Source of the DNA: Pedobacter indicus
Lineage (GTDB): Bacteria > Bacteroidota > Bacteroidia > Sphingobacteriales > Sphingobacteriaceae
Reading direction: 5' to 3'
Assembly (NCBI RefSeq): GCF_003449035.1
Contig: NZ_QRGB01000001.1
Span: 1,054,001-1,118,000, forward strand
DNA length: 64,000 nt
A program made the translations under genes and the position numbers. Below are positions 1 to 64,000 of this stretch, piece after piece (position 1 is the stretch's first letter; the number at the start of each line of letters is the position of its first letter). The notes under the pieces are model-generated. The model did not search any database. It saw only the letters and a program-made list of their open reading frames with translations, and had not been told where the DNA came from.

Positions 1-743
1 TTTTCATAATCTTCCGGGTTACTGAATCTTCCTTGGTGTTTCAATACCGTCTCGAAAACTTCATCTGAGGATTCTCCGAATTTCCCCGGTGCAATCTCAA
101 AGTTTTGATTTTTTATAGCTGCTGTAATATCTTGAGGTACCAGTCCATATAAGGCGAGCTTTTCGGGATTTAACCAGGTTCGCATCGAGTAGTTTCGAGC
201 ACCAATCCTGCTTACTTCCGCCACTCCGGAAACACGTAACAGCTCGCGGATAATATTGATGGATGCGTAAGCCTGAAGAAAGGTTTCATCATAAATGCCT
301 TCTGGGTGGTCGCTAAAGAGGTTAATTGTCATAATTACACCGCTTTGCTTTGGCATAACGGTGATACCTGATTCATTAACTTCAGCTGGAATGTTACTCG
401 CTGCTTTGGATACGCGAGTTTGCACATTTACGGCCGCTTGATCGGGGTCCGTACCAGGTTCAAAGAAAATCGTAATATTTCCTGATCCTTTGTTACTCGC
501 ACTAGACCGCATATAGGTCATATGGTTTACTCCGTTAATAGCCTCTTCGAGGGGGAGTAAAGTACTTTCTGCCACCGTTTCAGCGTTGGCACCGGGATAT
601 GAAAGAGATACACTTACACTGGGAGGCGCTATTTCAGGGAATCTGGTTACCGGTAGTTGCAGCATCCCAACGACCCCTAATATCACCAATAATATAGATA
701 TTACGGTAGCCATCACTGGCCTACTCATGATTGTCTTTATCAT
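1..743 (-). CDS. RND efflux pump inner-membrane subunit, N-terminal part (partial)
   Basis: The frame is open from an ATG at 743 to the window edge, giving about 247 residues of an AcrB/MexB-type HAE1 pump. The start reads MIKTIMSRPVMATVIS, followed by a first membrane helix and the family stretch FPEIAPPSVSVSLSYPGA. Further matches are LPLEEAINGVNHMTYMRS and FFEPGTDPDQAAVNVQ in the PN1/PN2 porter region. The family exports drugs and other amphiphiles using the proton gradient, as a trimer joined to a periplasmic adaptor and an outer-membrane channel. The adaptor gene lies 73 bp upstream on the same strand. The C-terminal two thirds, and probably the TolC-like channel, lie outside the window. 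Substrate cannot be told. Confidence 0.93.
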   Translation of the reverse strand, partial: MIKTIMSRPVMATVISILLVILGVVGMLQLPVTRFPEIAPPSVSVSLSYPGANAETVAESTLLPLEEAINGVNHMTYMRSSASNKGSGNITIFFEPGTDPDQAAVNVQTRVSKAASNIPAEVNESGITVMPKQSGVIMTINLFSDHPEGIYDETFLQAYASINIIRELLRVSGVAEVSRIGARNYSMRTWLNPEKLALYGLVPQDITAAIKNQNFEIAPGKFGESSDEVFETVLKHQGRFSNPEDYE

Positions 744-816
744 TATTTTTTGCTTTTAGACCAATACGCGGTCTTTTGATGTGTCATACAAGTGCTATAC
801 TTGTTTGCTTACAGAA

Positions 817-1989
817 TTAAACGTCTTTTGAGTTCTGAAGGTTTGGATCGATAATCATCCCTTCTTCCAATTTGTCTAAACCGGAAGTAACTACTTTATC
901 GTTAGGTTTTAAACCTTTGGTGACGATATAGTTAGAGCCACTAGTGCCGTCAATCTCGATAGCTTGCATTTTAAGAGAATTATCGTCCTGCAAAACATAC
1001 ACGTATTGTATCGCCTGGAGTTCAAGAACTGCTACTTGAGGGACAAGTAGCGAACCCGGTTTTAGTTCCTCCATTTTAAGAGTACCCGTATTCCCGTGTC
1101 TTAGAATATTGTCTGGATTTGGGAAGGTCGCTCTTAATGAGATGGCCCCGGTTGTACTGTTTACCCGTCCATCTACTGCGTCCACAACCCCACGTTCTTT
1201 GTATTCGCTGCCATCGGCTAAGATCAGTCGTACATAGGGTATTAACGATGTATTATTCCGAATATCCGTTGAATCTCCTTCTCTTCCTTTCTTTGTGAAG
1301 TATAAAAAGTCTGATTCACTCATTGCAAAATATACATATACCTCCCGAGTATCAGAAAGTACCGTTAAAGGTTGTGAGTCGCCTTTCGTCACCAAATTAC
1401 CGATACGTTTTGGAATACGGCCGATGTAACCGCTAGTCGGGGCTTTGATGTTGGTAAAATCAAGGTTGATTTTTGCAGTTGCCACTGCGGCATCAGCCTT
1501 TGCTACCGAAGCAGATGCAACCTCTTTGTTGGATTGTGCTGTTTTTAATTGAACGTCAGAGATGACTTCATTTTCAACAAGTGGTTCAAGACTCTCAACT
1601 TCGAGTTGAGCGTTTTCCTCCTTAGCTCTTTCAACTCGCGCTTCCGCGGCGGCATTTTTCAAGGCCTCTTGGTATGGAGAAGCGTTAATCTTAAAAAGAT
1701 TCTGACCCTCCTTTACATAGGAACCCTCGTCTACATAGATCTTTTCAAGGATTCCCTCAACTTGTGGACGAATCTCCACATTTACCTTTCCTTCAATAGT
1801 TCCTAAATAGTCTTTGACAGTAACCGCTGTACCCGTGTCAATTTGATACACCGGCAAGGTCAATAATCTCTTATCTGCATCGGAAGCCTTGGAATTACAA
1901 GCTGTTAGCATAAACGTGGATAAGCCTGTAAATGCGCTGAATATCAGAGCGTTTTTTAATGCTCTCAGGTTTTTGTTCATAAAAATCAT
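817..1989 (-). CDS. RND periplasmic adaptor (membrane fusion lipoprotein, AcrA/MexA type)
   Basis: This 390-residue protein links the RND pump to its outer-membrane channel. A lipoprotein signal ends in the lipobox LTAC (Cys31 as listed; Cys28 if translation starts at the second Met, Met4, which looks more natural). The lipoyl half-motifs IRPQVEGILEKIYVDEGSYV and INLDFTNIKAPTSGYIGRI flank an alpha-helical hairpin rich in Glu and Ala (about residues 105-165). Beta-barrel and membrane-proximal parts follow. Length is normal for the family. It is the first gene of a minus-strand operon with the pump gene. No TetR- or AraC-type repressor gene sits beside it, so its regulation is not visible here. 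Confidence 0.95.
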   Translation of the reverse strand: MIFMNKNLRALKNALIFSAFTGLSTFMLTACNSKASDADKRLLTLPVYQIDTGTAVTVKDYLGTIEGKVNVEIRPQVEGILEKIYVDEGSYVKEGQNLFKINASPYQEALKNAAAEARVERAKEENAQLEVESLEPLVENEVISDVQLKTAQSNKEVASASVAKADAAVATAKINLDFTNIKAPTSGYIGRIPKRIGNLVTKGDSQPLTVLSDTREVYVYFAMSESDFLYFTKKGREGDSTDIRNNTSLIPYVRLILADGSEYKERGVVDAVDGRVNSTTGAISLRATFPNPDNILRHGNTGTLKMEELKPGSLLVPQVAVLELQAIQYVYVLQDDNSLKMQAIEIDGTSGSNYIVTKGLKPNDKVVTSGLDKLEEGMIIDPNLQNSKDV

Positions 1990-2179
1990 ATTTGTTTTAG
2001 TAACTGTTTCCTTATTCTTATATGTATGTTATTAAATATAGTTCTGAAATAATTTTAACTTAATATTCTTAATAATCGCACTTACTTACGCATATTTGAT
2101 GCCATTTCATATAAACAGTTATAATATATCGCTTCGAATGATATATTTGTAACAGTAAGTATATAAAAATCAGGAAAGT

Positions 2180-2617
2180 ATGTCAAGTGATAAAGATATT
2201 AATTACAGAAAAGAGGTAATTGTCATACTGGTGCTGATCATATTATTCAATCTTATATTAAATTCCTTTTCTATACGATTGCCATTCGAACTTATCTATG
2301 GGCCTATTTTGTTCTATCTACAGCGACTAAATGCGGGTAGGACGATGAGACCGATCGAGGTTATTGGACATGCTATACCTTTTATATTAATAAGTATTTT
2401 AGATGTCGAGCCAGTAGTGTATTTAATAGCCATAGTCACGTCCCTCATTACTTATGGAGTACTTGCTTTTTTTCGCTATTGTATTAACAGTTGTTTCTAT
2501 ATATCGGATTGAAGATGGGGTTTTGAGAATATTCACGGTTTACAGCCCTTTTTGATTATAAATTATTACTTTTAGAATCAAAACATTTTTACACGTTGGT
2601 TAATTTAGAAAAATGAA
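2180..2617 (+). pseudogene. Remnant of a multi-helix membrane protein, possibly the sensor half of an AraC-type regulator
   Basis: The open frame gives 110 residues (2180-2512) with three or four hydrophobic segments. The stretch around residues 39-70 (YGPILFYLQRL, then IEVIGHAIPFILIS) resembles the GPLLYFY...HFIPF pattern of the seven-helix sensor domain in Bacteroidota AraC-family regulators. Those proteins are about 350-400 residues and end in a helix-turn-helix domain, which is absent. A run of seven T at about 2466-2472 could be a frameshift: one base fewer would continue a hydrophobic helix and add about 15 residues more before a stop near 2555. A decayed gene is my inference; a small intact membrane protein is the alternative. 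The end given is only approximate, running to the next gene. Confidence 0.35.
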
Positions 2618-3668
2618 GACAATAAAAGGACCGGGTATATTCTTAGCACAATTTTTAGGAGATGAATCACCATTTAACAGTCTGGAATCTATTTGTAAAT
2701 GGGCAAAAAGTATCGGATTTGAAGGTGTTCAGATACCTACATGGGCTACAAACTATTTTGATCTAAAATTAGCGGCAGAGAGCACAGATTACGCACAGCA
2801 AATAAAAGGACAGATTAAGGAGTGGGGTTTATCGATAACTGAGCTTAGTACGCATCTTCAAGGCCAACTGGTCGCTGTTCATCCCGCTTACGATGAGATG
2901 TTTGACGGGTTTGCGCCTTCACAGTACCACAAAAATCCTAAAGCGAGAACCGAATGGGCCATTCAACAATTAAAATATGCTGCAAAGGCTTCCAGAAATC
3001 TAGGCCTTGAGGCAGTGGCTACCTTTAGCGGAGCATTGCTTTGGCATACTGTTTATCCCTGGCCACAGCGTCCGGCGGGTTTAGTAGATACAGGTTTTAA
3101 TGAATTGGCAAACCGTTGGTTGCCCATTCTAAATGAGTACGAAGAAAACGGAGTTGATTTATGCTATGAAATACATCCAGGCGAAGATCTGCACGACGGT
3201 GTCAGCTATGAGCGCTTTCTGAAGAAGGTAAATAACCATGCCAGAGCGTGTCTCTTGTATGATCCCTCACACTTTGTACTACAGGGAATGGATTATCTTT
3301 CTTATATCGATTATTACCACGAGCGTATCAAGATGTTTCACGTAAAGGATGCCGAATTCAACCCAACCGGAAAGCAAGGTGTATATGGTGGTTACTCTGA
3401 CTGGATTGATCGTGCCGGTCGTTTTCGCTCTCTTGGTGATGGGCAGGTCGATTTTAAAGCTGTTTTTAGTAAACTTGCTGGCTACGATTTTGATAGTTGG
3501 GCTGTGATGGAATGGGAGTGTGCTATCAAACATCCAGAGCAAGGAGCAATTGAAGGGGCAAAGTTCATTGCTGATCATATTATCCGGGTAACCGACAAAG
3601 CTTTTGATGATTTCGCATCTACCGGGAGCAACGAAGAGCTCAACCGTCGGATTTTGGGCCTTGACTAA
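2613..3668 (+). CDS. Sugar phosphate isomerase/epimerase, xylose-isomerase-like TIM barrel
   Basis: The 351-residue protein has the AP_endonuc_2 barrel. Expected metal ligands are visible: Glu186 (CYEIHPGE), Asp217 and His220 (YDPSHF), His243 (FHVKD) and Glu300 (MEWE). Such enzymes move a carbonyl or invert a hydroxyl on sugars or inositols using a divalent metal. The length is above the 250-290 residues of the simplest members and suits the larger subgroup common in Bacteroidota polysaccharide or inositol catabolism. There is no signal peptide, so it is cytoplasmic. An amino-acid permease follows after 49 bp on the same strand. Exact substrate unknown. Confidence 0.9.
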   Translation: MKTIKGPGIFLAQFLGDESPFNSLESICKWAKSIGFEGVQIPTWATNYFDLKLAAESTDYAQQIKGQIKEWGLSITELSTHLQGQLVAVHPAYDEMFDGFAPSQYHKNPKARTEWAIQQLKYAAKASRNLGLEAVATFSGALLWHTVYPWPQRPAGLVDTGFNELANRWLPILNEYEENGVDLCYEIHPGEDLHDGVSYERFLKKVNNHARACLLYDPSHFVLQGMDYLSYIDYYHERIKMFHVKDAEFNPTGKQGVYGGYSDWIDRAGRFRSLGDGQVDFKAVFSKLAGYDFDSWAVMEWECAIKHPEQGAIEGAKFIADHIIRVTDKAFDDFASTGSNEELNRRILGLD

Positions 3669-3717
3669 GGTTATTATGCAAATTCCTTACATATTTTAAC
3701 TTGTTGCAGAACAGACA

Positions 3718-5157
3718 TTGGAAATAAAGAACGAATCTCAATCTAACAACAGAGAACTAAAGAGAGGCTTACTTAATCGGCACATTCAGTTGATTGCCTT
3801 AGGCGGAGCGATAGGAACTGGGCTGTTCTTAGGAATCGGGCCAGCAGCCGTCTTAGCCGGCCCATCAGTTATCTTAGGTTATGCAGTCGCTGGAATAGTT
3901 GCTTTCCTGATTATGAGGCAACTCGGAGAGATGGTAGTTGAAGAACCAGTAGCCGGAAGCTTTAGTCATTTCGCATATCGATATTGGGGAACATTTCCAG
4001 GCTTTGCTTCCGGCTGGAACTACTGGATCCTCTACATCTTGGTCAGCATGGCCGAACTCACGGCTATTGGTGTATACATACAGTTTTGGTGGCCGGAAAT
4101 ACCTCTATGGGTTTCAAGTCTTTTCTTCTTCTTTGTTATTAATGCGCTAAACCTAGCGTCCGTAAAGATCTATGGGGAAGCTGAATTCTGGTTTTCAATT
4201 GTTAAAGTCGTGGCTATCATAGCGATGATTATTTTCGGTACTTATTTATTGATTAGCGGCTCTGGCGGAGAGCGAGCAAGTATCACCAATCTTTGGAACG
4301 ATGGCGGGATGTTCCCTAAAGGTTTATTTTCTAATGCTCCTGATGGTTCATATCAAGGCTTGCTATCGGCCATGGCGTTTATTATGTTCTCATTTGGAGG
4401 TTTAGAGTTGATCGGTATCACGGCTGCCGAAGCAGAAAACCCTGAAAAGAATATCCCTAAAGCAACTAATCAGGTTATTTATCGAATCCTGATATTCTAT
4501 ATCGGGGCGCTTATTATCCTTTTTTCTCTTTCACCTTGGAGGGAGATTACAACGGGAAGTAGCCCTTTTGTCGCTGTTTTCGACACCTTGAAGGGGTTTG
4601 AATTCACTTTATTCGGAAGAACCTTTTATTTTACAAGCATCATTGCAAATGCGTTGAATATTATTGTGCTAACGGCTGCGTTGTCCGTATACAATAGCAG
4701 TGTTTATTCAAATAGCCGTATGCTTTTCGGTTTAGCAAAACAGGGAAATGCGCCATCGGTGCTTTCAAAACTCAGCAAAAACCATGTTCCCGTTAGGGCA
4801 ATTTTAGTATCCGCCTTCTTCGCAGCAATTTGCATTGTCATTAATAAAATTATGCCGGAAGAAGCATTAGGTATTTTAATGTCCTTAACGGTATCTGCTT
4901 TGGTTATCAACTGGTTCATCATTAGTATTACCCATTTATATTTCAGAAACGCGAAGATAAAAGAGGGGGTCAAGCCAAAATTTTCGGTCTTCTGGTATCC
5001 ATTTACCAACTATTTTTGTATCGTGTTTTTACTTTCCATGCTGGGCATCATCTGGGTAACCGGTATGAAAACCTCCGTAGAACTGATCCCTGTATGGTTA
5101 ATTTTGCTCTACATCAGTTATCGTCTAACGAAAAAGAATAGAAAATTGGATACATAA
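3718..5157 (+). CDS. Amino acid permease of the APC superfamily (AAT family), TTG start
   Basis: The 479-residue protein has about 12 membrane helices and starts with the AAT-family signature ELKRGLLNRHIQLIALGGAI. This covers proton-coupled amino-acid importers such as ProY, AnsP and CycA. The family motif begins about 13 residues in and no ATG precedes it in frame, so the start is most likely the TTG at 3718. The conserved helix-1 GAIGTGLFLG unwound motif and the EAENPEKNIPKA loop are present. It lies 49 bp after the isomerase gene on the same strand and may be cotranscribed. Substrate cannot be set from sequence alone. Confidence 0.93.
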   Translation: MEIKNESQSNNRELKRGLLNRHIQLIALGGAIGTGLFLGIGPAAVLAGPSVILGYAVAGIVAFLIMRQLGEMVVEEPVAGSFSHFAYRYWGTFPGFASGWNYWILYILVSMAELTAIGVYIQFWWPEIPLWVSSLFFFFVINALNLASVKIYGEAEFWFSIVKVVAIIAMIIFGTYLLISGSGGERASITNLWNDGGMFPKGLFSNAPDGSYQGLLSAMAFIMFSFGGLELIGITAAEAENPEKNIPKATNQVIYRILIFYIGALIILFSLSPWREITTGSSPFVAVFDTLKGFEFTLFGRTFYFTSIIANALNIIVLTAALSVYNSSVYSNSRMLFGLAKQGNAPSVLSKLSKNHVPVRAILVSAFFAAICIVINKIMPEEALGILMSLTVSALVINWFIISITHLYFRNAKIKEGVKPKFSVFWYPFTNYFCIVFLLSMLGIIWVTGMKTSVELIPVWLILLYISYRLTKKNRKLDT

Positions 5158-5198
5158 AAAAAGCCCTGTAAGTGTTATTAATAACGCCTTACAAGGCT
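5154..5198 (-). terminator. Intrinsic terminator of tRNA-fMet
   Basis: On the minus strand an 11-bp stem with one mismatch (arms 5188-5198 and 5162-5172, AGCCTTGTAAG with CTTACAGGGCT) is followed at once by seven T. It sits just past the tRNA 3' end. The plus strand has no T-run after the stem, so it acts mainly on minus-strand transcription. Confidence 0.8.
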
Positions 5199-5203
5199 CT
5201 AGG

Positions 5204-5276
<73 letters not shown>

Positions 5277-5340
5277 CTGTATTTTTATATTTTCCCTTTT
5301 CTCTCGCAGAAAAGTATAACGTTCTTCGTTTAATGGACTG

Positions 5341-5372
5341 CAAATATAGAGTTTTTTATGATAAGATGCAAC
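5341..5372 (-). promoter_or_regulatory. Promoter of tRNA-fMet, Bacteroidota type
   Basis: On the minus strand the -7 box TATATTTG (5341-5348) matches TAnnTTTG exactly. GTTG (5369-5372), 20 bp upstream, is a weaker -33 match. The predicted start leaves a leader of about 60 nt before the tRNA. Confidence 0.6.
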
Positions 5373-5462
5373 TCGGTTTGCGAATTATTAATTAATTGTC
5401 GCCAGTTTCAACAGTACTCGATTTATATTTTGTTTCTTTGTAGTTCATAACGCCTTAATAAT

Positions 5463-6341
5463 ATGTCGCATAAAGCAGGATTTGTCAGTTTAGTCGGAAA
5501 GCCCAACGCAGGGAAATCAACGTTGATGAATGCCTTGGTAGGTGAAAAAATGTCAATTATTACGCCGAAAGCACAAACCACGCGACATCGTATTTTAGGA
5601 ATTGTCAACGGCTCTGACTATCAAATCGTTTTTTCCGATACACCGGGAATGATCAAACCGAACTATGACCTGCAAGAATCCATGATGAACTTCGTGCAGG
5701 GTTCGCTGATTGACGCCGATTTGGTTTTGCTGGTAACTGATATCAACGAACGATATGATGAGACGGAGATGATCGAACGGATTAGTAAAGCCGATGTACC
5801 TGTTGCAGTCCTGATCAACAAGATCGACAAGTCGACTGAGGAGTGGGTGAATAAGAAAATAGAGTTTTGGGAAAAGGTTTTACAGCCTACCGCCATTTTC
5901 GCTATTTCGGCCAAGCTAGAACATAATGTTGAAGCTGTTCAACAATTCATCATGGATAATCTTCCGGAGCATCCGCCATATTATGACAAGGATACCCTTA
6001 CCGATAAGTCGGAGCGCTTTTTCGTTTCAGAAATTATTCGTGAGAAAGTATTTAAGCTTTTTGAAAAGGAGATTCCTTACAGTGCTGAAGTGATTATCAA
6101 TTCCTTCAAGGATGAAGAACGTATTGTTAGAATAAGTGCAGAGATTATTGTTGAGCGCGATTCACAAAAAAATATCATCATCGGAAAAGGGGGTACAATG
6201 ATTAAGAAGGTAGGAACGTATGCACGCCAGGATATTGAGGAATTTCTTCAGAAGAAAGTGTTTCTAGAGCTGTTTGTCAAGGTAATTGCTGACTGGCGAA
6301 CAAAAAAGAACTATTTAAAGCGATTCGGGTACGAGCATTAG
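5463..6341 (+). CDS. era: GTPase Era, ribosome assembly factor
   Basis: Era binds the 3' end of 16S rRNA and helps mature the 30S subunit. All G motifs are present: G1 GKPNAGKST near residue 12, G2 QTTRHR, G3 DTPG, G4 NKID and G5 SAK. A C-terminal KH domain with GKGGTMIKKVG completes it. The 292-residue length is standard. It stands alone after the tRNA on the plus strand, and its last 27 bp overlap the end of the converging L,D-transpeptidase gene. Confidence 0.98.
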   Translation: MSHKAGFVSLVGKPNAGKSTLMNALVGEKMSIITPKAQTTRHRILGIVNGSDYQIVFSDTPGMIKPNYDLQESMMNFVQGSLIDADLVLLVTDINERYDETEMIERISKADVPVAVLINKIDKSTEEWVNKKIEFWEKVLQPTAIFAISAKLEHNVEAVQQFIMDNLPEHPPYYDKDTLTDKSERFFVSEIIREKVFKLFEKEIPYSAEVIINSFKDEERIVRISAEIIVERDSQKNIIIGKGGTMIKKVGTYARQDIEEFLQKKVFLELFVKVIADWRTKKNYLKRFGYEH

Positions 6342-7979
6342 GAAGTCTGCCAAGCGGTCGTCACGTTTATAAATATCCTGACGAAAGTTAATTTGTCCTT
6401 GTCGGTCTACAAATGCCGTAAAGTATGTTATAAATACGGGAACCGGTTTATTCAGTGTAACATATTTTTCTTTTCCGCTATGCATTGCCCGGTCGATGGC
6501 TTCCTCCGTCCATGCTGTATCGTTCCTGAGAAGAAACTGTGCTAGCTTTTTTGGCTCACTTACGCGGACACAACCGTGACTAAACGCTCTGGAACTTTGA
6601 GAGAATAAAGATTTAGATGGTGTATCGTGCAAATAAATATTATAAGAGTTCGGAAATAGAAATTTCACCAAACCTAAAGAGTTATTCGGTCCTGGTTTTT
6701 GCCGGATAATCGGTAAACCGCCACTCCGACCTGTTATTTCCATGTTATTCCGGCGCAAGTAACCAGAATTCCGATTCATAGCCGGCACGATTTCGTTCTT
6801 GACGATGCTGGCTGGTACATTCCAATAGGGACTGAAAACCACATATTTGAGATCTCCAGCAAAGGTTACAGTTTCATGGAGCGTTTTTCCTACTACCACA
6901 TTGCTACTCCACAATAAGCTATCGGTATGATAAACGTGCAGTTTGAACTCGGGGATGTTGACTGCTAAATAATCTTCTTGAAGACTTAGCGGGAGCCAAC
7001 GGCACCTTTCCATATTGACCATAATCTGCTTGATTCGTTCTTTCGGACTGATATTCAGTGTCGCTATGGTACCCTTGCCAATGACGCCATCATCCGTTAA
7101 ACCCAACCGCGCTTGATAATGTTGAACGGCACGAAACAAGTCATCGTCGAATATTGGAGAGCTTATATCACCCTCAAAATCTCCCAACAAATTCATTCGT
7201 TTTTTAATTGCTAGAATCACAGCCGATGAGTCCTGAACTTTATAGGAAGTTTTATCTAATTCAATTATCGGCCATTCCGGTTCCCGTTCATCGAGTTCAC
7301 GAAATTGAGCTAAATACGCTTTTAAAAGTTCGTATTGCCGGTAGACTGGTTCTTTGATTTCATCAATTTCCTTAGAGCCTGATCCGAGTAAGCTGTCCAG
7401 AAATTGATTGTATGACACTTTCTTTCTTGGAAGATACCATTTGAGCGATTTGGAGGTTGATTCGTCCATCCCGGTCCACGCCAGTTGTGCGAAATTGAAA
7501 TATTGAGCAGTAAGCATAAGCTCCAGATCCAAATTAAGATGAGAACCATCTTTATCTGTTCGTGTTTCGAGTAAGAGAGAATCGAGTTGACCTTTATAAG
7601 GCGGTATCTTAAACACCCCTTCGTCTTTTAAATTGGAGACCCTGGCGACTAAATTTCCCGACTGTTCTATTAACCCCCGTTCATCAAACCACGCATAATT
7701 AAAGTCCCTGTTCCGGTAAAAGAAAATAAGGTTTGAGTCTAAAGGCGCAAAAAGAGGATATTTTGCTAAAAATGAATCGATTTTTGTCGAATCGAATGGG
7801 TATAACTTTTGTTCGCTAAAACTCCCTGGAATGGTTTCGTTCCAATTTTCGATTGCTCGGATCGAATCCTGTACATCACTTGCCCGATTCTCTGTTCGAT
7901 TCGAGCTTCCGCAAGAAGTGAGCCCCGCCACCCATAGGATTGCGAATATCTTGATAAAATATCGATAAAAACATTTCAT
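6315..7979 (-). CDS. L,D-transpeptidase lipoprotein (YcbB/LdtD type)
   Basis: This 554-residue enzyme would form 3-3 cross-links in peptidoglycan or attach lipoproteins to it. A lipoprotein signal ends in LTSC (Cys23). A helical scaffold domain (about 40-230) comes first, then a PG_binding_1 repeat (AVQHYQARLGLTDDGVIGKG, about 285-310), then the YkuD catalytic domain. The active site is SHGCVRVSEP, with His468 and Cys470. This order matches the large YcbB class rather than the short ErfK class. The last 27 bp overlap the end of era on the other strand. Confidence 0.95.
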   Translation of the reverse strand: MKCFYRYFIKIFAILWVAGLTSCGSSNRTENRASDVQDSIRAIENWNETIPGSFSEQKLYPFDSTKIDSFLAKYPLFAPLDSNLIFFYRNRDFNYAWFDERGLIEQSGNLVARVSNLKDEGVFKIPPYKGQLDSLLLETRTDKDGSHLNLDLELMLTAQYFNFAQLAWTGMDESTSKSLKWYLPRKKVSYNQFLDSLLGSGSKEIDEIKEPVYRQYELLKAYLAQFRELDEREPEWPIIELDKTSYKVQDSSAVILAIKKRMNLLGDFEGDISSPIFDDDLFRAVQHYQARLGLTDDGVIGKGTIATLNISPKERIKQIMVNMERCRWLPLSLQEDYLAVNIPEFKLHVYHTDSLLWSSNVVVGKTLHETVTFAGDLKYVVFSPYWNVPASIVKNEIVPAMNRNSGYLRRNNMEITGRSGGLPIIRQKPGPNNSLGLVKFLFPNSYNIYLHDTPSKSLFSQSSRAFSHGCVRVSEPKKLAQFLLRNDTAWTEEAIDRAMHSGKEKYVTLNKPVPVFITYFTAFVDRQGQINFRQDIYKRDDRLADFLMLVPESL

Positions 7980-8079
7980 ATTATATGAAATAATAGCCTT
8001 TGCTTAAAGGGTGACATTAGAAGTAAGTTACGACATTCCAGTATGATTTTCGGGTACTATTGAAAAAAATATTTTATTT

Positions 8080-8109
8080 TTTGATTATTGATGTAAAGAA
8101 CTATCTTTG
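8080..8109 (+). promoter_or_regulatory. Promoter of tRNA-Glu copy 1
   Basis: TTTG (8080-8083), an 18-bp spacer, then TATCTTTG (8102-8109) match the Bacteroidota consensus. The same boxes with the same spacing, plus the following GCATTCCGAAAA, precede the second tRNA-Glu at 31 kb. Confidence 0.85.
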
Positions 8110-8152
8110 CATTCCGAAAATAGGAGAGCCTATTGATTAGGAATTATTTATT

Positions 8153-8224
8153 GGCCCGTTCGTCTAGGGGTTAGGACGCCAGATTTTCATTCTGGAAACA
8201 GGGGTTCGATTCCCCTACGGGCTA
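8153..8224 (+). tRNA. tRNA-Glu (TTC), copy 1
   Basis: A 72-nt cloverleaf: acceptor GGCCCGT with ACGGGCT (G-U at the first pair), anticodon stem CCAGA/TCTGG around TTTTCAT giving anticodon TTC, and T-arm GGGG-TTCGATT-CCCC. CCA is not encoded. It is identical to the gene at 31065-31136. It stands at the left edge of the HipBA accessory patch. Confidence 0.97.
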
Positions 8225-8234
8225 CTAGCAATGA

Positions 8235-8269
8235 CAAGGCTTCACAGAAATGTGGAGCCTTTCTTTTTT
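8235..8269 (+). terminator. Terminator after tRNA-Glu copy 1
   Basis: AAGGCTTCACA pairs with TGTGGAGCCTT across a short loop (11-bp stem, 8236-8261) and runs into TTCTTTTTT. It begins 11 bp after the tRNA. Confidence 0.9.
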
Positions 8270-8375
8270 AGTCCCATTACAGAATAAGTACACAATAAGC
8301 CCATTTTCAATTTGACATTTCCCTTGATTTCAAATGATATCATTTTGTAGCAAGAAATAGTATGGATGAACTATC

Positions 8376-9638
8376 TTAATACTTAAATGCATTTTTCATT
8401 AACTCCATTTCGTTTCTTGGAATACCCAGATCCGTCGCTATTTGTTCCCATTGGGCTACATTCTGACCAATTGTATTGATAATAGCATCGGCCTCTTTTT
8501 CTTTTAACCGAAAATATAGAGCTACTTCTCGTACAAGGTCAAAATCCAACGCATTATCGGTTTCTGAAATATTAAGTTTCAAGCCAGTACCATTCGGGGT
8601 TGGATTAATATCATAAGCCGGCGAAAGTATCCAGCCCGAATCCCTCAAAAGGAATCCGTGATTGCGAAGATGATCGTCGGTATTTGATATGGCTATATTA
8701 AAAACAATGCGGCTCCATAATTTTTTTAGATCGTTATCAACGTTAGTTCCATTCTGCATCAAAAATTCCACAAGCTCCAAATAACTAACCCCATCTTGAT
8801 AGTCCGTTCCATCAGTATATCCTAATAAGGTCATTGCAGAAGCAAAGTGAATACGGGCACTAGCGTTGTTACGATCAAATCGTTGTGTTAGAAATGTATG
8901 TTGATGGTGTGAGAATTTTTGTATCCTTGACGGTGCCATTTCAATACCAGATTGAATGGCAAGCCGATAGGCAAGCATTTCCCAAGCGCCCATATCCTGA
9001 CGATCATTTTGACTTGGGAATTTAGCAATCCATAAACTTCCTTCAGTATCCCGAATGTTTGCCTTGGGTCTTGCACCTCCCAAAGAAGATCCTGGTGCCA
9101 TTAGCATATTAAGCCATTTTAGGTATTCCGGATTTTCTGAGGCATCTTCTTTTTCTAGTTGTAAGCTGGCAAATTCAAGATCCCGAAGTGCAGCAAAAGG
9201 TGGTGCGGCCATCGCTTCATCATCATTTAAAAATGCACCATCGGACGTTGTTTTAAAACGAAGTCCTCCCATTCTGTTATTATCATAAACTCCGAGTAGG
9301 TAATCCGATTCCATTAAAGTGTTAGGCCGGCGTTCTTCTTTCCTAGCTTTAGCAGCCTCTTTACGCATCATTAAAACTCGACCCCATCGATCAGGTGAGG
9401 AATCCAAGAAAATACCGAAACTGGATTTCTCATCAGTCAGGTACTGGGCTCCTTCGAATAATTGTAAATCTGGATCTATGATCTGGGCATAATCCGATTG
9501 TAACCATTCTTTAGCATATTCAAAGGAAAATATTTCTTTTCCTCTGGATGGCGTAGCATATAAACTCCCCATTAAGAATGGATCTTCAATTCCATCCCAA
9601 TGCGCATATACCAATATTTCTTTTCGTTCCTGTGTCAT
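8376..9638 (-). CDS. hipA: HipA-family serine/threonine kinase toxin
   Basis: HipA toxins phosphorylate a translation target (GltX in E. coli), and HipB neutralises them. The 420-residue protein has the N-terminal subdomain, a Gly/Ser P-loop GSSLGGARPKAN around residues 180-195, a nucleotide-binding Lys in LWIAKFPSQND, and the catalytic stretch NTDDHLRNHGF (Asp321-Asp322-His323). The metal-binding part PAYDINPTP follows. The start codon overlaps the stop of the HTH gene in TAATG, so the two are translationally coupled. The pair lies directly after tRNA-Glu on the opposite strand, a usual site for acquired modules. Its target in this organism is not known; GltX is an inference from E. coli. 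Confidence 0.93.
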   Translation of the reverse strand: MTQERKEILVYAHWDGIEDPFLMGSLYATPSRGKEIFSFEYAKEWLQSDYAQIIDPDLQLFEGAQYLTDEKSSFGIFLDSSPDRWGRVLMMRKEAAKARKEERRPNTLMESDYLLGVYDNNRMGGLRFKTTSDGAFLNDDEAMAAPPFAALRDLEFASLQLEKEDASENPEYLKWLNMLMAPGSSLGGARPKANIRDTEGSLWIAKFPSQNDRQDMGAWEMLAYRLAIQSGIEMAPSRIQKFSHHQHTFLTQRFDRNNASARIHFASAMTLLGYTDGTDYQDGVSYLELVEFLMQNGTNVDNDLKKLWSRIVFNIAISNTDDHLRNHGFLLRDSGWILSPAYDINPTPNGTGLKLNISETDNALDFDLVREVALYFRLKEKEADAIINTIGQNVAQWEQIATDLGIPRNEMELMKNAFKY

Positions 9639-9958
9639 TATTTCTTGGTATTTTTTGGACCACGTTCTTTAACGGTTAGATCGGCATCCTGTATTTTTCT
9701 ACCCAATGTATCATCTTTGGCCAAAAGCAATATATCCTTCTCCAATCCTAATACTAATAAAACCTGGAGAATAATACCTAAAGAAATTGAAGGACTTCCT
9801 TTTTCTAGGGAAGAAAGTGTAGGACGGGAAATCCCTGCCCGCTCTGAAACCTGACCCATCGTTAGTTTCCTGCGTAAGCGTGCCAACTTGATATTTTCTC
9901 CCACTGCTTGTAAAAGCTTCCGGTTTTTAGGTAGTAGTATAAGGCTATTTCTAGGCAT
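9638..9958 (-). CDS. hipB: HipB-like HTH antitoxin/repressor
   Basis: The 106-residue protein has an N-terminal XRE-type helix-turn-helix (MGQVSERAGISRPTLSSLEK, about residues 35-54) and a charged tail ending in lysines. It is the first gene of the pair and overlaps hipA by one base. In the family, HipB binds HipA and represses its own promoter. A -7 box TATATTTG (9977-9984) and an imperfect palindrome (9994-10009) lie just upstream, as expected for autoregulation. Confidence 0.9.
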   Translation of the reverse strand: MPRNSLILLPKNRKLLQAVGENIKLARLRRKLTMGQVSERAGISRPTLSSLEKGSPSISLGIILQVLLVLGLEKDILLLAKDDTLGRKIQDADLTVKERGPKNTKK

Positions 9959-9976
9959 AACGTTAAATATTTTTTA

Positions 9977-10009
9977 CAAATATACCTAAAAAAGTAAATA
10001 GTATTTTAC
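9977..10009 (-). promoter_or_regulatory. Putative hipBA promoter and operator
   Basis: TATATTTG on the minus strand (9977-9984) matches the TAnnTTTG box. Ten bases upstream, GTAAATAGTATTTTAC (9994-10009, plus strand) is an imperfect palindrome with GTAAA...TTTAC ends and is a candidate HipB site. No clear -33 TTTG is seen. Operator identity is inferred from position only. Confidence 0.4.
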
Positions 10010-10564
10010 GTTATTGAAACAAATAATATATGGAGCTTAATTTTGTCCCAAAAAAAGTATTCTTTTAGGATAATTAAATGTGTTACATATATTTTCCACT
10101 ATAGCGTATAATTAGCCCTTAAAGCGTTATTCTTTTATTGAGTTCACTCAGCATATTCCCCTTCATTCCGCGAAAAGCTGCATTCCGGGCAGTAGCGCTT
10201 CCCTAAAAAGTCTTGGACACCATCACTAATTTCTCCTTTCCACTCTGTTAACTCTTGCCGTCCCTGATAGCTATCGTGACTGGAAAGGAGCACTGCATTT
10301 CCAACCCGAAATCGGGAACGGAGTCCGCTCCATCGGAATTCCATTTAACCATTTGGTGTCGCTTCCTATGTATTGGAACTTCACAAAAGCCTTTAGAACT
10401 CCTTCCGCACCATCACCGTCCTTCTCTTTTTTTGACAGCAAAATACCAACATTTGGAAGTTGAACGGACTGCATAACCGGTCGCGTACTCCCTTTTATAA
10501 GCCCTTATCAATTCCAAATATTGAAAATGTATCAGCAACAAAAAAAGGTAACAGCGAGGGCGCT

Positions 10565-10651
10565 ATGGGAAGTAAATCTAAAATGAATCTTATGAAATCG
10601 TACAAAGACATCAAAAAGGAAGCGGCACCAAAAAAAACGCTCAAGATATAA
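10565..10651 (+). CDS. Possible 28-residue peptide in the decayed region
   Basis: An ATG at 10565 opens a short lysine-rich frame (MGSKSKMNLMKSYKDIKKEA..., ending KTLKI) with a stop at 10651. The composition looks protein-like rather than random, and it could be the N-terminus of a lost mobilisation or plasmid-type gene, but nothing downstream in frame continues it. No family recognised. Kept at low confidence. Confidence 0.2.
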   Translation: MGSKSKMNLMKSYKDIKKEAAPKKTLKI

Positions 10652-10684
10652 TAAGTAAATCACTTCAAAAAAATAGAAACAAAA

Positions 10685-10736
10685 ACTGTCCGAATGGTTC
10701 GGATAGCATTATTAACCTGCCTGTCGGCAGACAGGT
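10685..10736. repeat. Two adjacent short palindromes, REP-like
   Basis: TCCGAA-TGG-TTCGGA (10689-10703) and ACCTGCCTG-TCGG-CAGACAGGT (10715-10736, one mispair) sit next to each other. The second resembles CCTGCCTG-type extragenic palindromes that are common in Bacteroidota genomes. Neither is followed by a T-run. Confidence 0.5.
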
Positions 10737-10781
10737 CTTTAAATATTTACCAAGCATTGGAAAAAAAACGTCCCCTAACAG

Positions 10782-10822
10782 GCTATAAAAATAATGTCAT
10801 GAAAAAACACTATTTTTATAGC
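10782..10822. repeat. Long AT-rich hairpin
   Basis: GCTATAAAAATA (10782-10793) and TATTTTTATAGC (10811-10822) are perfect 12-bp inverted arms. The pairing extends four more bases with one mismatch, leaving a 9-nt loop. It lies in the gene-free stretch and may be an old element end or recombination site. Confidence 0.55.
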
Positions 10823-11247
10823 TATCGTTACCTGCAATCCTCCCTATACCAAACCATTAACTCCCCCAGCTAACGTTTTGCATTCCATTATTTCCTTAAT
10901 TAGTTGAGCTCTTTGCAAGACCGATTTTCAAACTGTTGCCCTTTTGGGAGCACGTGCGCAATTGGAACTGCAATTTAAAAGTGGAGACGTTTTATGCGAC
11001 CAATTTTTCAATTGACTTATATATTAATTCCCTCGATGTCTTGTGTGACGTAGACGCTTTCCAACTGAGTCAGATACCTAAAAAGAAAATCATAGCTAAA
11101 TTTTGAGCTCAACCCGATTTATTTCGTATTTCTTTCAAATTAAATTTTAATCCATCGAGTACACCCGTTTTTCCCTTGATTTTTACTAAGACGGATATTA
11201 AATGGAAGTTAGCCGTAGATTAAACGGAGATCAATCGTGTATACACC

Positions 11248-11302
11248 TCTAAAGTCCGAGGAATGTCCGAACAATGTCCGACTAAAGTCCGTCTGAAAGT
11301 AG
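11248..11302 (+). repeat. 11-bp tandem repeat (xxxAAxGTCCG), locus 1
   Basis: Four consecutive 11-mers end in GTCCG: TCTAAAGTCCG, AGGAATGTCCG, AACAATGTCCG, ACTAAAGTCCG (11248-11291), and a decayed fifth, TCTGAAAGTAG, follows. The period is close to one helical turn. The same family occurs at 47977-48043 in the other orientation. The array is about 200 bp upstream of the flavoprotein gene. Confidence 0.75.
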
Positions 11303-11495
11303 AAGAAAAATAAAGCAAAATAGGCGCAATTATACAAGAAATGCGACGGTTTTTGGAGTCGTCAGCTCAGGTTTAACAGGCGATAAGGTGAGAGTTCATT
11401 TTTAACTTAAAGTAAAATGTAGCGGCCGGAGTTAGGGGTGACTGCGACCGGAATTCCGTATATTGAACAAATATTTGTACACAACGAAATGGCTT

Positions 11496-12626
11496 ATGGC
11501 TTCTAAAGAAAAGACAGGACAAACGACGTCTCAACTGATTTATAAAACAGAAATTGTTGTTATTGGGGCTGGCCAGGCGGGCTTGTCGTCTGCATATCAC
11601 TTAAAGAACTTGGGCTTGCAACAGGGGCGCGGCTTTATCGTATTCGATGGTTCGCCCAGTCCGGGCGGTGCTTGGCAATATCGGTGGCCGTCGTTGACAT
11701 TGAGTACGGTGAACCGAATTCATGATCTGCCGGGGATGTCTTTTGCAGATACGATCTCCGACAGTCGTGCTCCCGAAGTTCATGCCAATATTGCGGTACC
11801 GCGTTATTTTGAATGCTACGAGAAGACCTTCGATCTATCGGTATACCGACCGGTAAAAGTCAACGTGGTTTGCGAGCGGGAGGGTAGGTTGCGTGTAGAA
11901 ACAGACAGGGGTTTTTTCTCTGCGCGTGGTATCATCAATGCTACAGGTACTTGGGATAAGCCCTATATCCCTGAATACCCGGGTGCGGGGCTTTTTAGAG
12001 GAGATCAGCTGCATACGCGGGATTATAGGGTAGCGGAAGATTTTGTGGGGAAACATGTGCTGATTGTAGGTGGGGGAATATCGGCGATTCAGTTATTAGA
12101 TGAGATTTCACGGGTGACTAAGACGACCTGGGTAACGCGTCGTCCTCCGGAATTTGTTGAAGGATCTTTTGATGCTGAACGCGGGCGCGCGGCTGTAGCG
12201 ATGGTGGAAGATCGTGTACGGCGGGGACTGCCAGCAAATTCGGTCGTGTCGGTAACGGGCTTGCCGGTAACCCCAGCGATCATTGCTATGCGGGAGCGGG
12301 GAGTGTTAAACAGACAGCCGATGTTTGCTGAAATTACGGGAAAGGGCGTGAGGTGGGAGGATGGACGGACATTGGATGTGGACGTGATTCTTTGGTGTAC
12401 CGGTTTCCGAAGTTCGTTAGATCATCTGATGCCTTTAATGCTAAGGGAACCCAGCGGTGGGATTACGATGGACGGCCGGCTTGCAACGCGGGTTGCCAAG
12501 GATCACCGGGTTCATCTGGTTGGCTACGGCCCATCAGCATCAACGATTGGTGCAAATCGTGCCGGTCGTGCAGCTGCACAGGAGCTTATGGATCATTTGG
12601 GCCTGAAAAAGAGACTAGAAAATTAA
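11496..12626 (+). CDS. Flavin-dependent NAD(P) oxidoreductase, GC-rich and likely transferred
   Basis: The protein has an N-terminal FAD-binding GAGQAGLSSAYHL, a second dinucleotide site GGGISAIQLLDEIS near residue 180, and WCTGFRSSLDHL before the C-terminal VGYGPSASTIGANRAGR. This is the layout of flavin monooxygenase/thioredoxin-reductase-like proteins (pyridine nucleotide-disulphide oxidoreductase family). A TTG-initiated frame begins at 11463, but the ATG at 11496 (MASKEKTG) is the more natural start. Codons are much richer in G and C than in neighbouring genes (runs such as gcgggcgcgcggc), and the sequence reads like actinobacterial relatives. This supports horizontal transfer next to the decayed patch. 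The substrate is unknown. Confidence 0.85.
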   Translation: MASKEKTGQTTSQLIYKTEIVVIGAGQAGLSSAYHLKNLGLQQGRGFIVFDGSPSPGGAWQYRWPSLTLSTVNRIHDLPGMSFADTISDSRAPEVHANIAVPRYFECYEKTFDLSVYRPVKVNVVCEREGRLRVETDRGFFSARGIINATGTWDKPYIPEYPGAGLFRGDQLHTRDYRVAEDFVGKHVLIVGGGISAIQLLDEISRVTKTTWVTRRPPEFVEGSFDAERGRAAVAMVEDRVRRGLPANSVVSVTGLPVTPAIIAMRERGVLNRQPMFAEITGKGVRWEDGRTLDVDVILWCTGFRSSLDHLMPLMLREPSGGITMDGRLATRVAKDHRVHLVGYGPSASTIGANRAGRAAAQELMDHLGLKKRLEN

Positions 12627-12630
12627 AGAC

Positions 12631-13926
12631 TCATTTTTGTTGCTCAATCAGGGTATTGAGGCTCTGGGCGAGATTAATTGAAGGATCATTTACCTCGACT
12701 TTCTTACCGTCAAGTGGTGCGTAAAGCTCAAGGCTGGACTTTAACAGCGGACCTTCAGCAATACGGCTAATTTCGTCTTGGTTCATTCCGGAACGATAAA
12801 AGAGCCAATCTTTATAAGCTATTTTCTTTGGAATATCGGAACCTCCGATCTGAAAATCCGTCGCGATGAGCTGCTCTTCCACAGTTCCTTGTAATTCCGT
12901 ATCAATGTATAGCAGGGTAATACCTTTGGCGTAATAGTGCGTCAGAGTGAGGGTGTGCCATTGGCTATCATTTACATTGATCGTGCTTATCTTATCGGAC
13001 TTTGGTGAGCTGTATATTACCGCACCTTTGTCGTCGATGCTAAGCACACCTTGTTTCTGTCCTTCGTTTTTACCGCTTGTCTGAAACGACATTAGCGTGC
13101 CCGGTTGCGCTGTTTTAAAGTTAATGGAGGTGGTGAAGGAGTGAACGATGTTTTCTGGTTTGAATAGGAACAACTTGGTGCGTTGCCCTTTGTTTTTAAA
13201 ATGAAGGGATGATCCTTCAATACGTTTTGGCAAGGGTTTATTGACTTCCAACGCGTCAAACAACGAGGGAGGAATGGTATAAGCCATTTCACGATGGCCA
13301 GCGTCATTTGGATGGGCGCTATCTGCCCAGTAGCCGTCAGTCCAATGTCCTGCGAGGTCATCGATCGCACCCAAAAGATTGATGCTGGGCACCTCCCAGG
13401 TATGGATCAGTAGGTTCATCTGTTTGATAAATCGGTAGTCAATTTCGTTATAGTCGTTTCGCGTATAGCTGTTCGTAACAACAGGGGTATACCCATGAGA
13501 TCGGGCTTTGTTGATGAGGATTTTCATGTTTCGTTCAAACTGGTCGAAAACTGGTTCCCCTTGTTCATGGATACCTTCGTTCCCTAATGCTAGTGCGAAA
13601 ATGACATACTGGCCTTTTTGTGGTAAGAAATCCTTTTCATATCGCTTCAATACTTTCAAAGTATTGTCTCCGCCGATACTGATGTTTACGGTTTCCCATT
13701 GAGTTTTTCCTGCCGCTGATTGCTGCTTCAGGATATCCGTGAACATACTTGTATAGCCATATTCATTTGTTGCTCCGACACCTTTTGGAACTGACGAGCC
13801 GAAATAAATGATTTTATGGGTGGGTTTTACCTGATGTGTATCTTGGCTGTAAGTAGGTGCAGCAAGGAGGAAGAAGCAGGTAATAAGGGCTATTAATCTG
13901 TATAGTACATCGGATTTCATTTTCAA
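12631..13926 (-). CDS. Secreted SGNH (GDSL-like) hydrolase with C-terminal LamG-like domain
   Basis: This 431-residue protein has a signal peptide ending near AAPTYSQ. The SGNH blocks are visible: GSS (Ser45), the glycine of SIGGDN, GNEG, and DSAHPND with Asp202 and His205. The C-terminal half (about 230-410) has the beta-sandwich pattern of a concanavalin/LamG domain (INVNDSQWHTLTLTHYY, LLYIDTELQG). In the family such proteins act as carbohydrate or acyl esterases outside the cytoplasm, with the lectin-like part aiding binding. It is the last of five closely spaced minus-strand genes and converges with the flavoprotein with only four bases between the stops. Substrate unknown. Confidence 0.88.
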   Translation of the reverse strand: MKMKSDVLYRLIALITCFFLLAAPTYSQDTHQVKPTHKIIYFGSSVPKGVGATNEYGYTSMFTDILKQQSAAGKTQWETVNISIGGDNTLKVLKRYEKDFLPQKGQYVIFALALGNEGIHEQGEPVFDQFERNMKILINKARSHGYTPVVTNSYTRNDYNEIDYRFIKQMNLLIHTWEVPSINLLGAIDDLAGHWTDGYWADSAHPNDAGHREMAYTIPPSLFDALEVNKPLPKRIEGSSLHFKNKGQRTKLFLFKPENIVHSFTTSINFKTAQPGTLMSFQTSGKNEGQKQGVLSIDDKGAVIYSSPKSDKISTINVNDSQWHTLTLTHYYAKGITLLYIDTELQGTVEEQLIATDFQIGGSDIPKKIAYKDWLFYRSGMNQDEISRIAEGPLLKSSLELYAPLDGKKVEVNDPSINLAQSLNTLIEQQK

Positions 13927-13946
13927 ATGTATTAAAATCAGAATAC

Positions 13947-14447
13947 TTAGATTCTTTTCTCGTAGCAGAAATAGCGGAGATCTGGGTTTTTCCTTAGCGA
14001 AATAATACCACTATATTCATAGCCTAGCTTGGGGAAAAGCGCTTGAGTCGCCTTGTTTTCACTATTGGTATCGACTCGTAAGACATGGATGCCGCGTTCT
14101 TTGGCTAGCTTTTCAGCATAGTTCATCATTGTTCTCGCCAAACCGGCTCCCTGTAGGTCGGGGTCAACAGCCAGTCGATGTGTAACGAGAGCATCTTCGT
14201 TAAGATCCCAACCTACATCGTTGTATTCCGGGCTTTGCTCATTGGTGATGGCGATGACGCTTACTACCTTTGAGTCCATGATGCCCACCCATAGTTGGTC
14301 TTTATCGATATCCTCTTGGAAAACCTCTGGATTAGGGTAATCGTCTGACCATTGGTAATTGCCACTTGCCCGCATAAGTGGGACGACCTTTTTGACAATC
14401 GTCATGATGTCTTTAATGTCGCTGGATTCAGCTTTTCTAATGTCCAT
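13947..14447 (-). CDS. GNAT-family N-acetyltransferase
   Basis: The 166-residue protein has the GNAT fold: acetyl-CoA loop LQGAGLARTMMNYAEKLA (about residues 97-115) after the strand ALVTHRLAVDP, and the late VLRVDTNSENKATQALFPKLGYEY. It would acetylate an amine; the substrate cannot be predicted. It lies 20 bp after the SGNH start and 54 bp from the next gene upstream, inside the five-gene cluster. Confidence 0.9.
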   Translation of the reverse strand: MDIRKAESSDIKDIMTIVKKVVPLMRASGNYQWSDDYPNPEVFQEDIDKDQLWVGIMDSKVVSVIAITNEQSPEYNDVGWDLNEDALVTHRLAVDPDLQGAGLARTMMNYAEKLAKERGIHVLRVDTNSENKATQALFPKLGYEYSGIISLRKNPDLRYFCYEKRI

Positions 14448-14501
14448 GAATTAAAATAAATAATCTACTTTAAAAGAAAAAATCTAGCCGGTGTGATGGG
14501 T

Positions 14502-15149
14502 TCAGCTCTTTGAGATACTTTTTATTTCCTTTAAATTAACGATTTTGAATGTCTCTTGATAGCTGAAGTAGGCATTGATCATCGCAAGAGCTAAGCGCCT
14601 GGTAGAGATAGCGGCATAACCTCTTAGGATACCGACGGAGTTGAGTGACCGGAGAACTTTTATCATCCATTTTTCGCCTGTTCGTGTCGTGTTGGGCCGG
14701 TCAATTGCACCGGGATGGATAATAAGGAGTTTATTAAAGCCCAATGCTTTCACGCTTTCCTCCAACGTTCCTTTCATTTTGTTATAAAAAATCATGGACT
14801 TGCTGTCAGCTCCTGCTGCAGATAGTAAGATAAAGCTATCAACCCCGCTTTCCTTGCAAAGAGCGGCAAATTTTAGCTGGTAGTCATGGTCGACCCGCCA
14901 TTGTGCTTCTTTTCCGCCAGCGTCCTTTAATGTTGTTCCCAGACATGAAAAAGCCACATCCCCTTGAATGTCGTCTATGTATTCTTCCAGCTTATCGAAA
15001 TCGACAATGATCTCTTTTAATTTGATATGTCCGCCGAAATATGGTCGTCGGACTAAAGCGGTAACCTCTTTAAACCGGGTATCATTCAATAGCTGTGTTA
15101 CTAATTCCTTTCCCGTAGCTCCCGTTCCACCGATGACAATTGCTTTCAT
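14502..15149 (-). CDS. NAD(P)-binding Rossmann protein, atypical SDR (TIP30/HTATIP2-like)
   Basis: A 215-residue protein with the glycine motif GGTGATGKELV at residues 7-17 and a central FSCLGTTLKDAGGKEAQW. The stretch SFILLSAAGADSKS leads into the YNKMKGTLEE helix, where Tyr and Lys match the atypical SDR active region. It is cytoplasmic. The reaction is unknown. It is placed 23 bp upstream of the FAD oxidoreductase stop and could act as a small reductase in the same pathway. Confidence 0.88.
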   Translation of the reverse strand: MKAIVIGGTGATGKELVTQLLNDTRFKEVTALVRRPYFGGHIKLKEIIVDFDKLEEYIDDIQGDVAFSCLGTTLKDAGGKEAQWRVDHDYQLKFAALCKESGVDSFILLSAAGADSKSMIFYNKMKGTLEESVKALGFNKLLIIHPGAIDRPNTTRTGEKWMIKVLRSLNSVGILRGYAAISTRRLALAMINAYFSYQETFKIVNLKEIKSISKS

Positions 15150-15172
15150 AGCCTAAAAATACGTAAAAAGAA

Positions 15173-16900
15173 TTATACTTCGTCAGGCCATTGAGTTTCG
15201 ATGCCTTGGGAGCGTATAAATTTTTGGAAATCAGCTAGAAGCTGTTTGTCTTCACGTATTTTTCGGGGTGAAACATTGTTTTCCTTGGCGTATGCGATGA
15301 GCATGCCGACTGATTCCCCGATATTCCATTCTACCGGATGCAGGCGATAACAACCATTGGTAATATGGGTGGTGCCGATATTTTTATTTGCTGGTAAAAT
15401 ATTGTCCATACGTATAGGCAATAAAGCTCCTAGTGGGATTTCAAAGGGGAGGGAATGAAAGTCGACATAGTTTACTTTATCGCTGCTGGGGTGCAAGTCA
15501 ATATGGTAATAACCTGTTCCAACACTATCATAGAAGGATACTGCCTTTTCTTTATTTTCACCTTCTTTGGCGGTCATAGCGCGTTGGTCGCGACCAACAT
15601 GTTCTTCAAGTACTGTAAAAACCGCTTTGATTCTGCGTGATTCGCGGATATACGGGTATTTTGCCATGCCATCATCCGTTCCCATAATATCATTTCGTAA
15701 GCGTAGCCCCGGCCATCCCTTGCCTCCATCGGGGCGTGGCGCTTCGGTCTGCAGCCAATATAAGAGTGATAGGCTGAGCTGTTTCGAAGCTTCGATGTGT
15801 TTTTCAAGTTCCTGAGGGGAAACATCAACGATATTACCCAGCATATAATCGTTTTGTGGCCAATTGACGATGGTAACATCGCCTGGGTAAAAGCCCTCCG
15901 CGAAATTGTTTTTATTGATGATTTTGCGGTAGTTCCATAAATTCAATACACCTTTCATAGTGCGCCCATCAGGGTGGAAGCCCAGCTTTTTGGGTTCTAG
16001 GGTTCGGGGGTTAGAATAGTGCAGGTCTAGAAGCTTTCCAGGCCAGGGTGGAGTTAAGTCAGGAACATGGTTGCGCCAAAATTCATAATCCTTTGGTTTT
16101 GGGATCACATGATTGCCACCGGGCACGTAATCCATCGCAAAACACATGGTAAAGGCCTGATTGTTGGATGGGTTGGCTTGCTCCGGTGCGTGAAGTTCGC
16201 CCGTTTCTTCCTTAGACTCCGTTCCGGTTACATATTCCGTTCCGGTGAGAGGTAGCAAGTCGCCCAGCTCTGTAGCGTCTACGAAGTATGGGGCTTGCAG
16301 CGTTTTTTTCTTGCCCGTTTTGTCTTCGGCAACCAGCCCGTTGACGCGCGTGCCCCTTACATCGGCCGCGATAATTCTGTGTTCGAGTAGGAGAACCAAT
16401 TTTGCCGAACTGAGATAAGGAGCAAGCATATTGTTCATGACCGCAACAGCCACTCGTGGTTCATGGCATAGCCTAGAGACACCTCCGCTACCTGGATTGA
16501 GTAAAGGGTTTGATTTTGCCTCAGCGGTTAGAGGATAGTTTTGCACGTAATAAGCTCTCACTGCATTTCTAAAATCGCGATATAGCTGTGTACCCCCAAA
16601 TTTTTCTATCCATTGATGTTCATCTGGGGGTACCCCCTGCTGTGAAAGTTGCCCACCGATCCAATCTGTTTCTTCGGTCAGGACGACAGTCTGATTGTTT
16701 CTGAGGGCAGACATGGCAGCCGCAAAACCGCCCAGTCCGCCCCCCGCGATGACAACGTCTGCTGTAAGAACCTCTTCTCCTTTCTGTGTTTGTGTTTGGA
16801 TATGTACTTTATCTAAGTGCTTTGTGAAGCCCAACAAGGGGGAAGCCGCTAAGGTGCCGCTTCCGATACCGATGGCTCCAATAAAATTTCTTCGTTTCAT
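15173..16900 (-). CDS. Tat-exported FAD-dependent oxidoreductase (FAD_oxidored family)
   Basis: A 575-residue protein whose N-terminus MKRRNFIGAIGIGSG has the twin arginines and Phe of a Tat signal. FAD binding is shown by VVIAGGGLGGFAAAMSALRN (about 49-68) and later VDATELGDLLPLTG. The C-terminus has NILPANKNIGTTHITNGCYR with WNIGESVGMLIAYA, the second FAD contact typical of this Bacteroidota/Planctomycetes family. It probably oxidises a small organic substrate in the periplasm, passing electrons to the cytochrome encoded 48 bp upstream. That pairing is inferred from operon order. Confidence 0.9.
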   Translation of the reverse strand: MKRRNFIGAIGIGSGTLAASPLLGFTKHLDKVHIQTQTQKGEEVLTADVVIAGGGLGGFAAAMSALRNNQTVVLTEETDWIGGQLSQQGVPPDEHQWIEKFGGTQLYRDFRNAVRAYYVQNYPLTAEAKSNPLLNPGSGGVSRLCHEPRVAVAVMNNMLAPYLSSAKLVLLLEHRIIAADVRGTRVNGLVAEDKTGKKKTLQAPYFVDATELGDLLPLTGTEYVTGTESKEETGELHAPEQANPSNNQAFTMCFAMDYVPGGNHVIPKPKDYEFWRNHVPDLTPPWPGKLLDLHYSNPRTLEPKKLGFHPDGRTMKGVLNLWNYRKIINKNNFAEGFYPGDVTIVNWPQNDYMLGNIVDVSPQELEKHIEASKQLSLSLLYWLQTEAPRPDGGKGWPGLRLRNDIMGTDDGMAKYPYIRESRRIKAVFTVLEEHVGRDQRAMTAKEGENKEKAVSFYDSVGTGYYHIDLHPSSDKVNYVDFHSLPFEIPLGALLPIRMDNILPANKNIGTTHITNGCYRLHPVEWNIGESVGMLIAYAKENNVSPRKIREDKQLLADFQKFIRSQGIETQWPDEV

Positions 16901-16948
16901 GATTTGGTTTAATATCTCAATATTTAGGTAGTAGCGAATATACCGATA

Positions 16949-19237
16949 TTATTGAATTCGGTATAATTCATCCTGCGTGAAAGCCTCTTGTCGGTCCTTA
17001 TATTTTTTCCTGATTTTTATGACCTCTTCCCGGCTAATTTCTGGTGCATCATTATTCCAGTTTTGTCTGATAAATGATAGAAGCTGGGAAATGTCTTCGT
17101 CCACGATGTCTATGTTTGTGCCTATCCCGGGCATTTCGCCGCCAATATGATCGTATGATTTGCCGGCAACGGTGATCGGGCCTCGCAGGCCGTAAAGAAC
17201 GATCGCTATCAGACGCTCTTTATTGCCTTGAACCCAATCTGAGTTATTTAAAGGAGGGGCTAGCGACTCGATACCATTGCCATCTGCACCGTGACAAGGT
17301 TGACAGGTAGAACGGAAGATAGAGACGCCTCGAGAATATTTTTTTCGAAGGAGATTGATATCACGATTTGCTTTGTTGCTTTCTATTGTAGCCAAGATGT
17401 TCTCAAGCTTTTTAACAAACAATAGGCTCGTATCTTTCTTTGTTTCGCCCAAGTTATCGTAAATAGATTTTTCACGGCCGCTTAAGGTGCTGATGATTGC
17501 GTCAAGAATAAAGCGGTTCTGTGGAAATGTTTCTGTTAAATCCTCGCGTAGTTGTTGAGCAAGTTTGGGTTGTACCGATCGGATATGACCCAGTTGGAAT
17601 GCAAGGTAGGTTGCACTGATACTATCCTGTGTTTGGATAATATTTGAAAATATTTCTGCAAAATCATTTACATTATTCTCATCCAAGATACTGCTCATTG
17701 CGGTTAAAGCCTGAATTTTCAGTTCCCTTTCGGATGAATTTAATAATTCACGGATATCGACTGTTTGAAGTTCGCCCAAACCTTCCAAGGTCCAAAGTGA
17801 GTGAGTGGCCAGTATGCTGTTTTTCTTATTCCGGAGATTGTCCCTTAGTGCCGGAGCCAGTTCCTTGTAGTTTTTGTCAATAATGATTTGTTGTGCCTGA
17901 TCTCTTACCCAACCGTTTTTATGACTGAGAAGCTGTGCCAGCTGTTTCGGATTTTCAGGAAATTCTACGGTGTTGATATCTGCATCTTTTGGAATCACTT
18001 TGTATATTCTTCCCAAGTTAATCGGCTGATCGAGATCGCGTTTGTCAATCTCACTTCGCAGATAATCTGTTAAAAATAGTTTATGCTGAATGATGCCCCG
18101 GTACATGTCGACAATATATAAGGCTCCGTCTGGTCCATTATAAAGTGTCACGGGGCGGAAGCGTTCGTCATAACTTGCAAGAAATTCTTTTCCTTCATAA
18201 GCAGGCTCACCGTGAATCGTAAACCCATCTTTTTTAAGGATGTTTCGTTTAATGAGATTAGCAGCCGGCTCCCCGACAAATGCGTTTTGATAATAACTGT
18301 CTTTAAAAAGATCACCCCTATAGATTATAGGGCCACTTGCCGCGGTAAAGGTTCGTAGGCGCAGACTATCGTCGAGTACGTTATCCTGATACCCTCTGTT
18401 TACACCTGGTGTGGGTCTGATGGGGAAGACACGCTTGTCTGGTACGATACGTTCGTTGAAGCCGGAAACGGTTCGCTGATCAGGATTTGCTGCGCCGAGC
18501 GATGGAAGGAAAAAATCCCCAAGAATATTCTGCGAGTTATTGTTGTAGTACAGTCGGCCTTGATCATCTTGAGATATACCCCATTGTCCTCTTAGGTGTG
18601 TTGTATCTGTGAGCCATTCCTCACCAACTTTACGATATCTTTTTTGCGAGCCGCTGCTATAGATCCAGTTGTCCATTGCACGATACAGGCCGTTGGACTG
18701 AGCTTCCACATTGCCGCCTTCAGTATAAGCGGAATCGATCAGTTGTTTGTTGATGGGTTTATCATTTTCGATTTGATAATACCATAGGTAGGGAGGTTCG
18801 GCAACGAGAATTCCACCACCAACCAAGCAGAGTGCACGCGGTAGAACTAGAGAGTCTAAAAAGACCGTTCGGGAGTCCATTTTCAAGTCTTGGTTCGTAT
18901 CCTCCAAGATGACAATTTTCCCGCCTGCTTCTTCTTCTCCAGTACCATCCGCATCGGGCATATAATTGTTCATTTCCACAACCCATATCCTGCCTTTTGA
19001 ATCGAAATTCATCGCAACCGGCGAGCTGATTAAGGGTTCGGATGCGACTAATTTGACCTCGAAGCCCTCTTCGACTACCATGGCGCGGATCGCTTCTTCA
19101 GGATCAAGCTCGGGAGCATCGGTTATAATACGTTGGATTTCTGCAGAGTCAAGCGGGATTTGTTGGTCTCCGTTGATGTCAGAACGACAGCTAAAAAAAA
19201 GCATAATCAAGATTAGTCCTGCAATGTGCTTTATCAT
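16949..19237 (-). CDS. PVC-type membrane-bound dehydrogenase with cytochrome c domain (lipoprotein)
   Basis: A 762-residue protein with a lipobox FFSC near residue 17. A beta-propeller dehydrogenase domain follows (VAMNFDSKGRIWVVEMNNY, then LYIVDMYRGIIQH) and then HEAT-like repeats (about 430-600). The C-terminal cytochrome c domain has CQPCH (Cys645, Cys648, His649) and a likely Met ligand in GGEMPGIG. Proteins of this type sit in the periplasm or on a membrane and are thought to oxidise sugars or alcohols. It is the promoter-proximal gene of the cluster running down to 12631. A perfect palindrome lies 32 bp before its start codon. Confidence 0.92.
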   Translation of the reverse strand: MIKHIAGLILIMLFFSCRSDINGDQQIPLDSAEIQRIITDAPELDPEEAIRAMVVEEGFEVKLVASEPLISSPVAMNFDSKGRIWVVEMNNYMPDADGTGEEEAGGKIVILEDTNQDLKMDSRTVFLDSLVLPRALCLVGGGILVAEPPYLWYYQIENDKPINKQLIDSAYTEGGNVEAQSNGLYRAMDNWIYSSGSQKRYRKVGEEWLTDTTHLRGQWGISQDDQGRLYYNNNSQNILGDFFLPSLGAANPDQRTVSGFNERIVPDKRVFPIRPTPGVNRGYQDNVLDDSLRLRTFTAASGPIIYRGDLFKDSYYQNAFVGEPAANLIKRNILKKDGFTIHGEPAYEGKEFLASYDERFRPVTLYNGPDGALYIVDMYRGIIQHKLFLTDYLRSEIDKRDLDQPINLGRIYKVIPKDADINTVEFPENPKQLAQLLSHKNGWVRDQAQQIIIDKNYKELAPALRDNLRNKKNSILATHSLWTLEGLGELQTVDIRELLNSSERELKIQALTAMSSILDENNVNDFAEIFSNIIQTQDSISATYLAFQLGHIRSVQPKLAQQLREDLTETFPQNRFILDAIISTLSGREKSIYDNLGETKKDTSLLFVKKLENILATIESNKANRDINLLRKKYSRGVSIFRSTCQPCHGADGNGIESLAPPLNNSDWVQGNKERLIAIVLYGLRGPITVAGKSYDHIGGEMPGIGTNIDIVDEDISQLLSFIRQNWNNDAPEISREEVIKIRKKYKDRQEAFTQDELYRIQ

Positions 19238-19268
19238 AAAAGGTTTCCTTTAGTTCTTTGTTTGTTTC

Positions 19269-19280
19269 GTTTACGTAAAC
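19269..19280. promoter_or_regulatory. Perfect 12-bp palindrome GTTTACGTAAAC, candidate operator
   Basis: The palindrome lies between the divergent cytochrome dehydrogenase (start 19237) and TRIC (start 19406) genes. On the minus strand it directly follows TACATTG, a partial -7 box, so a bound protein would block the five-gene operon. Palindromes of this shape are typical of LacI-family sites. No LacI gene is in the window. Confidence 0.5.
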
Positions 19281-19405
19281 AATGTATAAAATTAAATTAA
19301 AAATTAGAAAATATCCTTGTTTTTTTTACTTGACAGCGGTCTGTTCGATGAAATCGATAACAATTGTTAATTTTAGGGAACTTTTAAAAGCTTTTGTCTT
19401 GTCTC

Positions 19406-20035
19406 ATGGCTCAATTGACAAATAATATTTACATTATTTTAGATCTGATCGGGACTTTTGCGTTTGCGATTAGTGGTGCTGTTGCTGCTCGTCAACGCGG
19501 ATTGGATGTTTTCGGGATATTCGCACTTGCATTTACAACGGCTTGTGGCGGCGGCATTATCCGTGACCTGTGTATAGGGGCAATACCACCGGTTGGGTTA
19601 ACACATTTCCCTTATCTGCTGACTGCGCTGATAGCAGCAATTGTCAGCATGGTTTTTTATTCGTGGGTTAATATTTTAACACATCCGGTGCTCGTTTTTG
19701 ATGCGGTAGGTTTATCGGTGTTTGCTATTGCGGGTGCCCGAAAAGTGCTTGCGTTTGGCTTCAATTATGAAGTAGCCATCCTGTTGGGAATTACAACCGC
19801 GGTAGGTGGCGGTGTGTTGAGGGATGTATTATTGGGAAGGGTGCCGATCATTTTGAAGCGGGAGATCTATGCATCTGCAGCGATGGTGGGTGCGGGTATT
19901 GTGGTGTTGGGCACACACCTGGGTTATGATATTGATATTATATCGATCGTTGCTTTGATTTTCTGTTTCGGTATGCGGTTTATGAGCCTTCATTATCATT
20001 GGAACTTACCGACCTTCGGAACGAATAAAAAATAA
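19406..20035 (+). CDS. TRIC-type trimeric cation channel (UPF0126, YadS/YicG-like)
   Basis: The protein consists of two UPF0126 repeats, each with three membrane helices. The repeats show as IGTFAFAISGAVAARQRGLD with GGGIIRDLC, and VGLSVFAIAGARKVLA with GGGVLRDVLLG, each with the conserved Gly-rich RD motif. Prokaryotic TRIC proteins are trimeric potassium-permeable channels. The frame opens with a TTG at 19394 but the ATG at 19406 (MAQLTNN) is the likely start. It is a single gene facing away from the oxidation operon. Confidence 0.92.
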   Translation: MAQLTNNIYIILDLIGTFAFAISGAVAARQRGLDVFGIFALAFTTACGGGIIRDLCIGAIPPVGLTHFPYLLTALIAAIVSMVFYSWVNILTHPVLVFDAVGLSVFAIAGARKVLAFGFNYEVAILLGITTAVGGGVLRDVLLGRVPIILKREIYASAAMVGAGIVVLGTHLGYDIDIISIVALIFCFGMRFMSLHYHWNLPTFGTNKK

Positions 20036-20144
20036 ATAGACGGCTGTCATAAATATACCCCTTATTTCGTTATTACTAAATGCTGTATATTTGTTATACC
20101 ATTTTACTGAATTGAGCTTAATGGTTCAAACCTAAATATAAAAA

Positions 20145-21152
20145 ATGATACATGTATCTTTATTATTGCCTAAAGGTGATACGAGCATTAGTAATCTAGA
20201 GGCAACCCACAAAATGTTTACGATGGCTAATTCTTTTCTAATGGAGCAAGGAGAAGAGGCTAGGTTTCGGGTTGAGCTGGTGGCTGCTAGCAATGAGGGG
20301 CGGACGAGCAATGGTATTTTTACCGTTTCTCCGGATAGGACGATAGTTGAAGTAGAGCGGACGGACTTGATTATTATCCCTGCAATTCATGGTGACTACG
20401 AGCAAGTTGTTAAAGATAATAGGGCATTTATACCATGGATTAAAGAACAATATGAGAAAGGTGCTGAAATTGCAAGTCTTTGCATTGGTGCTTTTTTGCT
20501 TGCAAGTACGGGCTTATTAAACGGCAAGCACTGTACAACACACTGGATGGCGAGCGAGGAGTTTAAAGCAATGTTCCCCAAGGTTGAACTATTGAATGAG
20601 AAAATCATAACCGATGAGAAGGGTATCTACACGAGCGGGGGTGCTTATTCTTCGCTCAATTTAAATCTCTATTTAATCGAAAAACTAGCTGGTCGGAAGA
20701 TTGCAATTCTGCAATCGAAGGTATTTGAGATTGACATTGATCGGAATAGCCAATCCCCCTTTATTATCTTTTCTGGCCAGAAAGGTCATAATGACCAAGG
20801 TATACTGCAGGCACAAGAGTATATTGAAGGAAATTATCAAGATAAGATTACGATTGAGATGCTATGCAATCGGCTGGCGATCGGGAGGCGAACCTTTGAA
20901 CGGAGGTTTAAAAAGGCGACGGGTAATACCGTTGTCGAATATGCTCAGCGCGTAAAGATGGAAGTGGCGAAGAAACAATTTGAAGCGGGTATGCCTAATG
21001 TGAATGAGGTTATGTTTCATGTAGGGTATTCCGACTCCAAAGCTTTCAGGGAGGTATTTAAAAAGTTTGCTGGTATGTCACCAGTTGATTACCGGAACAA
21101 GTATCGGGAGCTGAAATGGGTCTCTCCGAGTAACCATGCTACGCTGCGATAG
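20145..21152 (+). CDS. GlxA-family transcriptional regulator (DJ-1/PfpI plus AraC HTH)
   Basis: The 335-residue protein has a class-I amidotransferase-like N-terminal half. Its nucleophile-elbow Cys113 is in SLCIGAFLLASTG, with a His in GKHCTTHW. A C-terminal AraC/XylS double helix-turn-helix follows (IEMLCNRLAIGRRTFERRFK and VMFHVGYSDSKAFREVFKKF). Regulators of this type sense small metabolites. A -7 box TATATTTG at 20086-20093 probably starts its mRNA. No gene beside it is an obvious target, apart from the YceI gene 116 bp downstream. Confidence 0.93.
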   Translation: MIHVSLLLPKGDTSISNLEATHKMFTMANSFLMEQGEEARFRVELVAASNEGRTSNGIFTVSPDRTIVEVERTDLIIIPAIHGDYEQVVKDNRAFIPWIKEQYEKGAEIASLCIGAFLLASTGLLNGKHCTTHWMASEEFKAMFPKVELLNEKIITDEKGIYTSGGAYSSLNLNLYLIEKLAGRKIAILQSKVFEIDIDRNSQSPFIIFSGQKGHNDQGILQAQEYIEGNYQDKITIEMLCNRLAIGRRTFERRFKKATGNTVVEYAQRVKMEVAKKQFEAGMPNVNEVMFHVGYSDSKAFREVFKKFAGMSPVDYRNKYRELKWVSPSNHATLR

Positions 21153-21268
21153 AAAAAAATGGTTGCTTTTTGATTTGTTAACATAGGTTAAGCGCCTTGT
21201 TTATATTGATCTTTATCTTTGTTTTAAATTTAACGTGGAAAAAGTATTTAATCTTAAAACAATAAAAA

Positions 21269-21847
21269 ATGAAAAAAGTAACTTTATTTTTAACATTCTT
21301 GTTTGTGTCAGTAGGCGTATTTGCACAAACAACTTGGACGGCAGATCCATACCATTCGAAACTAGGTTTTACAGTAACTCACTTAGGAATTGCTGATGTA
21401 CCGGGTCATTTTGGTGAATATGATGTAACAATCACTTCATCAAAAGAAGATTTTAGCGATGCAGTTGTAGAATTGACTGTTCAAACAAAATCGGTAGACA
21501 CAAGAGTAGGTCAAAGAGACGATCACTTGAGAAGCGCAGACTTCTTTGATGTTGAAAAACATCCGACGATGACCTTTAAGAGCACTTCCATTAAAAAAGC
21601 TGGGAAAAATAAATATACCCTTAAAGGTGATTTAACCTTGGTGGGTGTGACAAAACCAGTGACTATGACGATGGAATATCGTGGAACCACTGAAAATCCA
21701 AATGCAAATGGTGCGCCAGTAGCTGGTATTCAGATTACGGGTGAGATTAAACGTTCTGACTTTAATATGGGGTCAGGCTTTCCTGCACCAATGATTAGTG
21801 ATGAAGTAACCATTAAAGCAGACGGTGAGTTCGGTCATAAACAATAA
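21269..21847 (+). CDS. YceI-family periplasmic lipid-binding protein
   Basis: A 192-residue protein with a signal peptide cleaved near GVFAQ-TTW. The YceI lipocalin-like features are clear: WTADPYHSKLGFTVTHLGI, then DHLRSADFFDVEKHPTMTF and the late GEIKRSDFNMG. The family binds isoprenoid-type lipids in a beta-barrel. An A/T-rich leader holds TATCTTTG (21214-21221), a good -7 box. A terminator follows, so it is monocistronic. Confidence 0.95.
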   Translation: MKKVTLFLTFLFVSVGVFAQTTWTADPYHSKLGFTVTHLGIADVPGHFGEYDVTITSSKEDFSDAVVELTVQTKSVDTRVGQRDDHLRSADFFDVEKHPTMTFKSTSIKKAGKNKYTLKGDLTLVGVTKPVTMTMEYRGTTENPNANGAPVAGIQITGEIKRSDFNMGSGFPAPMISDEVTIKADGEFGHKQ

Positions 21848-21871
21848 TATTAACAAACTATATCTTTAAGA

Positions 21872-21899
21872 AGCAGATCAGCGATGGTCTGCTTTTTTT
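21872..21899 (+). terminator. Terminator of the YceI gene
   Basis: AGCAGATC pairs with GGTCTGCT (one G-U) across a 6-nt loop, followed by seven T. It lies 25 bp past the stop codon. Confidence 0.88.
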
Positions 21900-21973
21900 A
21901 TTTTGAGCATGATCTCTCTTCTTAGGGATCTCAATAAAAATGCTTTATTTTACATGTTCAGGAATAATCGAAC

Positions 21974-23197
21974 ATGAAGATACTTCACACCGCAGATTGG
22001 CACTTGGGAAAGCGATTGGAAAAATTTTCGCGCTTAGATGAACAGAGACGTGTTTTAAATGAAATTGTCGGAATAGCGGAAGAAGAGGATGTAGATGTCG
22101 TGCTTATCGCTGGCGATCTTTTTGATAACTATAACCCCTCAACGGAGGCAGTTGAGCTATTCTATCGGACGCTTAAGAGGCTGACAAACCAGGGGCAGCG
22201 GCTCGTTGTGGCTATTGCCGGGAATCACGATTCCCCTGATCGGATTGAGGCACCTGACCCCTTGGCGAAAGAAAATGGGATTTTATTTATTGGTTACCCT
22301 GACTCAACTGTAGCGCCGTGCGAGCTCGAGTCGGGGATTTGTATCACTCGGAGCGAACCTGGCTTTATTGAGGTGAAGCTTCCAAGGTATGAGGCTAAAT
22401 TACGGTTGTTACTAACCCCTTATGCCAATGAATACCGTATGAGGGTCTTTTTGGGTCAGGAAGATGCCGAAGCTGAACTGCGGAGCATATTGGAGAAACA
22501 GTGGAAAGGCATTGCTGATAGATATTGTGATGATAAGGGTGTGAATATCATGATGATGCATTTGTTTCTGATGAAAGAGGGCGCGCCACCACCTGTGGAA
22601 CCGGAAGATGAAAAGCCGATCCTTCACATTGGAGGGGCGCAAGCAGTTTTCTCGAAAAATATTCCTTCACAAATTCAGTATGTAGCGTTAGGCCATCTTC
22701 ACCGCTACCAGAAAATTGATGACACGCCATGTCCGATGGTTTACAGCAGCAGTCCATTGAGCTACAGCTTTGCGGAGGCAGGACAGGAAAAATTTGTTGT
22801 TATTCTGGATGCTCAACCAGGAAAGCCTGTAGATTATCGGAAAAGAGGATTAACTGAAGGGCGTACATTACAACGAAAACGCTTTGCCAGTACCGACGAG
22901 GCATTAAATTGGTTGTATGATCATCCAGACTCCCTTGTTGAACTGACGTTGGTTAGTGACGATTATATATCTTCAGAAGATAGGCGCCGTTTATTCCAGG
23001 CGCATGATGGCATCATTACCTTGATTCCGGAGATAAAGAATAAGGCACAATTTGAACATGATGAACAAGTTGTGGATTTGCAAAAAAGTGTGGATGAATT
23101 ATTCAAGCAATATTTTCGGTACCAAATTGGCCATGAGATAAATCAGGAGCTGTTTGAATTGTTTAAAGAAGTCAGATCAGAACAGAACGAAGAATGA
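21974..23197 (+). CDS. sbcD: Exonuclease subunit SbcD (Mre11 homologue)
   Basis: SbcD is the nuclease of the SbcCD complex, which opens hairpins and trims blocked DNA ends. The phosphoesterase motifs are intact: HTADWHLGKR at the start, IAGDLFDN, GNHDSPDR, and HLFLM and GHLHRYQ later. The 407-residue length is standard. The stop codon overlaps the sbcC start by four bases, so the two are translated together. Confidence 0.97.
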   Translation: MKILHTADWHLGKRLEKFSRLDEQRRVLNEIVGIAEEEDVDVVLIAGDLFDNYNPSTEAVELFYRTLKRLTNQGQRLVVAIAGNHDSPDRIEAPDPLAKENGILFIGYPDSTVAPCELESGICITRSEPGFIEVKLPRYEAKLRLLLTPYANEYRMRVFLGQEDAEAELRSILEKQWKGIADRYCDDKGVNIMMMHLFLMKEGAPPPVEPEDEKPILHIGGAQAVFSKNIPSQIQYVALGHLHRYQKIDDTPCPMVYSSSPLSYSFAEAGQEKFVVILDAQPGKPVDYRKRGLTEGRTLQRKRFASTDEALNWLYDHPDSLVELTLVSDDYISSEDRRRLFQAHDGIITLIPEIKNKAQFEHDEQVVDLQKSVDELFKQYFRYQIGHEINQELFELFKEVRSEQNEE

Positions 23198-26100
23198 TAC
23201 CTATTTCCATTATAATTAAAGGCATGTATTCATACCAGGAGGAGCAGATTGTCGAGTTTGATAAGCTTTTGGCTGGACAGATTTTTGGGATTTTTGGTTC
23301 TGTCGGTTCAGGAAAGTCATCAATTTTAGAGGCAATGGCTTTTGCCCTGTATGGAGAAACGGAGCGAATGAATCGGGCTGACAACCGCAGTTACAATATG
23401 ATGAATTTGAAGTCTAACGAGCTGTGGATTGATTTTCAGTTTAAAAACTATGACGACTTTATTTATCGCTTCACTGTTCGAGGAAAAAGGCATGGAAAGG
23501 ATTTTACGAAAGTAGGCACTTTTGAGAGAAGTTCTTATAAACTGGAAGGGGGGCAGTGGGTGCCGCTGGATTTAAAATCAGCTGAAGAAGTATTGGGCTT
23601 AAGTTATGTAAATTTTAGACGGACAATCATCATACCACAGGGGAAGTTCCAGGAGTTTCTTCAGTTAGGTGATAAGGCACGTACCGATATGTTGAAAGAG
23701 ATATTTGATTTATCCAAGTATGAGTTTTTTCATCAAACAGCGAATCTGGAAAGAAAGAATAAGGACGCAATTCATGTTCTACAAGGGCAATTGCTACAGT
23801 TTGAGTCGATTGAAAAAGCTTATTTAGATGAAAAGGAGCTTCGCCTTAGACAAATCGAAACATCCTTGAAGGAACAGCGGGAAATACTTCATAAAAAAAC
23901 GAAAGAACTGGAAGCTCTGACCTTGCAAAAGAGGCAGTTTGATCAGAAAGATGAATTGCAAAAGGAGCTAGATGAACTTCTTGGTCGGGAAGAAAATGTG
24001 CTGGAACTCGAAAAGAAAGTAAAAGATTATGAATATTGCATTATCCATTTTAAGGATAAGTTGAGCCGTAGGGAAGAGTTTGAGTCCTCGTTAAGGCACT
24101 ATGTGCAGCAGGTCGATCAGGCGCAACAGAAAAAGAAAGAGATCGAGGAGTCCCTCTTATTAGTCAAACAAGAACTAGAGGCTGCGCATGCTGAGTATAT
24201 GCGACAAGAAGAGTATAAAGATCAGGTTTTCGACTACACGTCTTTTATCCGGATCAATTCGCTAGAAAAGAGTTTGGGTCAGATTCAAAATAGGATCGAA
24301 TCAGGTGAAATTCATGTTCAAAATACTTTTCGGGAATTAGGAGAGAAACAACAAACTTATGAGTCTTTAAAAGCGGAAAAACGAGAAAAGCAATCGGCTC
24401 TTCCAGATATGATGGAGCTATCAGCGTTGCAGAGCTGGTATGATAGAAAAGACACCTTGGGACAGAAGGCGACAGAGCTAAGAGCCAAGTTAAAACATGA
24501 GCAGGATGAAGCAGAGTTGCTGGTGAAGAAAATTGAGAACCAAACAGCTGACCCCTTGTTAGTAGGTATTGATATTGGTGAAGCCCCCGATTTCCACTCA
24601 GACGCGATGAGTTCTCTGCGAATGAAACTTCTGAAAGAGCAAAAGCTTGTGCAAGAACAGATAGATCATCTTCGCTTACAGACCAAATTGGGAGAATTTG
24701 CTACTGTTTTGAAAAATGGGGAAGCTTGCATGTTATGTGGTTCAGTAGATCACCCACATATTATAGAAATTGAGGATGTTGAGGAACATTTGAGTGAACA
24801 GGAAATAAGGTTGATGAATTTGAAAGAAAAGGATCTGGCACTCGGAAAGTTGATAGCCGACTTATCGTACCTCAAACAAAATTTGGTGCGTTCGTTAAAA
24901 ACAATTGAGGACATTGAGCTTGATGTAGATAAGACGATGACGCTGTTGGCTGACCATCGTCAACTCTTTAAATGGAATGGATTTTCTGAAGATAAGCCCG
25001 ATCAGTTGAAGAAGGCTTATGAGCAGGCGAGGGCGCTTCAGACACAAATCAGCGATGCGGAGAAATTTGAGCGGACATTGGAGAGTGAGATCGAAATTTT
25101 GCGAGTAAACCATGGAAAGTATGAAAAAGCTGTACAGGGTTTTACGCAGGATATAATTGGTATGCGGACTGAGCATGCAACCCTTCAATCGAGTCTTAGG
25201 CGCTTACGCGTGGAAGAAGGTGCTGGTTTTGAGGAGGCTCAATTGCAGGAGAAGATAGCTATATTGAAAAGGAAGATAGAAGACAATGCTGTTCGATATG
25301 AACAGCGTGTCGATAAAAGGGATCGGTTGAATGCAGAGCTAATCGGCGTTCAGGAACAGTCCGAGTTTCTGATGAAGGCAATGAGTGACCTTTCTGATAA
25401 AAATTCATATTTAAATCGTGAGTTACATGATATCCTAGACAAATCACCTTTTGACACTTTTGAATCAGTTAAGAATATTTTGAGTCAGACCCTGGATGCT
25501 GAGTCAATAAAAAAGGAAACGTCTGACTACCGGCAGACAGTTTATTCCATTCGAAAACAATTGGAGAAGATAACAGGGATATTAGGCGATATTCGCTTCG
25601 ATAATGAGCGTTTTTTGGACCTTCAGCGTGTGACAGCACAGATTCAGGAAAAGCTTGAGGAGGAGCATACGCAATATATCAAGGAGCTTTCTGTATTTGA
25701 TAGAGAGCGGTCTGATTTTGCCAAAAAGAAGGAGTTGGCGGCGGCGATGGGGCAGCTTGAAAAGCGTGCTGGAAACCTCGACCTCTTAAAGAAACTTTTT
25801 AAAGGGAGTGGTTTTGTAAGTTATATTTCCAGCGTTTACCTTCAGAATCTCTGTCATGAAGCCAATAAGCGATTTTATAAGCTGACCAACCAGCAATTGC
25901 AACTTGAGGTCGATAGCAACAATAACTTTCAAGTACGTGATTTTCTTAATAACGGTCGCGTCCGAAGTATAAAGACGCTCTCGGGTGGACAGACCTTTCA
26001 GGCGTCATTGTCATTGGCCTTGGCTTTAGCGCAAAGTGTGCAGCAGCAGAACAAGTCTAAACAAAATTTCTTTTTTCTCGATGAGGGTTTCGGCTCTTTA

Positions 26101-26271
26101 GACCGTGAGGCACTACAAACGGCGTTAGCGACACTTAAAACCCTTCGCAAAGAAAATCGAATGGTTGGCGTGATATCACATGTGGAGGAATTACAGCAGG
26201 AAATAGACGTTTGCTTAAATGTACGGAATGACCCTGTCCGAGGCAGCCTGATTTCAGGGAGCTGGGGATAG
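23194..26271 (+). CDS. sbcC: Exonuclease subunit SbcC (Rad50/SMC-like ATPase)
   Basis: SbcC is the ATP-driven partner of SbcD. Walker A is GSVGSGKSS (residues 35-43) and a Q-loop lies in IIPQGKFQEF. Two long coiled coils (about 180-500 and 530-850) flank a zinc hook CMLC (Cys512, Cys515). The signature LSGGQTFQASLSLA and Walker B FFFLDEGFGSLD close the head. The 1025-residue length is normal. It overlaps sbcD by four bases and ends against a 32-bp palindrome shared with the converging pntB. Confidence 0.97.
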   Translation: MIPISIIIKGMYSYQEEQIVEFDKLLAGQIFGIFGSVGSGKSSILEAMAFALYGETERMNRADNRSYNMMNLKSNELWIDFQFKNYDDFIYRFTVRGKRHGKDFTKVGTFERSSYKLEGGQWVPLDLKSAEEVLGLSYVNFRRTIIIPQGKFQEFLQLGDKARTDMLKEIFDLSKYEFFHQTANLERKNKDAIHVLQGQLLQFESIEKAYLDEKELRLRQIETSLKEQREILHKKTKELEALTLQKRQFDQKDELQKELDELLGREENVLELEKKVKDYEYCIIHFKDKLSRREEFESSLRHYVQQVDQAQQKKKEIEESLLLVKQELEAAHAEYMRQEEYKDQVFDYTSFIRINSLEKSLGQIQNRIESGEIHVQNTFRELGEKQQTYESLKAEKREKQSALPDMMELSALQSWYDRKDTLGQKATELRAKLKHEQDEAELLVKKIENQTADPLLVGIDIGEAPDFHSDAMSSLRMKLLKEQKLVQEQIDHLRLQTKLGEFATVLKNGEACMLCGSVDHPHIIEIEDVEEHLSEQEIRLMNLKEKDLALGKLIADLSYLKQNLVRSLKTIEDIELDVDKTMTLLADHRQLFKWNGFSEDKPDQLKKAYEQARALQTQISDAEKFERTLESEIEILRVNHGKYEKAVQGFTQDIIGMRTEHATLQSSLRRLRVEEGAGFEEAQLQEKIAILKRKIEDNAVRYEQRVDKRDRLNAELIGVQEQSEFLMKAMSDLSDKNSYLNRELHDILDKSPFDTFESVKNILSQTLDAESIKKETSDYRQTVYSIRKQLEKITGILGDIRFDNERFLDLQRVTAQIQEKLEEEHTQYIKELSVFDRERSDFAKKKELAAAMGQLEKRAGNLDLLKKLFKGSGFVSYISSVYLQNLCHEANKRFYKLTNQQLQLEVDSNNNFQVRDFLNNGRVRSIKTLSGGQTFQASLSLALALAQSVQQQNKSKQNFFFLDEGFGSLDREALQTALATLKTLRKENRMVGVISHVEELQQEIDVCLNVRNDPVRGSLISGSWG

Positions 26272-26280
26272 CTTTGATAA

Positions 26281-26312
26281 CGAGTTAAAGGAATTATAAT
26301 TCCTTTAACTCG
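26281..26312. terminator. 32-bp perfect palindrome shared by the sbcC and pntB 3' ends
   Basis: Two 16-bp arms (26281-26296 and 26297-26312) are exact inverted copies with no loop bases. The right arm includes the last codons of pntB (GELKEL and the stop) and the left arm lies 9 bp after the sbcC stop. It could fold into a 14-bp hairpin in both RNAs. No T-run follows on either strand, so it may act as a 3'-end stabiliser rather than a true intrinsic terminator. Confidence 0.6.
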
Positions 26313-27685
26313 CCTACTAATTTTGTGATGGTTTGTTTAGCATCGCCAAACAACATGAGACAATTGTCTGCACCAAATAGTTCATTTTCGATACCTGCAT
26401 ACCCTTTCCCCATGCTCCGCTTGCTGACAATTACCGTCTGTGCCTTTTCAACATTCAATACGGGCATTCCGAAGATTGGGCTGTTAGGGTTGGTTTTAGC
26501 AGCTGGGTTCACTACATCATTCGCACCAACGACAAATACCAGGTCTGTATTTCCAAAATCATCGTTGATTTCATCCATTTCAATTAGCTTATCATAAGAA
26601 ATATTTGCTTCTGCCAGGAGAACATTCATGTGCCCGGGCATCCGGCCAGCGACGGGGTGGATAGCAAAACGAACGTTGACACCATTCTTTTCACATAGCT
26701 CGCTTAGCTCTCGGATTGTATGTTGTGCTTGAGCAACCGCCATACCATAACCGGGAACGATGATCAATGATGACACGGAATCAAAAATCTGCGCTGCTTC
26801 TTCAACTCCAACTTCTTTTACAACAATGTCGGAACCGCTATCTTGCGCTCCTCCGCCCGCTGAGGTTTGTCCAAACCCGCCAAGTAATACATTAGCTAAG
26901 GAGCGGTTCATTGCCTTACACATAATTTGAGTAAGGATAATTCCGGATGCACCAACGAGTGCACCTGATACGATAAGGACATTATTATTTAGGACGAAAC
27001 CCGTAGCACAAGCAGCCATACCTGAGTATGAATTCAATAAAGATATCACTACGGGCATATCGGCACCACCAATTGGAATCACTACAAGTACACCTAAAAT
27101 TAACGATAATACCCCTAAGATGATCATGTAATTGGGGTTTGAGAAATCGGTCAAAGCAAATACCGTGACAGCAACAGATAAGATTAGGAGGATTAGATTT
27201 AGCAAATGCTGTCCGGTGAACATAATTGCCCGACCAGATATTTTTCCTGCAAGCTTCATAAATGCAACTATGGATCCTGTGAAGGTAATACCCCCAATTA
27301 AGACACTTAGTGCGACACTGATGCCCGTAACCATGTCTACATCCAGGCCACGCTCTTGCGTATTTAGCCAAAAGTCAGAAAGAGCAACTGTCAATGAGGC
27401 CAAACCTCCAAAACCATTGAAGAGAGCGACCATTTCTGGCACTTTGGTCATTTGAACCTTGAAAGCGATGGTCAGACCGATTGCTGAGCCGATGATAACA
27501 CATATCAAAATGTCGATAAGACTGATGGCTTCTACTTGGACAACGGTTGCGAGTATTGCGATGAACATACCCGTCGCAGATATGACGTTTCCTTTTCGCG
27601 CACTTTTTGTGCGGCCTAACATTTTTATCCCCGCTATAAACAATATAGACGCGACGAGATAAGATATTTGTATAATGACGTTCAT
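26294..27685 (-). CDS. pntB: NAD(P) transhydrogenase subunit beta
   Basis: PntB carries the membrane domain dII-beta and the NADP(H)-binding domain dIII of the proton-pumping transhydrogenase, which makes NADPH from NADH. About nine membrane helices span residues 1-260. dIII shows VPGYGMAVAQAQHTIREL, HPVAGRMPGHMNVLLAEA and VGANDVVNPAAKTNPNSPI. The 463-residue length is right. It is the third gene of the pnt operon, 9 bp after the small alpha part. Confidence 0.97.
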   Translation of the reverse strand: MNVIIQISYLVASILFIAGIKMLGRTKSARKGNVISATGMFIAILATVVQVEAISLIDILICVIIGSAIGLTIAFKVQMTKVPEMVALFNGFGGLASLTVALSDFWLNTQERGLDVDMVTGISVALSVLIGGITFTGSIVAFMKLAGKISGRAIMFTGQHLLNLILLILSVAVTVFALTDFSNPNYMIILGVLSLILGVLVVIPIGGADMPVVISLLNSYSGMAACATGFVLNNNVLIVSGALVGASGIILTQIMCKAMNRSLANVLLGGFGQTSAGGGAQDSGSDIVVKEVGVEEAAQIFDSVSSLIIVPGYGMAVAQAQHTIRELSELCEKNGVNVRFAIHPVAGRMPGHMNVLLAEANISYDKLIEMDEINDDFGNTDLVFVVGANDVVNPAAKTNPNSPIFGMPVLNVEKAQTVIVSKRSMGKGYAGIENELFGADNCLMLFGDAKQTITKLVGELKEL

Positions 27686-27694
27686 TTTCAGGTC

Positions 27695-27982
27695 TTATTT
27701 TTTCTTGAACATTTTCAACATTCTATCCGTTACGGCATAACCACCTACGACGTTGATGGTTGCAAGAATAAGAGCCACCATTCCCAACCACTTACTTACT
27801 GACACATAGCCTAACTCATTACACGCTATGATAGCACCCACGATGGTAATTCCGGAGATGGCATTGGATCCCGACATGAGCGGTGTGTGGAGGGTTGGTG
27901 GAACCTTGTTTATTAGTTCAAAGCCAAGATAACTGGCTAGTATCAATATGTACAATAAAATGATAAAACTATCAGCAGACAT
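27695..27982 (-). CDS. pntAB: NAD(P) transhydrogenase subunit alpha part 2 (membrane part)
   Basis: A 95-residue protein with three membrane helices, equal to the C-terminal dII-alpha part of E. coli PntA. The family stretch TPLMSGSNAISGITIVGAI is present. In this organism the alpha subunit is split in two genes, as in Rhodospirillum and many Bacteroidota. It lies 16 bp after pntAA. Confidence 0.96.
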   Translation of the reverse strand: MSADSFIILLYILILASYLGFELINKVPPTLHTPLMSGSNAISGITIVGAIIACNELGYVSVSKWLGMVALILATINVVGGYAVTDRMLKMFKKK

Positions 27983-27998
27983 AATTTATGATTTTGAT

Positions 27999-29123
27999 TT
28001 ATTTAGATAAAATAGATTTTGTGAACTCATGTACTAATTGTCCTTGATGTGTAATCAAAGCCCCCTTGGTGATTTCTTCTTCTAGCTCCCACTTAAATCC
28101 TTCTTTATCGGCAAGGTGTAAAAGAAGGGTGCTTAAGTTGACTGCATACAATTGGCTTGCATTCACAGGTAGGAGGGATGGGAGGTTTGACTCGCCAATA
28201 ATCGTTACCCCATGCTTTTCTACAATCTGATTAAATTCTGATATTTCACAGTTCCCACCTGATTCGACTGCCATATCTACGATAACGGAGCCCGCTTTCA
28301 TAGATTTAACCATTTCTTCGGTAACCAGGATTGGTGATTTCTTGCCCATAACGAGCGCTGTGGTTATCACCAGGTCAGCGTCTTTGATTTTTTCTTGAAT
28401 CAGTTGTTGTTGTTTTGCGAGAAACTCTTGCGATACTTCTTTTGCGTAACCACCTTCTGTTTTTACTTCTTCCGCCGATTCAACAACGAGGAAACGGCCA
28501 CCTAAAGACTCCACCTGTTCTTTTGTTTCTGGTCGCACGTCGGATACTTCTACGACTGCCCCCAGGCGCTTCGCGGTAGCGATTGCTTGTAGACCCGCGA
28601 CGCCAGCACCGAAAATAAGCACTTTGGCCGGAGTGATGGTTCCCGCGGCTGTCATCATGAGTGGAAAGATTTTGCCTAAAGCATTTGCACCCATAATCAC
28701 GGCTTTGTAACCCGCTAAGTTAGCCTGTGAACTTAGTGCGTCCATCTTTTGGGCGCGAGATATGCGAGGCACAGCATCCATCGCAAAAGAGCTTATTTGT
28801 CGCGAATTGAAAGTTTCCAGCAGTTCCGGTTGTGTATAGGGGTATAAAAGAGAAATGCTGACCGAGCCGTTTTTAAATTGTGATGCCTCCTCAAGAGTAG
28901 GCGCGTTGACCTTAAGAATGACATCTGAATTAAAGATATCACTCTTCGAAACGATTTGTGCTCCAGCTACTTTATAGTCTTCGTCGCTAAAATTTGAAGC
29001 GACACCAGCTCCACTTTCGACTTGGATCTGGAATTCTTTCTTGAGGAGAAGTTTAACTATCTCCGGACTGAGCGCTACGCGTCTTTCTTTTTCTTTGGTT
29101 TCTTTAAGTACCCCTAGGATCAT
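27999..29123 (-). CDS. pntAA: NAD(P) transhydrogenase subunit alpha part 1 (NAD-binding)
   Basis: This 374-residue soluble domain dI binds NAD(H). It starts with ILGVLKETKEKERRVALSPE, shared with alanine dehydrogenase. The nucleotide fold is VLIFGAGVAGLQAIATAKRLG with EVSDVRPETKEQVESLGG, and the mobile-loop region VIVDMAVESGGNCE follows. It is the first gene of the pntAA-pntAB-pntB operon. TATATTTG at 29187-29194 on the minus strand probably marks the promoter, about 65 bp upstream. Confidence 0.97.
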   Translation of the reverse strand: MILGVLKETKEKERRVALSPEIVKLLLKKEFQIQVESGAGVASNFSDEDYKVAGAQIVSKSDIFNSDVILKVNAPTLEEASQFKNGSVSISLLYPYTQPELLETFNSRQISSFAMDAVPRISRAQKMDALSSQANLAGYKAVIMGANALGKIFPLMMTAAGTITPAKVLIFGAGVAGLQAIATAKRLGAVVEVSDVRPETKEQVESLGGRFLVVESAEEVKTEGGYAKEVSQEFLAKQQQLIQEKIKDADLVITTALVMGKKSPILVTEEMVKSMKAGSVIVDMAVESGGNCEISEFNQIVEKHGVTIIGESNLPSLLPVNASQLYAVNLSTLLLHLADKEGFKWELEEEITKGALITHQGQLVHEFTKSILSK

Positions 29124-29186
29124 TATTCTTTCGGATTATAAATATTTTTTACAACGAACCAATTGCATCTGAAATGTTGCAATCGG

Positions 29187-29194
29187 CAAATATA
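29187..29194 (-). promoter_or_regulatory. Likely -7 box of the pnt operon
   Basis: TATATTTG followed by GCC on the minus strand matches TAnnTTTG. No TTTG stands at 18-20 bp upstream (the nearest is 24 bp away). The rest of the 29124-29333 gap is A/T-rich with nothing else recognised. Confidence 0.45.
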
Positions 29195-29333
29195 GAATAT
29201 TAATTAATATATTTAAATCAAAAGCCAATAATAAATGAAATAATAATCATTTATGTGTGTATTTGATATGAAATTGATATTAAAGTATGTGTCTCGTTGA
29301 TGATTTATAATCCAAATTTGTTTTATGTAGCAC

Positions 29334-30899
29334 CTATTTCCGGTTAAAATCGAGGTCGTGAAAGTCAAAGCTAAAGTCAGTTAACGGCGAAATAGCTTCC
29401 ATTTTGAAACCATCTGCTTCTCCCTCTTGGTTCAGTGTAAACATAACAAAAGCATCTGCGTCGAGGGTTCTGTCATTCCACTTTACGATGAAGGTATTTC
29501 CTTTGTAGAAATACATGGTTCCCTGTAGTTTTGGTGATTTTTCTGATTGGAAATAGAGGTTGTTACCCCTTTTTTCTATCGTCACGTTTCCGAACCACGG
29601 ATCGGTAAATGTTCCGATATATTGGTTGTATTCAATGGGTTTTTGGTGTTGTTGCGAGTTGATATCCGTCCATAGTGCATCGGTAATCTCAGCGGCTCGT
29701 TTTTGACTTGCTTGTCGCATCTCGTTGTACTGACCGATCCAGTCCTTAGCCGGCTTTCCAAAGTATGCATCTTTAATACTGTTTGAAATTGAATTAAAAG
29801 CATATCCTGATTGTTGATTGGTGAGAACGATGATCCCGAGGTTCAACTCAGGTATCATGGTTACTTGCGTTACTATACCTGCTAAGCCCCCGGTATGCAT
29901 TACCTGAAGGTGTCCGTCGACCATGCTGAGATTCCACCCCAAGCCATACGCAACAAAAGGGTTGCCTTCATACGGCGAGCGCCCTCGGATAATCGTTTGT
30001 GGTGTCCATGTTTCACGGTGGACAGTCTCCGAAAAAAGACTGTCTTTGAGTTCGGGGCCATATTTGCCATGGTTCAACTGGGTAATAACCCACTTGCTCA
30101 TGTCCTTTATGTTGGAATACATTCCCCCGGCTGCATTGGCGACTTCTGAAAAGCTGAGCCCGACTGTTTCTAGCTGACCGTTAACGGGGGCGTGACCATC
30201 TATGATATTCGACCGATCCTTTAATCTGTACCACGACATGGCTGTTTGTGTCATGCCCAGTGGCTCAATAAAATGTTTCACTACAAAATCTTCGTAGTCC
30301 ATTCCAGAGGCTCGGGCTACTATCTCGCCTGCGACGATATAGAGCAAATTGTCGTAATCATATTTCGATCGGAACGAAGACACTGGTTTTAAATACCGAA
30401 GGTTATGAATCAGCTCACTCTTCGTCGTAGAGTTAGAGTCTGGCCAAATCATCAAGTCGCCAGCTCCTAAACCTAATCCGCTGCGGTGGGTGAGAAGATC
30501 GCGGATCGTAAATTCGCGTGTTACATACGCGTCGTATAACTTAAATTCGGGAATAATATCCGTCACTTTCGTGTCCCACGTTATCTTTCCTTGATCAACT
30601 AGTATGCCTAACGAAGCTGCTGTAAATGCTTTGGTGTTGGATGCAACACCAAATAGTGTGTTTTCATCTACTTTCTTTTTCGATTCGATTGATCTTACTC
30701 CGTACCCCTTAGAATGAACGATTTCTCCGTCTTTTATCACGGCAACGGCTATGCCTGGGACATTGAAAGTGGCTAGTGTCTTTTCCGCAATGCTGTCGAT
30801 TTGCTGCTCTGATAATCCTTGAGCCCACAACGAATTGCTAGTTAATAACAGGCTGAAAATCATAATAAAGAAGGTCGAGATATGTATTCTATTTTCCAT
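29334..30899 (-). CDS. Serine hydrolase, class C beta-lactamase/penicillin-binding fold
   Basis: A 521-residue exported protein with a signal ending LWAQG. The catalytic elements are SNTK (Ser87, Lys90), YDN in SKYDYDNLLYIVAG and HTGG in VMHTGGLAGI. The C-terminal 110 residues form a lipocalin-like DUF3471-type domain (IGTFTDPWFGNVTIEKRGNN). Members act as esterases, D-amino peptidases or peptidoglycan hydrolases, and true beta-lactamases are shorter. It is a single gene and converges with nothing on either side. Confidence 0.92.
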   Translation of the reverse strand: MENRIHISTFFIMIFSLLLTSNSLWAQGLSEQQIDSIAEKTLATFNVPGIAVAVIKDGEIVHSKGYGVRSIESKKKVDENTLFGVASNTKAFTAASLGILVDQGKITWDTKVTDIIPEFKLYDAYVTREFTIRDLLTHRSGLGLGAGDLMIWPDSNSTTKSELIHNLRYLKPVSSFRSKYDYDNLLYIVAGEIVARASGMDYEDFVVKHFIEPLGMTQTAMSWYRLKDRSNIIDGHAPVNGQLETVGLSFSEVANAAGGMYSNIKDMSKWVITQLNHGKYGPELKDSLFSETVHRETWTPQTIIRGRSPYEGNPFVAYGLGWNLSMVDGHLQVMHTGGLAGIVTQVTMIPELNLGIIVLTNQQSGYAFNSISNSIKDAYFGKPAKDWIGQYNEMRQASQKRAAEITDALWTDINSQQHQKPIEYNQYIGTFTDPWFGNVTIEKRGNNLYFQSEKSPKLQGTMYFYKGNTFIVKWNDRTLDADAFVMFTLNQEGEADGFKMEAISPLTDFSFDFHDLDFNRK

Positions 30900-30993
30900 A
30901 TGAGTGTAATTGCTATTTAATGTGTTTGCGATAAATAACTGGATAAGGTGATTAAAGGTATAAAATATTCCACAAATATATTTTATTAATCTT

Positions 30994-31023
30994 TTTGATA
31001 TTTCTCATAAAGGAGTATCTTTG
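30994..31023 (+). promoter_or_regulatory. Promoter of tRNA-Glu copy 2
   Basis: TTTG (30994-30997), 18-bp spacer, TATCTTTG (31016-31023), then GCATTCCGAAAA. The boxes, spacing and start region are the same as at copy 1, while the rest of the leader differs. Confidence 0.85.
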
Positions 31024-31064
31024 CATTCCGAAAAACGGATAACGTTTGGTTGGAAAGATTTATT

Positions 31065-31136
31065 GGCCCGTTCGTCTAGGGGTTAGGACGCCAGATTTTC
31101 ATTCTGGAAACAGGGGTTCGATTCCCCTACGGGCTA
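31065..31136 (+). tRNA. tRNA-Glu (TTC), copy 2
   Basis: Identical in all 72 bases to 8153-8224, with anticodon TTC and no encoded CCA. The GATTTATT just before it is also shared in part with copy 1. Confidence 0.97.
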
Positions 31137-31168
31137 CCGAGAGGCTCCAAAGAGAGCCGAGAAGGTTC

Positions 31169-31209
31169 AAATACCGCCTTTAAACATGTTAAAGGCGGTA
31201 TTTCGTTTT
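31169..31209 (+). terminator. Terminator after tRNA-Glu copy 2
   Basis: AAATACCGCCTTTAA pairs with TTAAAGGCGGTATTT around a CATG loop, a long stable stem, followed by CGTTTTA. The tail is T-poor but the hairpin is strong. Confidence 0.75.
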
Positions 31210-31364
31210 ATAGGATTCGTCGAAGTCACCCAGATTCGACGTGTTAAATATAGTATCTGATTTACTGCATTTACCTTAGTTTAAACAGAAACATTCAAAA
31301 TATTACAAACCAAGCGAATTTCTGTATGTTATTTATCTGACTTAGTAGATAAATCGAAGACAAT

Positions 31365-31946
31365 ATGAATCAGGTAAAATTTTTTATAGTAGCTTTTATT
31401 AGTTTGTTCGTAATCAGTTGCCAGCAGTCAGCAAACGATACAAATACCAACGGAACGACTGCTGATACGTTGTCAGAAATATCACAGGATACAATAGATC
31501 AAGACACAATCAGTGAAGAACCAGTCGTTGACACTGCAACCTCCGCAGAAAATGCACAGCCATCAACAGATGTTAAAGCTACCTCTTTTAAGATTCGTGA
31601 AGGGAAGCATAATATCAGTTTGCAATGGATAAGTTGGGATGACTTAGGCGAGGCCGAGATAGAGTACGTCGGAGATAATAAATATAGCATTGTAGGAGAG
31701 CAACGAAATCCTGATAATAGTGATTATTTGAAAATCAATGGTACAATTGAACCTGTATCGGATAAAAAGTTGGCCTTCGAAGGCACTATCGAGTCTCAGA
31801 TCGAACATTTAAACCAGGGTCAGCCCTGTGTGAGAGATGGGAGCCAGGTTTTTGAGTCTACAAAAAACCGTAAATACTGGCGTATGCAAGATATGGAAAA
31901 TTGTGAAGGAGGAAGGGTGCTCGACTATGTAGATATCTACTTCTAG
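31365..31946 (+). CDS. Lipoprotein of unknown function
   Basis: A 193-residue protein with a lipoprotein signal ending FVISC (Cys19). A Thr/Asp/Ser-rich linker (about 20-70) follows, then a globular part with two Cys (GQPCVRDGSQVF and MENCEGGRV) that may pair. No family recognised. The beta-rich pattern (KYSIVGEQRN, LKINGTIEPVSD) suggests a small periplasmic domain anchored to a membrane. It ends at a C/G-rich terminator. Monocistronic. Confidence 0.7.
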   Translation: MNQVKFFIVAFISLFVISCQQSANDTNTNGTTADTLSEISQDTIDQDTISEEPVVDTATSAENAQPSTDVKATSFKIREGKHNISLQWISWDDLGEAEIEYVGDNKYSIVGEQRNPDNSDYLKINGTIEPVSDKKLAFEGTIESQIEHLNQGQPCVRDGSQVFESTKNRKYWRMQDMENCEGGRVLDYVDIYF

Positions 31947-31974
31947 CCTCAGTTTTTTATTCTATTTTTTCTAT

Positions 31975-31996
31975 CCCCCCAAAAGGGGGTGTTTTT
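31975..31996 (+). terminator. Terminator of the lipoprotein gene
   Basis: Six C, four A and five G form a compact hairpin (31975-31989), followed by TG and five T. Confidence 0.85.
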
Positions 31997-32065
31997 AACG
32001 CGTCAAATCTTTTATCTTTACTGCGAGATAGAAACCAATTATAAACGATTCAAACAGACGTTGTT

Positions 32066-34030
32066 ATGAGTATATTTGTGAATAAGACCACTTTTTGCTG
32101 GTGGAAGTTCGCATGGGTGTCCCTGATCATCGCATTCCCTTTAGTCGCAAAAGGCCAGCTGGTCGACTCGTTGTTTTTAGCGCATACCGATAAGAACGGG
32201 ATTGTAAATGTAAAAGCAGTTCTCGATGAGGGTAAGAAGTATGTATACACCAACCCATCGTTAACACCGATAATCGCTGAGCGAGCCGTTAGTGTTGCGG
32301 AAAAGCAAAAAAGACCTTTAGCGGTCGCTCAAAGCTATCAATTTATGGCTGCGGTTTGGTTTCAAACGAAGGCTGACTATGATTCAACAGCCCATTATTT
32401 GGATCAAGCCGAAAAGATCTACAGCACTCTTCAATCAGAGGATGCTTTGAACGGTATGGGTATGGTCTATCATAATTATGGAACGCTGAAGCAAGTTTTG
32501 GGAGACTATAGCGAAGCATTTGATTATTACATAAAAGCTTTAAAACTATTTGATGAAACCGAAAATACAACCGGACGGCCGTACACATTAAATAACATTG
32601 CTACGCTTTATGAATTGGTAGGTGATGCAGATAAGACAGAAGTTTATGCTCGTCGCTGTATTGATCTTTCTCGTAAAGTTGGCGATGAATTCATGGAGGT
32701 AACCGGTAGCATCGTTCTCCTGTCTTCTCTAATGCAGCAGAAAAGGTTTGAGGAGGCTGTTCCTTTGCTTGAAAAAATTAAAGAGTATGGGGAAAAGAAC
32801 GATGATCTCTATAAGAAGTTCCTGTATCATTTCAATAGGGGGGCATACTTAATAAATCATAAAAAAGATTATGCCTCTGCGATACAAGAGTATGAAAAAG
32901 CATGTCAGTTAGCCGAATCGGTCGGCGATGAATGGGAAATAATGAGACACTATTCGGCTTTATCGGAAGCCTATTTAGAAAATAGGCAGATGAGTGAAGC
33001 TTATAAGGCGGCAGAGAATACGTTGTCACTCGCCAAAAAACTGAAGTCGAAGGACAAGCAAGAAATCTCATTGTCTGTGATGGCACAGGTTAATGCTAGG
33101 AACAGTGATTACGAAAACGCTTATCAGCAACTGTATGCAGCATATCTGTTAAAAGACACCCTTTTTGATGAGAATAATCAGCGACATATCGCTTTCCTGG
33201 AATCTGAATACCAAACCGAAAAGAAAGAAATTAGGATCGAATCGTTGGAAAAACAACGCCAGTTGTATATTTGGTTGGGCTTAGCTGGGGTAGTAATTTG
33301 CCTAATTGCTTTTGCACTAGCGGTAATACGGTATCGTTTGGCAGTTAGTCGTCGTAAGCTAGCAGAGAAAGAAGCTCAGCGTTTGGAGCAGGAAAAGCAT
33401 TTGGTTGCTGTTCAGGCCACATTGGATGGCGAGGCTGCAGAACGCAGTCGATTGGCAAAAGACTTGCACGATGGACTGGGCTGTATGCTATCGTTGGTGA
33501 AATTCAATTTGCCGGATGTGAAAGGAGCAGGTGTACTGGAGACGGTAGATATATCACGCTTTCAAAAAGCGCTAGGGATGTTAGATGACTCCATACAAGA
33601 ACTTCGTCGTGTCGCACACCATATGATGCCAGAATCGCTTCTTCGGCATGGTCTGAAAGTATCTTTATCTGATTTTTGTGCAGCTATCCCGAATGTCGAT
33701 TTTCACTATTTTGGGAATGAAACTCGGCTATCTGAAAAGTTAGAGATTATGATCTACCGATGTATCCATGAATTAGTAAACAATGCTCTTAAGCACGCAC
33801 AGGCCACACAGATCAATGTACAGCTTGTGCAGGAAGAAGATCGTTTGTCTTTTACCGTCCATGATAATGGAGTGGGTTTCGATCAGGAGCAAACAACAGA
33901 AGGGATGGGACTAAAGAACGTAAGGCAGCGCGTGACGACTTTTCAAGGAAAAATGAATGTATACTCCTCGTCAAAGGGGACAGAGGTCTATGTCGAATTA
34001 GAGTTTCCACATGAGGATGAGAATGGATAG
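32066..34030 (+). CDS. TPR-containing sensor histidine kinase (HisKA_3 class), orphan
   Basis: A 654-residue sensor with a signal peptide (LIIAFPLVAKG). About eight tetratricopeptide repeats (50-390) are followed by one membrane helix (about 399-422) and a coiled linker. The HisKA_3 helix has phospho-acceptor His468 in KDLHDGLG. The HATPase domain shows NELVNNALKHA-like N-box, DNGVGFD and GMGLKNVRQRV. Such kinases normally pair with a NarL/LuxR-type regulator encoded next to them; none is found in the window. The next gene is a barstar-like protein 67 bp away. Confidence 0.93.
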   Translation: MSIFVNKTTFCWWKFAWVSLIIAFPLVAKGQLVDSLFLAHTDKNGIVNVKAVLDEGKKYVYTNPSLTPIIAERAVSVAEKQKRPLAVAQSYQFMAAVWFQTKADYDSTAHYLDQAEKIYSTLQSEDALNGMGMVYHNYGTLKQVLGDYSEAFDYYIKALKLFDETENTTGRPYTLNNIATLYELVGDADKTEVYARRCIDLSRKVGDEFMEVTGSIVLLSSLMQQKRFEEAVPLLEKIKEYGEKNDDLYKKFLYHFNRGAYLINHKKDYASAIQEYEKACQLAESVGDEWEIMRHYSALSEAYLENRQMSEAYKAAENTLSLAKKLKSKDKQEISLSVMAQVNARNSDYENAYQQLYAAYLLKDTLFDENNQRHIAFLESEYQTEKKEIRIESLEKQRQLYIWLGLAGVVICLIAFALAVIRYRLAVSRRKLAEKEAQRLEQEKHLVAVQATLDGEAAERSRLAKDLHDGLGCMLSLVKFNLPDVKGAGVLETVDISRFQKALGMLDDSIQELRRVAHHMMPESLLRHGLKVSLSDFCAAIPNVDFHYFGNETRLSEKLEIMIYRCIHELVNNALKHAQATQINVQLVQEEDRLSFTVHDNGVGFDQEQTTEGMGLKNVRQRVTTFQGKMNVYSSSKGTEVYVELEFPHEDENG

Positions 34031-34097
34031 GAAACGAATTTGTTTGTTTTGGAAACATAGTTGGTTAGCAAATGTTCCATTTAGAAAGCTTTAACAG

Positions 34098-34490
34098 ATG
34101 AAAAAAACAATCTCTATCGACGGTCGCCGAATATACGATATCAAAAGCTTTTATGATGAAATAAACCAAGTGTTTATGAATGGTGTCGACTGGAAACTTG
34201 GTCAAAGTCTCGATGCTTTTAATGATATGCTTCATGGCGGCTACGGTGTGATAGAGGGTGATGAACCTATAGATTTGATTTGGATAGGTTTTGAAAAAAA
34301 CCGAAACGATTTGGGTTCCGAACTTACCAAGTCATATTATCTTGATAAATTAGATCAGCCGTCGAAGTTTAATATTCCCTGGGTAAAAGAAAAGTTGAAG
34401 GAACTTGAAAATGGAACTGGTAAAACCTACTTTGAAATCATCCTTGAAATTATTTCCGACCATCAGAATATAAATCTTATTCGCCGATAA
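34098..34490 (+). CDS. Barstar-family protein (ribonuclease inhibitor or immunity protein)
   Basis: The 130-residue protein matches the barstar pattern: IDGRRIYDIKSFYDEINQVF, then DWKLGQSLDAFNDMLHGGYG. In the family these helices plug the barnase active site. No barnase, polymorphic toxin or secretion gene was seen nearby. It could be an orphan immunity gene against a foreign RNase toxin or have another binding role. It starts 67 bp after the histidine kinase and may share its transcript. Confidence 0.82.
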   Translation: MKKTISIDGRRIYDIKSFYDEINQVFMNGVDWKLGQSLDAFNDMLHGGYGVIEGDEPIDLIWIGFEKNRNDLGSELTKSYYLDKLDQPSKFNIPWVKEKLKELENGTGKTYFEIILEIISDHQNINLIRR

Positions 34491-34536
34491 CCAACGCCTT
34501 TCGATGTTATGGTCTGCGTTAAGATTTGTACGTCGG

Positions 34537-35141
34537 TTAAAATAGTTTCAACTGAGCATCTGAAATTCCTTTCCCGAGGAATGGATAATCACCGACAACT
34601 TCGTATTGATTAACATGGGGGCGTGTGGTACTCCTTGTTGCGGACAATCTTTTTCTTAAAAATACAATTCGATTGGCGTCGCTATCAGCATGATATCGCA
34701 TGTTCTCCCTATAAGGCCAAACTCCGTTAAACTCGTTTTCAGGAATCCGCCTCGCAATTGTCAGGTGACCCTTTTTGATAAAATTAAGTGAATAACCTTT
34801 AACGGGCGTTAAAGCTGGTCGAAGGTGCATTTGTAAATATTGAGGTATCCTTGAGAATTGTTCTTCGTTTTCTACATGAAGATAAATCGTGCTAGTTTCG
34901 TTCTGGAAACTACCGAAATCAGATAATGGGAAAGATTTGAACAGAGTTTGGCTGAGTAAGGAAGAAATTGCTCAGGGCGGTGAACTGACAATTGAAGCTT
35001 CGTCCACGCCAACTCAATATGGAGCAGATAATATTTGGATTTCTTCGGTAGATTGACAAAAAGACATGTGTCAGACTTGGTTAAAAATGGTGCTACCTGA
35101 AAATGGATACATAACGGACTCCATTCGCATTTCATCCGCAT
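34537..35141 (-). pseudogene. Frameshifted gene of unknown function
   Basis: Two overlapping minus-strand frames both look coding. The upstream one begins MRMKCEWSPLCIHFQ at 35141 and runs to about residue 60. The downstream one carries SDFGSFQNETSTIYLHVENE and then PENEFNGVWPYRENMRYHAD to a stop at 34537. The switch lies near 34960, where the downstream frame meets a TGA. Joined, they would give about 190 residues. No family recognised. A broken gene is the simplest reading, but two chance frames cannot be excluded. Confidence 0.35.
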
Positions 35142-35305
35142 TTTGATGTCAAAATCCGAATATAATGTAGATATAATCCAAATTGTTTCTCATATGATTT
35201 TCACCAAGGTTCGCACAGGTTATCAAAAAGGTAAAACGTAGGATTATAGAGGGATATCTCGTAAATTGCATTTAATTTAATCATTGATAACTAAAGTAGC
35301 AGAAT

Positions 35306-35725
35306 ATGATCTGGAAAGAGCCTATCGATTTAGAAAAGCTGAATAGCGGACCAGAGTATATGGGAACATTCCTGGGCATTCGGTTTGCCGAATTTGATGA
35401 TCGTTCGCTGACGGCAACGATGCCGGTTGATACACGAACACACCAGCCTTGGGGTATCTTACATGGTGGGGCGTCCGTTGTTTTAGCAGAAACCGTTGGT
35501 TCTTATGCTAGCGGGTTGATTGTGGATACTGCTCAATATATGCCAGTCGGTCTGGAGGTTAATGCGAATCATCTTCGACCAGTTTCTTCAGGAGAGATAA
35601 AAGCAGTTTGTGCTCCGATTCATATAGGGAGAAAAACACATGTCTGGGATATCAAGATCTATAATGAAGAGGGCAAAATGGTTTGTATCAGTCGGTTGAC
35701 GGTCGCCATTATCGAAAGGCAATAA
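35306..35725 (+). CDS. Hotdog-fold thioesterase (PaaI/YbdB family)
   Basis: A 139-residue cytoplasmic protein with the hotdog core. HQPWGILHGGASVVLAETVGS holds the HGG motif and the catalytic Glu, and VGLEVNANHLRPVSSG follows. Members hydrolyse acyl- or aryl-CoA esters, for example dihydroxynaphthoyl-CoA in menaquinone synthesis. That role is possible but no men genes are nearby. Its stop codon is inside the left arm of a strong terminator. Confidence 0.92.
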   Translation: MIWKEPIDLEKLNSGPEYMGTFLGIRFAEFDDRSLTATMPVDTRTHQPWGILHGGASVVLAETVGSYASGLIVDTAQYMPVGLEVNANHLRPVSSGEIKAVCAPIHIGRKTHVWDIKIYNEEGKMVCISRLTVAIIERQ

Positions 35726-35767
35726 TAGGAAAGCCTGCGAATTAACTCGCAGGCTTTCCTATTTTAA
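35724..35767 (+). terminator. Terminator of the thioesterase gene
   Basis: A perfect 17-bp stem (35724-35740 with 35747-35763) around a 6-nt loop. The left arm begins inside the stop codon. TATTTTAAG follows, so the tail is short. On the other strand it could also stop read-through from the sialic-acid operon. Confidence 0.8.
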
Positions 35768-35797
35768 GAGATTGTTTTTTTCACTGAGTGGACTCGT

Positions 35798-36955
35798 TTA
35801 TTTTATCTTTTGGATTACGAAAACAATCTCTTTATAATGATCTTTTTCGTACAATACGCCTATCTTTTTCTTGTTCACAAGAACGATGTCCGAATAGGCC
35901 GAATATGCACCGTCATAACCTTCAGGGCTTTTCGCGATGGTTTCATTGAAGTACCAGGTTTTGCCACCATCTTTCGAAAGGCGTAAGGTTAAATTATCGC
36001 GATTGTTTTCGTCAGCAGCATTGATATGGGCTAAAATAAACTTCTTGCCTTTCTTCCAGGAAAGTACTGAGCCTTGATTGATCGGATCGGGCAAGTTAGG
36101 GTCTGCCTTAGAGCTGTCCCATGTTTGTCCTCCATCGGTCGAAATGGATATGATTCGTTGTTTAGGGGTAAGTCCTTGATTTCTTGATGACATGTAAACA
36201 GAATTATCTCCGATCTGTGCTGCCGTAGATTCGTTAGTTCCTGGGTAATGAACGTTTTCGCTTAGCTTAAACGTTTTGCCATGATCATCTGAATAGTATG
36301 CATGAGCAATCCAGTCTTTGTTTTGAGGCTGCGGATCACCTGCGTTATGATTTGCGGCAATGTAGATGCGTCCTTTATTGGGTCCCGAAACAAATTGGAA
36401 GCCATGTCCAGGTGTGTTAGCATAAGTACGCCAGTCTTCCTCGAAATTATAGGCCGAGTTGATTTGTGGTTGTTTAGGACGGTGTGCCTGAGTGGTGATA
36501 TTGACTGGTTCTGACCAACTCTCACCATTATCTTCTGAGGTAATATACCACAGTTCGCGCAAGCCTGTGCCTTTTCGAACTTCACCCTCATGGTTGTTTC
36601 CGGTATTGTAAAACAGGAATATGCGACCATTGGGATATGCCGGGTCAAGCAAGTCTACGACCGGAGCTGCATTTCCTGCCTGAAGATCATCATAATCTGC
36701 TGCTACATGAAGTGGACCCCAAGTTTTCCCATCGTCTGAACTGATTTTATAGACAATGTCAACATTGCCATAGTCGCCTGCATGATCTACACGACCCTCG
36801 GAGAATGCGATAAGGTCACCGTTTTTGTTTTTCACGATAGCTGGAATCCGGTAGCTGGCATAACCATCATCTCCAGACTTGAACACTGTTACTTCTTGAG
36901 CTCGTGCCAGCATAACGCTCGCAATAATCGTAAATGTTAGAATTAATCTTTTCAT
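35798..36955 (-). CDS. nanH: Exported sialidase (GH33)
   Basis: This 385-residue enzyme cuts terminal sialic acids from glycans. A signal peptide ends near MLARAQ. The arginine motif YRIP (Arg36) is at the start of the propeller, and several Asp boxes follow (SSDDGKTWG, SEDNGESWS, SDDHGKTFK, STDGGQTWD, SKDGGKTWY). The length suits a single-domain GH33. It is the last gene of the nan operon, so released sialic acid would feed the transporter and lyase encoded upstream. Confidence 0.95.
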   Translation of the reverse strand: MKRLILTFTIIASVMLARAQEVTVFKSGDDGYASYRIPAIVKNKNGDLIAFSEGRVDHAGDYGNVDIVYKISSDDGKTWGPLHVAADYDDLQAGNAAPVVDLLDPAYPNGRIFLFYNTGNNHEGEVRKGTGLRELWYITSEDNGESWSEPVNITTQAHRPKQPQINSAYNFEEDWRTYANTPGHGFQFVSGPNKGRIYIAANHNAGDPQPQNKDWIAHAYYSDDHGKTFKLSENVHYPGTNESTAAQIGDNSVYMSSRNQGLTPKQRIISISTDGGQTWDSSKADPNLPDPINQGSVLSWKKGKKFILAHINAADENNRDNLTLRLSKDGGKTWYFNETIAKSPEGYDGAYSAYSDIVLVNKKKIGVLYEKDHYKEIVFVIQKIK

Positions 36956-36991
36956 TGTATTTGTTTTATGTATTGTATTTTCTTTGTTTTA

Positions 36992-38962
36992 TCACTTGTA
37001 AGGTATAAAAGTAAACATCCATTTTACTGGGCTATCCCAACTTTTACCTTTAAACTCTCCAACTGGAAGCTTAACCAACACTTCGTTCCATCCCTTATTC
37101 AACCTAATCATCGTGGGCTCGCGATATGAATAGCTCTCATCGATAAGAGGTGTCTCCAATGCGCCTTTTTCTCCCCCTTGCTTCCAATCTGGTGGAGAAA
37201 TAACAAGACCGTTTACCCATACTTCACTTTGTTGTTCATCCCAAGTTCCCTTTTGTGGCGAGTGGCTCGCGTATGATCTGGACAGGTCATTGAACCCGAT
37301 CCAAAAAGGCACTAGCTCATTCTTGTTGCTCCAGATTTTTGTCCGTGCATACCAGGTTGTATTTTCTTCGGGCTGTTTGAGAGCACCTTTTATTACATCC
37401 GCCCACCAATGCCTTAATATAATCGTGCCGCCTTCAGCGGTTTGTGTAACCTTAATTTCATTGCTATACGGATGGTCTTCTGAAATAAACGATTTTGACA
37501 GGTCGCCGTTGTTATCAAACGGTCCGATAAGATCCCATACTAAGTCTGTCTGCTTAACATAGGGAAACGGCTTGTTGTTGAAGTACAAATCTTTGTGTAC
37601 AAGCAAACGCCTTTCAAAATCTCGGAATTCCTGATAATCCGGACTGTTTTTGGGAACTATATTGGCAACCCATCCAGTTTTCCCGCCACCTCGCCAGCTC
37701 CTCTCTGCAAATGTAAGGATCGCTGGATAGATAGAGCTCTGGTAGAACATGTCGATTGGTTTGGACACTGCTCTGTCAGGCCATGAGCATAAAGTTGCAC
37801 CAATCAGGTTAGCATGTTCATCTCCTTGTTCCCCAATTTTCCTGTGGAATAGGGTCGTTACAGTTTCAAGCGGATCCATGTGGTTAATGTAAAGGTGTTT
37901 GGAGTCAATAAACACCTTCTCACCACTTTCTTCTATTTTTTCGGCGCCTCCCATCCAAAGTTGTCGGATTGTCTGGGGCATCAGATTGCTACCTGGATCC
38001 CAGCCGACTGTTTTATATCCCAGCGATTCGACATATCTGGTGATTTCCGGCATAAAGTCGTTATTGGTTATTTTGACTTCGTCGCCGCCGATATGGAGAT
38101 AAGGAAGGTTAGCGAATGTTTCAGAAAACTCCTTTAATAGTTCTTTGATATAAACAATTCCCGAATCAGATTGCATATCCACACCGAAAAAACGCTTAAA
38201 AGCTGCACTGTGTCCTGGCATATCTATTTCGGGGAGGAAAAGAATATGTCGTTCTGCGCAGTAGTCAATTAACTCTTGAAATTGCTCTTGCGTATAATAC
38301 TTGCCTTCCCAACGCGTCATATTATCTGCCGCAGTAAGCCCCGGATAGTTTTTGCTAGCCAAGCGCCATGCTATGTCTTCCGTGAAATGAAAGTGCAATA
38401 CATTCATTTTATAGCGTGATAAGATGTCGATCTGCTCTTTGAGCATATCCATGGGTTGATAGTTTCTACCTACATCCAACAAGAAAGCACGCCATGAAAA
38501 AGCAGGTTGATCGGCGATAGTTACTTTACGAATTTGCTTGTTTTGAATGTTAAACTGTCTTAACGTCTGTAGGCCATAAAATATACCGGTCGGCGTAGAA
38601 GCGCTGATGCTAATGCCACGATCATCAATTGTCAACTCATAGGCCTCACTCGATTCGTTGAGCTCTGAGCTGGATATAAGCTTTAACTGAAGAACAGGAA
38701 GCTTGTTTTGTGTTTCGGTTGTCGAATGTTCAATCTGCCAACTAGTCAAGATATCCTCCACCAAAACACGCTCGTTCACCAAATCGGTATGGTTTGTTTC
38801 GAGTTGAATACCCTTGCTTAAATCTAATGTCCCTTCGCTCCATTGTACATGAGTAGGCAAGGGTATCAGGCTCTCTTGTGCCCGTACTGATACGAATGCA
38901 AAAAGAATTAATAGGATGCTAAGTGATATAAATTTCAAAGTTCTCTTGTCCAAACTACGCAT
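36992..38962 (-). CDS. Beta-N-acetylhexosaminidase (GH20), exported
   Basis: A 656-residue enzyme with a signal peptide ending VRAQE. A GH20b N-terminal domain is followed by the TIM barrel with LHIGGDEV, where Asp294 and Glu295 are the catalytic pair. A C-terminal beta-sandwich of about 150 residues (WVNGLVISPPDW) may bind sugars. It removes terminal GlcNAc or GalNAc exposed after desialylation. It overlaps the epimerase gene upstream by 8 bp and precedes nanH by 36 bp. Confidence 0.95.
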   Translation of the reverse strand: MRSLDKRTLKFISLSILLILFAFVSVRAQESLIPLPTHVQWSEGTLDLSKGIQLETNHTDLVNERVLVEDILTSWQIEHSTTETQNKLPVLQLKLISSSELNESSEAYELTIDDRGISISASTPTGIFYGLQTLRQFNIQNKQIRKVTIADQPAFSWRAFLLDVGRNYQPMDMLKEQIDILSRYKMNVLHFHFTEDIAWRLASKNYPGLTAADNMTRWEGKYYTQEQFQELIDYCAERHILFLPEIDMPGHSAAFKRFFGVDMQSDSGIVYIKELLKEFSETFANLPYLHIGGDEVKITNNDFMPEITRYVESLGYKTVGWDPGSNLMPQTIRQLWMGGAEKIEESGEKVFIDSKHLYINHMDPLETVTTLFHRKIGEQGDEHANLIGATLCSWPDRAVSKPIDMFYQSSIYPAILTFAERSWRGGGKTGWVANIVPKNSPDYQEFRDFERRLLVHKDLYFNNKPFPYVKQTDLVWDLIGPFDNNGDLSKSFISEDHPYSNEIKVTQTAEGGTIILRHWWADVIKGALKQPEENTTWYARTKIWSNKNELVPFWIGFNDLSRSYASHSPQKGTWDEQQSEVWVNGLVISPPDWKQGGEKGALETPLIDESYSYREPTMIRLNKGWNEVLVKLPVGEFKGKSWDSPVKWMFTFIPYK

Positions 38963-40133
38963 TTAGATATTCGTTTAAAATTGACCAACAATACCATTCC
39001 TGTCTGGGTAAATGAAAGGGACCTTTAAACAGGTTGCCCTTTGCAGTCTGTGCAATCCGCCCGTCACGATGCAAATAACCATACCATTCGCCGTGTTTCG
39101 GGTCATGAAAATGCTGATATGCATAATCATGAATCTGGCGGTGCATATCGCGGTACTTTTCATCTTTTGTTATAAGGTAGGCCAGTAGTGTTGCGATAAT
39201 TGCTTCATTTTGTGGCCACCAAAACTTCATATCTTGCCAATATTCCTGAACCGGTTTATTGTATACGTCTCTGAAATATAAAATGCCACCATGCTCTTGA
39301 TCCCAACCCCGTTCCCACATATAATCTAGCATACGGCATCCAAGATCGATTAGTTTAGGGTCATCGCCGCGGTGACGTGCTTCATGCAAGATAAACCATG
39401 CTCCTTCAATGGCGTGTCCGGGATTGAGTGTTCTACCATCAATATGATCTATAATACTACCATCCGGTGCAACTTGTTCCATAACGCAGCGGATGTCGTC
39501 CTTTACAAAATAGGTTTCAATTTCGTTAATCCATGATTCGATCGCATCGTCACAACGTGGATCTCCTATGGTTTCACGAAGTTGCTGCGCAGTATTGGTC
39601 ATAATCATCGGGATGCCAATACCTTTGTTAGGTCGCGTATCTTCAAACTTCGCTTCTATCGCTCGTTCGCCTGAAGCATATTCAAGACAAGTTGTGAAAA
39701 GCTCTCTGGCGAGTTTCGCTGCTTCCTCGTTTCCAGATGCTTTCGCATAGGCGGCGAAAGCAATGACGGCGAAAGTCTCGGAAAAAAAGTAACGGCGCAT
39801 TCGGATTGGATTACCTTGTCGGTCGACATGAAAATACATCTTTCCGTCTCGATTAAAGCATTTGTCTTTAAGAAACTCGAAACCTAGCTTCGCGCCCTCC
39901 AGCCATTCTTGTCTAGGCTCAACAGTATTGTAGAGCGTTGACAACAACCAACAAGCGCGCCCTTGGATCCAGACAGCTTTGTCTGTGTCAATCAGGCTGC
40001 CATCGGCATCGCGCATCAGGAGGTATCCGCCATATTCGTTATCATATGATCTTGGGAACCAGAACGGCGCGGTATCCTCTAGCAATTGATGTTTATAAAA
40101 ATCACGAAGTGATTTGATATATTGAGTATCCAT
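38955..40133 (-). CDS. nanE: N-acylglucosamine 2-epimerase (AGE/RnBP type)
   Basis: A 392-residue (alpha/alpha)6-barrel protein that interconverts ManNAc and GlcNAc without a phosphate. Family stretches are LLMRDADGSLIDTDKAVWIQ, NPGHAIEGAWFILHEA with its conserved His, and KFWWPQNEAIIATLLAY. In Bacteroides fragilis the matching enzyme takes ManNAc from the lyase directly to GlcNAc, so the kinase-first route of E. coli is bypassed. It sits two bases after the sialate esterase stop and overlaps the hexosaminidase start, showing tight coupling. Confidence 0.93.
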   Translation of the reverse strand: MDTQYIKSLRDFYKHQLLEDTAPFWFPRSYDNEYGGYLLMRDADGSLIDTDKAVWIQGRACWLLSTLYNTVEPRQEWLEGAKLGFEFLKDKCFNRDGKMYFHVDRQGNPIRMRRYFFSETFAVIAFAAYAKASGNEEAAKLARELFTTCLEYASGERAIEAKFEDTRPNKGIGIPMIMTNTAQQLRETIGDPRCDDAIESWINEIETYFVKDDIRCVMEQVAPDGSIIDHIDGRTLNPGHAIEGAWFILHEARHRGDDPKLIDLGCRMLDYMWERGWDQEHGGILYFRDVYNKPVQEYWQDMKFWWPQNEAIIATLLAYLITKDEKYRDMHRQIHDYAYQHFHDPKHGEWYGYLHRDGRIAQTAKGNLFKGPFHLPRQEWYCWSILNEYLNA

Positions 40134-40135
40134 AT

Positions 40136-42229
40136 TTACTGTTTTAACGATATACGAAACGTGCTAGCTGGTAACCCAGCATGATTAACTAGGTTGCCGG
40201 CGCTAACTGGCTCCCAGCCATAAACAATTGCGCTTATCTTTTTATTGGGTAAAGTCTTTATAAAGACTTGATCGTTTTGAATAGACGCTTCAGCCTGAAG
40301 GATCCGTCCATCCATCATTTGCAGGGCAAAGCCTTGCAGGGCTTTGCCATCTGATGTTTTTAAACCGTGACCATAGTCGAAAGATATTTCAATCGCTTCA
40401 CCCCTCATATTATAGCCGCTGAATAGAGGACCGGAAGGTGTAATGTCTTGTCTGTAATGTTGCTGAAATGCCCATTGTGCCAAACGGCGACCTACCTCCA
40501 GTTTTTCACGTGGATGTACATCCTGTGCGTGACCAATATCGCTGGTTACAGCCATCCCGCTGTTGGGTACAATATCTAATAGCCGTCGCTGCTCGTCTCT
40601 AAAAAATGGCCACGAAGGGCGTTCAATGCTTGATAGTTGGACATAATAGAAGGGAAAGTTGTCATGCCATTGGGTTCGAAGCTCTTCAACAAAATACGGG
40701 AAAAGACGGCTATACAATTCTACATTTTCCGCATCGCTTTCTCCCTGATACCAGATCATCCCACTAAGTGCGAAGGGCACCAGGTTAGCAACGCCCGCTT
40801 CGTAAATATAAGCCGGAGCATAAGGGTGTTGTTGAAAAGGTGAGTCAGTCAGTTCTAAATTCCGATTTGCACGCATTCTGCACCAACCCATCAGATAATC
40901 ACTTTCGCGCCAAGGGTGGAGCGACTGAACAAAGTCCGGGTTTTTTTCAAGGGAGAGGCGTGGCAACCAAGCTAGCTGTGGTGAACCGCCTACAGCGATG
41001 TTGATAATGCCAACAGGGATGTTCTGTTGTTTAGCAATTTCAGAGGCGAACGAATAAGCTACTGCTGAAAAGTTCAGTGCATTTTCCTTGTTGTTTTGCG
41101 TCCATTCACCTGTGAAGAAGCTTAGGTCATTTGCTTTTCTTAGCATGACGGAATCCCATACAAAATTGTCGGTTCGAGCATAGGAATTGAATTGCAGAAG
41201 TCGAACATTCTGTCTTGTAGCAGCAAGGCTGGCCAGACTGTCTCCTCGCAAAGCACCGTTTAATTGGAACTCCATGTTCGACTGACCTGCTGCGAGCCAT
41301 ACATCGCCAACTAACACGTCTGAAAATATCAATTCCTGCCCATCATTTTTAATGATTAAAGGCTGAGGTTTTGCGTTTAATTTTGGAGCGGGAAATGTTA
41401 ATATCCATCGGCCATTAACCCCAGTAATAGTTTCCTGGGTTTGTCCTTCCCACGTTACCTGAACAGCTGTCTTCGCATTGGCAATTCCCCATACCTGGAA
41501 TGGTTTATCTCGTTGAACGACCATATGTTCTCCGAAAACAGAAGGGAGTTGTAATCCTCCAAAATTTCCAGTAATATGCTGGTACACGGTCTTGGCTATC
41601 ATCGCTGCACCTTGTTTATTTGGATGCAGAGTAGGGATGTCCGTAATCAGATCAGGTCTGTTGTGAAGCGCGGCATACAAGTCAATGACCGGCAATTGAC
41701 TTACGTTGGCGACTTGACTGATAAGCTCTCGAACCGCATGGTACCAAGTAAATGTACTTGATGAAAATCGCGGGTGACCTGTAAAGATTGGCGATAGGTT
41801 CGCTATAAATATTTGTATATCGGGATTGTTTGTTTTTAGTGTATCAATCAGCCAGAGGTAATTGGAAACAAACTCATCACGATAATTTGGAAAGTTACGC
41901 GGGTCGGTATCGTTCAGACCTAGATGGATTACGGCGACATCAGCCTTAAAATTGATTGCCTCCTTAAATTGTGGGGTTTCGACATAAGGTCTGTGTCCTT
42001 TTTTCAATAATGTCGCGCCGCTGTGACCGAAATTACCTACTACGTAATCATCTCCAAGTATACTCTGTAAAACCGAAGGATAGGCTTCTTTTTCGGGGTT
42101 TTCGAGACCGAGACCCTCAGTAACAGAGTCACCAATTGCCGCTATTTTAATCTTTTCCTGAGCCCATACGGAAGCGGGGTAGAGGAAAGAAAGCGATAAA
42201 ATATAAATTATTATACTTAATCGTACCAT
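40136..42229 (-). CDS. nanS: Two-domain sialate O-acetylesterase (SGNH plus SASA)
   Basis: A 697-residue exported protein (signal ends SVWAQ) with two different esterase domains. The N-terminal SGNH domain (about 27-215) has IGDSVTEG with Ser35, GHSG, GLNDTDPRN and a late DIPTLHPN with its His. The C-terminal SASA domain (about 220-690) has LAAGQSNMEF with Ser317 and the late WYQGESDAE. Removing O-acetyl groups lets the sialidase and lyase act. Two esterase domains in one chain suggest attack on different acetyl positions; that is inference. Confidence 0.93.
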   Translation of the reverse strand: MVRLSIIIYILSLSFLYPASVWAQEKIKIAAIGDSVTEGLGLENPEKEAYPSVLQSILGDDYVVGNFGHSGATLLKKGHRPYVETPQFKEAINFKADVAVIHLGLNDTDPRNFPNYRDEFVSNYLWLIDTLKTNNPDIQIFIANLSPIFTGHPRFSSSTFTWYHAVRELISQVANVSQLPVIDLYAALHNRPDLITDIPTLHPNKQGAAMIAKTVYQHITGNFGGLQLPSVFGEHMVVQRDKPFQVWGIANAKTAVQVTWEGQTQETITGVNGRWILTFPAPKLNAKPQPLIIKNDGQELIFSDVLVGDVWLAAGQSNMEFQLNGALRGDSLASLAATRQNVRLLQFNSYARTDNFVWDSVMLRKANDLSFFTGEWTQNNKENALNFSAVAYSFASEIAKQQNIPVGIINIAVGGSPQLAWLPRLSLEKNPDFVQSLHPWRESDYLMGWCRMRANRNLELTDSPFQQHPYAPAYIYEAGVANLVPFALSGMIWYQGESDAENVELYSRLFPYFVEELRTQWHDNFPFYYVQLSSIERPSWPFFRDEQRRLLDIVPNSGMAVTSDIGHAQDVHPREKLEVGRRLAQWAFQQHYRQDITPSGPLFSGYNMRGEAIEISFDYGHGLKTSDGKALQGFALQMMDGRILQAEASIQNDQVFIKTLPNKKISAIVYGWEPVSAGNLVNHAGLPASTFRISLKQ

Positions 42230-42238
42230 GTCTCAAAA

Positions 42239-43474
42239 TTAATCAACACAATCTACTACTTTTGGGCGTAATGTCATTAATTGTAGTACTAGAGCAATAG
42301 CTACGACAACTGCTAGCATCGTAAAACCACTTCCGAAGTGTCCGTCATCTTTAAATTTCCCGAGTAACTGAGTGACGCCCGCACCTGCAAATACACCTAC
42401 CATGTTCATGAACCCGTATGCAGTTGCACGAAGCCGACGTGGGACAAATTGACATAAAATAGGCATATTGTTGGCGTCGAACATACCAAATCCGATCCCG
42501 AACAAAACAGCCGCTCCTACGACAGCTATAAAAGTATGTCCCATGCCTAATAAAATCAATGACGGAATCGTAAGGAAAAGACCGATAGCACTTGTGTACA
42601 CTCGTCCGCGGATATTCTTCAATACCCAGCGGTCACTTAAAACTCCTCCGATAATTACACCGAAAAATGAAGAAGCCGCTATGGTGATGGTCGATAGAGG
42701 ACCAGCTTCCGCCATGGGGATGTTTAAGTTATCGGCAAATAATGTCGGTAGCCAATTTTTGGTTGCCCAACCAGGCAAACTAGGTGCAGCGAAATAAAAC
42801 AAAATAACCCAGAAAGCCACCATTGAAAATAAGCTTAATAAACCTTTTAAGAAAGGGATTTTTGATGCAGACTTTTCTCCCTCTGTTGTCAGCTCTTCCT
42901 GTTTCTTTTCATACAGGAGAACACTTAAAATAAATGCGTACATGATCCCAGCAATCCCAAACCAATGAAAGGCGGTATGCCATCCGTAAGCAGCTGCTAC
43001 TGTTGCACCGAATCCGCCAAGCGCTTGCCCCATATAAAGTCCAGTCATGTGGATTCCGATTGCCAAAGAGCGTGTCTTCCCCGTGTGATAGTCTGCAATA
43101 AGAGCCAGTCCAGCAGGAATATAAAGCGCCTCGCTTACACCCATAATGGCACGTAAGACAAGCAGATGATTATAGTTATCCACTACGCCCATCGCATAGG
43201 TTACCGCAGACCATACGAAGAGGCTGATAACAATGAGCCATTTTCTGTTAACCCGGTCGGCTATGGCACCAGCTACAGGGCTCATAAAACCATAAATATA
43301 GAGGAAAATAGCCATCAACATCCCAAAAGCCTCAGCAGTCTGCAGTTCTACGATATCAACGAGCATCGCTTCCCGCATTGTAGAAAGCATTTGGCGATCT
43401 AGATAGTTTAGAAGTGCGACAACCCATAGCAAAGCTACGACGACCCAAGGGTAATATTTACTATTTCTTAGCAT
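42239..43474 (-). CDS. nanT: MFS transporter, probable sialic acid importer
   Basis: A 411-residue protein with 12 membrane helices. It carries the ACS-family start LLNYLDRQMLSTMREAM and the loop motif GAIADRVNRKW between helices 2 and 3. Its place between the lyase and the esterase equals that of nanT in Bacteroides fragilis, so import of sialic acid across the inner membrane is the best guess. Sequence alone would also fit a hexuronate carrier. Gaps are 9 bp on each side. Confidence 0.85.
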   Translation of the reverse strand: MLRNSKYYPWVVVALLWVVALLNYLDRQMLSTMREAMLVDIVELQTAEAFGMLMAIFLYIYGFMSPVAGAIADRVNRKWLIVISLFVWSAVTYAMGVVDNYNHLLVLRAIMGVSEALYIPAGLALIADYHTGKTRSLAIGIHMTGLYMGQALGGFGATVAAAYGWHTAFHWFGIAGIMYAFILSVLLYEKKQEELTTEGEKSASKIPFLKGLLSLFSMVAFWVILFYFAAPSLPGWATKNWLPTLFADNLNIPMAEAGPLSTITIAASSFFGVIIGGVLSDRWVLKNIRGRVYTSAIGLFLTIPSLILLGMGHTFIAVVGAAVLFGIGFGMFDANNMPILCQFVPRRLRATAYGFMNMVGVFAGAGVTQLLGKFKDDGHFGSGFTMLAVVVAIALVLQLMTLRPKVVDCVD

Positions 43475-43483
43475 GAGTTTGGT

Positions 43484-44416
43484 TTATCTCTCAGATTTGA
43501 AAGAAGCAAAGCCAAGTTCGTCCACATTTTTTTTAAATTCCTGAAAAGTTTCTTCACTCATATTAGCTACTGGTAAACGGAATTTCCCACAATCAAGATT
43601 CACAAGTTTCATATAAGCTTTTCCAGTTGCAATACCACCGTACTTTCCGAGCAATGTGATCATATCGATTGATTTTTGCTGCAAGGCATTTGCTTTATCT
43701 AAATCTCCCTTTTCATAAGCCGCTATGAGATCGCGATAAAGCGGTGCTGCATAGTTATATGTACTTCCTACTGCACCTTTACTTCCCACAGCTAAAGATG
43801 CCAGCATGTTTTCGTCACGCCCCCATAAGAGGTCGTATTTCCGGTTATTAAAATTCAAACATGATAGGAAGTCCATAAAGTCCTCATGCGTGTATTTTAT
43901 TCCTTTAAAACTTGGAATTAGGCCATCGACTTCCCTTAAAAGTTCGATCATCGGATAATTGCCACCCGTTAAAACTGGAATGTGATAATAATAAAAAGCT
44001 GTGTTTGGCGCCGCCGAAGCTACTTCGGCACAGCACAAAGCTAGCTGTTTGGCATTGGCCGGCTTAAAATAATAGGGTGACGTAAAAGAGATGGCGTCTA
44101 CACCTTCAGCTTCCGATAGTCTCGCTAACTCCTGACATTCTTTGATGTTTGTGCCACCTAGGAACATCATAAGAACAAAGTCCTCATCGTGTTTGGTTAA
44201 AGAACTCCAAGTGGTCATGACTTTGATTTTTTCTTCGAACGTAAGGGACACCCCTTCTCCAGTTGACCCGCAAATAAAAGCCCCTACAACATTGTTCTTT
44301 TTAAGCGAAGAATAATACGAAGGAATTATTTCAAGATTTAGTTCTCCCTGTTCGTCGAAAGGCGTAAATGGCGCAGCGACTAAGCCTTCAATTTTTTTGT
44401 TTAGCATATTATACAT
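43484..44416 (-). CDS. nanA: N-acetylneuraminate lyase
   Basis: A 310-residue class I aldolase of the DapA/NanA family that splits Neu5Ac into ManNAc and pyruvate. The carboxylate-binding GSTGEG is present, with Tyr in FYYYHIPVLTGG and the Schiff-base lysine Lys174 in FKGIKYTHEDF. The KYT context is typical of lyases rather than DapA. It is the first gene of the nan operon. Translation may start at the listed Met or three codons later (MLNKKIEGL). Confidence 0.94.
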   Translation of the reverse strand: MYNMLNKKIEGLVAAPFTPFDEQGELNLEIIPSYYSSLKKNNVVGAFICGSTGEGVSLTFEEKIKVMTTWSSLTKHDEDFVLMMFLGGTNIKECQELARLSEAEGVDAISFTSPYYFKPANAKQLALCCAEVASAAPNTAFYYYHIPVLTGGNYPMIELLREVDGLIPSFKGIKYTHEDFMDFLSCLNFNNRKYDLLWGRDENMLASLAVGSKGAVGSTYNYAAPLYRDLIAAYEKGDLDKANALQQKSIDMITLLGKYGGIATGKAYMKLVNLDCGKFRLPVANMSEETFQEFKKNVDELGFASFKSER

Positions 44417-44475
44417 GATTAATCCTCGGACCCACTTTGGTAGTTCAAGAAATACTTTATTTTTGATTTAAACAG

Positions 44476-44510
44476 TGTGTTTTTAAGAGATCTTCCATAT
44501 CTCTCACACA
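44476..44510. promoter_or_regulatory. Candidate NanR operator (dyad)
   Basis: AGAGAT (44486-44491) and ATCTCT (44499-44504) form an inverted repeat with a 7-bp gap. TGTGT (44476-44480) and ACACA (44506-44510) extend the symmetry outside. It covers the predicted transcription start of the nan operon, where a bound repressor would block it. Identity as a NanR site is inferred. Confidence 0.5.
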
Positions 44511-44539
44511 AATGTATGACATAATACCAAATCTCCAAA
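44509..44539 (-). promoter_or_regulatory. Promoter of the nan operon
   Basis: On the minus strand TTTG (44536-44539), a 19-bp spacer, then TACATTTG (44509-44516) fit the Bacteroidota consensus exactly. Transcription would start near 44500, about 85 bp before nanA. Confidence 0.75.
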
Positions 44540-44577
44540 CTTTTTTGATATTTTTGTTTCGGAAAATAAATTGCGAC

Positions 44578-45300
44578 ATGATAGACTCAAAAAGTTCTTT
44601 TGCTAAGCTCAGTGGAATTGATACTTCAAGTTTGGTAGATAAAGTGGAACAGCGTATTATCGATTTTATTCGGCAGAATAGTCTCAAAGTTGGAGATGTT
44701 TTGCCCAAGGAATTAGATTTGGCAGAACAATTAGGCGTTAGTCGGACGGTAATCCGAGAAGCTTTGCTGCGATTGAAAACCATAGGTTTAATTGAGTCAA
44801 AAAAGCATAAGGGTTCTGTGCTCCGTAACCCTGATGTATTAGGTCCTTTAAGAAAAGTATTTCATCCGTCTATTTTAGATCGGACGACTTTAAAAGACAT
44901 GTTTGAAATGCGTTTGGCACTCGAAGTGGGCATGGCGGATTTTATCGTTGATCGAATTACAGAGAAAGACCTGCATGATCTTCGGCAGATTGCCAACGAT
45001 ATTGTCTCGGGTGATACGGCAGATCCCTGGCAGGTTAAGGATGAGATCAGGTTTCACGGTAAGCTTTATGAAATATCCGGGAATAAAGTTTTGCTTGAAC
45101 TGCAGGAATTGCTCATACCTATTTTCCAATATGTGCATCAAAGCGGACTATTAGAAAGGCCAATTGTTGAAGGGGAGTTTATTTCTCATAAAGAGCTTGT
45201 CGAGGTGCTGAAAAAGCGGGATGCAGATCTATATCGTAAAGCAATTCGCAAACACCTCAACAATCATTTCGCTCGTATTCTCCATCACATCGGGGTTTAG
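44578..45300 (+). CDS. nanR: FadR-type GntR regulator, likely control of sialic-acid genes
   Basis: The protein has an N-terminal winged helix (DVLPKELDLAEQLGVSRTVI, about 35-55) and a C-terminal all-helical FCD domain with metal-type residues (FEMRLALEVGMADFI, RFHGKLYEISGN). The frame opens at 44512, but the ATG at 44578 (MIDSKSSFAK) fits the family better, since the extra 22 residues are hydrophobic and unlike it. It is divergent from the nan operon, with the dyad between them, as for NanR in other bacteria. A TATTTTTG box at 44549-44556 may start its own mRNA. The gene name rests on context. Confidence 0.87.
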   Translation: MIDSKSSFAKLSGIDTSSLVDKVEQRIIDFIRQNSLKVGDVLPKELDLAEQLGVSRTVIREALLRLKTIGLIESKKHKGSVLRNPDVLGPLRKVFHPSILDRTTLKDMFEMRLALEVGMADFIVDRITEKDLHDLRQIANDIVSGDTADPWQVKDEIRFHGKLYEISGNKVLLELQELLIPIFQYVHQSGLLERPIVEGEFISHKELVEVLKKRDADLYRKAIRKHLNNHFARILHHIGV

Positions 45301-45390
45301 TATTTTAAAGATGCGGATAATATCAAAATGCTTATAAATTACGATGCTTTTTAAATTGTGGACCGTTATCCATCCTTTAATGGGAGAGTA

Positions 45391-45430
45391 AAAAAAATAT
45401 CCCATAAAGGATTTATATGGGATATTTTTT
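45391..45430. terminator. Bidirectional terminator between nanR and the outer-membrane protein gene
   Basis: AAAAAATATCCCAT pairs with ATGGGATATTTTTT across a 12-nt loop. It gives a T-run in both directions and serves two converging genes. Confidence 0.9.
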
Positions 45431-45464
45431 TAATGATAAAATTTATTCTGTTCTAATGAACTGC

Positions 45465-46037
45465 TTATCTCTGCCCAGGTAAATATATTTGAAACCCTAG
45501 TGTCAGACCAAGTCCACCTTGTGTTCCCGATGCTGATGCACCAGAAAGATCATTATAACCTGCTAATGCTTCCAATGCAACATTGTCGGTAATAAAATGC
45601 GCATAGCCTAAACCTGCTCCGAAACCGAAATTCACATCATCACCACCTCGGCTTCCCGCGATTCCAGCTTTCGCTTCTGCAAAGAAACGGTTGCTCGGAG
45701 ATGCACCTTCTGGGAAATAATAACGAGCAAAAGGCAACAGACCATAGCTGAATGGGTTATCTCCATCTTTAATTGTTTGGAAGTTAGCGATAAGCTTGAG
45801 TCCTAATGCCACGCCATCACTAACAAAATAACCTGCACTAGGCTCCACCGCTATATTGAAAACTTCAGAGTCAAAGTCATACCCCAACGAACCTATGCCG
45901 CCCCCTACCATCCAATTACCTTGTTGTATAGGACGGGTACCGACTGCTGAACTTGTTTGTGGAGTCGTCTCTATTTGTCCAAATGTGATTCCGACAGACA
46001 AGGCTACTGCACCAATAAATAACATAAACTTTTTCAT
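45465..46037 (-). CDS. Small outer-membrane beta-barrel protein (OmpW/OmpX-like)
   Basis: A 190-residue protein with a signal peptide ending ITFGQ. The rest is alternating hydrophobic strands with Gly and aromatic residues, such as WMVGGGIGSLGYDF, VALGLKLIANF and GLGYAHFITDNVALEALAG. The last residues LGLTLGFQIYLPGQR end near the aromatic position of porin-type barrels. Function unknown; it could be a minor porin or structural protein. Single gene. Confidence 0.88.
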   Translation of the reverse strand: MKKFMLFIGAVALSVGITFGQIETTPQTSSAVGTRPIQQGNWMVGGGIGSLGYDFDSEVFNIAVEPSAGYFVSDGVALGLKLIANFQTIKDGDNPFSYGLLPFARYYFPEGASPSNRFFAEAKAGIAGSRGGDDVNFGFGAGLGYAHFITDNVALEALAGYNDLSGASASGTQGGLGLTLGFQIYLPGQR

Positions 46038-46202
46038 TTCTTTTCGTTTTTTTGTTAAACATTATGAAGCAAGTAATAGAATATTACTTCGCTATTATTA
46101 ACAACAGAAATGAGCGCTATTTGTTCAAATAAAACAAAAATTTAATGATTGATTTATTTTTTTAGTTACATGAACAATGTAGACGAGTTCTGATTTAGAT
46201 AT

Positions 46203-46835
46203 TTATGCCAATTCGGTGATAAACTCTTCTTTGGGTTTACGAACCTTTTTTAATTTGAAGAGCCAGTCATTTTCCTCATCACGATAACCCAACGGCAGGA
46301 GGGTAACACTTTTTAGTCCCTTCTCATTTAAACCTAACAGGGAGTCTAAGGCTGCATTATCAAAACCCTCCATTGGTGTGGCGTCAACCTGAAGTCCAGC
46401 GGCGGCGGCTATTGCCGTTCCGAAAGCTATGTAAGCTTGACGAGCAGCGTGCTCGAAATTCTGCTCTGCGGTTTGGGTGGTATAAGCATTTATCAAACTT
46501 GTTCTGTAAGCATCGGTTTGCGAATCCGGCACCCCACGTTCGGTATTCATGTATTTAAATACTGTATTGATTCTTTCTTCAGTATATCGATCCCAAGCTG
46601 CAAAAATTAGTACATGAGAGCTGTCTGTGATCTGGCTCTGCCCGTTAGCTACCGCTTTAATTTTGTCTTTAAGCGCTGGATTAGTAACAACAATGATTTC
46701 AAATGGTTGAAGCCCTGATGACGTAGGTGCCAGATGAGCTGCTTTTAATATCATATCTACTTTTTCTTGTGAAACGGGTTTGCCGTTCATTTTTTTCGTG
46801 GCATAGCGCCATTGTAGTGCGTCTAATAATTCCAT
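46203..46835 (-). CDS. NAD(P)H-dependent nitroreductase (NfsB family)
   Basis: A 210-residue FMN enzyme with WRYATKKMNGKPVSQEKVD, then APTSSGLQPFEIIVVTN and a late LGYRDEENDWL. Such enzymes reduce quinones, nitroaromatics or flavin. It is divergent from an HxlR regulator 104 bp away, a common pair in which the regulator senses quinones or other electrophiles. A repeated motif lies between them (46877-46929). Confidence 0.93.
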   Translation of the reverse strand: MELLDALQWRYATKKMNGKPVSQEKVDMILKAAHLAPTSSGLQPFEIIVVTNPALKDKIKAVANGQSQITDSSHVLIFAAWDRYTEERINTVFKYMNTERGVPDSQTDAYRTSLINAYTTQTAEQNFEHAARQAYIAFGTAIAAAAGLQVDATPMEGFDNAALDSLLGLNEKGLKSVTLLPLGYRDEENDWLFKLKKVRKPKEEFITELA

Positions 46836-46876
46836 GTTTTATTTAATTTTTTGCAAAGTTTAAAATAATACTTTAC

Positions 46877-46929
46877 TTTTGAAAGTATATATATTAAAAA
46901 TAATAGTTCCCTTTTTGAAACTATATATA
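46877..46929. promoter_or_regulatory. Direct repeat TTTTGAAA(G/C)TATATATA, candidate HxlR sites
   Basis: Two 17-bp copies differing at one base (46877-46893 and 46913-46929) lie 36 bp apart between the divergent nitroreductase and HxlR genes. The first copy begins inside the palindrome TACTTT-TG-AAAGTA (46874-46887). Position suggests binding sites for the regulator. Confidence 0.55.
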
Positions 46930-46939
46930 AAATGTCATT

Positions 46940-47347
46940 ATGGAAACAATTAATCAGAACCCTGTTAAGAACAAGACGGCTGCAAGTGCGGGAAGCGCGA
47001 CATGCAAAGCATATCTTTGTTCCGTACAAGATACCTTGGATATCTTAAAAGGGAAGTGGAAGATCTCAATAATTAGTTGCTTAAGCTTTGGCAAAAGAAG
47101 GTTTCTAGAATTACAGCGTGAGGTAGGGGGGATCGGCGCTAAAATGCTCTCCAAGGAGTTACAAGACCTCGAAGCAAATGATCTCGTTTTGCGAAAGGTC
47201 TGTGATACGAAACCGATAACGGTCGAGTACGAACTTACCGATTATGGAAGGACACTTCAGAACATCATTGATGAGATGGAAAAATGGGGGAAAAAGCACC
47301 GGGAAAAGATACAGAACGAATGCCGGGGAGAAAAAACATCTTCTTGA
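46940..47347 (+). CDS. HxlR-family transcriptional regulator
   Basis: A 135-residue winged-helix protein. CKAYLCSVQDTLDILKGKWK is the family start, and LQREVGGIGAKMLSKELQDL is the recognition region. Two cysteines near residues 28 and 33 precede the helix-turn-helix, like the redox Cys of YodB and HypR. It likely controls the divergent nitroreductase. The SnoaL-like gene converges with its stop 3 bp away. Confidence 0.93.
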   Translation: METINQNPVKNKTAASAGSATCKAYLCSVQDTLDILKGKWKISIISCLSFGKRRFLELQREVGGIGAKMLSKELQDLEANDLVLRKVCDTKPITVEYELTDYGRTLQNIIDEMEKWGKKHREKIQNECRGEKTSS

Positions 47348-47350
47348 TAT

Positions 47351-47734
47351 TTATTTTGTCTCGATCACAAATGATTGCATCTCCTCAATAATAGATTTCG
47401 TGCCCTTGAATTTATAAACGTCACAAAAAGCGAACGTCTTGCCATTTTCCAATGTAAACTGACCACTTGCAGAACCCTCTTTCCCATGCGTAATAATGGT
47501 AGACAGTTCGAATTCTGCCATCGCTAATTTCTTTCCTTCATCCAGTTCCTTAAGGATTTCGTCTTTCCCCGTCAGGGTTTTATGGCCAACCATTTCCCAT
47601 CTGATATTCTCCGATATATGCTGAATAATAAAATCGGTATCCCCGTCAGGGAAGGCAATGTTAAATTTTTTTAAAAATTCTCGCTTCGGAGAGTTTCCAC
47701 AGTCCGTTTTAATTTTAATTTTTGTCATTTTCAT
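47351..47734 (-). CDS. SnoaL-like / NTF2-fold protein
   Basis: A 127-residue protein of the nuclear transport factor 2 superfamily: REFLKKFNIAFPDGDTDFII, WEMVGHKTLTGKDEILKELD, and SASGQFTLENGKTFAFCDVYKF. Many members have no assigned reaction. The direct repeats just upstream (47741-47776) suggest a regulated gene. It is alone on its strand. Confidence 0.82.
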   Translation of the reverse strand: MKMTKIKIKTDCGNSPKREFLKKFNIAFPDGDTDFIIQHISENIRWEMVGHKTLTGKDEILKELDEGKKLAMAEFELSTIITHGKEGSASGQFTLENGKTFAFCDVYKFKGTKSIIEEMQSFVIETK

Positions 47735-47740
47735 GTAGCC

Positions 47741-47776
47741 TTTTTAACCGGTTACCTTTACTTTTCAACCGATTAT
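47741..47776 (-). promoter_or_regulatory. 21-bp-spaced direct repeats CTTTT(T/C)AACCG(G/A)TTA
   Basis: Two 15-bp copies with two mismatches (47741-47755, 47762-47776) lie 7-42 bp before the SnoaL-like start. The 21-bp step is two helical turns, so a dimeric regulator could bind both on one DNA face. The first copy contains AACCGGTT, itself a palindrome. Confidence 0.5.
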
Positions 47777-47976
47777 CTTAATTATATCTAACACCTAACC
47801 AAAATATACAGAAATCCTGCCAGAACATACTTTCATTAGTAATTTCGTTTTGGTTAAAACCTTTCCTAAATCGAAAGTCGATAAACGCCTGTTTTTCCGA
47901 TCGCGACCGTCCCAAAAAAGTATGGATCTGAAGTAACTCTGTGCAAAATACCGATAACTTTTGCTTCACTATTAGA

Positions 47977-48043
47977 CGGACATTAGTCGGACTTAGTTCG
48001 GACATTGTTCGGATATTAGTCGAGTGAACCCGACTAATATCCG
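47977..48043 (-). repeat. 11-bp tandem repeat, locus 2, with perfect hairpin
   Basis: Read on the plus strand, four 11-mers follow each other: CGGACATTAGT, CGGACTTAGTT, CGGACATTGTT, CGGATATTAGT (47977-48020). The last one plus CG pairs perfectly over 13 bp with CGACTAATATCCG (48031-48043) around an 8-nt loop. Reverse-complemented, the units equal the xxxAAxGTCCG family at 11248-11302, and AACAATGTCCG is identical at both loci. Confidence 0.8.
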
Positions 48044-48241
48044 TTTGACATACGACTAACATACGTTAAATATCCGTGTTAGATAAGAATGCGATAAAAA
48101 CATCAGTAGAATTTGTGCTTTTTAACTTGAAGGAAAGTGTAACAGGTGCTAATGAAACAAATCGAAGAAAAAATCGTTAATCGAGGGTAAAGGTTTTAAA
48201 TGTTTTTAAATTTACTTTTCTAATTTATTCAACGAAAGTCA

Positions 48242-49084
48242 ATGTTTGATACAAAGAATATCCAAGAGAATATACATGAGCTGTTTTTTATTGTAGCTCC
48301 GAGGATTTTACTCGCAATTTTCATGCTGATACTGGGCAGTTGGTTGATCAAGCTTTTTATGCGTTACGTTCATTCTCGCTTCGAACGGCGGAATGTTGAG
48401 CTGTCGTTGCGACTCTTCCTGTCGAGGATCATAAAGATCGTTCTCTATATTATGCTTATACTCTCGATTGCGGGTAATTTGGGGATTCAAACTACCTCTT
48501 TCCTGACAGTTCTGGGTGGGGCTGGTTTGGCAATCGGGTTGGCTTTGCAGGGAAGTCTCTCCAATTTTGCCGGCGGGGTTCTGATTCTTCTGTTTAAGCC
48601 CTTCCGCGTCGGAGATTATATTTCTAGTACGAGTGATGCCAGTGGTACCGTAGAAAATATTGACTTGCTTTATACGACTTTGCGTACAGCGGAAGGAACG
48701 CTTGTTTTTGCGCCCAACGGCCCCCTAGCAAACTCGGTGATTACAAATTATTCGAATTTGGTAGAGCGTAGGGCAGAGTACAGCATCAACCTTGCATTGG
48801 ATAGTGACACAACGAAGATTCGGGAGCTGATCCTCGATCTGCTGCATCAGGATAAACGTGTACTTAAAAAGCCCGCACCAGAGGTGCTGGTCAATGGGTT
48901 AAGTAATGGCGCTATTAACCTCGTCGTTCGCTATTGGTCGCCAAAAAGTAGTTATTGGGATGCCTATCATGATCTCTACGAGAAAGTCAAGATGCTCTTT
49001 AAGGATCAACAGCTTGTTATTCCTCAGTATACTATACAAGCACTTTCTCCGGACGATGCTGGGTCAAACCAGTCTGTCCGCTAG
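48242..49084 (+). CDS. mscS: Small-conductance mechanosensitive channel MscS
   Basis: A 280-residue protein with three membrane helices. The pore helix GGAGLAIGLALQGSLSNFAG is followed by GVLILLFKPFRVGDYI, then the cytoplasmic beta domain (VFAPNGPLANSVITNYS). It opens under membrane tension and vents solutes on osmotic downshock. The length is near E. coli MscS (286). The dipeptidase gene converges 9 bp away. Confidence 0.96.
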   Translation: MFDTKNIQENIHELFFIVAPRILLAIFMLILGSWLIKLFMRYVHSRFERRNVELSLRLFLSRIIKIVLYIMLILSIAGNLGIQTTSFLTVLGGAGLAIGLALQGSLSNFAGGVLILLFKPFRVGDYISSTSDASGTVENIDLLYTTLRTAEGTLVFAPNGPLANSVITNYSNLVERRAEYSINLALDSDTTKIRELILDLLHQDKRVLKKPAPEVLVNGLSNGAINLVVRYWSPKSSYWDAYHDLYEKVKMLFKDQQLVIPQYTIQALSPDDAGSNQSVR

Positions 49085-49093
49085 GAGAATGCA

Positions 49094-50596
49094 TTATTTT
49101 GAGGCTGCCTGCTCCTTCTGTTCGGCCTGGTCCTTCTTTAATGGAATGTTTTTGAGGATTTCTACCAGAAAGGCCCAGAATTTTTGCACCGACTTGATCG
49201 AGACACGCTCATCGGGCGAGTGGGCTCCTAGGATGGTCGGTCCGAACGAGATCTTATCTAGATGAGGGTATTTTTCCCCTAAGATGCCGCATTCTAATCC
49301 AGCATGTACTGCCATGATATTCGCATCCCGATTGTTTTGTTCTTTATAAATTTGGGCGAGAACGGATAGTATTTCAGAATCGGGGTTCGGTTGCCATCCG
49401 GGGTAGGATCCTGAAAATTCAACTTTTGCAGCCATTAGTTCAAATGCAGCGCGGAGTGTATTTGCCAGATCGGTTTTGGAGGAGTCCAAAGATGAGCGGG
49501 TTAAGCTCTGTATGTCAATAGTTCCATTGGCAACAGAAACGATCGCAAGGTTATTGGAGGATAAGACAAGATTATCGAAGTCGGCACTCATAGCATATAC
49601 GCCGTTCGGTGCAGCGTAAAGTGCGTTTAGCAGTTGCTTTTGATCATCGGCGTTCATTGCTTTCGTTTCCCGGTAAGGAAGCTTTTCGGCCAATATTTGA
49701 AGTGAGGGCTCCGTTGTTTGGAATTCGTGTCGCAGACTTGCTGAAATATTTTCAACTAAATCATTTACTGTATTTTCGTCGGAAGATGTAATAGCTATTG
49801 TTGCTACGCTTTCTCTTGGAATTGCATTTCTGAGGCTGCCTCCCTGTATATCGATGATTTGGATTTCGGCTTGACGATTTAATTCGTAAAGGATACGGTT
49901 CATGATTTTATTGGCATTCGCCAAACCACGGTGGATATCCATCCCTGAATGTCCGCCGCGTAAACCTTTAACAGAGAGGTTATAGATTTCAGCACTGGGG
50001 ACAACCGCTACTTCACGAAATGTTTTTGTGGCGCTAATGTCGAGTCCGCCAGCGCTCCCGATACATATTTCCTCATCATTTTCCGTATCCAGGTTTAATA
50101 AGATTTCGCCTTGAAGCTTATCTTTATCTAAGCCGGTAGCACCCGTCATGCCAGTTTCCTCATCGACGGTAAAAAGGGCTTCTAACTTTGGGTGAGCGAT
50201 GTCGTCTGCAGCTAACACAGCCAGCATAGCAGCAACACCAATACCGTTATCGGCACCCAGTGTAGTTCCGTGCGCTCGTACCCAATCATCATCGATAAAC
50301 ATTTGAATGCCTTGTTGGTCGAAGTTGAAGGTGGTGTCATTGTTTTTCTGATGAACCATGTCAAGATGAGCTTGTAGGATAACTGCTTTTCGATCCTCCA
50401 AACCTATCGTTGCAGGTTTTCTGATAATCACATTTCCCGTATTGTCTTTTTCTGTCTCAAGGCCAAGCTGCCGTCCGAAATTCATGACAAAAGCAATGGC
50501 TTTTTCTTCATTTTTAGAGGCTCTGGGTATCTGATTAAGATTAATGAAATTCTTCCAAAGTGCAGTAGGTTCTAAGTGATTTATTTCTTGTGACAT
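49094..50596 (-). CDS. pepD: Aminoacyl-histidine dipeptidase (peptidase D, M20)
   Basis: A 500-residue cytoplasmic metallopeptidase that splits Xaa-His dipeptides. Zinc-site motifs are ILQAHLDMVHQK, LGADNGIGVAA and VDEETGMTGATG. The conserved GGHSGMDIHRGLANA and the late HAGLECGILGEKYP match PepD. Length is near the usual 485. It is a single gene; its coding end abuts mscS. Confidence 0.96.
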   Translation of the reverse strand: MSQEINHLEPTALWKNFINLNQIPRASKNEEKAIAFVMNFGRQLGLETEKDNTGNVIIRKPATIGLEDRKAVILQAHLDMVHQKNNDTTFNFDQQGIQMFIDDDWVRAHGTTLGADNGIGVAAMLAVLAADDIAHPKLEALFTVDEETGMTGATGLDKDKLQGEILLNLDTENDEEICIGSAGGLDISATKTFREVAVVPSAEIYNLSVKGLRGGHSGMDIHRGLANANKIMNRILYELNRQAEIQIIDIQGGSLRNAIPRESVATIAITSSDENTVNDLVENISASLRHEFQTTEPSLQILAEKLPYRETKAMNADDQKQLLNALYAAPNGVYAMSADFDNLVLSSNNLAIVSVANGTIDIQSLTRSSLDSSKTDLANTLRAAFELMAAKVEFSGSYPGWQPNPDSEILSVLAQIYKEQNNRDANIMAVHAGLECGILGEKYPHLDKISFGPTILGAHSPDERVSIKSVQKFWAFLVEILKNIPLKKDQAEQKEQAASK

Positions 50597-50762
50597 ATTG
50601 TAATAATAAAATAGATGGTTTTATTGGCCTAAAATTAGATATTTTATTAGGCAATTTACAATAAATCACGAAGATCATCCATGCAATCTCCAATATGATC
50701 AAGAGTGATTAGGATCACGCGCAGATATTACTTAATGAAGTTGAGTAGTGCTTCAGCAGAGC

Positions 50763-51779
50763 TTAGAAAATTGAATTCCAGATAATTCGGATACTTGAAA
50801 TTATAACGAGCATACCGACTGCCAGAAGCATTTTTTTAACAGGTAGGCGACCGGCAAACCGCGCCGCAAGAGGGGCCGCTAAAATACCGCCCAAAATCAA
50901 ACCTAAAATGGTATCGATGTGGCTAGTGCCCAAAATTACAAAGAAAGTTAATGCGCTTGAGAGAGTTACAAAAAACTCGGTTAAACTCACAGAGCCAATC
51001 ACATATTTCGGAGTCTTACCTTTTGAGATGAGCGTGCTGGTTACCAGAGGCCCCCACCCGCCACCACCAAAGGAATCGAGAAAGCCACCGGCCCCGGCGA
51101 GCCAACCTGCTTTTTTGATCTTTTGGCTTTTGATTTTCTTTTTAAAGGCACCCGCGAGAATTCTTATACCTAAAATCAGCGTATAAAGTGAAATAATTGG
51201 ACGTAGCCATTCTGAATAACGTTCTCCAAAAAAGCCTAGTAGCAAGGCTCCGCAAACTGCACCAATAACACCCGGGATTAATAGTGTTTTGAAAAGTTTT
51301 TTGTTGACATTTCCGAACTTATAATGACTGTAGCCAGATGCTCCGCTGGAAAACATTTCTGCAGTATGGATACTGCCACTTACAATGACCGGGTTGACTC
51401 CACCAGATAGCAACAGCGTAGTCGAGATAACCCCATATCCCATTCCTAAAACGCCATCGACCATTTGTGCAGCGAATCCGATGGTCAGCATTATAAAAAA
51501 TGTTTCATCGAAGTAAGAAGGAATGGAGTTGATAAACTCTTTAGGGATGAAGGGATAAACCGCAAAAGTCAGAAAAAGGATTGCAACCGCAAAGAGACTC
51601 CAATTGGCAATTTTCTTCCATTTTAATTCCTGATTCTTACCGATGGATGATACAGGTTTTGAGGTTTTTATATTATTGCTATTATTGCCCTGAGGTTGAA
51701 AGTCTATCTCTTGGAATTTCCCATTCGATTGATCACTCAATCTCTTCTCTTCTATGATGACTTTTTCCTTCTGGGGCAT
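50763..51779 (-). CDS. TauE/SafE-family sulfite/anion exporter
   Basis: A 338-residue protein with about eight membrane helices. The two repeats show as FAAQMVDGVLGMGYGVISTT and GWLAGAGGFLDSFGGGGWGP, the paired family motif. The first 55 residues are hydrophilic and polar (KEKVIIEEKRLSDQ), longer than usual. Members move sulfite, sulfoacetate or related anions across the inner membrane. No sulphur genes are nearby, so the substrate is open. Confidence 0.92.
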   Translation of the reverse strand: MPQKEKVIIEEKRLSDQSNGKFQEIDFQPQGNNSNNIKTSKPVSSIGKNQELKWKKIANWSLFAVAILFLTFAVYPFIPKEFINSIPSYFDETFFIMLTIGFAAQMVDGVLGMGYGVISTTLLLSGGVNPVIVSGSIHTAEMFSSGASGYSHYKFGNVNKKLFKTLLIPGVIGAVCGALLLGFFGERYSEWLRPIISLYTLILGIRILAGAFKKKIKSQKIKKAGWLAGAGGFLDSFGGGGWGPLVTSTLISKGKTPKYVIGSVSLTEFFVTLSSALTFFVILGTSHIDTILGLILGGILAAPLAARFAGRLPVKKMLLAVGMLVIISSIRIIWNSIF

Positions 51780-51998
51780 CTAACTTGAGCAAAGTAAATA
51801 TTATCTATCGTTTTAGTCGACAATAATACGTTTACTTTTTTATAACTGCAAGATTTTTTATTTTTTTCTTTATCAGTTTATAGTGGTTAGTCCCATCGTA
51901 CAGAGGAGTTTGGGGGAAAGCGACTAAAGTTGATCGTTTCTTAACAATTTTCTGATATTTAGGGAGTTTAGTGGTATCTTTTTTGAAGGTATTTGATT

Positions 51999-53168
51999 GT
52001 GATAACATTAGAAAATAAGACATTAAACAAAGTGCGAACGCCTATTGCTTTGAAGGGAACGTTCGCCGATGCAGTAAAGTTTATGCCCCTTCCGAAGCCA
52101 ACTGGCGAAGCACCGTTCCGACTCGATATTAATGAGGTGATGAACACTTCTAATACTTCTATTGATCAAGAGATGTCTTTCCATGTTGTAGGTGATTCAG
52201 GAAGCGCGAAAGATTTAAGTTTTCAACGTCTATTGGCTCAACAGCTAATCAAACAGAGTCGTGACATGGACGTGAAAAGTCGACCTCAATTCCTTTATCA
52301 CCTCGGTGATATTGTCTATGATCACGGCGAAGCACATGAATATGCAGCCCAGTTTTTTCAACCCTTTGAAAATTATCCAGGACCCATTTTCTCAATTCCG
52401 GGCAACCACGACGCCGAAATTAATCCTCTCTGTGAAACACCTTATGAGAGTCTGGATGCTTATTTGCAAGTTTTCTGTTCGGAAGAACCTGCGTATATTC
52501 CTTTCTCGAACGGTAGTTCTCGTAAGAGTATGATTCAGCCGAACGTTTATTGGACTTTAAACACCCCATTGGCTACGATTATCGGTTTGTATGGCAATGT
52601 GGCGAAGTTTGGAGTCATCAAACCGGATCAGCGAGCGTGGTTTATTCAGGAATTGAAAAATGTGGCAGATGAAAAGGGGGAGCGAGCACTGATCGTTTGT
52701 GTTCATCAGTCGCCCTTTTCGGCAGATACAAATCATGGATCCAGCTTAGCAATGATTGACTTTTTGGAAGAGGCCTATTGGGAGGCTGGGGTTCGACCGG
52801 ATCTTGTCTTAAGTGGGCATGTTCATAATTATCAGCGTTTTATGAAGCAGTATCCGGACGGAGACAGGGTGCCTTATATTGTTGCAGGTGCTGGTGGATA
52901 TACCATCCTGCATGATATAGCTACCTATGAGAATCCGAATATCGAAATGGATTCCGACCGTTTTGACGGCGTCGTTTTGAAACGTTATTGTACAAAACAG
53001 TATGGTTTTCTGAAGCTTAAAATTAAAAAAGTCGACGGGGTACTACGACTGGTTGGGGAATACTATACAATACCTAAAGGCGCAAAGCCAGATACAGATT
53101 TTACGGCTGAGCTTTTTGATCGGTTTGAGTTTTCGCTGAAAAAGCCGGCTCCCGCGCTTTGCCACTAA
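51999..53168 (+). CDS. Calcineurin-like metallophosphoesterase, GTG or TTG start
   Basis: The metal-binding motifs are in order: GDSGSAKD, GDIVYDHGE, GNHDAE, HQSPFSADTNHG and GHVHNYQR, the purple-acid-phosphatase-like arrangement. No ATG occurs before residue 31 of the open frame (52083). A GAAGG at 51985-51989 is well placed for the GTG at 51999 and too close to the TTG at 51993, so I use GTG. There is no clear signal peptide, so it is probably cytoplasmic. Its substrate is unknown. Confidence 0.88.
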   Translation: MITLENKTLNKVRTPIALKGTFADAVKFMPLPKPTGEAPFRLDINEVMNTSNTSIDQEMSFHVVGDSGSAKDLSFQRLLAQQLIKQSRDMDVKSRPQFLYHLGDIVYDHGEAHEYAAQFFQPFENYPGPIFSIPGNHDAEINPLCETPYESLDAYLQVFCSEEPAYIPFSNGSSRKSMIQPNVYWTLNTPLATIIGLYGNVAKFGVIKPDQRAWFIQELKNVADEKGERALIVCVHQSPFSADTNHGSSLAMIDFLEEAYWEAGVRPDLVLSGHVHNYQRFMKQYPDGDRVPYIVAGAGGYTILHDIATYENPNIEMDSDRFDGVVLKRYCTKQYGFLKLKIKKVDGVLRLVGEYYTIPKGAKPDTDFTAELFDRFEFSLKKPAPALCH

Positions 53169-53212
53169 GTTAGCAACCGTTGCTTTGTTGTTCTCCATGC
53201 GGTTCGATCAAA

Positions 53213-53244
53213 TTAAAAAAGGGGCTGTCGTTGCAACCCCTTTC
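53213..53244 (-). terminator. Terminator of the M28 peptidase gene
   Basis: On the minus strand AAAGGGGTTGCA pairs with TGCAGCCCCTTT-like sequence (stem about 10 bp with one mispair), followed by six T. It lies 26 bp past the peptidase stop. The plus strand lacks a T-run. Confidence 0.75.
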
Positions 53245-53269
53245 AGTCATTAATTCTGTTCTCAACTTA

Positions 53270-54874
53270 TTAATCTAACCCACCACGACGAGTCGGGCTT
53301 CTTGGTGTTGGCCATTCTGCTTTTTCCCCTGTCCGCGGATCGATATGAAGTTTGATTTTGTCCCGAGAAGTTCTTTCAGGGTCTTCACTCGCCATATAGG
53401 TTAAAATTGCGGTAAGAATGGCATTGCTTCTTACATCGTCGAATACCACTTTGTCATAGGTGTCTACATTCGTATGCCATGTATACCGGCCATAATCCCA
53501 ACTAAGTGAGCTTAGGCTGAATGCCGGCGCGCCAGCGGCAACAAAGGAAGCATAGTCTGAACCGCCCCTGCCTGGTGAGCCTGGGAAAGATGTTTCAATA
53601 TGTTGGGTGATTTCTTTTGGAACCGCAGATAGCCACCGTCCTACATAATCATATGAGTGAAGAAAGCCTTGGCCGGATATGTTGACAACACGTCCGGTTC
53701 CGTTGTCCTGATTGAATAGAGCTTGGATATTCTTTACAATATCAGGATGATCCTCTACATAGGCTCTCGACCCATTTAAACCTTGCTCTTCACCGCCCCA
53801 TAGGCCGACGATGATGGTTCTTTTTGGATTTGGGTAAACCTTCTTTAAAATGCGCGCAGCCTCCATCATAACAAGAGTGCCCGTTCCATTGTCCGTTGCG
53901 CCGGAGCCACCATCCCATGAGTCGAAATGAGCAGATAGAATGATGTATTCTTCTGGTTTTTCGGTACCCTTGATTTCGGCAATGGTGTTAAAGGTGGGTT
54001 GTACTCCTGTTTCCTTTGATATGGCAGTCACCTTAATTTGCGGTTTATCTCCATGTTCTACCATACGGAATAACAGACCATAATCTTCTAATGACAAGTC
54101 TATCGTTGGGATTTTCTTAGTATAGGCTCCGAATATTTTGTTCGCGCCAAAACCTCTAGACCAGTTTGACATAACAATACCTGCAGCACCAGCTTCTTCT
54201 AAAGCTGCTGGAAGGGTCCGAGAATTATAGCCTGTATTACTCAGTCGCTCATACCATGCCTCTTGTAACTTTTCACGCTCGCTCTTCATCTTTTCAAAAG
54301 AATCTTCGGTAGCAAACTCCTCCCAGTTATCATCTGGCCGACCCGTAGGTTGAACCATTGATATCATCACGAATTTGCCTTTGACACTTTTGATAGCATT
54401 TTGGAAAGCAATCGAGTCGTCTGCTAAAGGAAGGATCACCACTTCAGCTGTAATGCCCTTACTAGGGGTCGATGGGCTCCATGCTAATTGTGTACCAGTG
54501 AGTGTTTTTACTCTGGGCTCTACCAAATCGATATGGGTGATGCCGCGTTCCCAGCCTCTCCATTCTCCCCATTTTTGATTTTCGGCATCAATTCCCCATG
54601 AATTGAACTTATTTACCGCCCAATCGTGCGCTGTCTGCATTCCTGGTGATCCTACTAACCGAGGGCCGATCTTATCCAGCAATTCATAACCTAATTGTTC
54701 AAGTTGTGAGTTGTTATTGGCTTCATCGATAATCGCTTCAACAATTGGGTTCTTGGGAGCTTCAGCTCGTTGACCTGGTTGAGCAAAGCTTTGTTTTACT
54801 GAAAAAATGAGAAAAAAGATGAATAAGTTGATCGCCCATTTTCTCATCTTAATGGTTTTGTAAAGGTGTCTCAT
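53270..54874 (-). CDS. Secreted M28-family metallopeptidase
   Basis: A 534-residue protein with a signal peptide cleaved near SFAQ-PGQ; the Met at codon 10 (MRKWAINLF) is a plausible start. Zinc-binding blocks are LSAHFDSWDGGSGATDNGTG and VGLWGGEEQGLNGSRAYVED. A PA-like domain (AGAAGIVMSNWSRG) is inserted before them. The late SDYASFVAAGAPAFSL is also typical. It would act as an aminopeptidase or carboxypeptidase outside the cytoplasm. Single gene. Confidence 0.94.
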   Translation of the reverse strand: MRHLYKTIKMRKWAINLFIFFLIFSVKQSFAQPGQRAEAPKNPIVEAIIDEANNNSQLEQLGYELLDKIGPRLVGSPGMQTAHDWAVNKFNSWGIDAENQKWGEWRGWERGITHIDLVEPRVKTLTGTQLAWSPSTPSKGITAEVVILPLADDSIAFQNAIKSVKGKFVMISMVQPTGRPDDNWEEFATEDSFEKMKSEREKLQEAWYERLSNTGYNSRTLPAALEEAGAAGIVMSNWSRGFGANKIFGAYTKKIPTIDLSLEDYGLLFRMVEHGDKPQIKVTAISKETGVQPTFNTIAEIKGTEKPEEYIILSAHFDSWDGGSGATDNGTGTLVMMEAARILKKVYPNPKRTIIVGLWGGEEQGLNGSRAYVEDHPDIVKNIQALFNQDNGTGRVVNISGQGFLHSYDYVGRWLSAVPKEITQHIETSFPGSPGRGGSDYASFVAAGAPAFSLSSLSWDYGRYTWHTNVDTYDKVVFDDVRSNAILTAILTYMASEDPERTSRDKIKLHIDPRTGEKAEWPTPRSPTRRGGLD

Positions 54875-55027
54875 GTTGTATCGTTAAAGGTTAAGAAAAA
54901 AATAGAGCTTAAAACTACAAAACATATTGCTATTAGAAGAAAAAGAATCGGTTCTTGACATGCTTTCTGTTTATCGTAACATATTATTTTATGTATTTTT
55001 GCACCCTTATCGAAAAATAACGAACAG

Positions 55028-56626
55028 ATGTTGAGTCGCGAAGTAAAGAAAAGAAGAACCTTTGGTATCATCAGTCACCCAGATGCGGGTAAAACTACCT
55101 TGACAGAAAAACTCCTCTTATTCGGAGGGGCAATTCAAAAAGCAGGTACGGTAAAACGGAATAAAGCGGAGAAGACTGCTACTTCTGACTTTATGGAAAT
55201 TGAGAAACAGCGTGGTATCTCAGTCGCGACATCAGTAATGGGTTTTGAATATTTGGATCATAAAATAAATATTCTGGATACCCCCGGACACAAGGACTTT
55301 GCGGAAGATACGTATCGGACCTTAACGGCGGTTGATTCGGTAATTTTGGTTGTCGATTCTGTAAAAGGGGTAGAAGAGCAGACGCGTAAACTCATGCAGG
55401 TATGTCGAATGCGCCACACGCCTGTAATTATTTTTATCAATAAAATGGATCGAGAGGGTAAGGAGCACCTCGACTTATTGGACGAGTTGGAAAATGAGCT
55501 CAATATTTCGGTACGACCGCTGAGCTGGCCAATCGGAATCGGGAGTACATTCAAAGGGGTATACCACCTGCACAAGCATAAGCTTAATTTATACAGTCCG
55601 AACAAAAAAGCCATTTCAGACGATTATATACCGATTGATAGCTTAGAAGATCAGCAGTTGGATGAACTGTTAGGTGAGAAAGCAGCAACAACATTGCGCG
55701 ATGAGGTCGAACTGGTTGATACAGTGTATGAACCTTTTGACGTTTCCTTGTACCGCTCGGGATATCTGGCGCCGGTGTTTTTTGGTAGTGCAATCAATAA
55801 CTTTGGGGTACAGGAACTGCTGGAAACTTTTATAGAAATCGCACCTGAGCCACAGCCTCGTTCAACGGATTTACGACTCGTTGATCCTTATGAAAAAAAG
55901 TTTACGGGCTTTGTTTTTAAGATTCATGCCAACTTGGACCCAAAGCATCGTGATCGCATCGCATTTTGCCGAATATGTTCTGGTAAATTCGAAAGAAATA
56001 CCTTTTATCATCATGTACGACTGGATAAAAAACTAAAGTTTGCTTCACCAACCAGCTTTATGGCTGATAATAAAAGTGTAGTCGAAGAAGCCTGGCCGGG
56101 AGATGTTATCGGCCTATACGATTCGGGAAATTTTAAAATCGGAGATACACTGACGGAGGGTGAGATAATGAACTTTGTCGGCATTCCTAGTTTTTCTCCC
56201 GAAATCTTCAAAGAGCTGGAAAATACGGATCCTTTTAAAACGAAACAGTTGGAAAAGGGAATCACGCAGTTGAGTGACGAAGGGGTGGCACAATTGTTTA
56301 TCCAGAACCCTGGAAATCGGAAAATAATTGGGACCGTTGGAGAGCTACAGTTTGAAGTAATTCAGTTCAGATTGTTGCAGGAATATGGCGCTTCCTGTCG
56401 TTTTATATCCATGAGTACGAGCAAGGCCAATTGGGTGTCATCAGAAGATCCGGAGGCTCTTAAAAAGTTTCTGCGTAGCCATGCATCCAAGATTGCTTAC
56501 GATAAAGAAGATCGTCCCGTTTTTTTAGCGGGTTCGCAATGGGATATCGACTATGCGTTAACTAACTATCCAAAGATCCAGTTCCACGAAACATCTGAAT
56601 GGGATCGGGTAGATGCGAAAGCTTAG
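55028..56626 (+). CDS. prfC: Peptide chain release factor 3
   Basis: RF3 is the GTPase that recycles RF1 and RF2 after termination. G1 is [20 protein letters not shown], and the family block is [21 protein letters not shown]3 is DTPGHKDF and G4 NKMDRE. The 532-residue length is standard. A likely -7 box TATTTTTG (54994-55001) lies just upstream. A three-gene ABC importer begins 46 bp after its stop and could be in the same transcript. Confidence 0.97.
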
Positions 56627-56672
56627 TTGAAGTCTCTTAGAAAAAGAAATATATAATAGTATATTTAACGAT

Positions 56673-57638
56673 ATGAAATATCGTTATCTACACCTATCCC
56701 TCTTTTTTGTCTTGTGCTTTTTTGCTTGCCAGCCTGCTGATGATTCCAGTCCGTTGATAGGCTTTGCAGATGCTTTTGAAGATGAGACAATTGGCCAGGC
56801 ACGTGAAGGCTTTGTTGCGGCGCTTGCGGAACAGGGATTTAGTGAAAATGATAAAACTATTCGTATTCAGTACCGGAACGCCCAAGGGGATATTCCTACA
56901 CTAACCCAGATGGTAAATTATTTTATTTCGGAGAAGGTCGATTTGATTGCTTCGAATACTACCTTGGCTACCATTACGGCTATTCAGCGTACATCTGAAA
57001 TACCAGTTTTTATGATGGTTTCACCGGAGCCTAGCTTGATAAATGTTGTTGATGACGCCGGTGATGCACCAAAAAACCTGTTTGGTGTTGCTGAATCTTT
57101 AGATTATATCGACACAGCTTTTGCACTCATCCCAGAATTTGTGAAGCCTAAAAAGGATCAGATCGTTATTGGAATGGTTTATAACCAATCTGAACCACAA
57201 TCAGTTAATGCTTTAGAACGGATGCGTGAAAATGCGCGGCAGTTGGGAGTTGTGATCGAAGCGTTGCCGCTGAATAATTCGGCTGAGGCACAATTGGTGA
57301 CGACGTCTTTGCTTGATAAAGGGATCGATGCTTTTTTTGCGAATCCGGATAATACCGTTTTCGCTGCTTTTGAGACGATCGTGAAAAATTGTAATGAAAA
57401 GAATGTTCCAATCTTTACGAGTGAGTCGGGCTTGGTAGAACGTGGAGCAGTCGCAGCATTTGGAGCCGACATTTATGCGTGGGGGTATCAGGCGGGTATT
57501 CAGGCTGCCAAATTTTTGGAGGGTGATAAAGTTGGCCAATTAGCTATTGAGAGGGTAAAAGTACGAAAGCGAGTATTTAATCCCGATGCTGCTAAGCACT
57601 TTGGTTATACCTTTCCCGAAGGGTTTGAAGCAATATAA
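56673..57638 (+). CDS. ABC transporter substrate-binding lipoprotein (TrpX-like)
   Basis: A 321-residue protein with a lipobox FFAC (Cys19) and the ABC_sub_bind fold: LIGFADAFEDETIGQAREGF, VDLIASNTTLATITAIQ, then LDKGIDAFFANPDNTVFAAF and GAVAAFGADIYAWGYQAG. The family includes TrpX of streptococci and tyrosine-binding CD0873 of Clostridioides. It delivers a small ligand, probably an amino acid, to the permease whose start is 1 bp after its stop. Ligand unknown. Confidence 0.93.
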   Translation: MKYRYLHLSLFFVLCFFACQPADDSSPLIGFADAFEDETIGQAREGFVAALAEQGFSENDKTIRIQYRNAQGDIPTLTQMVNYFISEKVDLIASNTTLATITAIQRTSEIPVFMMVSPEPSLINVVDDAGDAPKNLFGVAESLDYIDTAFALIPEFVKPKKDQIVIGMVYNQSEPQSVNALERMRENARQLGVVIEALPLNNSAEAQLVTTSLLDKGIDAFFANPDNTVFAAFETIVKNCNEKNVPIFTSESGLVERGAVAAFGADIYAWGYQAGIQAAKFLEGDKVGQLAIERVKVRKRVFNPDAAKHFGYTFPEGFEAI

Positions 57639-57639
57639 A

Positions 57640-58512
57640 ATGGACTTGTATTTAACTGCACTTCTACAGGGTTTATGTCTTTCTGTTATGGCTTTAGGTA
57701 TTTTTCTGACGCTGAAAATATTTAATATTCCGGATATCACAACAGATGGAAGCTATACATTGGGTGCAGCGATGGGTGCTCTGATGTTGACGAGCGATAT
57801 GCCTCTCGTTTTTAGTTTTCTACTGGTTCTAACTTCAGGAGCTGTCGCAGGAATGTGTACCGGGTTGATTCATACGAAGTTGAAGATTGACCCCTTGTTG
57901 TCAGGAATTTTGGTGATGACGGGACTGTATTCAATAAACCTGACGATCATGGGTCGGTCAAACATCCCGTTAATCGGTGTCGAAACTCTTTTTAATCAAT
58001 TTGAACTGATAGATAATCTGAACTTTAACACGCTGATCGTGTTGTCTGTAATTATTTTATTGTTTATTCTGATCATAACCTATGTTCTCAAGTCGGATTA
58101 TGGTATTACGATGCGTGCTACGGGGCAAAGTGAGAATATGGTAAAAGCTCTTGGTGCGAATACAGACTCGGTGAAGATAATGGGTTTGGCATTTGCTAAT
58201 GCACTGACTGCCTGTAGCGGATTTCTAATGGCGCAGTTCCAAGGTTTTTCGGACATCAATATGGGGATCGGTATCGTCATCGTTGGGTTGGGGTCAGTAA
58301 TTATTGCCGGAACGATTATTCATTGGTTTGAAATCCAGTCGATCGTCATTAGTTTACTTCTAGTTTGCTTTGGCGCTATCATTTTCCAATTTGCATTGGC
58401 ATTTACGCTAAGTATGGGGGTTGACCCCACTCTGCTGAAACTGACAACTGCTCTATTTGTATTGGCGATTGTAAGTTTACCACACCTTCAATTGAGGAGG
58501 AGGTTATCATGA
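57640..58512 (+). CDS. ABC transporter permease (TrpY-like, LivH class)
   Basis: A BPD_transp_2-type permease with about eight membrane helices. The family block IPDITTDGSYTLGAAMGAL near residue 28 is a hallmark of this subgroup. The frame extends up to 57586 but the ATG at 57640 (MDLYLTALLQG), right after the stop of the binding-protein gene, is the natural start. It overlaps the ATPase gene by four bases. Confidence 0.94.
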   Translation: MDLYLTALLQGLCLSVMALGIFLTLKIFNIPDITTDGSYTLGAAMGALMLTSDMPLVFSFLLVLTSGAVAGMCTGLIHTKLKIDPLLSGILVMTGLYSINLTIMGRSNIPLIGVETLFNQFELIDNLNFNTLIVLSVIILLFILIITYVLKSDYGITMRATGQSENMVKALGANTDSVKIMGLAFANALTACSGFLMAQFQGFSDINMGIGIVIVGLGSVIIAGTIIHWFEIQSIVISLLLVCFGAIIFQFALAFTLSMGVDPTLLKLTTALFVLAIVSLPHLQLRRRLS

Positions 58513-59258
58513 TTGAACTTAAAAATATTTCTAAAGTTTACAACAAAGGAAAGCCGAATGAAGTTACAGCACTGCGGCAGATTGATTTAAATATCAAGGC
58601 GAAGGATTTTGTTACCATAGTGGGTTCGAACGGTTCTGGTAAATCGACATTGTTAAATATTATTGCTGGAAGTATTCCTAGTTCGACAGGTACGATACGC
58701 ATAAATGGGACCGACGTTAGTCGGCTACCTGAATACAAAAGAAGCAAATGGCTCGCCCGTGTTTTTCAAGACCCTCTACAAGGTACTGCTGGTGGATTGA
58801 ATATCCTTGAAAATTTCCGTTTGGCTGCACTTCGGTCTTCCTCGAAAAAGCTAGCAATTGGTCTGAATAAGGACTTCGTAAAGACGGTCGAAGAAAAAGT
58901 AGCAGCTTTGGGACTGGGGCTGGAAAATAAACTGGAGCAATCGATGGGCAGTCTTTCGGGCGGCCAGCGACAAGCATTGAGTTTGCTCATGAGCGTTATG
59001 GCTGATCTGGATATCTTATTATTGGATGAACCTACAGCTGCGTTGGATCCGCGATCTGCGGCGACTGTATTGAGACTAACGGATCAGCTTGTTCAAGAGT
59101 ATGGAATAACCGCAGTGATGGTGACACACAACATGAAAGAAGCACATCAATATGGTAAGCGTTTACTCGTTATGAAGGAAGGTGAGGTTTTTCAAGATAT
59201 ATCAGGCGAGACGAAGAAACAGCTGGAACTAACTGACATGTACGACTGGTTTGCTTAA
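58509..59258 (+). CDS. ABC transporter ATP-binding protein (TrpZ-like)
   Basis: The 249-residue ATPase has Walker A GSNGSGKSTLLNI (about 39-51), a Q-loop in VFQDPLQG, signature SMGSLSGGQRQALSL, and Walker B DILLLDEPTAALDP with the switch His in VTHNMKEA. It completes the binding protein-permease-ATPase set and starts inside the permease stop (ATGA). Confidence 0.96.
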   Translation: MIELKNISKVYNKGKPNEVTALRQIDLNIKAKDFVTIVGSNGSGKSTLLNIIAGSIPSSTGTIRINGTDVSRLPEYKRSKWLARVFQDPLQGTAGGLNILENFRLAALRSSSKKLAIGLNKDFVKTVEEKVAALGLGLENKLEQSMGSLSGGQRQALSLLMSVMADLDILLLDEPTAALDPRSAATVLRLTDQLVQEYGITAVMVTHNMKEAHQYGKRLLVMKEGEVFQDISGETKKQLELTDMYDWFA

Positions 59259-59306
59259 AACAATTTGAGGTAAATAACCTTTAGTATAGTGTACAAAATG
59301 TTTTTT

Positions 59307-60227
59307 ATGGAATATATTGATTACTATAAAGTATTAGGCGTAGATAAGTCAGCGTCGGCTGCCGAAATCAAAAAAGCCTATCGAAAACTAGCGCGGAAAT
59401 ATCACCCGGATCTGAACCCGAACGACAAGGAAGCGGAAAAGAAGTTTAAAGAAATCAATGAAGCAAATGAAGTGCTAAACGATCCTGAAAAACGTGCGAA
59501 ATATGATCAATACGGCGAAAATTGGCAGCATGCCGATGCCTTCGAAGCTCAAAGACGATCCCAGCAGTCTAGCAGGGGACAGGGTTCTACCTATCAATCT
59601 GCTGGTAACCCTTTTGAAGGGTTCTCTGGATCAGCTGACTTTGGGCGAGGGGATTTCTCTGATTTCTTTTCGTCCATGTTTGGGCAGGCAGATGGTCGTG
59701 GCGGACGCTCGACTCAGTTTCGAGGAGGCGATTACCGCGCCGAATTGCACTTGAGCCTCAGGCAGGCTGCTGAAACACATAAACAAAGTTTAAACGTCGA
59801 TGGAAAGGCAATTCGGATTACCGTACCGGCGGGTGTTGGCAATGGACAGGAAATAAAACTAAAAGGATACGGAGGCCCGGGGATAAACAATGGTCCTAAC
59901 GGCGACCTGTATATTACATTTTTAGTCGCCGATGACCCCGTTTTCAAGCGTAGTGGGGATGATTTATTTGTAAATAAAGAAATCGACCTCTATACAGCCG
60001 TTTTAGGTGGTGAAATTACGGTTGAGACGCTGACCGGAAAGGTGAAACTGAAAGTTAAACCGGAGACTCAAAACAACGCAAAGGTGAAACTCAAAGGAAA
60101 AGGTTTTCCGGTATATAAAAAAGAAGGACAATTTGGTGATCTGATCATTGTCTATGATGTAAAAATCCCAACCAACTTGTCTTCTGAACAAAAGGAATTA
60201 TTTAGGAAATTAGCAGAGATGAAATGA
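59307..60227 (+). CDS. cbpA: J-domain chaperone CbpA/DnaJ-like
   Basis: A co-chaperone for DnaK. The J domain starts at [20 protein letters not shown] with HPD in [10 protein letters not shown] Gly/Ser/Phe-rich linker follows ([14 protein letters not shown]), then the DnaJ C-terminal substrate-binding domain ([20 protein letters not shown]). No Cys-rich zinc finger, as in CbpA. A GTG at 59289 also opens the frame, but the ATG at 59307 (MEYIDYY) is preferred. It overlaps cbpM by four bases. Confidence 0.94.
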
Positions 60228-60514
60228 AGACATCAATTGTAAAAATCACTGAATATTGTAGCTATTGTCAAGCGGATCTCGACTTTGTCAATTCATTAGA
60301 AGAGATCGGGCTGATTGAAACATCGGTAATCGATGGCGAACGATTTATTCATGAGGATCAGCTGCGTGATCTTGATCGTTACGCAAACTGGCATTATGAA
60401 ATGGAGATCAATATTGAAGGGATCGATGCGCTAAGGAATGCAGTCACAAAAATACAACATTTGCAATCCGAAATTTTATATCTCAAAGAGAAGCTCCGGA
60501 TGTATGAACCTTAA
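60224..60514 (+). CDS. cbpM: Chaperone modulator CbpM
   Basis: A 96-residue MerR-like protein that binds the CbpA J domain and tunes it. The start [20 protein letters not shown] and the middle [20 protein letters not shown] match the family, and a C-terminal helix ([17 protein letters not shown]) may form a coiled coil. Its start overlaps the cbpA stop. Confidence 0.92.
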
Positions 60515-60525
60515 TGCTTTTTCTT

Positions 60526-61989
60526 TTAATGCGGTTCATTGCCACCGAAGCAGAGATATTTAAGTTCCATGAATTCATCCAGGCCATGCTTAGAACCCTC
60601 CCTGCCAATGCCTGATTGCTTAATTCCACCGAATGGTGCCGGAGCCGTAGAGACTAACCCGGTATTGATGCCCACCATGCCTGACTCGATAGCTTCGGCG
60701 ACCCTCCAGCAACGATTTATATCCTGACTATAGAAATAAGCGGCAAGTCCAAATTCGGTTGAATTGGCGAGTTGAATTGCTTCATCTTCATTTTTAAAAC
60801 GAAACAAAGCTATGACGGGGCCAAATGTTTCTTCGTTAGCCAATAACGCATCGGTCGGGACGTCAGCGATTACCGTAGGCTGAAAGAATAAGTCCTTAAT
60901 TGCAGAACCTCCAGTTAATAGCTTTGCACCCTTTTTGATTGCGTCCGCGACATGTTGTTCTACTTTTTCCCGGCCTTTTTTATTGATTAAAGGACCGACT
61001 TGAACGTCTTTTTTTAATCCGTTTCCCGTTTTTAATGAGTTGACCGCAGTAGTCATCTTATCGGCGAATTTTTCAAATACTTTATCATGAACTAAAAACC
61101 GATTGGCTGCAACGCAGGTTTGCCCGGAGTTTCTAAATTTCGCGATGATTGCCCCTTCGACCGCCTTATCAAGATCAGCATCGTCAAATACAATGAAAGG
61201 CGCATTCCCTCCTAGCTCGAAAGATACTTTTTTGATTGTTTCTGAAGCTTGAGCCATGAGAATTTGTCCGACTGCAGTAGATCCAGTAAAAGATATTTTT
61301 CTGACAAGAGGGTTGGTGCTAAGTTCTTTGCCCATACCTGAGCTGTCTTTTCCGGTGACCACATTGAAAGTGCCCTTGGGGAAGCCTGCTTCCTCAGCTA
61401 ACTTGGCTAAGGCCAGAGCTGTCAACGGAGTTTCTGATGCCGGTCTGATAACTACTGTGCAGCCGGCTGCTAACGCAGGGGCTACTTTTCGTGTTATCAT
61501 TGCCAAAGGGAAATTCCAAGGAGTGATAGCCGAAGCGACGCCCACACCCTGTTTTATCGTAACAATGCGGTTGGCCGGATTGGGGGATGGTATAGTTTCT
61601 CCGTATGCTCGTTTCCCCTCTTCAGCAAACCAAGCAATAAAAGAAGCACCGTAGCTGATTTCCGCGTAGCTTTCGCTAATGGGCTTTCCGCTCTCTAGGG
61701 TGATTATCTCTGCGATTTTATCCTTGTTTTCATCGATCAGCCTGTCAAGTCGGCTCAAGAGGTCTCCACGGTTTTGAGCTGTCTCATGACGCCATGATAA
61801 CCAAGCTTTATGAGCTGCTTTGATAGCTGATCGGGTTTCTTTGACAGACAGATCAGCCACTTCGGCAATTGCTTTGCCGTCAGCAGGGTTGATAACCGGG
61901 AAGCTTTTCTTACCTTTCTCCCATTTTCCGTTTATATATGATTGTTCGATAATCAGATTGTTGGCCTTTTTCATTTTGACGTTGTTCAT
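60526..61989 (-). CDS. gabD: NAD(P)-dependent succinate-semialdehyde dehydrogenase
   Basis: A 487-residue aldehyde dehydrogenase. Motifs are ITPWNFPLAMITRKVAPALA, FELGGNAPFIVFDDADLD with the general-base Glu, and NSGQTCVAANRFLV with Cys292. The last part GIGREGSKHGLDEFMELKYL is typical of GabD. It oxidises succinate semialdehyde to succinate, for example from GABA. No GABA transaminase is nearby, so the source of substrate is unknown. Start could be Met6. Confidence 0.93.
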   Translation of the reverse strand: MNNVKMKKANNLIIEQSYINGKWEKGKKSFPVINPADGKAIAEVADLSVKETRSAIKAAHKAWLSWRHETAQNRGDLLSRLDRLIDENKDKIAEIITLESGKPISESYAEISYGASFIAWFAEEGKRAYGETIPSPNPANRIVTIKQGVGVASAITPWNFPLAMITRKVAPALAAGCTVVIRPASETPLTALALAKLAEEAGFPKGTFNVVTGKDSSGMGKELSTNPLVRKISFTGSTAVGQILMAQASETIKKVSFELGGNAPFIVFDDADLDKAVEGAIIAKFRNSGQTCVAANRFLVHDKVFEKFADKMTTAVNSLKTGNGLKKDVQVGPLINKKGREKVEQHVADAIKKGAKLLTGGSAIKDLFFQPTVIADVPTDALLANEETFGPVIALFRFKNEDEAIQLANSTEFGLAAYFYSQDINRCWRVAEAIESGMVGINTGLVSTAPAPFGGIKQSGIGREGSKHGLDEFMELKYLCFGGNEPH

Positions 61990-62090
61990 TGTGAATTGCT
62001 GAGTGTGGTAAAATTGAATTATTTCAGCAATCGTTAAATTTAATAATTTAAACCAATAACTTTATAGCCGGTTTTATATGTCGAACACGG

Positions 62091-63080
62091 ATGTTAAAGT
62101 ATTTGTTTTCTTTTATTTTTAGTTTCCTATGCGTTGTTACCTATGCTCAAAGTGAAGCAGTGCAAGATACTCAAGCGGTTCGAAAGCCACTGACTTATTG
62201 GCAAAAGCGAGATTCGATACAACGTGCTGAAAGACTTGAGAAGCAGCGGATAGCGGATTCTATTAAGCATGTTCAGGACTCTTTGCAGATGGTCTGGTTA
62301 AAGCCGCCTGATCCAGATCGTCCCAACATGTTTTTAGATAGCTTGCGGGATCTCTATACGGTTAAGAATGGTGATTTCTTTACCTGGAATGAGCAATTTG
62401 CCAAAGATAAAAAGCAATTTCGCATTGCTCCGATCAAATTGCACCGAGATCAATGGATCATAGGGATTATTATTGCTTTGTTTGTTGTCCTGGCTGCAAT
62501 TCGTATTAGCTACCCTAACGAGACCTTGGTGATGTTTCAGGGATTTTACAACAATCGTGTGCTTGCTCAGATTAGTAAAGAAGACAATCTTTTTAACTCT
62601 TGGCCGTTTATATTTCTCTATCTTCTTTTTGGCTTTACCATCGGGATGTTCTTGTTTTTGGTCAGTAAGTTTACCAGGCTAGGTGGGGTAACCGAGGGTA
62701 TTAATCTTTATATCGCATTTTCTGTCAGCGTCTTGATTTTATTTACGGTCAAGATTGTTACAGTTCGGTTTCTAGGTTTCCTGTTCGATATTTCAAGATT
62801 AGTGAGGGAGTATGTTTCTATTCTTTACTTAAGTTATTTTAATGCCGCTCTGCTATTCTTGCCCATTGTACTTATCATGGCTTTTTCGTCAAGACTTCTT
62901 GCGAAATATTACATTGTTTTTGCGTTTATTTTGTTGGTTGGAATCTTTATTTTGCAGTTTTTGCGAGCGGGGAGTTCAATTTTTAAAACCTATTCACTTT
63001 CAAAGTTTTATTTAATTCTGTATCTTTGCGCCCTTGAAATAGGTCCAATTCTTATCTTGATAAAGATTTTGGGGTTTTAA
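62091..63080 (+). CDS. DUF4271 membrane protein
   Basis: A 329-residue protein with a signal peptide (ending VTYAQS) and a charged linker rich in Lys, Arg and Gln (about 30-85). Seven or so membrane helices follow from residue 125, with the family stretch FNSWPFIFLYLLFGFTIGMF. The family is restricted largely to Bacteroidota and usually sits before a HemD-like gene, as here (6 bp). No biochemical role is known. Confidence 0.88.
   Translation: MLKYLFSFIFSFLCVVTYAQSEAVQDTQAVRKPLTYWQKRDSIQRAERLEKQRIADSIKHVQDSLQMVWLKPPDPDRPNMFLDSLRDLYTVKNGDFFTWNEQFAKDKKQFRIAPIKLHRDQWIIGIIIALFVVLAAIRISYPNETLVMFQGFYNNRVLAQISKEDNLFNSWPFIFLYLLFGFTIGMFLFLVSKFTRLGGVTEGINLYIAFSVSVLILFTVKIVTVRFLGFLFDISRLVREYVSILYLSYFNAALLFLPIVLIMAFSSRLLAKYYIVFAFILLVGIFILQFLRAGSSIFKTYSLSKFYLILYLCALEIGPILILIKILGF
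63021..63028 (+). promoter_or_regulatory. Possible internal promoter for hemD
   Basis: TATCTTTG followed by CGCCC inside the 3' end of the DUF4271 gene fits the TAnnTTTG box and lies 59 bp before the hemD start. No clear TTTG is seen 18-20 bp upstream. Confidence 0.35.
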
Positions 63081-63086
63081 AAAAAT

Positions 63087-63863
63087 ATGGAAATGCACGA
63101 ACCAATAGAGGAAAGAGCAAAGAAAGTAAAAAGCATCTTGGTTACTTTGCCGAAGCCGGAAAATGAAAAATCACCCTATTTTGCTTTAGCAAAAAAGTAC
63201 AATTTAAAACTTGATTTCAGAGCCTTTATCCACGTTGAGGGCGTCTCTGCTAGAGAATTTCGAAAAGAACGCACCAATTTGGCGGATTTTACAGCCATCA
63301 TTTTTACGAGTAGAAACGCTGTTGATCATTTCTTTCGGATTTGCGAGGAAATGCGTTATGACGTGCCCTCCGATTTAAAATACTTTTGTTTATCAGAAAC
63401 GATTGCCTTGTATCTTCAGAAATACATCCAGTATAGAAAGCGCAAGATCTTCTTTGGTAAGCAAACAGCGCAAGATTTGGAAGATATTTTAAAGAAGCAC
63501 GCTAAAGAGAAATTTTTATTTCCTTGTTCAAACGTTGCGGGTGAGGAGACACAGAATTGGTTAGCCGATAATGGTTATGATTTCACGCCGGCTGTATTAT
63601 TTAAAACGGTAGTGAGTGATCTGTCAGACTTGAAAGAGGTTTTTTATGATATTATTGTATTCTTTAGCCCCTCCAGTGTGCAGTCTCTTTTTGAAAACTT
63701 CCCTGATTTTGAACAAAACGATACACGCTTAGCTGCTTTTGGACCAAGTACACACCAAGCTGTTTTGGATAGAGGGTTGGTTCTTGACATAGCTGCCCCT
63801 ACGCCTGAAGCACCCAGTATGACGATGGCAATTGAGCAATATGTTACTCAGGTTGTAAAGTAG
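63087..63863 (+). CDS. hemD: Uroporphyrinogen-III synthase family protein (HemD-like)
   Basis: A 258-residue protein with the two-domain HemD fold. Visible motifs are ILVTLPKPENEKSPYFALAK, FTAIIFTSRNAVDHFF, and FFSPSSVQSLFENFPDFE with LAAFGPSTHQAVLDRGL. HemD closes and inverts the fourth pyrrole ring in haem and sirohaem synthesis. Bacteroidota copies next to DUF4271 are divergent from classic HemD, so the activity is likely but unproven here. Confidence 0.88.
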   Translation: MEMHEPIEERAKKVKSILVTLPKPENEKSPYFALAKKYNLKLDFRAFIHVEGVSAREFRKERTNLADFTAIIFTSRNAVDHFFRICEEMRYDVPSDLKYFCLSETIALYLQKYIQYRKRKIFFGKQTAQDLEDILKKHAKEKFLFPCSNVAGEETQNWLADNGYDFTPAVLFKTVVSDLSDLKEVFYDIIVFFSPSSVQSLFENFPDFEQNDTRLAAFGPSTHQAVLDRGLVLDIAAPTPEAPSMTMAIEQYVTQVVK

Positions 63864-63881
63864 TTAATCCTTATAGAACTT

Positions 63882-64000
63882 CTAAGGCTCTTGCGAGATG
63901 AAAAACTCTTGGAGAGCCTTTGTTTGTTTAAAGCTCAATACCTGTAGAAGCTCCTCTTCTTTAGCTTCGCGGATTTTCTTCACGGATTTAAATTTCCGAA
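63882..64000 (-). CDS. uvrC: Excinuclease ABC subunit C, C-terminal end (partial)
   Basis: The last 39 codons of a minus-strand gene run in from the edge and stop at 63882. The residues RKFKSVKKIREAKEEEL and QTKALQEFF match the helix-hairpin-helix tail of UvrC, the nuclease subunit of nucleotide excision repair. Everything before it lies outside the window. It converges with hemD with 18 bp between the stops. Confidence 0.8.
   Translation of the reverse strand, partial: RKFKSVKKIREAKEEELLQVLSFKQTKALQEFFISQEP
63884..63929 (+). terminator. Possible hemD terminator inside uvrC
   Basis: AAGGCTCT (63884-63891) and AGAGCCTT (63913-63920) can pair, and TGTTTGTTT follows. The 21-nt loop makes it weak, and the sequence also codes for the end of UvrC. 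Confidence 0.3.

Follow-up and report, generated by a model that had tools for sequence, protein, structure and literature searches.

Between positions 47843 and 48136 on the minus strand of the window, by which we mean the whole 64,000-nucleotide stretch of Pedobacter indicus DNA analysed here, lies a repeat element (element 2), delimited by matches to its two end boxes and by a match to the core model of its family (47958-48086, E 2.3e-31). Its middle part is the tandem array reported in an earlier note on this DNA. From 47977 onward, four 11-bp units follow one another with direct-repeat spacings of 11, 11 and 11, and TRF (period 11) calls a tandem array at 47971-48022. A perfect 13-bp inverted repeat is formed by CGGATATTAGTCG (48010-48022) and CGACTAATATCCG (48031-48043) around the 8-nt centre AGTGAACC. 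Repeat search and TRF thus bear out the earlier description of 47977-48043 as four 11-bp units with a perfect 13-bp hairpin and an 8-nt centre.

Read in its own orientation, element 2 carries its right end box, TTTAACCAAAACGAAA, at 47843-47858 on the minus strand (genome G000:C1:1101843-1101858). The strong arm of GTCCG-type 11-bp units, which is the reported array, occupies 47971-48022 (minus strand), and the dyad region with the perfect inverted repeat spans 48010-48043, the dyad itself falling between 48026 and 48027. On the other side, a weak arm of inverted, more degenerate 11-bp units of the ACGACTAACAT type extends from 48027 to approximately 48082 (minus strand), followed by the left end box, TTTAACTTGAAGGAAA, read on the plus strand at 48121-48136 (genome G000:C1:1102121-1102136). 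Imperfect tandem duplications of 36 bp (46862-46929) and 21 bp (47740-47779) are found near element 2.

The window holds a second copy of the family, element 1, at 11129-11416 on the plus strand (core model match 11181-11309, E 5.8e-31), with end boxes at 11129-11144 (minus strand) and 11401-11416 (plus strand), each with one mismatch, and a strong arm at 11249-11300 (plus strand; TRF, period 11). As previously proposed, the two loci belong to one family, are inverted with respect to each other and have an identical AACAATGTCCG in common (11270-11280, +; 47999-48009, -). If one mismatch is tolerated, AACAATGTCCG has 6 matches against 1.37 expected, a number reached in 0 of 100 shuffles, indicating that the array is beyond chance. 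Two weaker matches to the core model lie elsewhere in the window: one at 35103-35179 (7.5 bits, E 0.14), resembling a decayed array of degenerate 11-mers, and one at 35832-35908 (20 bits, E 1.7e-5).

Searches of all four contigs of the genome (3.47 Mb) recognised at least 15 copies of the family to which the two elements belong. A core model built from sequence only recovers the identical 15 loci; as the core is a palindrome, seven of these match on both strands. Our family-wide model search used strict filters and scored at most 22 candidates per genome, which makes the counts of own copies (at least 15) and of array-bearing genomes (at least 36) lower bounds; since all 22 candidates scored in the P. 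indicus genome matched, more degenerate copies may exist.

When the copies are aligned in one orientation, they display a common layout in which a dyad is flanked by two inverted arms of about 4-5 units of 11 bp each, with end boxes outside, and they are dispersed round the chromosome. The strong arm contains CCGAACAATGT-like units in which GTCCG is mostly retained, while the weak arm is inverted and ACGACTAACAT-like. The end boxes, TTTAACTnnAAnGAAA-like on the right and its inverse on the left, constitute terminal inverted repeats. At least 11 of 13 letters of the right box are present in 14/15 copies, and of the left box in 13/15 copies, three of these in direct orientation, where the best chance match in the same windows is about 8-10 letters. 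The box sequence TTTAACTNNAANGAAA has 11 exact matches in the 3.47 Mb, all 11 at copies of the family; tolerating one mismatch raises the count to 47, of which 22 lie at elements (hand count), and the reversed pattern then gives 37. Nine copies with both boxes measure 228-300 bp from box to box, a typical element being roughly 290 bases long, and the copy next to a DUF6266 gene (L002, see below) is without recognisable end boxes (9/13 letters). Inspection by eye of the 12 nt outside the boxes revealed no evident target-site duplication. At two copies (L007 and L014), terminator-like hairpins with A/T tracts directly adjoin the outer side of the right end box, a context that insertion may favour.

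Across the 15 copies, 67.0% of the cells in the arms are paired; the figure for shuffles is 67.6%, and covariation as high as that observed arises in 397 of 500 shuffles. Conservation in the arms concerns the units and not base pairing. Together with a unit spacing of one helical turn, this conservation would fit protein binding, and judged from the sequence the 11-bp units look like helically phased DNA-binding sites.

A gene partner for these elements is suggested by the gene-linked copy, L002, which adjoins a downstream DUF6266 gene (Pfam PF19781, E 8.4e-36). In relatives, 11 of 29 array loci, each the best locus of its genome, contain a DUF6266 gene within the ~3 kb fetched. Among 151 genomes of the bacterial family, arrays were detected in at least 36 and DUF6266 in 68; taking both counts as drawn on the same 151 genomes, PF19781 occurs in 33/36 array genomes versus 35/115 others (Fisher p 4e-11, a value that is too small because the genomes are related). 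The association of arrays with DUF6266 is beyond chance. Three array genomes (G005, G125 and G147) have no PF19781 match, and the array matches of G147 are strong. One locus from the sampled genomes (L196) shows no difference from a Sphingobacterium haloxyli locus over the 2 kb compared, from which the bacterial family is probably Sphingobacteriaceae.

The link is also visible when starting from the protein. A set of 37 DUF6266 genes retrieved solely by their protein (30 loci, best match per genome, tandem and near-identical genes included) includes 14 with 11-bp periodicity (p<=0.01) and 15 with 10-bp periodicity upstream, compared with 0/35 downstream for both, while the control lags of 9, 12 and 13 give 2/37, 0/37 and 0/37 upstream. 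In named array-bearing genomes, 11-bp periodicity is found upstream of 16/28 DUF6266 genes and downstream of 0/27. Overall, 107 DUF6266 matches yielded 88 unique genes after those below 150 bits and duplicates were dropped, with sequence of sufficient length upstream of 87 and downstream of 81. The array units differ in sequence between DUF6266 gene lineages, and array class clusters on the DUF6266 tree, with 0/500 shuffles as low, a clustering that near-copies inflate. At many DUF6266 genes (L225-L254), a direct array of GTCAAA-like 10-bp units additionally lies near a TAnnTTTG-type promoter. Two DUF6266 genes of Pedobacter hiemivivus are accompanied by an element whose unit and end boxes match those of the dispersed copies (by eye). 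The third DUF6266 gene of P. indicus has no clear upstream array. In S. cellulitidis and a Bacteroides MAG, DUF6266 is present and the upstream DNA seen is without the dispersed unit; no DUF6266 gene lies in the fetched array loci of S. cellulitidis (0/5), the Bacteroides MAG (0/5) or Pedobacter (0/8).

If each DUF6266 gene owns a repeat family, its array unit should be scattered in its own genome, and this prediction held for 3/3 further units, chosen for having a clear array, besides the family of element 2. The units of the second P. indicus DUF6266 gene (1.502 Mb), AACAGTCCTCT, gave 35 matches compared with 10 for a reversed-pattern control; judged by eye, 12 loci showed the inverted layout again and were taken as a second family of this genome. 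Similarly, the units of the DUF6266 gene in a sister genome (G001), AAGGTTCAAAC, gave 16 matches at 9 loci (control 0), and the TTACG-type units of a DUF6266 gene in a genome of another genus (G130) gave 31 matches at 7 loci (control 0). Four DUF6266 genes, two from P. indicus, one from the sister and one from the other genus, thus each have their own array unit, scattered in its genome.

In each of these cases the gene accompanies a single copy. In the stretches examined, gene-linked copies number 1/15 in the family of element 2, 1/12 in the second P. indicus family, 1/9 in the sister and 1/6 in the other genus, where the search for DUF6266 covered 6 of the 7 array loci. In 3/3 families the box of the family is present at the gene-linked copy, either beyond the array or on its margin (20/22, 29/31 and 24/25 letters; best scores elsewhere in those loci 14, 18 and 14). 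At dispersed copies the family box is found in 7/11 (missing in 4/11) for the second P. indicus family and in 5/5 for G130, and is clear in 4/8 and weak or missing in 4/8 for G001, these boxes having been picked after viewing alignments and that of G001 including part of the array unit. A cognate gene beside one copy with the repeat scattered elsewhere, the arrangement that defines a REPtron, is therefore observed here, S. cellulitidis and the Bacteroides MAG excepted.

One pair of copies documents how an element may have moved. L011, at 3.33 Mb, and L013, which follows uvrB at 0.37 Mb, have 71% identity along 287 nt, the similarity ending at the right box. The left flank of L011 contains a decayed uvrB 3' end (score 42, compared with 29 for the best of 1000 shuffles and 15-24 for 13 other elements), while the right flanks of the two copies are dissimilar, with 293/500 shuffles scoring as high. 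These sequences are most simply explained if L011 derives from the copy behind uvrB, with flanking DNA carried along on one side. With the core masked, this is the single pair of similar copies at E<1e-10, and the remaining copies are alike at most in box stretches (E 1.6e-4 or weaker), so that one clear event speaks for mobility, only one pair being alike outside the core.

The sister genome G001 contained no detectable copy of the family of element 2, where the earlier note had looked to conservation in sister strains; the arrays that it does carry are of another family, linked to the DUF6266 gene of that genome. Behind the orthologous uvrB of the sister no element was seen by eye, and because the region differs by more than the element it does not provide a clean empty site. 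At the gene-linked locus of G001, a neighbour is 60% identical (101 aa) to a gene near the P. indicus copy L010, and at one further array locus a flanking gene has a 34% match to a gene at a P. indicus array locus; with DUF6266 set aside, flanking genes are common to both genomes at just these two loci, so most of the nine sister array loci are without common neighbours. Near L010 we noted, by eye, an old-yellow-enzyme-like frame with a relative beside the DUF6266-linked array of G001 (L322) and a match at the DNA level too, possibly marking a shared hot spot. Also, the window contains a HipA-like gene (8376-9958) with a small HTH gene (by eye), and the DUF6266 gene L287 of G001 follows a similar HipA-like gene.

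Taken together, the scattered copies and the DUF6266-linked arrays point to an undescribed gene-and-repeat partnership in bacteria. Element 2 is probably a gene-less copy of a dispersed intergenic element belonging to such a partnership, which would be REPIN/RAYT-like in organisation and built from unrelated parts. As set out in two papers on REPIN/RAYT systems, those repeats are dispersed intergenic palindromes with a cognate gene by one copy and an own repeat type for each gene, several types may coexist in a genome, gene-less copies dominate, and REPINs are defined as 20-50 nt palindromes preceded by a GTAG-type tetranucleotide (PMC8266576, PMC8049555). Measured against those accounts, the elements described here likewise have a gene-linked copy, gene-specific units, several families per genome and mostly gene-less copies. 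They differ in numbers, with 7-15 recognised copies per family compared with ~69 or more in E. coli (PMC8266576, PMC8049555), and in their parts: the partner is DUF6266, without obvious catalytic residues, and a search for the Y1/HUH transposase of RAYT (PF01797) gave 0 matches at E<=0.001 in the P. indicus genome and was positive in 5/14 control genomes. Inspection by eye for GTAG-led short palindromes found no conserved GTAG at the arms, and the elements are 228-300 bp long with 11-bp arrays. Unlike a REPIN hairpin, their arms are without covariation, although the element 2 copy can fold a short hairpin.

Mechanistically, the 11-bp units would be adjacent binding sites for a family-specific protein, with one site in each helical turn. 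This protein may be encoded or controlled by the DUF6266 locus, being either DUF6266 itself or a partner such as an HTH_17 regulator. The gene-less copies would then spread slowly within the genome as a non-autonomous population, as REPINs do with a RAYT gene. A broader proposal, which we advance tentatively, is that DUF6266 could be the core of a new Bacteroidota gene-repeat system, in which a private 11-bp iteron code upstream of the gene would be read by its product or by an HTH partner, the reader would maintain or propagate the gene-less copies, and code and protein would co-diverge between species, all without a known transposase. The unstudied DUF6266 family thereby gains a DNA partner and a testable hypothesis. 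If true, this would be a gene-repeat partnership of parts unrelated to RAYT/REPIN and an independent case bearing on the persistence of small repeat populations in compact bacterial genomes; with DUF6266 in 68/151 family genomes, the phenomenon may be widespread. No mention of DUF6266 or PF19781 was found in open-licence literature, and, going by titles and the first lines of abstracts, none of the open-licence papers listed for 11-bp or dispersed repeats in Bacteroidota or Sphingobacteriaceae deals with these elements.

DUF6266 itself offers few clues to function. The only invariant residues in an alignment of 18 sequences are M, G and W, so that DUF6266 does not look like a catalytic transposase, and its N-terminal half is basic (by eye). 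A single-sequence AlphaFold prediction had a pLDDT of 31 and was discarded. Searching PDB sequences with the DUF6266 profile returned an FN3 domain only (E 0.26), and no relatives were found among PHROG, plasmid, phage or viral-contig sequences. Upstream of DUF6266 genes, HTH_17 (PF12728) scored over the Pfam cut-off in 7/9 proteins, picked by eye; the corresponding small genes lie 0.3-0.8 kb upstream at L231, L232, L239, L242, L243 (on the opposite strand), L247 and L253. LytTR-like and histidine-kinase-like proteins were also seen by eye upstream of some DUF6266 genes. Among the ORFs inspected, no HTH_17 gene was noticed beside the two gene-linked arrays of P. indicus. The HTH_17 regulator is a candidate reader of the array, not a demonstrated required part.

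These upstream proteins are also what would be expected if the arrays were the operators of a regulon, with a factor of the HTH_17, LytTR or OmpR-type response-regulator kind controlling DUF6266 together with the genes near the dispersed copies. 11-bp direct repeats suit response regulators, the arrays do sit upstream of DUF6266 genes, and the 60% match between neighbours of the sister gene-linked copy and of L010 also speaks for this reading. The gene context of the dispersed copies does not fit promoter operators. The earlier note had read the GTCCG strand as pointing toward a gene start about 200-240 bp away, in one locus that of a putative flavoprotein gene and in the other that of a putative SnoaL-like gene. 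Its distances are roughly right (243 bp to the ORF start at 47734; 163-199 bp to the TTG/ATG at 11463/11499), but they largely reflect the right side of the element itself, whose end box reaches to 153-194 bp from the dyad in 14/15 copies. With ORFs judged by eye, a gene start lies ahead of the GTCCG strand in only 8/15 copies, the other 7/15 facing a gene end or the 3' side of a tRNA, and the rule fails on this count. Flanking genes of the two P. indicus families, counted at 25/27 copies (omitting L001, which has no clear left gene, and the gene-linked L285), are convergent in 5, divergent in 9 and co-directional in 11, and the convergent share of 5/25 is no different from 25% (p 0.65); copies are thus not confined to positions upstream of gene starts. 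In addition, flanking genes are common to P. indicus loci at just two of the nine sister array loci, and operators do not usually have end boxes or long inverted arms. With orientation random and the family undetected in the sister genome, the operator idea fails the check that the earlier note itself had proposed, and we regard operators of a regulon as unlikely.

Another alternative is that the elements are ordinary MITEs of some insertion sequence, the link to DUF6266 being the by-product of one old capture. MITEs are short, gene-less, intergenic and dispersed and have inverted ends, as do the elements described here, and the end boxes in 13-14/15 copies and the one in-genome duplication speak for such an origin. 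However, the DUF6266 link recurs with different units in several genera, and the 3/3 further units tested are dispersed as well. Apart from one pair, the copies are alike just in core and boxes, so core arrays are kept while most spacers are dissimilar, unlike in MITEs, and the linked gene is not transposase-like. The variation in length, from 228 to 300 bp over nine copies with both boxes, also counts against this reading, and no parent transposase with these ends was seen in a transposase survey that covered PF01797. Ordinary MITEs are therefore quite improbable. BOX-type elements of streptococci, in which end modules enclose internal repeats that vary in number, have a similar plan; here the units are 11 bp long, inverted and linked to DUF6266.

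Very improbable in our judgement are chromosome-organising or centromere-like sites, at which helically phased iterons would nucleate a protein filament with a role in structuring or segregating DNA. In plasmid R1, the parC iterons, which form two clusters, likewise consist of 11-bp units, one per helical turn, as do PhoB-type tandem boxes. The pitch, the ~4-5 units per arm and the dispersal round the chromosome speak for such sites. Unlike parC iterons and PhoB-type boxes, our elements have inverted arms on either side of a dyad and are scattered over the chromosome. Against chromosome-organising sites, the units differ between the two families of one genome and between sister species, and the positions of the copies follow no obvious pattern (by eye).

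The earlier hint of a structured RNA or terminator hairpin, to which the perfect 13-bp hairpin of the element 2 copy and its fold z-score (GTCCG strand, -2.5; opposite strand, -1.0) lend some appeal, was rejected as highly implausible, as folds, consensus folds, Rfam and pair counting proved unsupportive: compensatory pairing is absent across the 15 copies, their consensus structure is weak, and Rfam 15 returned tRNAs only in the 64-kb window and nothing above the gathering score, bar one tRNA, at 5/15 loci.

Returning to the favoured gene-repeat partnership with DUF6266, arrays of comparable appearance also occur outside the relatives of P. indicus. Our pattern search of 84,980 species returned 101 stretches, 57 in Roseobacteraceae/Paracoccaceae, 29 in Bacteroidota and 15 elsewhere, and the same pattern matched 1 stretch in viral contigs. 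Among the matches listed, those from Roseobacteraceae/Paracoccaceae (among L043-L143, for example L063 and L055) are direct arrays of GTCCGAYRAAA-like units, and several of these alphaproteobacterial arrays, again among the matches listed, stand immediately upstream of start codons, for example a murB-like start. No DUF6266 was found in Pseudoruegeria, the one such alphaproteobacterial genome tested, and we therefore treat these arrays as probably an unrelated multi-copy motif; tandem 11-mers can meet the search pattern by convergence. A further group of arrays, of ATGTCCGATAA-like units, is spread from Bacteroidota to Parcubacteria and Nanoarchaeota MAGs (L051, L079, L121, L128, L123, L136, L141, L137 and L134), and several of them lie directly behind genes with a frame ending in an HTH-like domain (by eye).
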